Part shown: in pieces, positions 1-37,139 of the stretch | Layout of the letters: every line of letters starts with the position of its first letter | Position numbering within the stretch: the first letter of the stretch is position 1 | From: Phycisphaerales bacterium | Lineage (GTDB): Bacteria; Planctomycetota; Phycisphaerae; UBA1845; G020352895 | NCBI GenBank assembly: GCA_020352895.1 | Contig: CP070685.1 | Location: 3,167,683 to 3,204,821, forward strand | Direction of reading: 5' to 3' | Length of the DNA stretch: 37,139 bases | Notes under the pieces: generated by a model | What the model was told of the DNA's origin: nothing | The model's database searches: none | What the model saw: only the letters and a program-made list of their open reading frames with translations | Position numbers and translations under genes: made by a program

Positions 1-1
1 C

Positions 2-589
2 TCCACGCCGGTCATCGTCGGCGATCGCCTCTACCTGACCGGAGGCATCGCCAGCGAGCCGCCATACCCCTCATTCGGATCCGTTCCGAAGCTGATGTGC
101 TATCGCGACCTGGGCAACTCGGCCGAGTGGCTCTGGGATACCACCCTGATCGGCGGCACGACCTTCCACCTGGTTTGCGCAGCAGGCAAACTCTACGCCG
201 GCCTGGCGCAGCCCTACCCACTCGACTACATTTACGACGAGATGTATGTCTTCGACGTGACGAAGACGCCGGACGGCGACGGTTTCATACTCGATCATTT
301 CGTCGGCGCCGGCGCAAGCCCGGCTCTCGCGGGCGGCACTCTCTACACCATTGGCCCCGACGGGCTGTACGTCTTCGACGCACCGCCGTTCACGCCGGGC
401 GACATCGACTTGAACGGCACGGTCGACCTCGGCGACTTCGCCACTTTCGCCGTGTGCTATGGCGGCTGTGCCACGGCCGGTCCACCGGCCGGCTGCACCT
501 CCGCCGAACTCGAGCGGAGCGACCTGGACGGCGACGGCTGCGTGGACCTCCAGGATTTCGCCACCTTCGCGACCAATTACGGACAATGA
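2..589 (+). CDS. Secreted protein C-terminus with type I dockerin (5' partial)
   Basis: The frame is open from the left edge, so the N-terminus lies outside the window. The visible 195 residues begin with short beta-strand blocks (such as [17 protein letters not shown] and [10 protein letters not shown]) that look like blades of a beta-propeller or PQQ/WD40-like repeat protein. From about residue 136 a dockerin type I module follows: a first Ca-binding loop starting [13 protein letters not shown] and a second starting [13 protein letters not shown], each followed by the helix pattern ATFAxxYG. Such terminal dockerins are common on secreted planctomycete proteins; their role there is not settled and no cohesin gene is visible here. 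The stop overlaps the next start (ATGA), so the two genes are probably co-translated. The dockerin is clear; the function of the upstream part is not known. Confidence 0.8.
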
Positions 590-1494
590 GCGCACCCCGA
601 GAAACGACTGACGCTTCCTACGCCGCCCGTGATCCCGGCCTCGCGCGGCTGCGGTCGCTCGCGCACACCGGCTTTACGCTCATTGAGCTGCTCGTGGTGA
701 TCAGTATCATCGCCCTGCTGGTCGGCCTGCTGGTACCGTCCCTCTCGGCGGCCCGGGAACAGACCCGCACCGTCAAATGCGCTTCGAACTTGCGTCAACT
801 CGCCATCGCCTTCTCCGCCTACGCCGTCGCCGAAAACGACCGTGCCATGCCCGGCGGTTGGTTCGACCGGGCTCCGCCGACCTACTGGTGGGGACAGGAC
901 GGCCCCCCGGGGCAGGCCGATTTCGACCGTGCTCTGATCAAGCCCTATCTCGGCGACACGTCGCGCATCAACAGCGCTCTGGAATGCCCCAGCCAGCCTT
1001 GGGGCTCCTACCAAACCCTGCAGGGTTCCTGCCAGCAGCCCACCACCACCTATGGCTACAATGCCTATTTCCTGGCACCACAAACTTACCCGGGCGGCAT
1101 CGTCGGCCGACCCTGGCAGAAGGTTGCCAACCTCCACTCGCCGGCCACCACGTTCGTCTTCGCCGATACCGCTCTCGACCTGTCCGTCTTCACTGCCCCC
1201 GGCACCAACGTGCAGAACAATTGCTGGCTTGATCCTTATTACAGGATCCGCTTCGGCAAGCACGGAGCCTACTGGGTCGCCAATCGCAACCCAACGACCT
1301 GCTTCCGCCACGGGGGAGGACGGGCCAACGCCGCCTGCGCCGACGGCCACGCCGAGTTCTTCCGCCTGGAAGACGGCTTGCTCACCACCGATGCGACCAA
1401 GTGGAAGATCGGACACGTCGGGCGGGGCAACGCCCCGCACTATATCCCCGACTGGCAGGACTGGGGGCAACTGCCCGGCGGCTTCGCCCCATAG
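586..1494 (+). CDS. Prepilin-like protein with type II secretion/T4P N-terminal methylation motif
   Basis: This 302-residue protein has a 29-residue leader followed by a prepilin peptidase site: G29 then [18 protein letters not shown], with Glu at mature position 5. It should be cleaved and N-methylated by a PilD-type peptidase and anchored by its N-terminal helix. The C-terminal part carries the planctomycete tail in which a His is followed by ...CADGHAEFF (the H-x-DG region near residues 240-255), as in DUF1559/H-X9-DG proteins. The start is taken at the ATGA overlap with the dockerin gene. The frame is open further upstream, but that stretch is only the other frame of the dockerin gene. 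These proteins are abundant surface or secretion pseudopilin-like proteins whose individual roles are mostly unknown. A pilus/secretion operon lies at 22.7-32.3 kb of the same window, but a link is only inferred. Confidence 0.88.
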
Positions 1495-1614
1495 GCCAGC
1501 GTATGGCACGCGGCCTTTCGTTCCCCTCCACACGGCGGCGATTCCGCGTATACTTTAGATTCCGCAACTTGAGTGGGGGCACCACCCCGAACTTCAGCAT
1601 GAAAGGGACCCCGC

Positions 1615-2766
1615 ATGGCGATCGATCTGGCCGAACGAGTTTCCGCCATTCAGCAATCCGATATCCGACGCTTCAGTATCCTGTGCGCCGAAGTCAACGG
1701 CGTGAATCTGGGACAAGGCATCTGCGACCAGCCCGCCCCCAATGCTCTCAAAGAGGCAGCCATCCACGCCATCCGCTCCGACCAGGCCACCTACACTCAT
1801 CTGCGCGGCATCGCCGAACTCCGCCAGGCCGTGGCCCGCAAGCTCAAACACTTTAACAGGATCGACGCTGACCCGGAAACGGAGATTACCATCACTGTGG
1901 GCTCGGCCGGAGCCTTCGCCTGCGCGTGCCTCGCCCTGCTCAACCCGGGCGACGAGGTGATCAGCTTCTCGCCTCACTACAACTATCACACCAACATGGT
2001 CCGCCTTCTGGGCAACAAGGTGCGCTTTGTGGACCTGGTGCCACCCGATTGGCACTTTTCCATGAACCAGCTCCGGGCGTGTATCAACGATCGCACCAGG
2101 TTCATTCTGGCCAACACGCCCTCCAACCCGTCCGGTAAGATTTTCACGCGCCAGGAGCTGGAAGCCATCGCCGATCTGTGCCGCCGCCACGATCTGATCG
2201 CCGTCACCGACGAAATCTACGAATACTTCACCTACGACCTGCCCCACATCAGCCTGGCCAGCCTCCCCGATATGGCCGAGCGCACCATCACCATCACCGG
2301 CGCCTCCAAGACTTTTGCCGTAACCGGCCATCGCATCGGCTACGCCGCCGCCCCCGCCCCCGTCATCGAGCGCATGGCCGTCCTTCACGACATCCTGTAC
2401 ATCTGCGCACCCCACCCCCTCCAACGCGGTGTGGTCGCCGCCCTCGACCTGCCCGACAGCTACTACGCTGACATGTGCGCAGACTTCCGCGCCAAGCGCG
2501 ACCTGTTGGCCGACACCCTGAGAGGCAGGAACTTCCAACCCTTCGTCCCCCAGGGTGCCTATTACATGCTCGCCGAGTTCGAGCCCGGCCGCTTCCGAAA
2601 CGGCACCGATGCGGCCGAGAGCATCCTCCGGACCGTCGGCGTCGCCTGCATCCCGGGCGACGACTTCTACATCCGACCCGAGGATGGACAACATCAGTTG
2701 CGTTTCTGTTTTGCCAAGCAGATGCCGGATCTCGAAGAGGCCTGCCGCCGGCTGTCCCGGTTATAA
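1615..2766 (+). CDS. Class I/II pyridoxal-phosphate aminotransferase
   Basis: A 383-residue fold type I PLP enzyme, the usual length for the AspC-like subgroup. Visible hallmarks are the cofactor and substrate motif NTPSNPSG, the Asp/Tyr motif AVTDEIYEYF, and the Schiff-base lysine K232 in GASKTFAVTGHRIGY. A C-terminal Arg in LRFCFAK fits the substrate carboxylate site. It should transfer an amino group between an amino acid and a 2-oxo acid in the cytoplasm; the substrate cannot be named from sequence. The ATG follows AAAGGGA at a suitable distance. A -10-like TATACT lies at 1549-1554 but no convincing -35 accompanies it. The gene converges with a minus-strand lipoprotein gene, leaving only 20 bases between their stops. 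Confidence 0.93.
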   Translation: MAIDLAERVSAIQQSDIRRFSILCAEVNGVNLGQGICDQPAPNALKEAAIHAIRSDQATYTHLRGIAELRQAVARKLKHFNRIDADPETEITITVGSAGAFACACLALLNPGDEVISFSPHYNYHTNMVRLLGNKVRFVDLVPPDWHFSMNQLRACINDRTRFILANTPSNPSGKIFTRQELEAIADLCRRHDLIAVTDEIYEYFTYDLPHISLASLPDMAERTITITGASKTFAVTGHRIGYAAAPAPVIERMAVLHDILYICAPHPLQRGVVAALDLPDSYYADMCADFRAKRDLLADTLRGRNFQPFVPQGAYYMLAEFEPGRFRNGTDAAESILRTVGVACIPGDDFYIRPEDGQHQLRFCFAKQMPDLEEACRRLSRL

Positions 2767-2786
2767 GCCCGCTATCTTGACCTCCG

Positions 2787-3635
2787 TTAGTGGGCCATAA
2801 CGGTGACGTTTCCCACCGATGTGCGCATGACCATGTCGGGCGCACTCGCGCCATGCAAGTCAACGCGGATGGAGTCTCTGGAATGCTGGAGATTGGTCAT
2901 GGGCGTCGAGCCCAGGTTCACGTGCAGATCGCCGACGCCGACCTTCACCGTCAACCTGCCCTTCTGCTCGGCGGACAGATCGACCCTTATGGATCCCACG
3001 TCGGTCACAGCCCGCACCGGCATGGCTGACGGTGAGATGAACGATAGCCGAATGTCTCCTACGCTGGTTTCCAGCCGGGCCTCGCCTTCCACATCCTCAA
3101 CCCGGATGTCACCCACGTCCGCAGCAACAACCACTCCGCCGCGCACGTTCGCCAAGCTGACGTCTCCCACATCTGTCGAGACGACTACGCCGCTGTTGAC
3201 GTCCCGCGCGGCAATCTCACCCACGTTCGATCGGAGCTCCAGAGCCAGCTTCGGCGGAGCAGTGATGTCCCATTGGATCTCCCATGATCGCACCGTGCTG
3301 TGATGCGGATGCTTCACGCCCGCCTCTAGACCTTCGGCTCCTTCTTGCAGGAAGACGTTGATCTCCGTCAGGGCCGCCTGTGCCTCGGCCGGGCTGATTC
3401 CCCTACCGATCTTGGTCACCCGCGCCGTGATCGTGTTGGCTAGTGGATCCCCCACAACCCGGATGTCGCCAACCCGATTGTCCAGATCGAGGCGATCGAC
3501 CTCGTCAGCAGAGGCCGTGAGCACGAGGATCTCGGTGGCTCGAAAGGAATGCGCGCCGCAGCCCGCAACGCCGACCACCGACCCGAGAGCCAAGTACGCC
3601 ACAGCGCATCCGCCGCGCAAAGCACCTCTCATCAT
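2787..3635 (-). CDS. DUF4097-like (putative adhesin) lipoprotein with repeated V-G-D-I strands
   Basis: The 282-residue product begins with a lipoprotein signal (hydrophobic segment ending VAGC, lipid Cys at 26), so it is probably tethered in the envelope. The mature part carries at least eight short repeats around V-G-[D/E/S/N]-[I/V/L], for example NRVGDIRVV, SNVGEIAAR, TDVGDVSLA, ADVGDIRVE, TSVGDIRLS and TSVGNVTVM, spaced roughly 20-30 residues apart. This is typical of the DUF4097/DUF2807 putative adhesin fold, a right-handed beta-structure. Molecular function is unknown in the family. It starts 76 bases downstream of the fumarylacetoacetase-family gene on the same strand and may share its transcript. 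A second Met directly follows the first, and either could be the start. Confidence 0.8.
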   Translation of the reverse strand: MMRGALRGGCAVAYLALGSVVGVAGCGAHSFRATEILVLTASADEVDRLDLDNRVGDIRVVGDPLANTITARVTKIGRGISPAEAQAALTEINVFLQEGAEGLEAGVKHPHHSTVRSWEIQWDITAPPKLALELRSNVGEIAARDVNSGVVVSTDVGDVSLANVRGGVVVAADVGDIRVEDVEGEARLETSVGDIRLSFISPSAMPVRAVTDVGSIRVDLSAEQKGRLTVKVGVGDLHVNLGSTPMTNLQHSRDSIRVDLHGASAPDMVMRTSVGNVTVMAH

Positions 3636-3711
3636 CGCTCACCACGCCTCATCAAACTCGTCCCGACTCCGTCGTTGGCCCTGTTCGAATTCGACGGCGG
3701 ATATGCCCCCC

Positions 3712-4770
3712 TCACTCCACGTAGATCGTGTTTACCAGAACGCCCAGGTCCTCAGCCTCCAACGTCACCGTATCGCCTTCCTGAAGGAACCGACCATGAG
3801 CCAGCCCGGAACCGCCGTCAACCGCTCCGGACGAAATCACCGTGCCGGGATACAGCGTCCGGCACTTCGAAGCGATCGTGATCATCTCTTCGAAACTGTA
3901 GCGTGGCTGACCGCAGTGCGTTTCGCACCACGACTCCCCGTTGACCAGGGCCCGAAGCTTCAGGTCCCGAATGTCTTCGATCTCGTCTTTGGAGACCAAG
4001 CAGGGCCCCAATGATGTGGCGTGGTCTTTCCCGCAGCCCGGCCCCATTCCGATCTTCTGCCCCCGAGCCTGGGCGGCCCGCGCGGACCAGTCATTCATAA
4101 GGCAGTACCCGCAAATGTACTCGCCGGCTCGCTCCAACGGCACGTTGCGGCAGCGGCGCCCGATCACACACGCGATCGTCAGTTCGAAGTCCATCTGCGC
4201 TTCACCACGAGGGAACGGAACCCGCTGCCCGTGACCATACAGCGCCGTGGAGTTCCCGCTGTAGTACACCGGCTGGTCATACCACTCCGCGGCCACATCC
4301 GTGCCGCGAAAGCCGGCCACCATCTTGGCGTGCTCTTCGAAGCCATGAAAGCACAGCAACGCGCTGGGACGCAACAACGGGGGACCCATATACACGTCCG
4401 TGACCGAAAGTCCGCCGGTGGGATGCCGGGAGGCCCAGTCCGCCAGTCTGGCCCACGCGCTCCGCGACTCCAGCCACTCCACCAACTTGGTCGCCAGCGG
4501 CAAGCCTAACGTCGTGTCGCTCGGGTCCACGCAGTTGGTCACCGGCACGACGTGCTGATGGACCACCAATCCCACGCGCGCCTCCCAGGGAATGCGCCGG
4601 GACAGATCAACATCACGCTGTTCGTCGCTCGTATAGTACTGACAGAGTTTCACTAGACCGCCGCTGGCTCTTACGCGCCCCTTCTCGAATCCGCTATGTG
4701 TAATGATTCGCGCTCGATATTGCAACTCTCGCCGCTGACTCTCGTCAGAATCCGTCGACTGGCGAGGCAT
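3712..4770 (-). CDS. Fumarylacetoacetate hydrolase family protein with altered active-site residues
   Basis: The 352-residue protein matches the FAH C-terminal domain from roughly residue 115 onward: MDFELTIACVIG (metal-ligand strand), MNDWSARAAQ (Asp-Trp motif), GPGCGKDHATSLGP (conserved Lys), and a terminal ISSGAVDGGSGL followed by GRFLQEGDTVTLEAEDLG. Family members hydrolyse C-C bonds in acylpyruvates or decarboxylate and isomerise related diketo acids, using a divalent metal. Two positions differ from the usual pattern: the metal-strand motif E-x-E reads E-L-T, and the usual SGT near the C-terminus reads SGA. The substrate is therefore uncertain and activity may be changed. The first 100 residues resemble the N-terminal domain of the longer FAH subgroup. 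A DUF4097-like lipoprotein gene follows on the same strand. Confidence 0.85.
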   Translation of the reverse strand: MPRQSTDSDESQRRELQYRARIITHSGFEKGRVRASGGLVKLCQYYTSDEQRDVDLSRRIPWEARVGLVVHQHVVPVTNCVDPSDTTLGLPLATKLVEWLESRSAWARLADWASRHPTGGLSVTDVYMGPPLLRPSALLCFHGFEEHAKMVAGFRGTDVAAEWYDQPVYYSGNSTALYGHGQRVPFPRGEAQMDFELTIACVIGRRCRNVPLERAGEYICGYCLMNDWSARAAQARGQKIGMGPGCGKDHATSLGPCLVSKDEIEDIRDLKLRALVNGESWCETHCGQPRYSFEEMITIASKCRTLYPGTVISSGAVDGGSGLAHGRFLQEGDTVTLEAEDLGVLVNTIYVE

Positions 4771-5244
4771 CCATCTGCGTCCTGGATGGGCCGCCCACTA
4801 GAAAAACCAGCAAGACCTCACATGTCGTGCGTCCCGTAACTTCATGAACCACAACATGCAGCGCCGCCTGGCCGCGACGGAGTGCACGCGCCTTGGCCGG
4901 CGCGTTGGCAATTCCCCGGCGCTACCAACCAGCGAGCCAGACGCCACAAACCCGATAACCGGCGCTTCGGCCAGCCGAATCGACGCTCCCGGCCTCCTTG
5001 GCCGGACCAGACTCCAAGACCTGCTGCCGAACGACCCCGTAACGAAGTGCCCCCCGCCGCGATCCGCTCGCGTTACCTTACCTCCAACCCTTCTTACAGC
5101 CCCAGTTTAGCCGGCGACCTTTTGTAGCCAGCCGACACTCCACGAGTCGCAGTGCCTCCGGGTCACCGGCCCCGCACGATGATTGCGACCTGCTCCCGGT
5201 TCGGACACCTCGAATATTTGCCTCATCCGCTTGAATACCTCCCC

Positions 5245-5271
5245 GGAGACGGCGAGCGGATTCTCGTCTCC
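5245..5271. repeat. Inverted repeat upstream of the signalling-operon promoter
   Basis: GGAGACG at 5245-5251 pairs perfectly with CGTCTCC at 5265-5271 across 13 bases. It ends 12 bases before the -35 of the candidate promoter, so it could be an operator. A run of five T starts nine bases after it, but no plus-strand gene lies upstream, which makes a terminator less likely. Confidence 0.4.
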
Positions 5272-5283
5272 CTAGACGCGTTT

Positions 5284-5312
5284 TTGACCGTGCAAGAAGC
5301 CATGAGTAAGAT
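5284..5312 (+). promoter_or_regulatory. Candidate sigma-70 type promoter for the FHA-kinase-ECF operon
   Basis: TTGACC (5284-5289) and TAAGAT (5307-5312) are separated by exactly 17 bases, matching the -35/-10 consensus at 5/6 and 4/6 positions. The predicted transcript starts near 5319 and has a leader of about 87 bases before the ATG at 5406. Planctomycete housekeeping promoters are poorly characterised, so this is a sequence match only. Confidence 0.45.
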
Positions 5313-5405
5313 CAATTTTTCTTCCGTTCTCAGGGACGCGGCCTGCTGCGACAGAACCCGCCCCGCCAGCCGGTGCAACATGCCCGGCCGCCTGGAGGCG
5401 TGTTG

Positions 5406-7091
5406 ATGTTCTCCAATCTCACAATGGTTCGACTCAAGGCCGCCGAGAACGCCCTCCGTGACGGCCGCCTTGACGAGGCCTACCGACTCGCCACCGCGCC
5501 TGACCTTCGCGACCATCGGCGTGCCCAGAAAGTCCTGATCAAGGTCGCCGGCAAGCTGACCCAGCGTGCCAAAAGCCATTATGACGCGGGACTTTACGAC
5601 GAGGCCCTCGCAGATCTGAACCGTGCCGCCACGGCCAACGTGGACCTACCGGACATCAATCGGCTCCGAGAGGAGATACGCGAGGCCGCCCGGCAGAGCC
5701 GCTACCGGGAACACCAGCAGAAACGCCGCATCGGCGCTGCCCGTCAGCGCATCGAGGCCGGAAGCCTCATCGGCGGTCAGCAGCTCCTTGACCAGGCCGA
5801 CGCGCTCGATCCTCAAGCTCAGCAACTCCGCAAGATCGCCGAGGCCAATGCCGCTCAGGCCAGCGACGAGCTCGCCGAGGCCGAGAAGCTCCTCAAGCAG
5901 GACCAGATCGACGGAGCCGTCGAACGCCTCCGCCGCGCGCGCAGCCTCAACGCCCACGATCCGCGGGCCAGCGAGCTTGAAGGCAAGATCATGAAGCGCC
6001 TGCTCGACGCGGCCCACGACGCCGTCAAGGACGGCCGCACCGACCGCGCACAGGCCCATCTGAGCCTCATCCGCCCTCTCGGGCGGAACGATCCGCGCAG
6101 GCACGAACTCGAGCGCAACCTGGAACTGATCGGTCGCGTGGCTCGTACCGCGGCCGCCGCTCAGTACGACGAGGCCCTACGCGTCTTGCGCCAGCTCCGC
6201 CACCTGCTGCCGGACGTCCGCTGGATCAAAGAAGCGGAGGAGCAGGTCTCCAAGCTCCGCGACATCCGCCTGGCTCTGCTCAGCGGTCCCTTGGGCATTG
6301 CTGGAGAGTCGGAAGGTGGTTCGGGCTCTGCAGGAAGGCCTGTACCGGTGCGCGGTGCGGCGGCTCGAGCCATCGACCAGCCGACCGTGCGGCTCGCCTC
6401 AGGTTCCCCCGGCCAGATGGCATTCTGGGGCGGCACGACGCCGGGCGCCGAGGAAAGCGGGCTGCCCGCCCGGCTGCTCATGCTCATCGACGGCGTAGGC
6501 AGCTACCTGCTCCTCACCCAGCCGCGTGTCTCCATCGGCCGCCTGACCCGAGGCCCCGGGGCCCGTGACAGCGTCGCCGACATCGCTCTGCTGGCCGACA
6601 TCTCCAGGCACCACGCCGACATCGCCCGCATCGAGGATGACTACTTCATCTTCCCCCACCGCGACGTGCTCGTCGACGGTGAGCGTACCAGCCACCGCCT
6701 GTTGTTCGACAAAAACCGCATCACGCTGGGCAAACTGGCCCGCATTACCTACCGGCTGCCCAACCCGAGAAGCTCCACCGCCGTATTGAGCCTGTCCGAC
6801 AGCGTACGGATGAGCCACGGCGTGCGGGACATTCTCCTGTTCAGCCAACTGGCCGTGCTGGGCCCCGGGCGTCATTGCCACGTGAAACTGCCCCGCGTCA
6901 AGGATAATCTGATTCTCTACGCCCAGAAGGGTAAGCTGTTTATGCGGCCCCAGCCCGGACGTCCAGAGGAGCGCTTCGACCCGCTTGACAAACACGAAAT
7001 CAGACTGGGCCAGCCGTTCACCTTGCTGGACATCGGGTTCTGTTTCGAGCCCTGGCCCGACGAATCGGGAACCTCAGGCGCCAAGGCCTGA
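5406..7091 (+). CDS. Helical-repeat (TPR-like) protein with C-terminal FHA domain
   Basis: The 561-residue cytoplasmic protein has no signal peptide. Residues 1-300 are alanine- and leucine-rich helical pairs resembling tetratricopeptide repeats (for example ENALRDGRLDEAYRLA, SHYDAGLYDEALADL and AQYDEALRVLRQL). About residues 350-445 form an FHA domain: SIGR around 376, SRHHADIAR from 400, and VDGERT where many FHA domains have Asn-Gly. FHA domains bind phosphothreonine peptides, so this is a likely reader of the kinase encoded 20 bases downstream. About 110 further residues after the FHA core may form a second beta domain. ATG at 5406 is chosen because GGAGG sits 7 bases upstream; an in-frame ATG at 5373 lacks a ribosome site. 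Confidence 0.85.
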   Translation: MFSNLTMVRLKAAENALRDGRLDEAYRLATAPDLRDHRRAQKVLIKVAGKLTQRAKSHYDAGLYDEALADLNRAATANVDLPDINRLREEIREAARQSRYREHQQKRRIGAARQRIEAGSLIGGQQLLDQADALDPQAQQLRKIAEANAAQASDELAEAEKLLKQDQIDGAVERLRRARSLNAHDPRASELEGKIMKRLLDAAHDAVKDGRTDRAQAHLSLIRPLGRNDPRRHELERNLELIGRVARTAAAAQYDEALRVLRQLRHLLPDVRWIKEAEEQVSKLRDIRLALLSGPLGIAGESEGGSGSAGRPVPVRGAAARAIDQPTVRLASGSPGQMAFWGGTTPGAEESGLPARLLMLIDGVGSYLLLTQPRVSIGRLTRGPGARDSVADIALLADISRHHADIARIEDDYFIFPHRDVLVDGERTSHRLLFDKNRITLGKLARITYRLPNPRSSTAVLSLSDSVRMSHGVRDILLFSQLAVLGPGRHCHVKLPRVKDNLILYAQKGKLFMRPQPGRPEERFDPLDKHEIRLGQPFTLLDIGFCFEPWPDESGTSGAKA

Positions 7092-7111
7092 TTCCTGTTG
7101 GAGAGCGACCC

Positions 7112-10100
7112 GTGGCTTTCACTTTCAAACATGGCGACAAACCGCTGGAAGGCTACGTCATCCAACGCGGCGTAGGCAAGGGCGGCTTCGGAGAGGTCTA
7201 CTACGCCCTCTCTGAAGGCGGCAAGGAAGTCGCCCTCAAGTACCTGCGCGACAATCCGCAGATCGAGCTGCGCGGCGTTTCCCACTGCATGAACCTCAAG
7301 AGCCCGCACCTGGTCACCATCTATGACGTCAAGCAGAACGATGAGGGCGAATACTTCATCATCATGGAGTACATTGACGGTCCGTCGTTGCGCGATCTGC
7401 TCGTGGCCGAGCCCTCCGGCCTGGGCGCGCAGAAGGCCGCCTTCTTCGTCTCCGAGATCGCCAAGGGCCTCAGCTATCTCCATGATCGCGGCATCATTCA
7501 CCGCGACATGAAGCCGGGCAACATCTTCTACGAAGACGGCTATGTGAAGATCGGCGACTACGGCCTGAGCAAGTTCATCTCCCTCTCGCGGCACAGCGGA
7601 CAGACCGCCAGCGTAGGCACCGTCCACTACATGGCACCCGAGGTCGGCAGCGGCAACTATCATCGCGGCATCGACATCTACGCCCTCGGCGTCATGCTCT
7701 ACGAGATGCTCCTGGGCAGAGTCCCCTTCGAAGGAAGCTCGATGGGTGAAGTGCTCATGAAGCACCTCACCGAGCAGCCCGAGGTGGACGCCCTGCCGGA
7801 CCCCTTCGGCGACGTGATCCGCAGAGCTCTGGCCAAGGACCCCAACGACCGCTATCAGTCAATCAACGAGATGGCCCAGGACATCATCGCCGCGGACCAC
7901 GTGCGCAAGAGCATCGCCGATTTCAAGCCCGGCAGCCTGACGACCATCGCCCGGCAGGCGGTGGAAACGCAGGTCATGGACTCGCCGCACCCGTCGCCTC
8001 AAGGGCGGCCCTTCATACCGCCGCCCAGGCCGCGACCGCACGACGACAACATCCTGGACGCCCAGGCCTTCAGCGACCGCCTGGCCCAGCATATGGAGCG
8101 TCGGGGCCAGCCGCAGTACGGGCCGCCGAGCCCGGCGGTAATGCCCGCCATTGGTGAGAGGCCCACGCCCGCCGACATGGTCCAGTCGGCCGCGCCGCGC
8201 GGCAGCCGCATCGGGGGCTTTGTTCTGTCCGCCATCGTCGCCATCGGTCTGTCGGTCGGCGTTAGCCTGCTCGCCGGAGTGCGCAACACCATTCCCGAGC
8301 ACACCTTGATGATCTTCGCCTTCATCATGGCCATCCGCATCGGTGTCGGTATCGCCGAGCGTGTCGTGAGCCGCATGGCGGCGCCGGCCAGTTCCAAGTG
8401 GGCCAACCGACTGATCGTGCTCGGATGCTCCACATTGCCGATTCTTCTCGTCGGGGCCATCGCCAACGAGCAACTCGGTCGGTTCTATGACCGCACCAAC
8501 ATGTGGATGGACCACAACGACATGTGGATGCTGGCTCTGAGTGTCTGGATCGCCTCGGGCGTCGTCGACTGGATGAAGCGGCTTCGAGACGGACTGCGCG
8601 GCCAGGTGTGCTTCGGCAGTGCCTTCTGGGCCGGCCTGTTCTGCTGCATCGCGGCCGCCATCCTGTCCGAGGCCAACGATTCCATCATGATCATGGCCGC
8701 CGGAATCGGGGCCGCCGCCTCACTCAGCCTCCAGGCCAGCGCCCTGTTCAAGCGACCGGCACTAGCCGGGGGAGCCATGCCCCCTCAAGGCCCGCCCGGC
8801 GCATTGGGTCCCGAGCCTTCAAAAAAAAACGATAGCCGCAATGCCGCGATCGCGGAGGCAGCCGAGGCCCTTGGCGATCTCGCGAGTGTACCCGCGGCAC
8901 TAGCCGGCGTCGCTTCTCTCTCGCAAGAATGCCGCGAACCTGAGCCAAGTGGGTTCTACTCGCCCGCGCGGCGCTACGCCGCTGCTCCGGTGCGGCGCAG
9001 GCGTTCCACGCCGGCTCGGGTCTTCTGGGGCATCGTGTCCGGCCTGCTGCTGTTCGGGGCAGCGGTCTGCGGCCTGGGCACGGGAATGATCGCCCACGGC
9101 GACGAGGAAATCATGGGCTTCCTCATCGGAGCCTCCTGCTGCGTCGTCATGGCGATCTTCACCCTCACGAAGACCACCCACTACAAGCGGCTTGGTTTCT
9201 GGAACGAGACGGCCCGGCCGTTCCTCACCTGTGCGTTCTTCAGCGGGGCCGCCGCCCTGGCCCTCGTGATCGCGTTCCTGCCCATGATCAAGGATGATCG
9301 CTTCGGCGTCGCCGTCGGGCTAGTCTTCTGCCTTGTGTTCGGCCTGTTCTGCGCGTTCATGGGCGGACGCCGCCAACGTCTGGTCGGCACAACGCAGGCC
9401 GGCCCATACGAAAGAGATGTTGCCGGCGAGCCTTCCGCCCCGGCCGTGTCCCCGTATGCACGCACGTCAGCGCTGCGCCTGCGCAGGCCCATCGCTCGCG
9501 CCTTCTGGGCGCTGGTTTCGGCCGCGCTTCTCAGCGGCGCGGGCATCAACGGAATGGCCATCGGGCTCATGGCCCAAAGCGACGAAGAGATGATGGGCTT
9601 CATCATCGGCGCGGCCTGCTGCGGCATCATGGCCATCTTCACTCTTCTGAAGACCACGCGCCACAAGCGGTTCGGCTTCTGGAACGAGACGGCCCGACCT
9701 CTGCTTGTGTGCACATTCCTCTGCGGGCTTGTCGCTCTGGCACTGGTGATTGGCTTCATCGACCTGGATGACGCGGGTCTGTTCGGCGTGATCAGTGGCA
9801 TGATCCCCTGCGGCGCCCTGGCCCTGCTTTTCCTCTTCCTCGGCGGGTTCCGCCGTCACGGCATTGCCGAGGTCAGGCCCAAGCGATCCAGGCGCTGGGC
9901 ACTCGTTCCCGTGATCGCCGTCATCGCTCTGGCGGCCCTCGCCGGGATGACCCTCATGGCGAGGTTGAGCCGAGGCGGTTTCCTGCCTCCTGAGATCCCG
10001 ACGCCTGTCCCTAGGTTCACGACGTCCGTCCTTCTCACGCCCTTTTGGGAGAAGGCGATCCCGGTCATTGGGACCGACGACGTCCGCTACACCTGGAAAG

Positions 10101-10315
10101 TCATCGAGGACGGGAAAGCCGTTCGCGTCACCATCCTCAGCGACGAGCACTACAAAGACGCTCCGCTCGTGTACAGTTGGCAAGCTGCCGACGGAAGCGT
10201 TGTCGAGGAGAACGTCTTTTTGGACCTGGAGCCCGGAGCGAGCTACCAGCGCACGTGGCACCCGAGCACCGTAGTCGGCCCAGGCCAATTGATCATCGAG
10301 ATGAACGACCGATGA
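7112..10315 (+). CDS. Large membrane Ser/Thr protein kinase with duplicated membrane module
   Basis: This 1067-residue protein starts at GTG. Residues 10-270 are a Hanks-type kinase: glycine loop GVGKGGFGEVY from about 20, VALKYL lysine at 43, catalytic HRDMKPGN with Asp132, DYG in place of DFG at 149, and APE after the activation segment. All residues needed for catalysis are present. A Pro-rich linker follows, then many hydrophobic segments from about residue 365. Two copies of one membrane module occupy roughly 628-756 and 790-918, sharing DEE-hMGFhIGA and GFWNETARP. A last transmembrane helix leads to a C-terminal domain of about 100 residues, possibly extracytoplasmic. The gene lies between an FHA protein and a sigma-factor operon member, so it probably phosphorylates local partners in response to an envelope signal. 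That role is inferred. Confidence 0.92.
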   Translation: MAFTFKHGDKPLEGYVIQRGVGKGGFGEVYYALSEGGKEVALKYLRDNPQIELRGVSHCMNLKSPHLVTIYDVKQNDEGEYFIIMEYIDGPSLRDLLVAEPSGLGAQKAAFFVSEIAKGLSYLHDRGIIHRDMKPGNIFYEDGYVKIGDYGLSKFISLSRHSGQTASVGTVHYMAPEVGSGNYHRGIDIYALGVMLYEMLLGRVPFEGSSMGEVLMKHLTEQPEVDALPDPFGDVIRRALAKDPNDRYQSINEMAQDIIAADHVRKSIADFKPGSLTTIARQAVETQVMDSPHPSPQGRPFIPPPRPRPHDDNILDAQAFSDRLAQHMERRGQPQYGPPSPAVMPAIGERPTPADMVQSAAPRGSRIGGFVLSAIVAIGLSVGVSLLAGVRNTIPEHTLMIFAFIMAIRIGVGIAERVVSRMAAPASSKWANRLIVLGCSTLPILLVGAIANEQLGRFYDRTNMWMDHNDMWMLALSVWIASGVVDWMKRLRDGLRGQVCFGSAFWAGLFCCIAAAILSEANDSIMIMAAGIGAAASLSLQASALFKRPALAGGAMPPQGPPGALGPEPSKKNDSRNAAIAEAAEALGDLASVPAALAGVASLSQECREPEPSGFYSPARRYAAAPVRRRRSTPARVFWGIVSGLLLFGAAVCGLGTGMIAHGDEEIMGFLIGASCCVVMAIFTLTKTTHYKRLGFWNETARPFLTCAFFSGAAALALVIAFLPMIKDDRFGVAVGLVFCLVFGLFCAFMGGRRQRLVGTTQAGPYERDVAGEPSAPAVSPYARTSALRLRRPIARAFWALVSAALLSGAGINGMAIGLMAQSDEEMMGFIIGAACCGIMAIFTLLKTTRHKRFGFWNETARPLLVCTFLCGLVALALVIGFIDLDDAGLFGVISGMIPCGALALLFLFLGGFRRHGIAEVRPKRSRRWALVPVIAVIALAALAGMTLMARLSRGGFLPPEIPTPVPRFTTSVLLTPFWEKAIPVIGTDDVRYTWKVIEDGKAVRVTILSDEHYKDAPLVYSWQAADGSVVEENVFLDLEPGASYQRTWHPSTVVGPGQLIIEMNDR
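8993..9865 (+). repeat. Tandem intragenic duplication of a membrane module in the kinase gene
   Basis: Two copies of about 386 bases (about 8993-9378 and 9479-9865) encode the same arrangement: basic lead-in, transmembrane helix, DEE-hMGF, Cys-Cys helix, KTT.HKR, GFWNETARP and two more helices. The similarity is visible in the DNA too; the stretch coding WNETARP is almost identical in the two copies. This indicates an internal duplication, not convergent composition. Confidence 0.85.
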
Positions 10316-10373
10316 TCAACCGGAGCCGCTCCGTCCGGCCCAGATCGCGAGGTAGACAGAAGATCTGTTCAAC

Positions 10374-11363
10374 ATGCTGCCGACAACGCAAAACCTGATT
10401 CCCATGGCGACCGGGCTTCTGACCGACGTGTACTGCGTTAAGTCGGCCTGCCGCGTGTCCGACTTCGTTACGCGTGAGTTTCACGGCCTCTGGCCCATGG
10501 TCGGCCTGCTCGGCGCCGCCCTCATGCTTGCAGGGTTGTTTCAGGCCTTCCGCCGCAAGCCTTTCACGGCCATCTTCGCCTTACTCATCGGCGGCCTGGG
10601 GCTTGGCGTCTTCCTGTCCCTGACGCGCACCGAATCGCGGAGCATCACCGCGGTGTTCGATGTGGTCAGGCGTCCCATGGTCGTCCGGCGGGCGCCGCCG
10701 GCGCCCCGCCCCCCACTTGCGGAGCGTCCACCCGAGCCCCTCATCGACGAGAAATACGCTCTCGTCAATCAGGTTTCGCGCCTGGGCGATAAGTACCACA
10801 AACTTCCCGCCAAGAAACTCGCGCACAGCTTCGAGTGCGAAGACACGGTGTGCGGCGTGTCAGACGTGCACAAATCCGCCGACGACGCGAAGGAGCAGGC
10901 TTTCGGCCGCGTCGCCGAGCGACTCCGCCGGCAGTACCTGCCGAAGATTGCCGAGAACAGCAGGATTCCCGCCGACAAGATCGAGGAACACGCCGAGGAC
11001 ATCGACAAAGTCATCGCCGAGGTGCTTCGCGGATTGTCCAAGTCCGGCCGTGTTGAGATCGCAAGCGAGGAGTGGGGAACGCCCGCAGACCCGCGACACC
11101 GTGCTGCAGTCCGCGTCTTCCCCGAGAAGCTGGCCCGGGAACTGCGTGCTACCATCACCGACTTCGTGGAGACGGAACTGACGCCCCTGATGCGGCGGAC
11201 CGCGGGCACCCTCCTGAGCATGTTTGCCCTGTGCATCCTCCTCTACCTGGCCTACGTGTTCGTTGACACCGGCACGCGAGGACATTTCACTCGGACGCTG
11301 CGCGTCGCCGCCGCCCTCGCTTTTGTGGGCATATGCGGCGCTTTGTGGTACCTTGGGGCCTAA
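10374..11363 (+). CDS. Membrane protein of unknown function in the kinase-sigma operon
   Basis: I do not recognise this 329-residue protein. It has two hydrophobic segments near residues 38-58 and 64-83, a soluble middle of about 190 residues, and two more segments at the C-terminus (TLLSMFALCILLYLAYVF, then RVAAALAFVGICGALWYLGA). The middle starts with a Pro-rich stretch (PPAPRPPLAERPPEP), contains a Cys pair (FECEDTVCGV), and is rich in charged helices. It starts 58 bases after the kinase stop and 69 bases before the sigma-factor start, on the same strand. It could be a sensor or an anti-sigma partner, but nothing in the sequence shows that directly. The ribosome site is weak, so the in-frame ATG at 10404 remains possible. 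Confidence 0.75.
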   Translation: MLPTTQNLIPMATGLLTDVYCVKSACRVSDFVTREFHGLWPMVGLLGAALMLAGLFQAFRRKPFTAIFALLIGGLGLGVFLSLTRTESRSITAVFDVVRRPMVVRRAPPAPRPPLAERPPEPLIDEKYALVNQVSRLGDKYHKLPAKKLAHSFECEDTVCGVSDVHKSADDAKEQAFGRVAERLRRQYLPKIAENSRIPADKIEEHAEDIDKVIAEVLRGLSKSGRVEIASEEWGTPADPRHRAAVRVFPEKLARELRATITDFVETELTPLMRRTAGTLLSMFALCILLYLAYVFVDTGTRGHFTRTLRVAAALAFVGICGALWYLGA

Positions 11364-11432
11364 GCGCGGCCGATCGATTTCAATTCTGCGGAACGGCTGA
11401 CCGACCCGAGCGGCGCTGGACGGGCACGCGTT

Positions 11433-12350
11433 ATGGAGCAGTCACAGGCCGACGAGCTTCTGGTCCAAGACATCTTGCGAGGTGAGCAGGAAGCCTGGCG
11501 CAATCTGATCGCCCGCTACGAGGGCCGCCTGCTGGCCTTCGCCCGCGCCCGTCTGGCCGCTCACGCCGACGCCGAGGACGTCGTCCAGGAAGCCTTCGTC
11601 GGCTTCCTTCAGTCCCTGAGCAACTACGATCCCTCACGCCCCCTGGAAACGTATCTGTTCGCCATCCTTCGGTACAAGATCCACGACCTGCTCAAGCGGC
11701 AGGGTGCACACCCCATGCGCACCGTCGAGGACGACGCCATGCTCGATGACGCCCTGCTCACCGAGGGGCACGCTGGCGAGACGCCCAGCCGCCATCTCGG
11801 TGCCGACGAGCACCGCCGGCGGCGGGCCGAGCTGCTGGGAGACGCACTCAAGAGCCTGATCGGCGAGATGCGTGACAGCAACCGGTTCGGCGACCTGCAA
11901 GTCATCGAGCTGTCCTTCTACGTCGGAGGGCGAAACAAGGACATCGCCGCGCTGCTCGAACTCGACGAGAAGCAGGTCGCCGGCATCAAGTTTCGGGCCA
12001 TCCAGCGGCTCAAGGCCGTGCTCGAGTCGTCCTCCATGCCCGACTCCCCGCAACTCGACAGCAGCGAAGTCACCGACGTGACCGTCTCGGAAATCTGGCG
12101 ACGACGACGCCTGACCTGCTTGAAGCGCAGCACCCTGGGCGCCTACCTATTCGGCATTCTGGAAGACCCGTGGCTCGGCTACACACAGTTCCATCTGGAC
12201 GTGGTCGCCTGCCCCATGTGCCTGGCCAACCTCGAAGACCTCCGCACGGAAGCCGAGGCCGAACCGACGCCCGACTATACGGAACGATTCTTTCAAACCA
12301 GCGTCGGCTTCCTTTCGCGGGCCGACACCAGCCCGCCGTCGCAGGCCTGA
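11433..12350 (+). CDS. ECF-type RNA polymerase sigma factor with Cys/His C-terminal extension
   Basis: Of 305 residues, about the first 200 are a sigma-70 family ECF factor. Region 2 includes LLAFARARLAAHADAEDVVQ and the helix SRPLETYLFAILRYKIHDLL. Region 4 has the helix-turn-helix RNKDIAALLELDEKQVAGIK. An extra 100 residues follow, beginning SEIWRRRRLTCLKRSTLG and containing FHLDVVACPMCLANLEDL, a His-x5-Cys-x2-Cys arrangement that could bind zinc. Planctomycete sigma factors with this tail are known; by analogy to ZAS anti-sigma domains it may regulate the same polypeptide. The protein probably directs RNA polymerase to a dedicated promoter set, controlled by the kinase and FHA protein encoded upstream. 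That link rests on operon context. Confidence 0.9.
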   Translation: MEQSQADELLVQDILRGEQEAWRNLIARYEGRLLAFARARLAAHADAEDVVQEAFVGFLQSLSNYDPSRPLETYLFAILRYKIHDLLKRQGAHPMRTVEDDAMLDDALLTEGHAGETPSRHLGADEHRRRRAELLGDALKSLIGEMRDSNRFGDLQVIELSFYVGGRNKDIAALLELDEKQVAGIKFRAIQRLKAVLESSSMPDSPQLDSSEVTDVTVSEIWRRRRLTCLKRSTLGAYLFGILEDPWLGYTQFHLDVVACPMCLANLEDLRTEAEAEPTPDYTERFFQTSVGFLSRADTSPPSQA

Positions 12351-12366
12351 GTGGCCGCCCGCGCGC

Positions 12367-12396
12367 AAAAGGAAGAGCGCCGCAAAGCGCCCTTCC
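12367..12396 (-). terminator. Intrinsic terminator for the metalloprotease gene
   Basis: GGAAGAGCGC (12371-12380) pairs with GCGCCCTTCC (12387-12396) with one mismatch and a six-base loop. On the minus strand the hairpin is followed by TTTT (12367-12370). It sits just past the stop of the minus-strand metalloprotease and between two convergent genes, so it may also stop plus-strand transcripts less efficiently. Confidence 0.65.
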
Positions 12397-12422
12397 ATCT
12401 TCTCAGCCATGGGCCGTGCCCA

Positions 12423-15203
12423 CTAATTGGCTACGAAATGAGCGTCCAGGGCCTTGTCGATGCGTAGCTTGGACTCGCGCAGATGGGCGCGGCTGAAGAC
12501 ATCCAGCCCCTTGCCATCGGCCTCCATTTTGTCGCCGATCTTGTTGGCCAGGTCCTCCAGCGTCACAAAGGCGACACTACGCACATCCGAAGGAATCCCC
12601 AATGCGTCCGCGTCTCTGAGCACGATCTCGATCATCAGTTGCAGGTACGAGCGCTGCAGACCTCGCCGAAAGCTCGAGATGGCCGGCTTGCCCTGCTCGT
12701 CTTCCTTATCAAGCTCGGACCAGATCGAGTCGGTCAGCGTTTCGAACAGCTCGGCGATGGTCATGGTCTTGGTGCCGTCCTCGAGCTGAAGCTCCTGACC
12801 GTAGATACGATTCAGCGTAAACGGGTTCAGCATGGTGAACAGGGCCTGGTACTGGATCTGGCGGATGATCTCGTGCACGGGATACTGCACGAACAGGTCG
12901 AACTGATCCGATCCCCAGTGTGCGAACCGTCCGGGTGCCATCCGGTTCAACAACTTCGGAGAGAACTCCAGCGTTCCGTCCGCAAAGACCTTGTCACACA
13001 CCAGCTTGAGAGCTTCGCGCTGCTTGGCTAGATCGACCACCTTCATGGCCGGCTGCTCGTTCGGATCGCCCTTATAGGTGTAGTTGAGCTCCATGCCGCC
13101 GACGAACCGCGCAGCGAACTCTACCGCCCGGTTGTACTGGCGCAGGATGCGGAACAGCGTCCGCCGCAGCTTGGCATAGCTCTCCCCGTCGTCCACCGCC
13201 CAGTCCTGCATGTCCTTGATCAGACGGCGTGCCTGCTCCATCCGGTAACTGACGAAATCCAGCGGGTCCTTGCCCATGTCGTGCCGGTTCACGTACGGAT
13301 CCGGCGAGAAAAAGAACGCATCCAGATCGCTGGCGAACTGCAGCCCCTCCTCACCGGCCCGGCCGGTAATCGACTTGAGAAGCTCATCTTCGCTCTTGAA
13401 CGGCTCCTCCACCGGCTTGTATCCGTACTCGATCGCCCAGTAGTCGTAGGGGCCGATCGTGTTCGTCACGAACTGCGGCGTGTGCGCCTCGCCCTTCAGT
13501 TTGAACACGATCGGGCTGTAGTCCATGATTGACCCAACGGTGGCACGGTTGGGCGCCGACTTGCCGTTGACGATCTCGTCCAGGTCCAACCAGGTGCTGG
13601 CCTTGAAGTTGTGGGTCAGTCCCAGGCAGTGGCCGACCTCGTGCGTGGCCACCTCCTTGACCATGGACCCCAACACCTCATCGCTCAGCCCTTCCTCCCC
13701 CTCCGCCTCGGCCGCCGCCGACGCAAAGGCGAGCTCCTCGGCCATACTCCGCGCGAATGCACAGCAGAACCGTCCCTCGCGGAACATCTGCTCGGCAAAC
13801 CGCGCCTCCAGCTCCTTCCCGCTCGGTTCGGGAACCAGCCCGTGCCGCAGGCTGTGCGAGCTGATGGGCAGCAAGCGCTCGCGAAACGACGGCGCCCGCC
13901 ACTGCGGGTGAGCCTCCAGGAACTCGTCCAGCAGAGCGTCGTAATCACCAACCATCGAGTTGGCCGCGTACGCCTCGGTATCCTCCACCATGACACGCAA
14001 AAACGAGTCATCCATGACAATGTCCGCGTCGAAGATCTGCCCGGTTCGCGGGTGGGCCCGTGACGGGCCGGCCGCAAAGGGCTGTCCCGTCACGATCCAG
14101 CGGAAGAAATTGTAGCGGACGTCTTCGGGGTCCAGGTTGGCGAACTCGGTGTCGGTCTGCTGACGCACCTGAACCGCATCCAGGAAGCCGCACTTCTCGA
14201 AGGCCTTGTTCCACTCGAGAATGCCCTCCTTAACGTACTGCCGCCAGCGTATCGGCACTGTCTTCTCAATGTACCAGACGATGGGCTCCTTGACCGGCGA
14301 CAGCTTCAGCGACGGGTCCACCTTCTGCAGGTTCCACCGCTCGACGTATCGATTGAAAAGCGTGGCGGCGTCGTGCTTCTTGCCCCAATCCATGGTTGCG
14401 GTCATGAAGTATCCGATGCGCTCGTCCGCCCGGCGCGGCTTGTACTCCGTCTTCGGCAGCTCGCTCAGGCTGTAATGCAACAGGACGCGCGTGGCCGTCG
14501 CCCCGGGCCCTTGTTCGCTCATGGCCGTCTCTACCGGCAACTCCACATTCTTGGGAAACGCCTTGAATTTGCCCCACTTGCTCAGCCCGGGGTGAACCGT
14601 GCCGCCAAAGAGACGCGACCAGCCCAGCATGTCAGACTTGAATACCGCCCCCAAGTCGACGAGCGGATCGCCGGCCGGACTCTCCGTCAGGATGTCCACC
14701 GTGCTGATGATCCGGGCAGTGAACGAACGCTTGATCACGTCGCTAAGCGTGGACTCGGCCGCTTCTTCGTACCGCACGTCCGGCTGCACCAGCAGCAGCT
14801 TCTTGCCCATCCGCTCCCAGTGCACCATACGCGTCCCCCATTGAAAACCGGTGAACTGGGAGCCGCCCGACACGCTTGTGGCCATCAGGAAGTCCGCGCC
14901 CAGCAGCCCTTTCGGTATCTCCGCCAGCAGCGTGTCCTCTTTCTCCTTGTACCACAGGGGCAGGAAGGTCTTCTCCTCCGTCGGGTCCGCCGAATCGACC
15001 TGCGTGAAGCCCTTGGTCACTGCCTCAAAGGGCGGGAACTCGGGCTTCTCCTCCGCTTCTTTCTTGGCCGCTTCGTCGCCAGCAGCTTTGGCCTCCTGCT
15101 CGCCGGCCGCCAGGGCCGGGGCGCCTACAAGTCGGTCGCCCGCAAGAACAACCACGGCAAAAGCCAACGCCGCCACAAATCCACATCGTCGGTACTGCCT
15201 CAT
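12423..15203 (-). CDS. Exported zinc metalloprotease (DUF5117/DUF4953 type)
   Basis: A large secreted metzincin-like protease of 926 residues. It begins with a signal peptide (MRQYRRC..., hydrophobic core VAALAFAVVVLAG, likely cleavage after ALA) and a Lys/Glu/Ala-rich linker. The zinc site HEVGHCLGLTHNF starts at His521 (His521, Glu522, His525, His531), the extended HExxHxxGxxH signature. The arrangement and length fit the family with DUF5117 in the first half and DUF4953 around the zinc site. Physiological substrates are unknown. Met at 15203 is chosen because AAGGAG lies 7 bases upstream; the Met one codon earlier is also possible, and the Met at 15227 lies upstream of that ribosome site. 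A terminator follows the gene. The exported peptidase at 16.2 kb hints at shared peptide breakdown outside the cytoplasm. Confidence 0.93.
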   Translation of the reverse strand: MRQYRRCGFVAALAFAVVVLAGDRLVGAPALAAGEQEAKAAGDEAAKKEAEEKPEFPPFEAVTKGFTQVDSADPTEEKTFLPLWYKEKEDTLLAEIPKGLLGADFLMATSVSGGSQFTGFQWGTRMVHWERMGKKLLLVQPDVRYEEAAESTLSDVIKRSFTARIISTVDILTESPAGDPLVDLGAVFKSDMLGWSRLFGGTVHPGLSKWGKFKAFPKNVELPVETAMSEQGPGATATRVLLHYSLSELPKTEYKPRRADERIGYFMTATMDWGKKHDAATLFNRYVERWNLQKVDPSLKLSPVKEPIVWYIEKTVPIRWRQYVKEGILEWNKAFEKCGFLDAVQVRQQTDTEFANLDPEDVRYNFFRWIVTGQPFAAGPSRAHPRTGQIFDADIVMDDSFLRVMVEDTEAYAANSMVGDYDALLDEFLEAHPQWRAPSFRERLLPISSHSLRHGLVPEPSGKELEARFAEQMFREGRFCCAFARSMAEELAFASAAAEAEGEEGLSDEVLGSMVKEVATHEVGHCLGLTHNFKASTWLDLDEIVNGKSAPNRATVGSIMDYSPIVFKLKGEAHTPQFVTNTIGPYDYWAIEYGYKPVEEPFKSEDELLKSITGRAGEEGLQFASDLDAFFFSPDPYVNRHDMGKDPLDFVSYRMEQARRLIKDMQDWAVDDGESYAKLRRTLFRILRQYNRAVEFAARFVGGMELNYTYKGDPNEQPAMKVVDLAKQREALKLVCDKVFADGTLEFSPKLLNRMAPGRFAHWGSDQFDLFVQYPVHEIIRQIQYQALFTMLNPFTLNRIYGQELQLEDGTKTMTIAELFETLTDSIWSELDKEDEQGKPAISSFRRGLQRSYLQLMIEIVLRDADALGIPSDVRSVAFVTLEDLANKIGDKMEADGKGLDVFSRAHLRESKLRIDKALDAHFVAN

Positions 15204-15755
15204 CATCGCACTCCTTCGTGCCACCATCCGTCAGGTGTTGAATTCCGCAGGGCTAGCCACCCCACCTCCGCCGTTTGCGGCCGGCCACACGACAGGCCGG
15301 CAGAAGCCCGCCCGGCCGGTACGCAGGACACGTGTTGCTCAGGCGCGACCTGCTACACTTTAGGAACCGACGCACGTTCCTTCAGAAACGGCAGAATGCT
15401 GCTTCAGCCCCCTTATCGTCCCCCCGATCGGAGCGGCATAGCAAATCACCCACCCTGCGGGCCGGTCGAACTGACCACGCTACTTATCAGCGTCGCGCAG
15501 CTCACAACGTGAGCCCGGCACGTCGCCGAGACCGCATCCGCTATGGCAATACTGATACACCCGCAGAGCCCCTCTTGTTCCCCCGCCGCGTCAAGGACCT
15601 TGCAGAATAGCCGCAGAGAGTCGATAATGCGGGGCTGCTCCGGGCCGCGGCTTGTCCGCATGGCCTCTAAGACCTTGAGATAAAGGCAGTTAAGCCGCCG
15701 GCCATGACGGTTCCCGGTGGCTCTCCGCAGTTGTCCCTGCAACAGGAACCGAATC
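15204..15755. other. Divergent intergenic region
   Basis: 552 bases between the minus-strand protease and a small plus-strand gene. It includes the AAGGAG ribosome site of the protease (complement of 15211-15216) and an inverted repeat GGCCGG/CCGGCC (15295-15300 with 15312-15317). No convincing -35/-10 pair was found on either strand, and the open frames here have no gene-like features. Confidence 0.5.
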
Positions 15756-16124
15756 ATGAAGACAGACTGCGACGTGACCAAGCTGAAGTTCCAGTCCCTG
15801 ACCGACGACGACCAACTGGCCGCCGCCACCCAGGCCCTGCAATCCGCCGAGCAGGTCGCCCTGAAAGTCGTGGCTTTGCCCAAGCGTGAGGCTGCCCGCA
15901 AGGCTCTCGCCCAGCACTTCGCCAAGGACCGCCTCCGTCCCGCCAAGCAAGCTCCCAAGCCCTTCACGGAGAAGAACCGGGGCGGGCGGCAGTGGCGAAA
16001 TACCCAGCGCGGCAGCGTCCTGCGCGAGGTCAAAATGGGCGACATCTGCGTGATCCCCAAAGACTTCAACCTGCTCCAGGCACTACCTGGACTTCGCGAA
16101 TACATTGAAGTGGCCCCGGCCTGA
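15756..16124 (+). CDS. Small protein of unknown function (122 aa)
   Basis: I do not recognise this protein. It is soluble and highly charged, with no signal peptide. Residues 15-60 are predicted alanine-rich helix (QLAAATQALQSAEQVALKVV), the middle is basic and rich in Lys, Arg and Pro, and the end is a short beta-type segment (MGDICVIPKDFNLLQALPGL). Third codon positions are strongly GC-biased as in neighbouring genes, which supports real coding. The ATG at 15756 follows AGGAA; an in-frame ATG at 15717 encodes an unlikely Cys/Arg-rich lead. The exported peptidase follows after 74 bases on the same strand, so the two may be cotranscribed. A minus-strand frame over the same bases is longer but has no ribosome site or motif. 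Confidence 0.65.
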   Translation: MKTDCDVTKLKFQSLTDDDQLAAATQALQSAEQVALKVVALPKREAARKALAQHFAKDRLRPAKQAPKPFTEKNRGGRQWRNTQRGSVLREVKMGDICVIPKDFNLLQALPGLREYIEVAPA

Positions 16125-16198
16125 CTGCCCGGATTCGGGAAAAGAACACCCTACAAGGCCCCGGCCGGCTCCTGACCCCGTAACACGAGGACTTCGAC

Positions 16199-18097
16199 AT
16201 GAAAACGCACCGCCCCTTTGTCGCCCTCACGCTGGCACTCTGTCTGACCGGCCTGCTGGCTGCCCAGTTGGCCCTGGCCGCGCCGCCCACCACTGGCGAG
16301 GTCCCCACCCGCGACCAGATCGAGGACAAGTACAAGTGGGATCTGACCGACATCTACGCCGACCGCGAGGCCTGGGAGAAAGACTTCAAGCGCATGCAGG
16401 GCATCGCCGAGAGCTTTCCCAAGAAGTATAAAGGCAAGCTGACCAACTCCCCGGACATCCTCTACGGCGCCCTGCAAGACTCGGCCCAGGTGGGCGTCGA
16501 GTTCGGCAAGATCATGGTGTATGCACATCAGACCTTGCACGAGGACGGCAACGTCCCGACCTCCCAGGAAATGGCCAAGCGCGCCATCGGCCTGGCCACC
16601 AAACTCAACGAGGCCACCTCGTGGATGGAGCCGGAGATCCTCTCCATACCGGAAGAGACCCTTCGCTCCTGGATCACGAGCAGCCCGAAGCTGGCTCTGT
16701 ACGAGCACCACCTGGACAACATCATCCGTGGTAAAGCACACATCCTCGATGCCCGAGGCGAGGAGCTCCTGGCTATGACAGGTCAGATGGGTGCCGCCGC
16801 CAACGAGGCCTACACCTCGCTTTGCGACGTGGACCTGCCTTTCCCCACCATCAAGGACGAAAACGGCAACGACGTTGAACTCAGCGAGACGCGGCACTAC
16901 ATGTTCCGCACCTACCCCGACCGCCGCGTCCGCAAGGACTCGTTCATGGGCACCATGAGCGCCTACATGCCCTTCAAGAACACCATCGCCGCGCTGCTGG
17001 CCGGCTCCATCCACGGCGACGTTTTCACCACCAAGGCCCGCCACTTTGACGCCACGCTGGAGGCGGCCCTGTTCGGCCCCAACATCCCGGTCAGCGTCTA
17101 CGACAACCTGGTCAAGACCATCAATAAGAACCTGCCGCTGCTGCACCGCTACGCCAAGCTGCGCAAAAAGATGCTCGGCGTGGACGAGCTGCACATCTAC
17201 GACCTGTACTGCCCCATGGTGCCCAAGCCCCAAGAGGAACAGTACACCTACGAGCAGGCCAAGGACATGGTCCTGACCGGCCTTGAGCCCCTCGGAGAAG
17301 AGTACCTCACCGCGGTCCGCAAGGCCTTCGAGAACCGCTGGATCGACGTTTACGAAACCAAGAACAAGCGCAGCGGGGCCTATTCCTGGGGCACGTACCT
17401 GGTACATCCCTACATGCTGCTGAACTTCAACGGCACCTTTGACTATGTAGGCACTCTGGCCCACGAGATGGGCCACGCCATGCACAGCTACTTCACCTTT
17501 CTGAACCGGCCGCCCGTTTACGGAAGCTACGCCACCTTCGTGGCCGAAGTGGCCTCTACCACAAACGAGATCGTCATGCAGGAGTACTGGCTCCAGCGGG
17601 CCAAGACGAAGGAGGAGAAGCTGTTCCTGCTGGATCAGTTCCTCGACTCGATCCGCCAGACCGTCTTCCGCCAGACCATGTTCGCCGAATTCGAGCGGGC
17701 CATGCACCAGGCCGCCGAGGCCGGCGAGGCCCTCACCGCGGAGCGGCTCGGCAAGATGTACATGAACACCATGCAGAAGTACTACGGCCCGACGCTGGTC
17801 ATGGACCCCGAGGCCGAGGTTTACGGCCTGCGGATCTCCCACTTCTTCCGGGCCTTTTACGTCTACCAGTACGCGACCAGCTACTCGGCCGCGGCCACGC
17901 TGGCCGTCGGCATTCTGGATGAGAAGCCGGGTGCCCTGGAGAACTATCTCGGCTTCCTCAAAGCGGGCTCCTCGGAGTACCCGATCGACACTCTCAAGAA
18001 GGCCGGCGTGGACATGACCACGCCCAAACCCATCGAAGACTGCATGAAACGCTTTGAGACCCTCCTGGACCGCTTCGAGGAAACGCTCGAAAGCTAG
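16199..18097 (+). CDS. pepF: Exported oligoendopeptidase F (peptidase family M3B)
   Basis: The 632-residue enzyme matches oligoendopeptidase F throughout. The zinc site is HEMGHAMHS with His422, Glu423 and His426, and the third ligand is probably Glu450 in FVAEVASTTNE. The C-terminal YG...SHFFRAFYVYQYATSYSAA segment carries the His/Tyr substrate-binding residues of M3 peptidases. It should cleave short oligopeptides. Unlike classical cytoplasmic PepF it begins with a clear signal peptide (MKTHRPFVALTLALCLTGLL, ending near ALAAPPT), adding about 25 residues, so it probably works in the periplasm or outside. ATG at 16199 is used. A strong hairpin follows the stop. The symbol reflects family identity, not a tested function. 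Confidence 0.93.
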   Translation: MKTHRPFVALTLALCLTGLLAAQLALAAPPTTGEVPTRDQIEDKYKWDLTDIYADREAWEKDFKRMQGIAESFPKKYKGKLTNSPDILYGALQDSAQVGVEFGKIMVYAHQTLHEDGNVPTSQEMAKRAIGLATKLNEATSWMEPEILSIPEETLRSWITSSPKLALYEHHLDNIIRGKAHILDARGEELLAMTGQMGAAANEAYTSLCDVDLPFPTIKDENGNDVELSETRHYMFRTYPDRRVRKDSFMGTMSAYMPFKNTIAALLAGSIHGDVFTTKARHFDATLEAALFGPNIPVSVYDNLVKTINKNLPLLHRYAKLRKKMLGVDELHIYDLYCPMVPKPQEEQYTYEQAKDMVLTGLEPLGEEYLTAVRKAFENRWIDVYETKNKRSGAYSWGTYLVHPYMLLNFNGTFDYVGTLAHEMGHAMHSYFTFLNRPPVYGSYATFVAEVASTTNEIVMQEYWLQRAKTKEEKLFLLDQFLDSIRQTVFRQTMFAEFERAMHQAAEAGEALTAERLGKMYMNTMQKYYGPTLVMDPEAEVYGLRISHFFRAFYVYQYATSYSAAATLAVGILDEKPGALENYLGFLKAGSSEYPIDTLKKAGVDMTTPKPIEDCMKRFETLLDRFEETLES

Positions 18098-18126
18098 CGC
18101 CTCAGGCCATCGCGTGAGCACGAACC

Positions 18127-18160
18127 GCGGGCGGGCATTGCCGTAGCGACGCCCGCCCGC
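18127..18160 (+). terminator. Hairpin terminator after the oligoendopeptidase gene
   Basis: GCGGGCGGGC (18127-18136) pairs perfectly over 10 bases with GCCCGCCCGC (18151-18160). TTCTT follows, a weak T tract. It lies 30 bases after the stop codon. The stem is very stable, but the short tail leaves termination efficiency uncertain. Confidence 0.6.
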
Positions 18161-18296
18161 TTCTTGCGCAGTTCGGGCGTCCGTGCGTCCTCGTCCGCCA
18201 GCCCACAGAGTTCCTATCAAGCTCCGGCGCCGCCTGGCCGAAACAGTGGTAATGACCTGAAAAGCCCCTTTCGACCACCTGCCCGGAGTATGTCGC

Positions 18297-19244
18297 GTGG
18301 GATCAACGATCGAGGACATCTATCCGCAGTGGCGGCGGAGCATCGAGGCGGTCGGCCGGCTCGACAAGCTCTTCATCGTGGGCTGCGCCAAGTCCGGCAC
18401 CACCTGGCTGCAGAACCTGCTGCACGCCCACCCGCAGATGGTGGTCCGCGGCGAAGGCTGCTTTACCTACCAACTCGTGCCCTTGCTCAGCCAGGCCTTC
18501 GGGGCCTTCAACAAACACCAGCACGACAAGGACCCCATCACGCACATGCGCGACGCTGAACTGCTGCTGACCGCGCGCACCCTGATCGACAGCCAGTTCG
18601 CCCGCTACATCAGCGAGAGCCGCAAGCAGGCGTCCGGTCTGCGGGTCGTCGGCGACAAGACGCCCCAGCACACCATCAGCCTGCCGGCCTTGCACCAGCT
18701 TTACCCGAAAGCGAAGTTCATCAACATGATCCGCGACCCGCGCGACGTGGCCACCAGCGCGTGGTTCCACTTCGGCAGGAACGACCAGCGCGGCTTCGAG
18801 GAGTATATACGCTACTTCATGACTCAGGTCTGGCCGCTCAACGTCAACGCTCCGGCACAGGTGGCCGCGCAACTCGGCCCGCGCTACCGCACTATTCGCT
18901 ATGAAGACCTGCACGCCGACGAGCCCGTCCAGCTCAGGGACCTGCTCCAGTTTCTCGGCGTGGACGACTCCGACGCGGCCGTCCGGGCGTGCATGGAGGG
19001 CGGCAGCTTCAAAAGGCACTCGCGCGGCCGGGAGCGCGGCCAGACCGACAACGACCACTTCTACCGCAGCGGAACCGTCGGCGACTGGCAAAACCACCTG
19101 CCGGTCAGTCTAATCCAGGCCTGCTGCGGGTCTATCAAGCCGCTGATGCAAGAATATGGCTATGACAATGGTCTGCACGAGCAAGCGGACGCACCGGGCC
19201 AGGACGGCCGGTCGACCCAGACGGTCGCGGGCAGACGGCGATGA
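18297..19244 (+). CDS. PAPS-dependent sulfotransferase
   Basis: The 315-residue protein has both cofactor motifs of the sulfotransferase superfamily. The 5'-phosphosulfate loop CAKSGTTWLQN has Lys32, and the 3'-phosphate motif RDPRDVATSAW starts at Arg146. A later IRYEDLHADE matches the usual YEDL segment, and the C-terminal FYRSGTVGDWQNHL matches the RxGxxGDW motif typical of cytosolic and Stf-type enzymes. It should transfer sulfate from PAPS to a hydroxyl or amino group; the acceptor is unknown. Planctomycetes have many sulfatases, but none is in this window. The GTG start follows GGAG with 8 bases between. The protein lacks a signal peptide. An EthD-like gene follows after 51 bases and may be cotranscribed. 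Confidence 0.92.
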   Translation: MGSTIEDIYPQWRRSIEAVGRLDKLFIVGCAKSGTTWLQNLLHAHPQMVVRGEGCFTYQLVPLLSQAFGAFNKHQHDKDPITHMRDAELLLTARTLIDSQFARYISESRKQASGLRVVGDKTPQHTISLPALHQLYPKAKFINMIRDPRDVATSAWFHFGRNDQRGFEEYIRYFMTQVWPLNVNAPAQVAAQLGPRYRTIRYEDLHADEPVQLRDLLQFLGVDDSDAAVRACMEGGSFKRHSRGRERGQTDNDHFYRSGTVGDWQNHLPVSLIQACCGSIKPLMQEYGYDNGLHEQADAPGQDGRSTQTVAGRRR

Positions 19245-19295
19245 CCCCGTCGCCTCGCGGCGCCGCACCGCCCATCCGATCGAAAGGAGAGCCAG

Positions 19296-19604
19296 ATGGT
19301 CAAACTGGTCGTCATATACACTGAGCCGACGGACGTTCGCGCCTTCGAGAACCATTTCAGCGAGGTTCACACTCCACTGGTCAAGAAGATGCCCGGCATT
19401 CGCCGATTGGAGAAGACCCGCTTTACCGGCGGCCCCCTCGAGCCGGCTCGATACTACCTCATGGCTGCGGTCTACTTCGATACTCGCGACGAGATGATGG
19501 CCGCTCTCAGCAGCCCGGAGGGCATGGCTGTGGCCAAGGATCTGATGTCCTTCGCCGCGGGAAAGGCCCATGTGATGTTCGGTGAGGTCGAGCAGATCGG
19601 GTAG
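19296..19604 (+). CDS. EthD-family small protein (dimeric alpha-beta barrel)
   Basis: The 102-residue protein fits the EthD domain in length and pattern: MVKLVVIYTEPTDVRAFENH, then EVHTPLVKKMPGIRRLEKTR, the aromatic strand YYLMAAVYFDTRDEM, and a final MFGEVEQ. These domains form ferredoxin-like dimers; some help in ring oxidation or modify small molecules, while most are uncharacterised. The start is well supported by AAAGGAGAG just upstream. It follows the sulfotransferase on the same strand, but no common pathway is evident. Confidence is high for the fold and low for any role. Confidence 0.85.
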   Translation: MVKLVVIYTEPTDVRAFENHFSEVHTPLVKKMPGIRRLEKTRFTGGPLEPARYYLMAAVYFDTRDEMMAALSSPEGMAVAKDLMSFAAGKAHVMFGEVEQIG

Positions 19605-19956
19605 GCCCCGGGCTCAGACGGCCACCCAGGACGCCGCTTGCCCGGCCCGGGAGCCGGCGCCTTCCCCGGCCGGCCGAGACGCGCCGCATGGCCGCTGGCA
19701 GAGTGGAGACCGCCTACGGGCTGTCGCCCCTTGCCCATTTCCCCCATTCGGCGGAAAACCTCCAGCCGGAGCGGCGCGCCGCCTTTCCTGCCTCCCTGCC
19801 TGCCGGGTGTCGCACTTGGCGGCAGAATCCGATACAATATCCCGATTGTAGGGTTCCCGCCCGACACTGATGTGCCACTTGAGCAGCGCGTGTAGTCGCG
19901 CGCGGGGTTCGTGTTGGATCACGGGCAAGTCGAATAATTGTGAGGTAGACAACATC
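19605..19956. other. Intergenic region before the DUF1573 gene
   Basis: 352 bases. The left part is GC-rich with overlapping GGCC/CCGG inverted repeats (about 19650-19680) that could stop transcripts of the EthD-like gene. The right part is AT-richer, with a -10-like TACAAT at 19833-19838 but no good -35. GAGGTAG at 19942-19948 is the ribosome site of the next gene. Short open frames here show no coding signs. Confidence 0.5.
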
Positions 19957-21309
19957 ATGAACGCAGTACTGCCCTATCGCACACAGGCGCGCTCGTGCCG
20001 AAGCGCGTCGTGGACCTGGGTGCCCCTGCTGGGGATGGCCCTGCTGCTGATCGGTTGCGCCGAGGCGCAGACCGAACAGGCCGAGGAGCAGTCCGCTCCC
20101 ACGGCCGAACAGCCTGCTCCCCTGAAGGAGGCCGACGCCAGTACGCTCCAGGCCAAGGAGATGGCCGCGGCCGCCGCCAAGGATCGGAAAGCGGAGGACA
20201 AGGACTCCGGATGCGGCACGGACGACAAGACCCCGTTCCCGCCGCCGGAGTTGGACCAGAGCCAGGCGGGTACCCCCCGCTATGTCTGCGCCAAGAAGCA
20301 GGTTGAGTCCAAGCCGGTCTGGGCCGGTGAGCGGCTGACCTTCAGCTTCACCATCGGGAACCAGGGCACGGGCGACTTGGCCGTCAAACTGAAGGGTGGC
20401 TGAGGGGTGAAGATCGCCGGTCGGTCCGACCGGGTCATCAAGCCCAACGCCACCGAAGAGTTCGAGATCTCGCTTTCGTCGGCCAACCGATCGGGCAAAT
20501 TCACCCGCAAAATCGGCGTGACCACCAACGATCCGAACCAGCCTTCCGACTCGCTGGCCTGCGTGGGCAACGTGCTTGTGCCTTTCAAGACCGTCCCACG
20601 CACTGTGAACTTTGGCCAGCTCAAGCGCTCCGCGGAAGCGCAGACCAAGACGGTCGTGCTGACGAGAGGTGACGGCGGGCCACTCAGTCCCGAGGTGCAG
20701 CCCAGCAGAAGGCCTAATGTCAAGACTAACCTGCGCGAGATCGAGCAGGGCGATAAGTATGAGCTCGACGTGACCATCGAGCCGCCCTGGCCCAACACCC
20801 TCCGCTTCCGAGATCTCATCAACATCAACACGGGCGTCCCCGAGGCGCCACGAGGCAGCGTTACCGTGCACGCCCAGATCGTGCCCCGGCTGGAAGCCCA
20901 ACCGAAACAATTCAGCCTGCCCGGCGCCTTCCCCCAGGGACTGCAGCGCACGGCCAACCTCATCTGGGACGATGGCAACCCCGGCAAGATCATCGATGCC
21001 ACGGTCAACGATCCCGAACTGAGCGTCGAAGTTGTCGAGCAAGGGGGACGGCAGCGCCTGGTCCTGTCCGTGCCCGAAGGCTATCAGCAGAAGCCGGGCC
21101 GTCGCCAGGTCACGGTTCGCACGGAGGATGCTGACGCCCCGACACTTCAGGTGCCGGTGAGCTTTACGCGTTCCAGCGCAGGGCGGCCCGCCGTCAACCG
21201 GGCAAAAATGCCGCGCGGGCGTAGTCCCCAGGGACGGCCTCCGCCGAAGCGGATGGGAACCACGGCCACCGAGCCTCCGAAAGAGCAGCCGCCCGAGGAG
21301 GGGAAGTAG
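19957..21309 (+). CDS. DUF1573 lipoprotein with in-frame UGA (candidate selenoprotein)
   Basis: One reading frame runs 450 residues, broken only by TGA at 20401-20403 (residue 149). It begins with a lipoprotein signal ending LLIGC (Cys34), then a Gln/Glu/Ala-rich linker. Residues about 120-190 are a DUF1573 domain: VWAGERLTFSFTIGNQGTGDL before the UGA, VIKPNATEEFEISLSS and GKFTRKIGVTTNDPNQP after it. In the family this position holds the first Cys of a CGC motif. The remaining residues form further immunoglobulin-like beta domains. The downstream half has no signal peptide and starts mid-domain, so it is not an independent gene. Selenocysteine insertion is supported by the position and the stem-loop downstream; a nonsense mutation (TGC to TGA) or a sequencing error is the alternative. 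The ATG follows GAGGTAG with 8 bases between. The domain's function is unknown. Confidence 0.8.
20404..20445 (+). promoter_or_regulatory. SECIS-like stem-loop immediately after the in-frame UGA
   Basis: CCGGTC (20417-20422) pairs perfectly with GACCGG (20428-20433) around the loop GGTCC. Below it GAT (20412-20414) can pair with ATC (20437-20439), and GGG just after the UGA with CCC (20443-20445), with internal loops. Nineteen bases separate the UGA from the apical loop, and the loop starts GG. Bacterial SECIS hairpins such as that of E. coli fdhF lie directly after the UGA, within the coding region, with a G at the start of the apical loop (GGUC in fdhF). GC-rich DNA gives such stems by chance, so this is supportive, not decisive. 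Confidence 0.5.
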
Positions 21310-21695
21310 ACTCGGCAGTCCACGACTGATGGAAGCGGGTATCCGGCCGCGGAGCCGTGACGACTGCGCGCGCCGAGGCTGCAGGCCATGCTGGCCGGCC
21401 ATGGATCACCTGGAGGGCCGGGATCCAACATCACCTCGAGCCTAACCGCGAGAGAGACTCCATTCGTGAATGGCCGCCTACCATTGTGATCTCGATGTGT
21501 TCGTATCTGAATCTGCGGCGCGCCGGCCCCTGCGGGAACCCAACTGAGAACGCCCGCGGTACACGCAGGCTGACATCGAATCGCCCCCCCTGCCTGTTTG
21601 CCAAAGAGGCATGAATCTTCTTTGGGGATTGCGCTATGCCGCGCCGCTACCACACTTCCCCGTGCCCGACAAAGCAAGGTGACAGTCCCTGAGGA
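21310..21695. other. Intergenic region between convergent genes
   Basis: 386 bases lie between the DUF1573 gene and the end of the minus-strand dUTPase-like gene. It contains a repeated GGCCATG word within 21386-21402 but no clean terminator, promoter or RNA gene. Open frames in it look non-coding. Confidence 0.5.
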
Positions 21696-22112
21696 TCAGC
21701 GGTTCAACTCGATCTGCCGGTTGTCGTCTTCGGTCTTGTCGGCCATGGAGTAGTTGGCATCCTGCCGGGCGTGGTTGACCGCCAGTTTCTGGTTGTACAG
21801 CTCGAACACGTCCTCGGCGTTCAAGCCGACACACTGGGCCATCGAAATCCAAAAGAACAGCAGGTCGATCACTTCCACACGTGCGTTTTGGAGGTCGTGA
21901 AGATAGTAGCGCTGGCCCTTCTTGGCCTCTGCCGCCCAGTGTTTCCACCACGTGCAATCGCGCAGCTCCTCCAACTCGTTCGACATGGCCATGAGGTAGT
22001 TGTGCAACCACTCGCCGGCCTTCTGCGGGTCGAACTTCCGACGTAGCCCCTCGGTGTCATACCCGATCCTGCGATTCAGTTCCGCTTGCTTGGCGAACAG
22101 TTCCTTCAGCAT
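21696..22112 (-). CDS. All-alpha (dimeric) dUTPase / MazG-like NTP pyrophosphohydrolase
   Basis: The 138-residue protein matches the all-alpha NTP pyrophosphohydrolase superfamily, closest to the dimeric dUTPase group (dUTPase_2). The N-terminus MLKELFAKQAELNRRIG is typical of that group. The Mg-binding motifs are NELEELRDCTWWKHW (Glu46 and Glu49) and RVEVIDLLFFWIS (Glu80 and Asp83), giving the ExxE...ExxD signature. It probably hydrolyses dUTP or a related nucleotide to the monophosphate and pyrophosphate in the cytoplasm. Start 22112 is chosen because GGAG lies 8 bases upstream and the N-terminus then fits the family. An upstream Met at 22139 lacks a ribosome site. The gene stands alone on this strand, divergent from the pilus operon. 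Confidence 0.85.
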   Translation of the reverse strand: MLKELFAKQAELNRRIGYDTEGLRRKFDPQKAGEWLHNYLMAMSNELEELRDCTWWKHWAAEAKKGQRYYLHDLQNARVEVIDLLFFWISMAQCVGLNAEDVFELYNQKLAVNHARQDANYSMADKTEDDNRQIELNR

Positions 22113-22709
22113 GTCGCCTACTCCCGGCCGCGTCTGCATGTGCCGCCGTCTGGACCTGGCCCGTTTGAGCCTGACAACTTCTCGTTACCTCAGCCTGGCT
22201 CGGCCCGAAACGCCTCTGAGCCGCCTGACGATGGGCCGGACACGCCGCCGCCCGAAACGCCGCTGGCCGCGGCGCGGCGGTGCGGCCTTCCTTGACACCC
22301 CTGATGTTAGGGGTAGGATCATAGTAGAGAAAGAGCTAGCCATTGTTCCCGCCATCGGCGGGCCAGCCTGATGTTGCCAACCGGGCCCCCTGAAGGATCA
22401 GTGACCAGTTTTCCGCGCTAGTCGCCTGTGTGTCCCGCCTTGCAGGGTGCCTTCTGGTGGCGCCGGAACCATGGCCCTGGCGGCCGCGGAGTTCGGCTCT
22501 GCCTTTACTTCGCGGCGCCAGAGAAGGATACTGTGCCCCAACCGAGTCCGCCAGGCGCGGGCTCGCCTTGGAAAGCACCGACAAGCGGCGACCCTCCGCA
22601 CCCCGATGGGCCGGAATCCCCAGCCGCTCGCGGTTACGTCGGCGCGGTGAACAGCCACGAATCCCGCCGCCGACCGGCCCAGCCCGGTCGGCTTACGAAG
22701 GAGTCCCCT
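22113..22709. other. Divergent intergenic region with a long leader
   Basis: 597 bases between the dUTPase-like gene and the pilus operon. A strong plus-strand promoter candidate with an internal palindrome lies at 22292-22319. If used, it leaves an untranslated leader of about 385 bases. That leader includes a tight hairpin, CCCGCC (22348-22353) pairing with GGCGGG (22357-22362), without a T tract. AAGGAG at 22698-22703 is the pilM ribosome site. The leader is open in the pilM frame from 22428, but that part lacks motifs and a ribosome site. No known riboswitch was recognised. Confidence 0.55.
22292..22319 (+). promoter_or_regulatory. Candidate promoter with palindromic operator for the pilus/secretion operon
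   Basis: A consensus -35 TTGACA (22292-22297) and TAGGAT (22314-22319, 4/6 match) are 16 bases apart. The inverted repeat ACCCCT (22297-22302) and AGGGGT (22309-22314), with a six-base spacer, fills the space between them. That is the usual place for a repressor or MerR-type activator site. It points toward the pilM-like gene at 22710. Confidence 0.5.
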
Positions 22710-24857
22710 ATGGCTGCTCCTAAGGAAGCATGGGGCTTGGACGTCGGACAGGTAGCTCTCAAGGCCGTCAGAATCCGCGAACTCGGCGATCGCGTCGAGG
22801 CCATCGCCTACGACTACATCGAGCATCCCAAGGTGCTCTCTCAGGCGGACCAGGACGCGGACGAGCTGATTCGTCAGGCCATCGAGAAGTTCGCCTCCCG
22901 CAACGAGGTCGGCTCCACGCCGGTCGCCATCGGCGTGCCGGGCCATCACACCCTGGCCCGATTCACCAAGCTGCCCCCCGTCGACACCAAGAAGATTCCC
23001 GACATCGTCAAGTACGAGGCCGAGCAGCAGATCCCCTTCGACCTGGACGAGGTCATCTGGGATTACCAGGTCTTCGGCGGAGAGGGCGGCCCGGACCTGG
23101 AGGTGGGCATCTTCGCCATGAAGCGGGACCTGATCGGCACCCACTTGGCCCCGTTCGTCGCCCAGGGCATCCAGCCGGGCATCGTCCAGGCCGCCCCGCT
23201 GGCCATGTTCAACGCCCTGGTCTATGACGGCATCGCCGAGGTGAGTGCGGAAAACGCCGCCCAAGGCACTGTCATGCTGGACATCGGGGCCGTCAACAGC
23301 AATCTCATCATCGGGGCCGGCAACGGACTGTGGACGCGAACCATTCAGATCGGCGGCAACACCTTCACCGAAGCTTTGGTCAAGGTCTTCAAGCTTTCCT
23401 TCTCCAAGGCCGAGAACCTCAAACGAACCGCCCCCAGCAGCAAGTATGCCCGCCAGGTCTTCCAGGCCATGCGCCCGGTCTTCGCCGACCTGGTTGCCGA
23501 GGTACAGCGATCCCTCGGCTTTTACAGCTCCACGCGCCGTGATGTGAAGATTGTCCGCCTGATCGGCATGGGCAACGCCTTTCAGATGCCCGGCCTGCAG
23601 AAGTTCATTCAGCAGAACCTGGGCATCGAAGTGATCAAGCCGGAGACCTTCAACAACCTGGTTCCTACGACCGGCACCCACCCCAAGGAGTTTCAGGAGA
23701 ACCTTCTGGGCTACGGGGTCGCCTATGGTCTGGCGCTCCAGGCTCTCGGGCGAGGCCGCGTCACCAGCAACCTCCTGCCCACCGAGATCAGCCGCCAAAC
23801 CGTCTGGCGTACCAAGCATCCATGGTTCGCAGGCGCGGCCGCTTGCCTGCTCCTGGCTGCGGGCATCATTTGGGCCCGCCAGTTCATCGACAAAGGTGCT
23901 TTGGCGACGGTCAGAGGAGATTACGACGGGCGCATTCCCACAATGACCTACGAACAAGCCCGCGACCAGTTGGCCCGAGGGGGCGTCTCGGACAAGCCTG
24001 CCCGTGAGTACGCGGCCGAGTGGCTGGCGATCGCTAAGGCCCTCAACGACGAGATGGCCAAGAAGCAAGAGGAAGGCAAGGCTCTGCGCGAACAGTTGGA
24101 GCGCCTTGGCGACCTGCAGACCAATAAGAACACGGTGCTAGCCGTGCTCAACGCCCTTCACCAGGCCCTGCCCAATGCCGACACACCTTTGAACCGGTCG
24201 GCCACCATGAAGGAGTACGCCGAGCTGGCCAAGGATGAACGCTTCGTTCGCGACAAGCGGCAGGAACTGTACATTGACGAGTTCGAATGCTTCTACGATC
24301 CCGATGTCGTCAAGCTGGCTTACGACACCATCCCCCAGGACGAAGAACTGGGCAACATGTATGAGTATCCCGACGACTACATAGCCCCCGGCTTCGTGAT
24401 CCAGATGAGGTTGCGCAGCCCCAACGCCAGTGCTCAGTACCCCGACGAGACCTTCATCGCCAACCTTCGCCGGTTCAGCCGGCAGCCCGATCGCGACTTC
24501 TATTTCGACTTCATCCGCGTGGTCTCCCGACGGCAGCTCCGAGGCGGCTCCCGGCTGGACCTGGTGGTCGCCCCCACCGTTGCCGGGGCTCGCGGCGGTT
24601 CTGCTCGAGAGCAGGAGGAGGCCGCCAGTCGCCTGGATCCCGTGACCGGTGAATCTATGGAAACCGACTGGCAATACATCGTTTCTCTCATGGTCATTCT
24701 GGGCCAGCCGCCACAAGAATTCGCCGGCGAGGCGCCGCCCGAGGCTGCGGCCGAGGCGCCCCGAGAACCCCCACGAGATCGTGCGGATCGTCGCCGCGAG
24801 CAGCCGCCGGAGGAAGAAGAAGATATGCCTAGTGAGGATGAAACCAGGCGCGACTAG
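22710..24857 (+). CDS. pilM: PilM-like ATPase fused to a membrane-anchored PilN-like region
   Basis: Residues 1-360 of 715 match PilM, the actin-fold cytoplasmic protein of type IV pilus and type II secretion assembly. The first phosphate motif is GLDVGQVALKAVRI, then IPFDLDEVIWDYQVF typical of PilM, the second phosphate motif MLDIGAVNSNLIIGAGN, and a C-terminal VAYGLALQALG. Unlike PilM, the chain continues through a transmembrane helix at about 371-392 (WFAGAAACLLLAAGIIWARQ) into 320 residues with a coiled-coil stretch and a mixed alpha-beta part, ending in a Pro/Glu-rich tail. This suggests that PilM and its membrane partner PilN are one polypeptide; the PilN assignment is inferred from order and topology. 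ATG at 22710 follows AAGGAG by 6 bases. It is the first gene of a five-gene operon. Confidence 0.85.
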   Translation: MAAPKEAWGLDVGQVALKAVRIRELGDRVEAIAYDYIEHPKVLSQADQDADELIRQAIEKFASRNEVGSTPVAIGVPGHHTLARFTKLPPVDTKKIPDIVKYEAEQQIPFDLDEVIWDYQVFGGEGGPDLEVGIFAMKRDLIGTHLAPFVAQGIQPGIVQAAPLAMFNALVYDGIAEVSAENAAQGTVMLDIGAVNSNLIIGAGNGLWTRTIQIGGNTFTEALVKVFKLSFSKAENLKRTAPSSKYARQVFQAMRPVFADLVAEVQRSLGFYSSTRRDVKIVRLIGMGNAFQMPGLQKFIQQNLGIEVIKPETFNNLVPTTGTHPKEFQENLLGYGVAYGLALQALGRGRVTSNLLPTEISRQTVWRTKHPWFAGAAACLLLAAGIIWARQFIDKGALATVRGDYDGRIPTMTYEQARDQLARGGVSDKPAREYAAEWLAIAKALNDEMAKKQEEGKALREQLERLGDLQTNKNTVLAVLNALHQALPNADTPLNRSATMKEYAELAKDERFVRDKRQELYIDEFECFYDPDVVKLAYDTIPQDEELGNMYEYPDDYIAPGFVIQMRLRSPNASAQYPDETFIANLRRFSRQPDRDFYFDFIRVVSRRQLRGGSRLDLVVAPTVAGARGGSAREQEEAASRLDPVTGESMETDWQYIVSLMVILGQPPQEFAGEAPPEAAAEAPREPPRDRADRRREQPPEEEEDMPSEDETRRD

Positions 24858-24923
24858 CCCCAGGCTGCTCCAGCCCGTCTCTGCCACGCCGGCAGAGGCA
24901 CAGCGCAGAGAGGAGAACCCGGC

Positions 24924-26153
24924 GTGAAGTTCATGAAGCGGCATGCATTCCTGTTCATCTGTGCGGGCGCGGCCGCGATCGGAATCGGTTTGGCCGCGCT
25001 CGGCATGACCCGTGGGGCCGACGTCGTCCAGCAGCTCGAGGAAGGGCGCAGTCTGGCCGGCCAGATCGACACGTTCCTTGACCGCCAACCCGCTACCGTG
25101 GCGAACATCGAGCAGATGGACCGTCAGATCGAACAGCTGCGTGAGGCCCGCAATGCCTTCATGGAAGAGGCTGGCCGCGTGAACCGTCGCCCGCCGCTGA
25201 TCGAAGATTTCTTCCCTCAGCCGACTGACCCCGGGGCCCGCTATGCTTTCCAGGATGCCTACAAGGAACAGTTCGATCGGTTCCTGGCCGACCTGCACGC
25301 CGGTACGCTCGCCGACCGCGAGGAACTGAAGAACTGGAAATCCATGATTGATGAAGAGCTCCGGGCCTATAGTGCCGGTGAAACCCCGGTGGGATTCAGC
25401 AATGTGGACCCACTCGTGCTTGCCGAGTTGCCTGACGCAGTACGCTGGAACCACGCTGCTCGTGCCGCCATCTGGATAGCACGGCATTCGCGCTGCTACG
25501 CCGAGCTCGGCTCCTTCGACATCAAGGCCAGCGTCTACCAGGCCTCTGAGACGGATCCTCCGACCATGGACCGCTACTGGTCGGCGCAGACCAGCTTGTG
25601 GGTACAGCAGGATATTGTTGCGGCCATCCTCGCCGTTAACAACGCTCGGGCGGAGGAGTTGGCCTCAGCGGGTCGCGAGGACACGGAAGTCTGGGTAGGC
25701 CAGATGCCTGTTAAGCAGATCGTCGGGATCCGGGTAGGCGATTATCTTTACGAGGACCAGGAGCCGCCCCTGCTGGACGAGAGCCCGCTTCAGAGCATCT
25801 ACCAACGCCGCGGCTTCCAGGTGTCCATCGATGTGGGCAATCCGACAGAGGACGTATTGGCGGTCATCACGGAACGTGGTGGGACCCGGCAATTCGATGT
25901 GATGCACGTGCGTATCGTGCTCGTCGTGGATCCGCGTTATCTGCCCACGGTGCTCGACGAGATCCTGAAACGAAGCCTCTACACCCTCCTGAACGTGCGC
26001 TATCGCTACGTACCCGTGAGCCGGAATCACGTGGGCCTGCTGTATGGCTCCGATCCGGTGGTTCAGGTGGAGATTGATCTGGCTTCTCACTGGCTGAGCG
26101 AGATCTACTTCAGCATGATGCCCGACGAAACCAAGGACAGGCTGGGATTCTGA
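24924..26153 (+). CDS. Bitopic inner-membrane protein of the pilus/secretion operon (PilO/GspM-like by position)
   Basis: No family was recognised from sequence alone. The 409-residue protein has one N-terminal transmembrane helix (residues 6-28, HAFLFICAGAAAIGIGLAAL), followed by a coiled-coil segment (about 35-85) and a large periplasmic part. Near residues 315-370 the pattern FDVMHVRIVLVVDPRYLPTV and VRYRYVPV suggests a small alpha-beta, ferredoxin-like domain. Topology and position after a PilM-like gene match PilO/GspM, which form the inner-membrane platform, but this is inference. The GTG start has AGGAG 8 bases upstream; the Met three codons later is less well placed. It begins 66 bases after the previous stop. 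Confidence 0.8.
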   Translation: MKFMKRHAFLFICAGAAAIGIGLAALGMTRGADVVQQLEEGRSLAGQIDTFLDRQPATVANIEQMDRQIEQLREARNAFMEEAGRVNRRPPLIEDFFPQPTDPGARYAFQDAYKEQFDRFLADLHAGTLADREELKNWKSMIDEELRAYSAGETPVGFSNVDPLVLAELPDAVRWNHAARAAIWIARHSRCYAELGSFDIKASVYQASETDPPTMDRYWSAQTSLWVQQDIVAAILAVNNARAEELASAGREDTEVWVGQMPVKQIVGIRVGDYLYEDQEPPLLDESPLQSIYQRRGFQVSIDVGNPTEDVLAVITERGGTRQFDVMHVRIVLVVDPRYLPTVLDEILKRSLYTLLNVRYRYVPVSRNHVGLLYGSDPVVQVEIDLASHWLSEIYFSMMPDETKDRLGF

Positions 26154-26194
26154 TCACCCCGCACGTCCGCAGTGAACGGACGAGGTTTGCAGCC

Positions 26195-28081
26195 ATGGCC
26201 AAGCAGCGAATCAACGTTTTCGAAGCCCACGTTGAAAAGGCGGTGCTCGGTTTGACGGGTGCTGTGCTCGTCGTGGTGGCGTTCTTCTATCTCGTTCAGA
26301 CTCCCAACGTCATCGAGACCATGGGACAGGCATATGGCCCCGGCGACTACGACAGAGAAGTGGTGCGCACGAAGGCCGACAACCTGAAAGCGTTGTTCAA
26401 CCGCCCGCCGACAGCGCCGGAGCCGATCCCCGACATGCTCCGCGAGTTCAGGCGGCTTCAGGATCAGCCACTGGCCAGCGTGGGGGCCGCAGCCCACTGG
26501 CCCGCCATTCAGCCATGGCGGCCGTCCGTTCCCCCGGCCCTGGGAGTCAAGCCCACCCAACCCGGCCAGATTCTGCTGGCCCAAGTGGTGCCTCCCAATC
26601 AGCCTCTGGCCTATCCCGGGCTGACCACCATTGAAGTCGAGACGCCGCTGCCGCTCGGCGGTAAGCAGTTGTCACGATCGGAGCGGGCAGACCTGCAGGC
26701 CACGATTCGTGAGAAGGACTCCAGTTGGGTGACCGTTGCGGCCATCTTCGATCTGGAAGCCATGCGCCGCGAGTTCCGCGGGGCCCACTATGACAGCGAT
26801 CTGCAGGACATCATCATCTGTCGCGTCCGGGCCCAGCGGCAAAGACTGCTACCCAGCGGTGCCTACAGTGGCTGGGAAGACATCGAGCCTTGGACGCCGT
26901 ACGTCCGCCCCGAGCAACCCGAGATCCAACTCGTCCCCCGCGGTGACACATACTCACTGACCCAGAAACTCGCCGACAGCATCAGGCAATACATTGAGAC
27001 CATCTGGACCTACGCCCCCGAGATCAAAACCCCGCTACCGCCTTATTCGGTGGCGGGTGATGAGTGGCGTCTGCCGCCGCTCAAGGACATCAATTGGTGT
27101 TCCCTGGACCTGGAGTGGCTGCAATTGGCTCCCAACGAAGACGGTTGCAATCCGGTCTACGCCGAATTGCCCGAACCCGTCCAGGTGGCTGAGGGCGCTA
27201 AACCCGGCGCGTCGCTGCCGCGCGGCAAGCAGCGTAGCATGGCACGCAAAAAGGCCGCAGAGGATTACCGCCGGGCCGACGAACTCTTCGCCAGCGGCAA
27301 GCCGGACGACCTTTATGAGTGCGAACGCCTCCTGCGCGGCATTAAGGACAACAAGGACGCCTCCAAACGACTTAAGGAGAAGGCGGACAAGCTCCTGGCT
27401 GGCGTTCTCATCAAGATCGACGAACTTGAGGCCCAGCGAGCACCGGATGCCACCGAGCAGCAGCAAACGGACCAGGCCGCCGTGCCCAAACCGGACGAGC
27501 AACAGCCCGCCACGGTCGTCTGGGTCCATGACATGCCGATCGAGCCCGGGCAGACGTATCGCTACCGCTTGGCGGTGGACCTCTACAACACGTACGTGGG
27601 CAACTATGACAAGCTCAAAGACCTCTCCGCCGCTTCCAGCCTTTTCGTCCGTGGCGAGTGGTCGTTGCCCAGCAATCCGGCCACGGTCAAACCTGAAACG
27701 GCCTTCTTCGTAACCTCGGTCGACGGCCGGGAAGCCAAGATTGATCTGTACAAGTGGTTCCGCGGTCGCGTAGCCTACCGGAAAATCCGGGCCCAACTTG
27801 GCGAGCGCATCACCCTCCAGGACTTCGTGAAGCTCCCCGGCGAGAGCGGCCGCTTTGCGGTGGACTTCGATACGGGCTTTGACCTGATGAGCATGGAAGA
27901 CCGGAACGTGCTGGTCCGGGAGGCGGTGGGCCGCGAAGGGGCCTTTCGCTACCGCGAGGAATCCACGCCGGTCATCGTTTGTGCGGATGACCGGGGGCGA
28001 CTCATCGAGCGATGCAAGGCCACCGACGAGGAAGAGCAGCGTGAATGGGCAGCCCTGGCCAAGAAATTCAAGAGTGAGTGA
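26195..28081 (+). CDS. Membrane-anchored protein of the pilus/secretion operon, unknown family
   Basis: I do not recognise this 628-residue protein. It has a short cytoplasmic N-terminus and a transmembrane helix (about 17-36, AVLGLTGAVLVVVAFFYLVQ); the rest is probably periplasmic. A Pro-rich linker (about 60-130) precedes folded segments. Around 350-410 lies a helical-pair stretch (YRRADELFASGKPDDLYECE), then a Gln/Pro-rich linker. From about 445, EPGQTYRYRLAVDLYNTY looks like a fibronectin-type beta domain. A single helix with Pro-rich spacers resembles PilP/GspC or TonB-like proteins that span to the outer-membrane secretin, and the secretin gene follows. That role is inferred. It starts 41 bases after the preceding gene. 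Confidence 0.78.
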   Translation: MAKQRINVFEAHVEKAVLGLTGAVLVVVAFFYLVQTPNVIETMGQAYGPGDYDREVVRTKADNLKALFNRPPTAPEPIPDMLREFRRLQDQPLASVGAAAHWPAIQPWRPSVPPALGVKPTQPGQILLAQVVPPNQPLAYPGLTTIEVETPLPLGGKQLSRSERADLQATIREKDSSWVTVAAIFDLEAMRREFRGAHYDSDLQDIIICRVRAQRQRLLPSGAYSGWEDIEPWTPYVRPEQPEIQLVPRGDTYSLTQKLADSIRQYIETIWTYAPEIKTPLPPYSVAGDEWRLPPLKDINWCSLDLEWLQLAPNEDGCNPVYAELPEPVQVAEGAKPGASLPRGKQRSMARKKAAEDYRRADELFASGKPDDLYECERLLRGIKDNKDASKRLKEKADKLLAGVLIKIDELEAQRAPDATEQQQTDQAAVPKPDEQQPATVVWVHDMPIEPGQTYRYRLAVDLYNTYVGNYDKLKDLSAASSLFVRGEWSLPSNPATVKPETAFFVTSVDGREAKIDLYKWFRGRVAYRKIRAQLGERITLQDFVKLPGESGRFAVDFDTGFDLMSMEDRNVLVREAVGREGAFRYREESTPVIVCADDRGRLIERCKATDEEEQREWAALAKKFKSE

Positions 28082-28404
28082 CCCTTGCCGCCTGCTCCGG
28101 CGAGGGCCTGCGAGGCGTTTCCCGCGGGGGTCCCGGTCTGCCCACTGGAGCCCCCCAGCCGTTTGCATTCGGTGCGTCGGGAGACTAAACTCACAGCCTG
28201 GGAAATGGCGCGGGACGGGCATTCCCCCCTCCCCCCGCAGAGGTCCTGCCACGGCCGGGCCGACGGGCAGCCATGCGGCACGCCAGACACTGACCTGGGC
28301 TTGATGATGTCTTGAACCCACCCGCATCGGTGGCGCTACAGGCTGGCAACGAGAAGCGCCCCCGCCGAGCGCGCCTTCGTGGCGCTCAAAAAGGAGGACA
28401 TCCT
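28082..28404. other. Gap upstream of the secretin gene
   Basis: 323 bases without a convincing gene. Near its end the inverted repeat GAGCGC (28367-28372) and GCGCTC (28382-28387) directly precedes the strong ribosome site AAGGAGG (28391-28397) of the secretin. The hairpin could tune translation or be the end of a processed transcript. No promoter is evident. The frame is open back to 28312, but the N-terminus there would be unlike a signal peptide. Confidence 0.5.
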
Positions 28405-31400
28405 TTGATCACCAGAAGTTCTCCCCTGTGCTTATTCGTGGTGTTGCTCCTGCTGACGACAGTGGCCTTGCCTGCCAACGCTCAAACGCCCGACGAAGAA
28501 CTCGATCGGGCCGTCGAGCTTTTCGACGCGGGCCATTACACCGAGGCCCAGCAAGTCCTCCTGGCCATCGATCGTGATACTCTCAGCGACGAAAAGCGCG
28601 AACTCCGCGACAGATACGTGGACGAGGTGAGACTGGCCATCAGTCTATCCACAAAGGCCCAGCAGGACTTCAGCCAGGCCGAGACAGCTTTCGACAACGG
28701 CGACCTGGACCGCGCCGAGTTGCTCTACCGCGCAGTGGTCCGCAACGACTACGCCACGGAGGATCTTCGTGCCGTCGCCCAGGAAGCTCTGGCTCGCATC
28801 GACGAGAAACGCCAGCTTGACGCCGCTCTCGAGCAGGCTGAAGAGGCACCCAGCCAGGAACCTTCCGAGCTGCCACGGGTTGAGCCGACCTCGGCTCGGG
28901 AACCCGGATTTCAAAGCGATTATCCCACCGAAGCCCGGGCTCTGGTGGCCCGAGGGCAGGCCGCCCTCGCTCAAGGCGACTATGTTCAGGCCCGCGACAG
29001 CTTCGAGGCCGCGCTGGCCATCGAGCCCGGCATGCCCGAGGCCGTCGCCGGGCTCAACGAGGCCCGCAACATGGCGACGGTCGATGCCGAGGGGCAGCCT
29101 CTGGTAGACCGCATTCGGTTCCAGCGTAACCTGCTGTGGTCCCGGACCGAGGCTACATACCGACAACTCGAGGCCGAAGCCCGCCAGGCCGTGGCCGACG
29201 AGGACTTCGATACCGCCAACATGAAGGTCCTGCGCGCGCGCCAGGTGATCGAGAGCGGCCGCGCCTACGCCGACCCTGTCAGCCTGTACGAGAACCTCCG
29301 TGACCAGGTCGAGGAGCTGGAACGCTACGTCATGCGACAGGAGGAGCTGTGGGCCGAGCGCGATCTTCAAGAGAAGCGCCAGGATGTTGCCCAGCAGGAG
29401 GCCATGCGGCGCCAGCAGATCGAAGAGTCGCGCCGGATCCGCATCGAGGCTCTCATGGATCAGGCCCGTCAGTTCCAGCGCGAGCGCCGCCTCGAGCAGG
29501 CCATCGATGCCCTTCGTCAGATTGAAGCCATCGATCCCACCTACGACCGAGCCAAGTGGATGCGCGAGGACCTCGAGAATACGCTCTTCCTTTGGAACCA
29601 GCGCGATTTCCGGGAGGATTTATACGTCGCGCAGTCCGAAGCCGTGTTTGACGTCGAGAAGGCCAAGATGCCGGCCCTCGAAGTCATCAAGTACCCGAAG
29701 AATTGGCCGGAGATCACCGCCAAGCGCATGCCCTACGGCCTGGGTATTTTCGGCAGTTCCGACCCCTCCGCAGCCGCGCGGGCCCGGCTCAGCGCCGTCG
29801 TACCCGAGGTCAAGATGGACGCCCTGGCCTTTGATAACGCCCTTGATGAACTCCACAAGATGGGCGACTTCAACATGCACGTAAACTGGCGTGCCCTGGC
29901 CGACGCCGGCGTCGACCCCAAGACCCCCATCACGGCCGACTTGTCCGACATCAAGCTGGAGAAGGCGCTCTCCTTGGTGCTGACCGACGCCTCGCTACCC
30001 GACGCGCCTCTGGCCTATGAGGTTGATGACGGCGTGGTCACCGTCTCCACGCGCGAGGATCTCGATCGCCGCACGGTCACCCGTGTCTATGACATTCGCG
30101 ACCTGGTCGTGCACGTCCCCAATTTCGACGATGCCCCCAACATCGAGTTACGGCCTTCCGCCAACCAGATTGATCCCCGGCGCGACCGCATGACCGAATC
30201 GCTGTTCGACACGGACCAGGAGGAGCCGCTGAGCGACGCGAATCCCGACGGTTCCGTCGTGGCCAAGATACTCGACACGATTCGCGATACGGTCTACCCT
30301 GGCACCTGGCGCGAACAAAACGGCCTGATCGGATCCATCCGCGAGCTGAACGGCCAGATCATCGTCACCCACACGCTTCAGGCCCAGGAGCAGTTGACCA
30401 GCCTGCTGGATCAGCTCCGCGAGGCGCGCAACATCCAGGTCAACGTCGAGTCCCGATTCCTCGTGGTTCGCACCAACTTCCTCGAGGACATCGGCATGGA
30501 CCTGGACATCATTCTGAACTCCGGCAACGCCGGATTCGACACGGCCATGGTGCCCGACGCAAACGGCATCCCCCAACTGGCCGCCGATCCGGCTACGGGC
30601 GGCCTACTGCTCATCCCGCGGCAGTTCAGCCGCCTCGGCTTTCTGCCCGGAACTCCAGGGCTCGGAACGGCCTTCGCTGGCAACATCATCCCCAACCAGC
30701 CTTACGGGCAGGTGGGAATGGTCCCGGGAACCGGTGACGTGGCCCCGCACTCAGGGCAGTGGACGCCGGTGCCCATTTTGAACAACGTGTTGGGCTTTGC
30801 TGATCCACGCAATATTCAGACCGGCGTGCCCGGCAGCTTCGCCGGCTCGGCCTTCCAGGAGCCGGCCCTGCAGATGTTCGGCAGTTTCCTGGACAACATC
30901 CAGGTCGACTTCCTGCTGCGCGCAACGCAGGCCGACGGACGTTCGACGTTCCTCGAGGCACCGCGGTTGACGCTTTCCAATGGGCAACGAGCCTACGTGG
31001 CCGTCGTGACCCAGCAGGCCTACATCTCCGCGCTGAATGCGGTCGTGGCCGAGGAGGTCGGCCAGGTCGAGCCGGTCATCAGCACACTGAACACCGGGTC
31101 GGTTCTTGACGTCGAGGCCACCGTGGGGGCGGACCGCCGATATGTCACTCTGACCGTGCGGGCCGGCCGGGCCATCCTCGAGGAGCTCGTGCCCGTCGAA
31201 GTGCAGACCACGGGCACGTCCACCCGTGGTGTCGGTGCCGTCGTCCAGTTGCCACGCGTGCAGGTCGCCCTGGCCCGGGCCACCATCACCATCCCCGAAG
31301 GCGGAACGGTTCTGCTCGGCGGTCTGCGGCAGACCGGCGAGGTCGAGCTGGAGGGCGGCGTACCCATCCTGTCCAAGATCCCGGTGCTCAAGAGGGCCTA

Positions 31401-31515
31401 CTCCAGCCGGAGCACAGCCAGGGACGAGAACGTGCTGCTCATCATGGTCAAACCCTCCATCGTCATTCTCGAGGAGGCCGAGGAGGACGCCTTCCCGAGC
31501 TTCAGCATGCGGTAA
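28405..31515 (+). CDS. Secretin (GspD/PilQ family) with N-terminal helical repeats
   Basis: The 1036-residue outer-membrane channel protein starts at TTG. That start gives AAGGAGG 7 bases upstream and a clean signal peptide (ITRSSPLCLFVVLLLLTTVA, cleavage near ANA). Residues 30-320 are TPR-like repeats (such as AVELFDAGHYTEAQQVLL and GQAALAQGDYVQARDSF), and a Gln/Glu/Arg-rich coiled stretch follows. At 470-590 a secretin N-domain-like region ends in RVYDIRDLVVHVP. NGQIIVTHTLQAQEQLTSLL leads to the secretin core from 680, which has VESRFLVVRTNFLEDIGMDL and ends with GGLRQTGEVELEGGVPILSK and LLIMVKPSIV. It should form the multimeric gate for a pilus or exported proteins. Operon position after the PilM-like and two bitopic genes agrees. 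The TPR half is unusual for GspD. Confidence 0.92.
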   Translation: MITRSSPLCLFVVLLLLTTVALPANAQTPDEELDRAVELFDAGHYTEAQQVLLAIDRDTLSDEKRELRDRYVDEVRLAISLSTKAQQDFSQAETAFDNGDLDRAELLYRAVVRNDYATEDLRAVAQEALARIDEKRQLDAALEQAEEAPSQEPSELPRVEPTSAREPGFQSDYPTEARALVARGQAALAQGDYVQARDSFEAALAIEPGMPEAVAGLNEARNMATVDAEGQPLVDRIRFQRNLLWSRTEATYRQLEAEARQAVADEDFDTANMKVLRARQVIESGRAYADPVSLYENLRDQVEELERYVMRQEELWAERDLQEKRQDVAQQEAMRRQQIEESRRIRIEALMDQARQFQRERRLEQAIDALRQIEAIDPTYDRAKWMREDLENTLFLWNQRDFREDLYVAQSEAVFDVEKAKMPALEVIKYPKNWPEITAKRMPYGLGIFGSSDPSAAARARLSAVVPEVKMDALAFDNALDELHKMGDFNMHVNWRALADAGVDPKTPITADLSDIKLEKALSLVLTDASLPDAPLAYEVDDGVVTVSTREDLDRRTVTRVYDIRDLVVHVPNFDDAPNIELRPSANQIDPRRDRMTESLFDTDQEEPLSDANPDGSVVAKILDTIRDTVYPGTWREQNGLIGSIRELNGQIIVTHTLQAQEQLTSLLDQLREARNIQVNVESRFLVVRTNFLEDIGMDLDIILNSGNAGFDTAMVPDANGIPQLAADPATGGLLLIPRQFSRLGFLPGTPGLGTAFAGNIIPNQPYGQVGMVPGTGDVAPHSGQWTPVPILNNVLGFADPRNIQTGVPGSFAGSAFQEPALQMFGSFLDNIQVDFLLRATQADGRSTFLEAPRLTLSNGQRAYVAVVTQQAYISALNAVVAEEVGQVEPVISTLNTGSVLDVEATVGADRRYVTLTVRAGRAILEELVPVEVQTTGTSTRGVGAVVQLPRVQVALARATITIPEGGTVLLGGLRQTGEVELEGGVPILSKIPVLKRAYSSRSTARDENVLLIMVKPSIVILEEAEEDAFPSFSMR

Positions 31516-31520
31516 GCAGC

Positions 31521-32306
31521 GTGCGCACAACAAGGCATGGCATGTTCGCCGCGGTCACCCTCTGGTGGCCGCTGCTTCTTTGGGGCTGCACGGCGCCGAC
31601 CGCGCCGCCGGAACCACCCCCGCCCGACCGGGCGCCGCCTCCGCCAGAGCCCGCCGCACCCGATGCCGCCGCCCCGGCCACTTCGCCGCCGCAAGCGCCG
31701 ACTTCTCGGCCGGGCGGCAATCGCGTCGAATACCAGCCGGGCCTGATGATCGACTTCGCCAGGCGGCGGGTCGAGATCGAATGCCGCGTCGTGCTGCGCG
31801 AGGGGCTGCTCGAACTGCTAGCCTGTTCGGCCTACACCAAAGAGCACGAGAGCATCCTGGTCACGCGCCCACGCCCGCTGCACATCTATCAGGCGCTGGG
31901 GCTGATCGGGCTGGAACCGGGCCGCCCGGCCGCTTGGAATGAACAGCAGCAGAAGCGCATCCCGCCCACCGGCGACGAACTGACCATTCGCATCGTCCAT
32001 GAGCAGGAAGGCCGGCGCGTCGAGGTCGACGCCTGGGATTGGCTCAAGGACCTGGGCACCGAGCAGGCGGCCACACCTCGCCCCTGGCTCTTCACCGGAT
32101 CGCTGTTCTCGCAGCGCGACGGCTCGTTCGCGGCCGATTACGACGGCAACGTCATCAGCGTGGTCGACTTCGGCACCGAGTTGATCGGCTTGGGCGAGTT
32201 CCACTCCGCCGACAACGACGCCCTCTGGCTTGCCGCCTTCACCAAACGCATCCCTCCCATCGGCACGCCCTGTACGATTCTCCTCTGCGCCTCCCGGAAT
32301 CCATAA
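31521..32306 (+). CDS. YdjY-domain lipoprotein
   Basis: The 261-residue protein begins with a lipoprotein signal (LLLWGC, lipid Cys at 23) followed by a 45-residue Pro/Ala-rich linker. The core is the YdjY domain seen in many planctomycete proteins: VEYQPGLMIDFARRRVEIEC, REGLLELLACSAYTKEHESI and IYQALGLIGLEPGRP. Its function is unknown. It starts at GTG only five bases after the secretin stop and is the last gene of the pilus/secretion operon. A lipoprotein there could act as a pilotin for the secretin, but the domain is not known for that. No clear terminator follows. Confidence 0.85.
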   Translation: MRTTRHGMFAAVTLWWPLLLWGCTAPTAPPEPPPPDRAPPPPEPAAPDAAAPATSPPQAPTSRPGGNRVEYQPGLMIDFARRRVEIECRVVLREGLLELLACSAYTKEHESILVTRPRPLHIYQALGLIGLEPGRPAAWNEQQQKRIPPTGDELTIRIVHEQEGRRVEVDAWDWLKDLGTEQAATPRPWLFTGSLFSQRDGSFAADYDGNVISVVDFGTELIGLGEFHSADNDALWLAAFTKRIPPIGTPCTILLCASRNP

Positions 32307-32586
32307 GCAGATGGTGACTGGCGCGAGTAAGGCTCGTCCTGGGGCCCGGCCGAAGGTTGACTCGGCTGATTCTGGCAATCGAGCCACAACTCACTCCGTG
32401 GCACTGGTCTGATCGACCTCTCCATAGGAGAATGCATTCGCGATCGGCAAGTCGGCTATGGTGATCGGCCTTGCACTGGTGCGGCCCTGCAACGTGCCGC
32501 CGTGGATGGAGTCTTGAAGAAGCGCCCTTGAATCGCCGAAAGCCCATGTGGTTTTGACTGACAGGCGATGCCTGCCGCGGAGTGGG
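32307..32586. other. Intergenic region between convergent genes
   Basis: 280 bases between the YdjY gene and the minus-strand unknown gene. A short hairpin, CAGGC-GAT-GCCTG, lies near 32563-32575, just past the end of the minus-strand gene. It lacks a T tract on either strand. Nothing else was identified. Confidence 0.4.
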
Positions 32587-33393
32587 TCAGACGTCGGGTA
32601 AGGGCAATTGGGACACGCGGTCTCGGCAGGCTCTCCGCCTCCTGCGGTATCGATCAACTGCCACCAGCAGCATTTCTGCCGACGGCCATGACGCACCACC
32701 CAATTCACGTTCAAGATCGGGGTCGATGTACTGCTTGTCCAAGAATCTGGCAGTCGCCTCGTCAAACAGCCACGATAGCAGCGATCTCAGTTGACGCGGA
32801 TGCTCGCTCCACCATGGAAAGCAATCCCAGATATCCTGCCGGAGGGGACTGAACGAGAAGCTGTATGTAAGGACCGCCAGGTGGCGACGGGCGCTGAGCT
32901 CGTTCGCACACATTTCCTGCATGATGCATAGGTAACCATCCACTTCTTCACATTGCGCCAGGCCGTCGAGCAAATCGTCCACCTGCACCGGAGGATGGTA
33001 GCGAGACAGCGTATCACGCCACCAGGCCCGGAGAAAGTTCCTGATTGCTTCCTGCTCTGCGCTCGGCCAGCTCAACCACTTACCGTAAGCTAGCTTCGAC
33101 AGGATAATCGGCGTGTCAGCCCAATGCTTGGGGCCGGAGGTCGCGATGTCATAAACGCGCGGAAGGAAGTACTTGTAGTCGCTGACGGTACCGAAGGTTG
33201 AAATCGCACTGAGCACATAGGTTCTGAGGTCAACAGGTGTCAGTTCGCGTAGTGGCTTCGAGAGGATTCCCACTGGATCGGTTTCCGAGACATCCCCGCC
33301 GCAGGCCTCTTGCATGTACGACGGCTTGCCGCACCGGCTGAATAATTCGTACAGGCGCTCAATTGCCTGTCTGAGTTCTAGCTCCGGATCCAT
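32587..33393 (-). CDS. Protein of unknown function (268 aa)
   Basis: I do not recognise this soluble protein. It has no signal peptide or membrane segment and looks mostly helical, rich in Trp and Arg (WLSWPSAEQEAIRNFLRAWW, DIWDCFPWWSEHPRQLRSLL). A Cys pair lies near the N-terminus (SRCGKPSYMQEACGGD). Start 33393 is used because GGAGAG lies just upstream; the frame continues to 33657, but that part overlaps the DUF1847 gene and lacks coding character. The bases are visibly less GC-rich than in neighbouring genes, which may mean later acquisition. It follows the DUF1847 gene by 50 bases on the same strand and may be cotranscribed. Confidence 0.7.
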   Translation of the reverse strand: MDPELELRQAIERLYELFSRCGKPSYMQEACGGDVSETDPVGILSKPLRELTPVDLRTYVLSAISTFGTVSDYKYFLPRVYDIATSGPKHWADTPIILSKLAYGKWLSWPSAEQEAIRNFLRAWWRDTLSRYHPPVQVDDLLDGLAQCEEVDGYLCIMQEMCANELSARRHLAVLTYSFSFSPLRQDIWDCFPWWSEHPRQLRSLLSWLFDEATARFLDKQYIDPDLERELGGASWPSAEMLLVAVDRYRRRRRACRDRVSQLPLPDV

Positions 33394-33443
33394 GATGCGC
33401 TCTCCAGATCCCAAGATAGCCGAAGTGCCCGGTCCGTGTCCCT

Positions 33444-34043
33444 TCAATCCTCCGGCCGCAGGGTGCGGCGGATGTAACGGCTGTAGATGGCCCCGGCGGA
33501 GTTGTGGGCCAGGACGCGGTCCTTGGCGATGAGCGTCGTAACCGGCGCCTGCGAGCACATCGTGAATATCGCGTCGTGCCCCACGCACAAGCCGCACAAC
33601 ACGTTCAGCTCGGCGCCGGCCTCGTTCAGCACCGCCGCCTGTCCCGCGGGGTTGCACATCGTCTCGCGCGGATCTTCAGGTCGTATCTGCTCCAGCCCCA
33701 ACTCGGCCTTGTCGATCCCGCACACTTCGCAGCAAACCGAAACGACCTCGAACTCCCGCGACAGAATCTCGGCGACGATCTGGCCCTCGGCCGCCAGCCC
33801 GACGCAGAACGCCAGCCCCAGCTTGCGGAACTCGCACTCCTTCGCGAACAGCATGATCTCGCGGATCCGCGGCTCCTTGCAGTAGTGCCGCGCCTCGATG
33901 GCCGACGCCGCCCGGGCCAGCGCCGCGATCCGCTCATCCTCGTACAGCGCCAGATGCTCTTCGGCCGCGCCGATGCAGTCCTTGCCGTCCACGCAATCCC
34001 GCGTCTCGCACGCCGCGCAGGGCAAATCCAATTCGTCGTTCAT
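33444..34043 (-). CDS. DUF1847 cysteine-rich protein
   Basis: The 199-residue cytoplasmic protein matches DUF1847. It has a Cys-rich N-terminus (CAACETRDCVDGKDC), a middle EFRKLGLAFCVGLAAEG with the Cys cluster VCCEVCGID, and C-terminal CNPAGQAAVLNEAGAELN, LCGLCVGHDAIF and a final AHNSAGAIYSRY. The many Cys suggest metal or Fe-S binding; function is unknown. The start at 34043 gives a clean family-like N-terminus with GAGG upstream. A flavodoxin-fold Fe-S-like protein is encoded 44 bases upstream on the same strand, which suggests a shared redox task. Confidence 0.88.
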   Translation of the reverse strand: MNDELDLPCAACETRDCVDGKDCIGAAEEHLALYEDERIAALARAASAIEARHYCKEPRIREIMLFAKECEFRKLGLAFCVGLAAEGQIVAEILSREFEVVSVCCEVCGIDKAELGLEQIRPEDPRETMCNPAGQAAVLNEAGAELNVLCGLCVGHDAIFTMCSQAPVTTLIAKDRVLAHNSAGAIYSRYIRRTLRPED

Positions 34044-34087
34044 GGCTTGATACCTCACCGGCCCGCTTGGATGTAATGCTGCGAACG

Positions 34088-34663
34088 CTACGACGCCAGC
34101 TTCTTCCCGAATGCTCGGGCCCGGCCGGCCAGGGCGGCGTCTTTGCGGATGGACTCGAGGTCCTTTACCTCGGCCGCCACGAAGGTCCCCTCCCACTTGC
34201 AGCGGCTGAACTCCACCAGCCGCCGGCAGATCTCCTGCACAAGGTCCGCCCCGTCGGTCTCCTTGCCCCCCGCCGTAACCACGGCAGCCATCCTGCGCCC
34301 CTCCACCAGGCTGCGTATCTGGCCGTCCTCCTGAAACTTGAACATGCAGAAGAACCGATCCATGGCCATCTTCAGCGGCCAAGCCGGCGACCAGCAAAAC
34401 ACCGGCGTGGCCCACACGATCACGTCGGCCTTCATCAGCTTGCCGAGCACGCCCAGCATGTCGTCTTCGACCTGACAATCGGGTTTGTCCGCGACGCCCT
34501 GGCACCCGAAACACTCCATGCACCCTCTGAAGTCCTCCAACTCGATGAGTCTCACGGTTTCGGTCTGAGCACCGGCCTGCCGTGCCCCGTCCAACACCAT
34601 GTCCAGCACCGCCTGCGTGTTGCTTTCGGCACGTGGGCTACCCTGCAACGCGACGATTCTCAT
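34088..34663 (-). CDS. Flavodoxin-fold NADPH-dependent FMN reductase / Fe-S flavoprotein-like
   Basis: The 191-residue protein has the FMN-binding start of this family (VALQGSPRAESNTQAVLD) and a flavodoxin-like core (DVIVWATPVFCWSPAWPLKM). It carries four Cys at 48, 51, 54 and 63, spaced C-x2-C-x2-C-x8-C. Iron-sulfur flavoproteins have a compact C-x2-C-x2-C-x(4-7)-C motif, so a cluster is plausible but the last spacing is slightly long. It should be a cytoplasmic electron-transfer protein or reductase. ATG at 34663 follows GGAGG. It heads a minus-strand set with DUF1847 and an unknown gene, and is divergent from the phosphodiesterase gene across 103 bases. Confidence 0.88.
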   Translation of the reverse strand: MRIVALQGSPRAESNTQAVLDMVLDGARQAGAQTETVRLIELEDFRGCMECFGCQGVADKPDCQVEDDMLGVLGKLMKADVIVWATPVFCWSPAWPLKMAMDRFFCMFKFQEDGQIRSLVEGRRMAAVVTAGGKETDGADLVQEICRRLVEFSRCKWEGTFVAAEVKDLESIRKDAALAGRARAFGKKLAS

Positions 34664-34766
34664 CTCGCGGTCCTCCTTCCTCGGGGGGACGGTCACTTCC
34701 CCGGCCATGAGACTAGCATATCGCCCGCCCTTTTCACACCGACCCGTTGCCGGTAGAAAATGGCTT

Positions 34767-36398
34767 ATGTTGTTGCGGACAAGGTCCCTTCCTGGACTCA
34801 TGGCCGTGCTGGCCGGCCTGGCGGCTCAAACGGGGTGTACGCACGACCGACCGCTGGACGTGACGCTCGACCAGCATGTCCGCCTCCCCGAGCGCGCGGC
34901 CGTGTTGTTCATCGTGGATGGCCTGGACCCGGCTCGAATGGACGAGCTGCTCGCCCTCGGCGAACTGCCCAACATTCAGAACCGCCTTATCGCCCGTGGC
35001 ACCGTCGTCGACCACGCCGTAACCTGCCTGCCGTCGATTACCTACGCGGGGCTCACCACGATTCTGACGGGCCAGCTCCCCGGCACACACGGCATCCTCG
35101 GCAACAAGTGGTTTGACCGCGCCCGCCTTCGCGTCCACGACTATGCCACCACCAAGACCTACCGCAACGTGGACCAGCACTTCCGCGTGCCCACCGTGTA
35201 CGAGTATTTGGAGGACGAGCTGACCGTCAGCATCCAGTGCGCCGTACGCCGGGGAGCTACGCGGATCATCGACAACTGGGCCACGAGCGGCATCAACTGG
35301 TATTTCCAGGGCTTCGACGAAGTGAACAAGCTGATCGCGATTCGCTTCGAGCTGATCGCCCAGGTGGCCAATGAGATCGGCCGGTGGCCGCTGTTCGTGA
35401 ATGCATACTTCCCCGGCCTCGACGAGATCGGCCATCGCTACGGCGCTGATTCCCAGCAATATCATCATTCGATGATCAATGTGGACACACAGATCGGCCG
35501 CATTCTCGACGCGTACGAACAAATCGGCCTGATCGACCGGACCTGCTTCGCTTTGGTCTCCGACCACGGCCACGTGCCCATCGACCCGCAACGACGCCTC
35601 GATCTGGAGAAGTGGCTCACGCTCCGAGCCGGCTTGCGAGCTTGGACCTCCCCGATTCCGGGCGATTCATTCGAGAAGCGCTATCTGTTCATGAAGCCCT
35701 ACGATGCCGTTCTGGTTAACGGCGGCAACCGCCGCGCTCATCTGCACCTGCGCAGCACAGCCGGCTGGCACCAACGACCCACGGCTGAAGAGGTCATCGC
35801 GGTGCTCGAACGCGCCGGCGGCCTGTACAACCAGGTCTCCGTAGCCCTGATCGCGGTCCGGCGCGACGACAATTCAGTTCTCGTGCTGTCCGGCAAGGGA
35901 CGCGCGATAGTGACAAGAGCACGACACGACACGACCAGCGGGGCCATCTACGCCCTCGACGTCCTCGAGGGAGATCCGCTGGGCTATGCCTCCGACCCCA
36001 CCGTGCGGCACAGCCTGGAAGCCGGCGCGCTGAGCTCGCGTGAATGGCTCAGCCTCACGGCTCAGACAGACTACCCGGACTTCGTCCCACAGATCGTGGA
36101 GATGTTCAACTCGCCGCACGCCGGCGAGGCGGTCATCTTTGCCGGTCCCGGTGCCAGCTTCAGCCGCACCAATCGTGGCGGGCACGGCTCGGCCCTGGCC
36201 CGCGACATGCGCGTGCCCATGATCTGGCGAGCTCCCGGCATCCCGGCCGGCGCGCGCATTCAACATGCCCGAACCGTCGACGTAATGCCTACGGTGCTGG
36301 AATATCTCGGTCGGCCGTTGAGTCCGGCCGAGAGCAAACGTGCGGATGGCCTGAGCCTGACCGACCGCCTGAGCGCCGCGACGACGAACAGATCATGA
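34767..36398 (+). CDS. Alkaline phosphatase superfamily protein (nucleotide pyrophosphatase/phosphodiesterase type)
   Basis: The 543-residue protein has the metal site and nucleophile of type I phosphodiesterases: FIVDGLDPARM (metal Asp51), PSITYAGLTTILTGQLPGTH with probable nucleophile Thr92, FPGLDEIGHRYG (Asp and His ligands), SDHGHVPID (Asp-His ligands) and a late RGGHGS. It likely hydrolyses a phosphate mono- or diester with two zinc ions; the substrate is not clear. The N-terminus MLLRTRSLPGLMAVLAGLAA is a signal segment followed by QTGC (Cys24), an imperfect lipobox. The start at 34767 gives this signal; an in-frame frame extends to 34599 over the opposite gene. The stop overlaps the next start (ATGA), so the glycosidase-like gene is probably cotranslated. 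Confidence 0.88.
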   Translation: MLLRTRSLPGLMAVLAGLAAQTGCTHDRPLDVTLDQHVRLPERAAVLFIVDGLDPARMDELLALGELPNIQNRLIARGTVVDHAVTCLPSITYAGLTTILTGQLPGTHGILGNKWFDRARLRVHDYATTKTYRNVDQHFRVPTVYEYLEDELTVSIQCAVRRGATRIIDNWATSGINWYFQGFDEVNKLIAIRFELIAQVANEIGRWPLFVNAYFPGLDEIGHRYGADSQQYHHSMINVDTQIGRILDAYEQIGLIDRTCFALVSDHGHVPIDPQRRLDLEKWLTLRAGLRAWTSPIPGDSFEKRYLFMKPYDAVLVNGGNRRAHLHLRSTAGWHQRPTAEEVIAVLERAGGLYNQVSVALIAVRRDDNSVLVLSGKGRAIVTRARHDTTSGAIYALDVLEGDPLGYASDPTVRHSLEAGALSSREWLSLTAQTDYPDFVPQIVEMFNSPHAGEAVIFAGPGASFSRTNRGGHGSALARDMRVPMIWRAPGIPAGARIQHARTVDVMPTVLEYLGRPLSPAESKRADGLSLTDRLSAATTNRS

Positions 36399-37139
36399 AG
36401 AGTACCCTCATGGTATCGGCCACCGCGGCGCTAGCCGCATGCCTTTGTCTGACCCGCTTTGGCTCCTCGGCCCAACAGGCCGGGATCGATTCCAGGAATT
36501 CCGTGACGCGGCCCGCGCCCGGCGAGCCTCTTGTTCCCCTGCACGGACTTGCCATCCAGATCCATCAGTCCCATGACGTCGTAGCCCGACTCGCTCCCCT
36601 CATCGTGGAAATCGCCGAGTTGGGTGCCAACAGCGTGACCATCAGTCTCTCCGGATATCAGGAGCACGCCGGTTCCTGGCGCATTTGGAACGACAACGAC
36701 CGCACTCCTCATCCCGACGACGTCGAGCAACTCATCGCCGTAGCCCGGTCCTGCAACCTGCGGGTCATCGTCATGCCCAAGATCCTGCTCAGCGAGCCGC
36801 GTGGCTCGGAGTGGCGGGGCCGCATTCAGCCGCCCTCCTGGGGCGACTGGTTCGACCAGTACCGCCGCTTCATCGTCGCCTGGGCGCGCGTCGCCGAACG
36901 GGCCAGGGCTGATGTCCTCCTGGTAGGCTCCGAACTGGTCAGTACCGAGAAGCAGACCGAACATTGGCTTCGCGTCATCAATGACGTTCGCCGGGTGTTC
37001 CATGGCCAGATCGCGTACTCGGCCAACTGGGATCACTACTCCGGTATCGAGTTCTGGTCCAAGGTCGATCTGATCGGCCTGACCACGTACCACAAGCTCG
37101 CTGACCATGAGATGCCCTCCGTGAACGAGCTGGTCGAGG
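36395..37139 (+). CDS. GH113-like glycoside hydrolase (3' partial)
   Basis: A frame opens at 36395 with ATGA overlapping the phosphodiesterase stop and runs off the right edge; 248 residues are visible. A signal peptide (MKSTLMVSATAALAACLCLT) suggests export, perhaps as a lipoprotein. The body resembles the TIM-barrel GH113 family. Visible features are an early strand around ANSVTISLSGYQE, LRVIVMPKILLSEPRGSEWR, WGDWFDQYRRFIVAWARVAE, GSELVSTE with a probable acid/base Glu180, and YSANWDHYSGIEFWSKVDLI followed by GLTTYH. GH113 enzymes act on beta-mannans; the substrate here is inferred only. The second catalytic residue is beyond the window. The partner phosphodiesterase shares the transcript. 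Confidence 0.85.
   Translation, partial: MKSTLMVSATAALAACLCLTRFGSSAQQAGIDSRNSVTRPAPGEPLVPLHGLAIQIHQSHDVVARLAPLIVEIAELGANSVTISLSGYQEHAGSWRIWNDNDRTPHPDDVEQLIAVARSCNLRVIVMPKILLSEPRGSEWRGRIQPPSWGDWFDQYRRFIVAWARVAERARADVLLVGSELVSTEKQTEHWLRVINDVRRVFHGQIAYSANWDHYSGIEFWSKVDLIGLTTYHKLADHEMPSVNELVE

Follow-up and report, generated by a model that had tools for sequence, protein, structure and literature searches.

A conserved FHA–kinase–ECF sigma factor gene set in planctomycetes and a putative anti-sigma-like domain fused to its sigma factor

Introduction

Does a membrane Ser/Thr kinase that is encoded together with an FHA protein, a further membrane protein and an ECF sigma factor control that sigma factor, and if so, by which route? 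The question is raised by a locus in a Phycisphaerales bacterium, whose genome consists of a single contig of 3.6 Mb with an estimated completeness of 67%. The whole stretch of DNA that was analysed, 37,139 nt in length, is referred to below as the window, and all gene and site coordinates of this genome are window positions. Known ECF groups linked to Ser/Thr kinases comprise ECF43 EcfP/PknT and EcfK/PknS, and ECF59, 61, 62, 217, and 283 have been proposed; four of the groups have planctomycete representatives (PMC8999054). A first-pass annotation of the window had suggested that the four genes form a phosphorylation-controlled sigma factor pathway. Here, each component of this proposal was analysed by domain searches, structure prediction, and comparison with other genomes of the phylum.

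Results and discussion

Gene content of the locus

Four plus-strand genes separated by gaps of 20, 58, and 69 nt make up the locus, and both the open reading frames and the spacings given in the first-pass annotation were borne out. They encode the FHA protein (P0001; 5406–7091), a membrane Hanks-type Ser/Thr kinase (P0002; 7112–10315), a protein with four transmembrane (TM) helices that is designated X (P0003; 10374–11363), and the ECF sigma factor, which carries a fused C-terminal module (P0004; 11433–12350). The start of the FHA gene was placed at the ATG at 5406, which is preceded by GGAGG, because the orthologues begin with M(F/L).. at that point; the GTG at 5373 listed initially is merely the earliest possible start. 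The upstream neighbour is an apparently unrelated fumarylacetoacetate hydrolase-family gene (3712–4770, minus strand), and a convergent minus-strand gene for a large zincin-type protein (DUF4953/DUF5117; 12423–15227) lies on the 3' side. A search of the window against Rfam gave no match, and a hairpin 3' of the ECF gene (approximately 12371–12396) folded no better than shuffled sequences (z = −1.2).

Conservation of the gene set

Orthologue searches in 101 genomes of the order detected the ECF sigma factor in 92, and the FHA protein and the kinase in 91 each; all three were present in 86 genomes and none of them in 4. The FHA and kinase genes are adjacent in 85 of the 101 genomes, the kinase and ECF genes in 53, and all three in 49. 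The linkage of kinase and ECF has thus been lost in part of the order with the genes themselves being kept, as in about half of the genomes the two are non-adjacent or on different contigs. The latter situation, found in 30 genomes, is no proof of separation because the assemblies are drafts. Outside the order, a profile of the ECF sigma factor gave strong matches in 92 of the 298 genomes searched from the class and in 85 of the 392 from the phylum, and most of the regions fetched from these profile-positive genomes again contained the FHA, kinase, and ECF genes in the same order. Clusters of other classes of the phylum also have X between kinase and ECF, and the FHA proteins of distant families are short and have no repeats. 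In several genomes the kinase and X reading frames overlap by 4 nt, which points to a single transcript. Two or more close kinase copies in tandem beside the FHA gene were observed at some loci (L047 and L065; genomes G012, G053, and G096), which suggests that the input side has been duplicated locally.

The first-pass annotation had proposed a search for the same four-gene order in other genomes, and had named an order not conserved in relatives as grounds for abandoning its reading. The set and its order do recur in the order and the phylum, but linkage to the ECF gene is partly lost. The objection that gene order is not conserved is nevertheless refuted, since the FHA protein, kinase, membrane protein, and ECF sigma factor form a conserved linked set. 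The existence of a conserved FHA-kinase-X-ECF module in planctomycetes is near certain. Ordinary co-location, in which unrelated regulatory genes would share one operon without their products being connected directly by phosphorylation, could explain why the genes lie apart in several genomes, but it sits badly with their linkage in distant families and classes and with their co-occurrence as single copies, and is regarded as very improbable.

The kinase, the FHA protein, and protein X

The kinase assignment is secure. P0002 matched the Pkinase family with E = 2.7e-49, its catalytic domain (residues 15–253) has all features of Hanks-type kinases (Gly loop, VALK lysine, HRD, DxG, activation-loop Thr, and APE), and both the catalytic residues and the activation-loop Thr are conserved across 31 kinase homologues. 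This domain is the best conserved part of the protein, with approximately 60–78% identity across the order, and is followed by many C-terminal TM segments; residues ~630–920 of this membrane region contain a duplicated TM module of ~150 residues (ARVFWGIVSG.../ARAFWALVSA...). The ECF gene is thus linked to a gene for a catalytically intact Hanks-type kinase, with no separate anti-sigma gene alongside, as expected for a kinase-linked ECF system.

The FHA protein consists of N-terminal helical, TPR-like repeats, an FHA domain at residues ~355–450, and a further conserved C-terminal segment. The window copy scored just under the cut-off of the FHA profile (E = 1e-3; 20.0 bits versus 20.7), and 13 of 27 orthologues matched the profile with E ≤ 0.01 (best 1.4e-8), so that the orthologues secure the FHA fold. 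Its earlier description as a phosphothreonine reader is less certain. The window copy has G378/R379 and S400/R401/H403 at the phosphate-contact positions and an Asp at position 424, but these residues vary among the 27 orthologues, of which 10 have Ser400, 18 His403, 9 Asn424, and only the window copy itself Arg401. Given this erosion of the phosphate contacts, which affects many orthologues, the protein may dock to its partners without reading phosphothreonine.

No domain match was obtained for P0003, which had first been described as an unknown membrane protein. X is fast-evolving but constant in its layout: a pair of TM helices at each end flanks a central domain that varies in length, and TM3 and TM4 are joined by the conserved motif Y..(L/V)(D/N)..T(R/K)G.(F/Y)....R. 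A hidden Markov model of the last two helices found matches between kinase and ECF genes throughout the phylum, including loci outside the training set. Positively charged residues in both short loops suggest, by hydropathy and charge rather than by a topology program, that these loops are cytoplasmic and the central domain is outside. Several intact clusters (e.g., L043, L044, and L058) have no X, which therefore cannot be essential there. At one locus (L074, 8086–10319; genome G039), X adjoins the ECF gene and both FHA and kinase genes are absent; its retention there beside the ECF gene suggests a possible joint action of X and the sigma factor.

The ECF sigma factor and its fused domain

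P0004 matched Sigma70_r2 with E = 1e-16, and the AlphaFold model of the whole protein (pLDDT 85.9) matches ECF sigma factor structures in the PDB. The transcription output recognised in the first-pass annotation is thus a genuine sigma factor, but not a bare one, since it bears a C-terminal domain that had been missed. Residues 213–305 are conserved in all orthologues, and the module proper (residues 222–297; 12096–12323, plus strand) is helical and, modelled on its own, has a pLDDT of 85.8. It contains the pattern C-x24-H-x5-C-x2-C (C229/H254/C260/C263), which is invariant in all 44 fused and separate copies. In two families, f52 and f93, this segment instead occurs as a protein in its own right of ~140 residues, which is encoded elsewhere in the genome in f52, and in f93 3' of the ECF gene and an AIM24 gene, two genes after the ECF gene (L089/L090). 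The intervening AIM24-family gene is located at 7886–8593 of L089 (Pfam E = 1.1e-39) and at 6891–7649 of L090.

The affiliation of this module was assessed by several approaches. The separate proteins matched zf-HC2 and an anti-sigma model (NF052375) weakly, below the cut-off. Top matches of the module in Foldseek were RslA and ChrR, with weak E values of 0.8–1.1 (best 0.83), and its VIA matches were RslA (Z 5.1), RsiW (4.4), MucA (4.1), and ChrR (3.6), which are likewise weak. The A4 profile gave no meaningful match to PDB sequences, and the ZAS reading therefore rests on the ligands, the fold, and the weak profile matches. Since the literal class I zinc anti-sigma signature H-x3-C-x2-C (helices 2–3) is absent and is replaced by H-x5-C-x2-C with a Cys 25 residues upstream, the module is referred to as ZAS-like and not as a ZAS member. 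A ZAS-like brake is the best reading because these individually weak lines, namely ligands, profiles, folds, and standalone copies, agree with each other; on the predicted structure, the C-terminal domain is likely such a brake fused to the sigma factor. The presence of this domain likely moves the phosphorylation-controlled step to a relief of autoinhibition. Helix 4 of class I anti-sigma factors contacts sigma2 (PMC7406223). In helix 4 of the module, residue 290 is Ser or Thr in 44 of 44 copies, and residue 289 in 43 of 44.

Another route by which the kinase might act is that of EcfP/PknT, in which phosphorylation of sigma region 2.2 supplies the charge for binding of RNA polymerase. This mechanism has been shown for ECF43 (PMC8999054, PMC13147305), the kinase and ECF genes are linked here too, and the sigma factors of f52 and f93 have a Ser beside the acidic pair (PSED/TSED/SSED). 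ECF43 is characterised by replacement of the DAED motif of sigma2.2 and a phosphorylatable Thr, a combination absent from the sigma factors of the order, whose acidic motif is intact (Asp or Glu at position 46, D46 in the window, in 32 of 32, E48 in 31 of 32, and D49 in 32 of 32). As an intact motif leaves no charge to restore, the EcfP route is unlikely for this order, and there is little reason to prefer it as the general explanation.

The fused domain might instead be a zinc or redox sensor similar to RsrA or ChrR that directly controls the sigma factor, with the kinase and the FHA protein having mainly other targets and being mere regulon members. Such a function would fit the invariant four-ligand site, the promoter-like element that precedes the FHA and kinase genes as possible targets (see below), and the many genomes in which the ECF gene is unlinked from the kinase gene. 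It is at odds with the co-occurrence of the genes across the order and their frequent adjacency, and also with the clusters of other classes, in which the genes stay together even when the module is encoded on its own, and is considered unlikely. The phosphorylation-relieved ZAS-like brake is the reading pursued below.

A promoter-like element and its predicted regulon

The promoter with 17-base spacing proposed earlier (TTGACC-17-TAAGAT; 5284–5312, plus strand) could not be upheld, as its single match equals the number expected by chance (mean of 1.0 in shuffled sequences). Nor could the adjacent inverted repeat; the repeats nearby are just 6–7 nt long and occur at chance level. A different, bipartite element, CGAATATTTGCCTCATCCGCTTGAATAC (SRAATAWY-N14-BAATHY), was found at 5211–5238 on the plus strand, approximately 170 nt upstream of the FHA start codon. 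Comparison of FHA upstream regions gave the form (C/G)(G/A)AATA(A/T)T-N13-C(G/C)AAT(A/C/T)(C/T) with fixed spacing, a relaxed version of which has 25 matches in 583 kb of loci, compared to 0–5 in shuffles. Twenty-two of these matches are ahead of an FHA gene: 20 listed sites, that of the window, and one found in L068 that belongs to the FHA gene of G003. Of the other three, one precedes the lone ECF gene of L053, and two lie elsewhere. Among 20 further FHA upstream regions, 11 contained the relaxed element; 9 of these were new, whereas G003 and G036 had shown their site in earlier scans. FHA genes lacking the element also exist (e.g., in G091, G079, G012, G053, G007, and G033, and at the loci of families f5/f6). 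Dyad searches upstream of lone ECF genes yielded nothing beyond shuffled sequences. On the genome level, the strict element has 7 sites in the genome of the window versus 1 for the reversed control, and 120 versus 23 in 13 genomes.

In the genome of the window, the element is located 55 nt ahead of a gene for a lipoprotein with a DUF4097 toastrack domain (E = 6.6e-9) and 45 nt ahead of a gene for a small one-TM protein, which is present in two tandem copies. Small one-TM proteins are encoded behind the element in 6 of the first 13 genomes scanned, i.e., this genome and five others. The relaxed element was found at −81 to −135 of 14 of 30 toastrack lipoprotein genes (strict form in 7) against a background expectation of 0.0033 per 300 nt; the resulting binomial P of ~1e-27 overstates the independence of the data, because it ignores shared descent and two of the lipoproteins were first noticed via the element. 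The toastrack lipoprotein is encoded by 64 of the 92 genomes with the ECF sigma factor and by 1 of the 9 without it, a comparison unadjusted for descent. In all three species of one genus (g55; L124, L142, and L143) the element is followed by a gene for a multi-TM protein of ~280 residues that has no significant Pfam family. A BlaI/MecI-like regulator with the strict element in two families (G000 and G024; L141 and L156) was not counted as a target, because constraint on the coding sequence can account for a site that overlaps the start codon. Toastrack proteins are components of envelope-stress systems (PMC11237479), and from the element ahead of the FHA gene, the toastrack lipoprotein gene, and the small membrane protein gene an autoregulated envelope-stress regulon is predicted, which these sequence patterns make probable.

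From the position and spacing of the element, we infer that this ECF sigma factor would be the one to read it. It is possible, though doubtful, that the element is instead the operator of another regulator or the promoter of another sigma factor, and that the ECF regulon differs. Several observations could be accommodated in this way: lone ECF genes mostly have no element, L053 being the sole exception; housekeeping-like −10 sequences occur downstream of the element in several upstream regions; and a weaker excess over the control is seen in ECF-less genomes too (12 versus 5). On the other hand, the two AAT cores have a fixed phase of 21 nt, which is within the −35/−10 range of ECF sigma factors, and the excess is larger in ECF-positive genomes (111:5 versus 12:5; P = 0.003, unadjusted for composition and descent).

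Proposed mechanism

That the locus constitutes a phosphorylation-controlled sigma pathway, as first suggested, remains the best reading given the conserved linked set, with the target of the kinase being a presumed one. The membrane kinase, aided by X with its fast-evolving central domain, would sense the envelope, and the FHA protein would be the scaffold on which kinase and substrate dock. The ECF sigma factor would be held off by its own C-terminal ZAS-like domain with its presumed zinc site, on which the kinase would act, most likely at the Ser/Thr pair 289–290 in the fourth helix, thereby freeing the sigma factor. The freed sigma factor would then recognise RAATAWT-N13-CSAATAC at its own operon, at the DUF4097 lipoprotein gene, and at the genes of the small one-TM proteins. 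To this model of a whole membrane-to-transcription stress pathway, consisting of the kinase, X, the FHA protein, the self-braked ECF sigma factor, and the element, a probability of about 0.5 is assigned. What the computation shows is the conservation of the gene set, the signature of an active kinase, the module with its invariant four ligands in fused and standalone form, and the conserved element upstream of several shared gene families. Zinc binding, autoinhibition, the phosphorylation site, and FHA docking are steps that we infer; the placement of the phosphosite at residues 289–290 is a guess from conservation, and phosphorylation of the ECF brake by the kinase is a proposal. A broader version is put forward tentatively, namely a multi-class planctomycete envelope-stress pathway in which the membrane kinase with its FHA scaffold would phosphorylate an anti-sigma domain and so free the ECF sigma factor. 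Kinase signalling would then act in cis on a domain that is part of the sigma factor here and a separate protein in other families.

Relation to known systems

The nearest precedent is the PknB-RshA-SigH system of Mycobacterium tuberculosis, since there a kinase acts on such a brake near helix 4. A Hanks-type kinase frees an ECF sigma factor through a ZAS domain in both cases, which is shown there and proposed here. The M. tuberculosis kinase is separate and unlinked, the anti-sigma factor is a separate protein, and the operon is not known to contain an FHA or X partner. Phosphorylation of the ZAS protein RshA by PknB occurs at Thr94, close to helix 4, and weakens the binding of SigH (PMC4601284).

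The locus resembles the kinase-linked ECF groups in that its ECF gene lies beside the gene of a membrane Hanks-type kinase (PMC8999054), but differs from them by the intact acidic sigma2.2 motif, the fused ZAS-like domain, the FHA and four-TM partners, and the predicted toastrack regulon. With the class I (ASDI/ZAS) anti-sigma factors RsrA, ChrR, RslA, RsiW, and RshA, the module shares a helical bundle plus a further helix, a similar Cys-His-Cys-Cys order, and weak profile and fold similarity; unlike these, it is fused to the sigma factor, has the spacing H-x5-C-x2-C, and has no membrane segment. As in known sigma factors with regulatory extensions, a domain in cis would replace a separate anti-sigma factor, but the known extensions are cysteine-rich, SnoaL-like, or TPR domains, whereas this one is ZAS-like and tied to a kinase operon. 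The predicted target, a toastrack (DUF4097) lipoprotein, is reminiscent of the PSP/Lia envelope-stress systems (PMC11237479), a likeness judged on the toastrack alone; in contrast to these systems, control is predicted here to be exerted via a kinase-linked ECF sigma factor.

The locus adds variation to the known kinase-linked ECF pathways in the form of a fused ZAS-like domain and of FHA and X partners. Planctomycete kinase-linked ECF pathways have so far been predicted from gene neighbourhoods, and in the literature covered activation by the kinase has been demonstrated solely for ECF43-type systems, whose route via a missing acidic motif is inapplicable here. The present analysis offers a concrete alternative, consisting of a putative brake domain with named residues, a defined candidate promoter element, and a short list of targets. 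Ser/Thr kinase control of an ECF sigma factor whose contact with RNA polymerase is intact thereby becomes directly testable, and the rest of the phylum, where the proposed brake is a separate gene, provides a natural experiment.

Follow-up and report, generated by a model that had tools for sequence, protein, structure and literature searches.

A predicted clade of selenocysteine-containing DUF1573 lipoproteins in the Phycisphaerae

A gene for a predicted DUF1573 lipoprotein in a Phycisphaerales bacterium (contig CP070685.1; the whole stretch of 37,139 nucleotides analyzed here is referred to as the window) contains an in-frame TGA, which raises the question whether this codon terminates the protein, reflects an error or specifies selenocysteine (Sec, U), the rare 21st amino acid. 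A previous sequence-only reading of the window had put forward the last of these possibilities, placing the UGA at the first cysteine of the CGC motif of the family. A single frame of 450 codons indeed runs from the ATG at 19957 to the TAG ending at 21309, with the TGA at 20401-20403 as its sole interruption, so that the sequence on both sides of the TGA is in the same frame, as had been stated. The match to the Pfam model PF07610 (E=2.6e-8, residues 113-197) includes residue 149, the position of the UGA, in agreement with the claim that the two halves form one DUF1573 domain; the score of 34.2 bits, compared to the Pfam gathering cut-off of 26.1, places the protein in the DUF1573 family. Along the predicted product, a lipoprotein-type signal is followed by a low-complexity linker, the DUF1573 domain and additional all-beta domains; judging from the signal, the protein is predicted to be exported and lipid-anchored. 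The features of the gene are compiled in the table.

Table. Predicted features of the Sec-containing DUF1573 gene (coordinates are those of the window)
Feature	Position	Strand	Basis
Probable ribosome-binding site, GTGAGGT	19940..19946	+	inference from sequence
CDS, DUF1573 lipoprotein of 450 aa with Sec (U149) at the UGA	19957..21309	+	PF07610 match; whole-length homologues with one TGA
Signal peptide, lipobox LLIGC (C34)	19957..20058	+	translation inspected by eye
Cys86 codon, candidate Sec partner	20212..20214	+	Cys in 61% of the GUG clade, 0/26 CGC
Cys111 codon, candidate Sec partner	20287..20289	+	Cys in 70% of the GUG clade, 0/26 CGC
DUF1573 (PF07610) domain across the UGA	20293..20547	+	Pfam match; modelled as ASH/HYDIN-like Ig domain
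UGA codon for Sec, residue 149, first Cys of the CGC motif	20401..20403	+	homologue alignment
Bacterial SECIS region 3' of the UGA	20404..20445	+	covariance model R1
SECIS hairpin, 7-bp stem (20417-20423 with 20427-20433), loop GUC (20424-20426)	20417..20433	+	covariation, 34 sequences
Cys202 codon, candidate Sec partner	20560..20562	+	Cys in 80% of the GUG clade, 0/26 CGC, 0/7 UGC

The sequence-only reading had further maintained that coding continues for 300 codons beyond the TGA without decay, and this was borne out. The GC content at third codon positions is 0.86 in the 148 codons upstream of the UGA and 0.79 in the 301 codons downstream, both values being typical of coding sequence, and, given the base composition, a run of 300 codons would stay open by chance with a probability of about 4e-4. 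The dN/dS ratios after the UGA in the two closest pairs of homologues are 0.18 (0.025/0.142) and 0.24 (0.139/0.58), indicating purifying selection on the sequence 3' of the UGA (dN/dS of about 0.2).

To trace the TGA among homologues, 114 genomes of the same planctomycete order (class Phycisphaerae) were searched and the TGA positions were mapped by script; a class-level search showed close homologues in seven further genomes, with exactly one TGA in each match. The order-wide search yielded 50 distinct TGA-bearing genes, namely 43 with the motif G-U-G (the GUG type, including the gene in the window) and seven with the motif UGC, so that 42 other genes of the window type and seven of the UGC type carry TGA at this very codon, the check that the sequence-only reading had recommended. 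In 50 of the 50, a single in-frame TGA is found at one alignment column, where neither TAA nor TAG occurs. In ordinary DUF1573 proteins, this column holds the first cysteine of the CGC motif, with which U aligns without a gap, as anticipated; cysteine occupies the column in all 26 CGC rows and all five CCG rows. In the GUG type, G-U-G is followed by T, V, M or similar, that is, in most of these proteins the second cysteine of the CGC motif is replaced by T, V or M. No window-type TGA gene was detected outside the order in a sample of 392 genomes from across the phylum, and the matching named records are metagenome-assembled genomes labeled Planctomycetota, Phycisphaerae or Phycisphaerales, with one named only as bacterium. 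The TGA-containing matches in three other genomes (G184, G045 and G400) were discarded; these are cysteine proteins for which the alignment seems to overrun the natural stop codon.

Downstream of the UGA, comparison of 34 sequences revealed a hairpin with the characteristics of a bacterial SECIS element, and the same hairpin was recovered unaided by RNAalifold. Pairing reaches 93% in these 34 sequences; shuffling of the columns lowers it to 78%, and sliding the structure along the alignment lowers it to 48% or less. Compensatory changes on both sides of the stem were counted in 35 cells versus 9.9 expected, a value that none of 500 shuffles reached. The stem is paired at 94% in the 43 window-type genes and at 100% in the seven UGC genes, versus 43% in 37 cysteine homologues; in the cysteine forms within the clade, the hairpin is mostly lost (2-4 of the 7 pairs), the exception being L094, with 6 of 7. 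In all 43 window-type genes, the loop of 3 nt begins with G followed by G or U, and it starts 20 nt past the UGA; the folding energy is -19.3 kcal/mol in the window and -9.4 kcal/mol or lower in all genes. The published constraints on bacterial SECIS elements are a loop of 3-9 nt with an early G, a stem of 4-16 bp, a spacing of 16-37 nt and an energy of -7.5 kcal/mol or below (PMC13188914), and the DUF1573 hairpin falls within all four. The covariance model R1 gives 59 bits at the site in the window, which is among the 34 training sequences, versus 19 bits for the next-best site in the 3.6 Mb genome; the UGC genes, which are outside the training set, score 26-41 bits.

The selenocysteine machinery, which the sequence-only reading had suggested looking for, was found in the same genome except for selD. 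The selA gene scores 543 bits, above the cut-off; selB adjoins it, just upstream, with 232.7 bits compared to the cut-off of 242.25 and with the winged-helix and beta-barrel domains of SelB; and a tRNA-Sec with the anticodon TCA is present, so that selA, selB and tRNA-Sec all occur in the genome, as expected of a bacterium with selenoproteins. For selD, only weak matches were obtained in this assembly, a single contig rated 67% complete. Across the order, selD scores above the cut-off in 101 of the 114 genomes, and in most of them the selD gene contains a TGA of its own. In some genomes of the order, selD resides in a long TGA-free frame of about 660-810 aa, perhaps a fusion (L075-L078), and a relative with a 3.8 Mb assembly in one contig, also rated 67% complete (G233), likewise yields only weak selD matches. 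TGA forms are found in 41 of the 107 genomes that possess the sel machinery and in none of the seven that lack it (Fisher p=0.048), an association that is weak because all seven machinery-less genomes belong to one family (f3).

Given the single frame, the conserved TGA, the covarying SECIS hairpin, the machinery except selD, and the purifying selection after the UGA, we consider it highly probable that UGA149 is decoded as Sec and that the gene encodes a genuine selenoprotein. The failure to find selD in this assembly and the similar hairpin kept by the cysteine form L094 count against this reading. The candidate status proposed by the sequence-only reading thus stands on the conservation of the TGA in dozens of relatives together with the sel genes, and the covarying hairpin adds independent support; nothing came to light of the kinds of result that this reading had named as refuting it, that is, absence of sel genes, absence of relatives with TGA at this codon, or reads with a different base. 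A pseudogene or a sequencing error, whereby a TGC or TGG codon was mutated or misread as TGA and the gene was broken, might be suspected in a one-contig assembly rated 67% complete, in which errors are possible in general; a base-call error is, however, implausible because the TGA is shared by dozens of relatives, and the 42 other distinct genes from many assemblies, along with the dN/dS of the downstream part and the covariation of the hairpin, already refute this explanation and leave it with practically no probability. The possibility that the UGA is a real stop followed by a separate gene of 300 codons starting from GTG at 20407 takes its appeal from the position of this GTG directly 3' of the TGA, but codon 151 varies within the clade (T, V, M, F, L, I), so that the GTG is not conserved, which counts against a separate gene. 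Moreover, the DUF1573 domain extends across the UGA, the cysteine forms from the same clade run through unbroken, and the downstream part has no signal peptide by eye, as the sequence-only reading had also noticed; such a gene seems very improbable. A similarly slight chance is assigned to decoding of the UGA as another amino acid (Trp, Gly or Arg), via an altered code or plain readthrough, in favor of which we found nothing specific: the column holds Cys in relatives rather than Trp or Gly, and both a tRNA-Sec(UCA) and a SECIS element are present. Several neighboring genes, for example those for a sulfotransferase and a dUTPase, end in an ordinary TGA stop, so the genetic code is not altered genome-wide, and a genome-wide code change was rejected.

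The sequence-only reading knew of no described DUF1573 selenoprotein, and on this point it has to be corrected. A DUF1573 domain-containing selenoprotein with the motif UGC is tabulated in two publications (PMC9312934 and PMC13188914), the first of which, a review from 2022, gives Zhang and Gladyshev 2007 as the reference for this entry, and the NCBIfam model NF041425, named OS_HP2 (seleno)protein, matches the protein from the window; from the reviews and NCBIfam combined, OS_HP2 is probably the listed DUF1573 UGC entry. In the literature searched, these two publications were the only ones in which DUF1573 occurred together with "selenoprotein", and no selenoprotein study of Phycisphaerae was found. 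Because a UGC DUF1573 selenoprotein is already listed, the window type is not wholly new. It shares with OS_HP2 the DUF1573 domain and Sec at the first cysteine of CxC, but scores 52.4 bits (E=5e-14) against the NF041425 cut-off of 100 bits, and is by that rule a relative rather than a member. The motif is UG[T/V/M] instead of the UGC of the published selenoprotein; furthermore, the window protein differs from OS_HP2 in having new cysteines at positions 86, 111 and 202, and the window type was found here only in one planctomycete order. The UGC-type genes of the same order (L097-L103) have the TGA in the same column and the hairpin at an equal distance, but retain the second cysteine, group with the CGC proteins and lack C111 and C202. 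What is new appears to be a separate clade with Sec but without the neighboring second cysteine. Sec thus occurs in two separate clades of DUF1573 proteins that differ in their motifs. For the Phycisphaerae, an environmental group, the new clade contributes at least 43 selenoprotein genes, which automatic annotation would be expected to truncate at the UGA.

In a quick phylogenetic tree, computed with the motif columns masked and without bootstraps, the window-type genes cluster with the CCG genes, with strong support and to the exclusion of every CGC and UGC gene, and the UGC genes are placed among the CGC genes. On at least three occasions within this cluster, Sec seems to have been swapped for Cys, judging from the tree and the sequences, each time with a second Cys preceding it (GGUG to GCCG, PCCG or TCCG). 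This recurrent exchange of Sec for Cys-Cys amounts to a natural experiment on the need for Sec. Most of the cysteine forms in the Sec clade carry the vicinal CC pair (L094, L061, L071, L082 and L096), L095 (PTCAT) being an exception. Tandem pairs of Sec-DUF1573 genes were also observed (L081/L121 in G259 and L082 in G200); in the G200 pair, Sec is present in one copy and Cys-Cys in the other, as though duplication had permitted the loss of Sec.

No solved structures were found by sequence, and a structure model of high confidence (mean pLDDT 87.5) was built from 15 Sec-type sequences. The best structural matches of this model are chains of the axonemal central apparatus, followed at lower rank by all-beta proteins such as titin and cadherins; we take the axonemal matches to represent ASH/HYDIN-type Ig domains. 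With TM-scores as low as 0.2-0.3 over the query, only the type of domain can be safely inferred. In the model, residue 149 falls within the first domain, in a turn that connects two strands.

In the mechanism we propose, the product would be an exported lipoprotein built of Ig-like (ASH/HYDIN-type, DUF1573) domains, in which SelB and tRNA-Sec would read UGA149 as Sec under the guidance of the SECIS hairpin downstream. The selenol, presumably the reactive group, would replace the first cysteine of CxC in the loop of the first Ig domain. Residue 151 is Cys in none of the 44 rows of the window clade, and with this second motif cysteine lost, Sec149 probably pairs with a cysteine elsewhere in the protein (C86, C111 or C202) or with a partner protein of the thioredoxin type. 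A structural disulfide between C111 and C202 was considered and not adopted because the two cysteines do not strictly co-occur (both in 26 sequences, one alone in 9 and 5, neither in 4).

With respect to function, the chances that the Sec-DUF1573 lipoprotein has a thiol/selenol redox role in the envelope seem about even. Such a role is suggested by Sec itself and by the domain fusions of the cysteine paralogues: a paralogue in this genome (L137:593-3586) combines DUF1573 with three thioredoxin/AhpC-TSA domains, and those of three relatives (L138, L139 and L140) combine it with three to five thioredoxin/AhpC-TSA/redoxin domains. These CGC fusion proteins, of about 900-1200 aa, have the same domain as the window protein, with Cys at the Sec position, but differ from it in carrying Cys rather than Sec, in the CGC motif, in mostly lacking the hairpin and in being multidomain; their active sites are CxxC in the relatives and CGFS (CxxS) in the copy from this genome. 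The tandem thioredoxin modules fused to the cysteine paralogues suggest a first, testable function for DUF1573, a domain of unknown function. Against a redox role stand the fold, Ig-like rather than thioredoxin-like, and the lack of conserved neighbors. The main functional rival, owing to the Cys-Cys substitutions, is a selenoprotein in which the Sec/Cys site binds a metal or metalloid (of the copper, mercury or arsenic type) rather than taking part in thiol redox chemistry. Vicinal Cys-Cys is a known soft-metal-binding arrangement, and the replacement of Sec by this pair at least three times, as well as the Ig-like fold, would agree with such a site; on the other hand, the thioredoxin/redoxin modules of the paralogues point to thiol exchange, and metal genes are not recurrent nearby. 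We regard metal binding as unlikely; it concerns only the functional half of the interpretation and leaves Sec decoding of UGA149 untouched. More tentatively still than the redox role, and somewhat against the odds, Sec in the loop of an Ig-like, non-thioredoxin envelope domain, which has lost the neighboring cysteine, relies on a relocated cysteine partner and was repeatedly replaced by vicinal Cys-Cys, might constitute a redox or metal site so far undescribed for selenoproteins.

Clustering of the ORFs around the homologous loci revealed no widespread recurrent neighbor genes; the large clusters seem to consist of frames that overlap the DUF1573 gene itself or run antisense to it. In the window, the gene is preceded by sulfotransferase and EthD-domain genes (18297-19604, plus strand) and followed by a PilM-like gene (809 aa) and two unmatched ORFs (22428-28081, plus strand), perhaps a type IV pilus assembly cluster. 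Farther upstream, on the minus strand (12423-15227), a Met-zincin protein (DUF4953/DUF5117) is encoded, and a similar protein is found near the homologous gene in L122.

Follow-up and report, generated by a model that had tools for sequence, protein, structure and literature searches.

The window, by which we mean the whole stretch of 37,139 nucleotides analysed here (contig CP070685.1 of a Phycisphaerales bacterium), contains a gene on the forward strand that begins with an ATG at 19957, ends at 21309, and on translation has a single internal TGA, at 20401-20403 (residue 149). A Shine-Dalgarno-like GAGGT, read from the sequence, lies about 10 nt 5' of the ATG on the same strand (19942-19946). 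The predicted product of 450 residues has an N-terminal lipobox, LLLIGC, and a match to DUF1573 (PF07610) that spans the UGA (residues 113-197, 34.2 bits, above the Pfam gathering cut-off of 26.1). The UGA is aligned with the first cysteine of the CGC motif of DUF1573, and paralogues in the same genome carry CGC at this position.

An AlphaFold2 model of residues 100-412, made from an input alignment of 22 sequences, had a pLDDT of 94 and predicted beta-sandwich Ig-like domains, three by our own count. DSSP on this model placed the first Ig-like (DUF1573) domain at approximately 20254-20700 on the forward strand, with residue 149 in a loop that would be flanked by strands E42-47 and E52-54. Termination at the UGA would be expected to halve this domain, cutting it amid its strands, which argues against a true stop. 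Solved structures matching the model were Ig-like proteins of the ciliary central apparatus, which we take to be of the ASH/HYDIN type, and other Ig-like proteins, including 2qsv from Porphyromonas gingivalis.

A sulfotransferase gene (18297-19244) lies upstream on the same strand. Downstream, the region 22428-31515 encodes a PilM-like protein, the products of two unassigned open reading frames, and a secretin, and resembles a cluster for type IV pilus assembly. A Met-zincin protease of the DUF4953/DUF5117 type is encoded on the reverse strand at 12423-15227.

The initial annotation described a bacterial SECIS-like hairpin immediately after the UGA, and the sequence it gave is correct: CCGGTC (20417-20422) pairs with GACCGG (20428-20433) around the loop GGTCC (20423-20427). 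An additional pair, G20423-C20427, extends the helix to 7 bp (20417-20423 with 20427-20433, forward strand), closing a GUC triloop at 20424-20426. The distance of 19 nt from the UGA that had been given for the stem applies to the start of the loop (20 nt in the closed triloop form); the stem itself starts 13 nt after the UGA, beyond a spacer at 20404-20416. The weaker pairs described below the stem do exist in the window, but they are not conserved: 52.9% of the cells in that region were paired among the homologues described below, under the shuffled mean of 54.3%, and we rejected a conserved lower stem. Scanned against Rfam, neither the window nor 20300-20560 gave an RNA family match worth keeping.

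The minimum free energy was -19.1 kcal/mol for 20404-20445 and -20.6 kcal/mol for 20401-20446, the latter having a z-score of -2.2 against shuffled sequences, 6 of 200 of which folded equally well. The loose published criteria for bacterial SECIS elements were satisfied at 53% of the 8066 codon positions in the larger open reading frames of the G+C-rich window; a strict form (7 Watson-Crick pairs, a G[G/U] loop and the same spacing) was found at 0.07% of codon positions in these frames. With generic rules fitting about half of all positions, the evidence of a single sequence is weak, and it is the comparison of homologues that decides. The window taken alone gives modest support for a SECIS element, and the earlier statement that the hairpin supports recoding independently of homology was too strong. 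By the same token a hairpin on its own proves little against the possibility of a genuine stop codon, or of a decaying gene, with the hairpin a by-product of high G+C content.

Homologues were sought first in 101 genomes and then in 114 of the same Phycisphaerae order. Many homologues had exactly one TGA, and 37 distinct genes had it in the same column, nearly all in a context resembling KGG-U-G; five genes had cysteine there. None of the 37 had cysteine at position +2 relative to the selenocysteine (Sec). In the TGA homologues the reading frame was kept on both sides of the UGA, and conservation of protein and frame ran about 300 residues past it in dozens of genes. This conservation refutes a true stop in practice, the covariation of the stem described below also speaks against one, and we regard termination at the UGA as very improbable. 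Relatives named by GTDB, found by a search with an alignment of six close sequences, were metagenome-assembled genomes (MAGs) of Phycisphaerae and other Planctomycetota. Among 392 genomes across the phylum searched at an E-value of 1e-45, there was no TGA form other than that of the window. A search of genome contigs with a single protein gave no match, as the query peptides lacked conservation.

All 37 distinct TGA genes have the hairpin; homologues with TGA and no conserved hairpin, which would have told against it, were not found. The 48-nt alignment starting at the UGA was gapless, so that the spacer and the distance to the loop were constant throughout. RNAalifold recovered the same seven pairs unprompted. 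Over the 37 genes, 94.6% of stem cells were paired, compared with 82.8% in shuffles, and 30 cells had changed on both sides, compared with 8.4. The compensatory changes proposed as a check were present: the covariation score was 0.309 against 0.110 in shuffles, a value reached in none of 500, and versions of the stem slid along the alignment scored 0.116 at most. The G at alignment column 24 (G20424 in the window), in the loop, was invariant, and column 25 was G or T in all 37 genes.

Three stem pairs covary, and in each, one partner is always a third codon position. The wobble base of Arg(+10) pairs with position 2 of codon +5 (AAC-CGT, AGC-CGC, ATC-CGA), that of Gly(+6) with position 2 of codon +9 (GGT-GAC, GGC-GGC), and that of Ser/Ala(+8) with position 2 of codon +7 (CGG with TCC or GCC, CAG with TCT or GCT, CCG with GCG or GTG). 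Apart from a minority of exceptions, the synonymous base thus tracks a partner base whose changes alter the amino acid. A tree made without the hairpin codons gave 13 independent contrasts, of which about 11.5 went in the same direction and none in the opposite one; the contrasts for any single pair were too few for significance alone.

The sequence of the stem also encodes a conserved peptide, G[RQP]xDR, which constrains part of it, and four of the seven pairs hardly vary and are uninformative, so the hairpin might merely reflect the peptide GRSDR or GQSDR and have no function as RNA. Pairing persists, however, while the peptide varies (GRSDR, GQADR, GPVDR, GPGGR, GQLGR, GGSTR), and the coupling of wobble bases to their partners is, judging from the aligned genes, not explained by protein constraint. 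Synonymous-codon resampling retained a mean of 4.3 of the 7 pairs, whereas at least 6 were present in 35 of the 37 genes; folds as good as that of the window gene (7 of 7 pairs) were uncommon in this null (p 0.02), as the SECIS reading had anticipated for shuffled sequences. In L117, one of the two genes with fewer than six pairs, the fold is one base out of register (GCGGGUG-GGUC-CACCCGC). A covariance model trained on the 37 hairpins found only the window's site in the 3.6-Mb genome, at 55.3 bits with the next site at 17.4; membership of the window gene in the training set inflates the score of that site, and the weight of this search rests on no other site coming near.

The genes with cysteine in place of Sec serve as controls. 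These five are nested within the Sec tree and represent three changes, and three of them have lost the stem. The genome G082 has the two forms in tandem, a Sec copy that keeps the stem (CACGGTC..GACCGT) beside a Cys copy that has lost it (CACGGGG..GATCGC). The near-identical Cys genes L024 and L025 keep 6 of 7 stem positions paired, with the loop CGAAG and an A following the loop G. The loss of pairing in most Cys copies whose peptide is similar is a further argument against the peptide as its cause, and we give that explanation very little chance of being correct. Recoding of UAG was considered in the genomes G064 and G076 and rejected; the TAG is an ordinary stop at the end of the gene, and the Sec position is Cys.

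Across the 37 homologues the stem has been kept by matched base changes, so the UGA is almost certainly read as Sec and not as a stop, and the genome has the corresponding machinery. A tRNA-Sec with anticodon UCA scored 66.5 bits (cut-off 47), selB adjoins selA, and the set of selA, selB, selC and selD is represented, with selD as its C-terminus only. The genome is a MAG with gaps, and runs of N at 654041 and 1611086 of its contig (G000:C1) cut selB and selD. The N-terminus of selB is lost at such a gap and its score falls under the curated cut-off; by our own reading of the sequence, the selD fragment lies beside another. By our own count, selA was found in 16 of 16 genomes that have a TGA gene and are at least 90% complete, and the six TGA-gene genomes with no selA match were all at most 87% complete. 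Since selA is present in 96 of the 114 genomes of the order, co-occurrence with it cannot be used as a sharp test.

Some kind of readthrough is clear, and it might occur by another route, with UGA read as Trp or Gly, or through general suppression with regulated readthrough. The residue aligned in relatives is cysteine, however, and neither Trp nor Gly; the only in-frame TGA of the gene is at that cysteine column; and tRNA-Sec, selA and selB are present. We consider such a route the least probable of the alternatives, to the point of being negligible.

Two features of the selA matches may be recorded here. One match (G501:C353:463-1812) contains a single TGA, which may come from faulty sequencing or encode Sec in selA itself. 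In 11 genomes (G064, G076, G082, G018, G042, G086, G003, G014, G080, G038, G009) the match to the profile (family f4) is split near position 260, as if there were a short insertion there.

The covarying stem conserved in the 37 TGA genes supports the bacterial SECIS reading first proposed for this hairpin. Very probably, on the comparative evidence, it is a coding-region bacterial SECIS element at which SelB delivers Sec to the UGA, yielding a full-length DUF1573 (OS_HP2-like) lipoprotein. By analogy with Escherichia coli, a ribosome would reach the UGA at 20401-20403 while SelB-GTP carrying Sec-tRNA (Sec, UCA) binds the stem-loop at 20417-20433, whose loop has the pattern N1-G-[G/U]-N-N2, and SelB would insert Sec at residue 149. 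Translation would then run on to 21309, giving a lipid-anchored periplasmic or surface protein with three Ig domains in which Sec replaces the first cysteine of the usual CGC motif. More weakly, we infer that the Sec serves as a selenol in redox chemistry or metal binding, its partner thiol having shifted from position +2.

Candidates for such a thiol occur at two positions. A cysteine in the N-terminal linker, at -58 to -79 from the Sec, was present in 23 of 35 testable genes, and a cysteine at +26 in eight genes, never together with the linker cysteine. In the window (20209-20217) and in relatives, a recurrent Gly-Cys-Gly occurs in the linker of most Sec forms and is absent where there is a cysteine at +26. 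The linker-type cysteine was found in none of eight genes with a UGC motif, and four of the five Cys genes have a second cysteine at -1. The distribution of these candidates is structured by clade. The positions of the partner thiol therefore seem, from the alignments, to have moved, which we treat as a lead only. It is quite possible, if somewhat short of probable, that these genes form their own branch of DUF1573 selenoproteins, limited to one Phycisphaerae order among the genomes searched, a branch in which the resolving cysteine at +2 was lost and a thiol is supplied elsewhere, from the flexible N-terminal linker or from +26.

The outcome is a set of SECIS elements supported by covariation, from 37 genes of one family. 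Planctomycete genes of this kind are prone to wrong annotation as two truncated open reading frames. The natural series of Sec and Cys forms, some in tandem in one genome, could be used to study the role of selenium in an Ig-like protein of the cell surface.

The SECIS element of E. coli fdhF lies in the coding region straight after the UGA and has a short apical stem and a loop with GGU. The window's element resembles it in its coding location after the UGA and in its short apical stem, and its loop, GGUCC, contains GGUC; unlike the fdhF element, it has neither a conserved bulged U in the stem nor a conserved lower stem. The consensus of Zhang and Gladyshev, as restated in PMC13188914 (Fig. 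2), describes a stem of 4-16 bp, a loop of 3-9 nt with the pattern N1-G-[G/U]-N-N2 and a G in its first two positions, a spacing of 16-37 nt, and a minimum free energy of -7.5 or below. The window's hairpin agrees with it throughout, in stem length, loop size and energy, in the distance of the apical loop from an in-frame UGA and in a G at one of the two opening loop positions with G or U next to it on the 3' side, and nothing in it falls outside the model; its structure is moreover conserved by compensatory change. In G+C-rich DNA this consensus is too loose to count as evidence.

DUF1573 selenoproteins with the motif UGC are tabulated in PMC9312934 and PMC13188914, the former crediting the entry to a study of Olavius algarvensis symbionts (its reference 63). 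Among the papers searched, none pairs DUF1573 with planctomycetes. The NCBIfam family OS_HP2_seleno (NF041425) was matched by all 28 members scanned. The window protein scored 52.4 bits, short of its cut-off of 100, and UGC relatives in the same order scored 80-93 bits. Like OS_HP2, the window gene encodes an Ig-like domain with Sec at the first cysteine of CGC. The hairpin CCGGUCAGUAUGACCGG, or a close variant of it, occurs in UGC-type DUF1573 selenoprotein genes of the same order (L127, L132-L138), equally far from the UGA as in the window branch. The window branch differs from OS_HP2 in having UG[T/V/M/F/I/L] (UGV in the window) with the second cysteine absent, in encoding a longer lipoprotein with three predicted domains, and in its Phycisphaerae hosts. 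On these comparisons the hairpin is an element common to the UGC relatives, and the window genes are a divergent branch in which position +2 is never cysteine; the SECIS device is a known one, and this branch of DUF1573 appears to be new.
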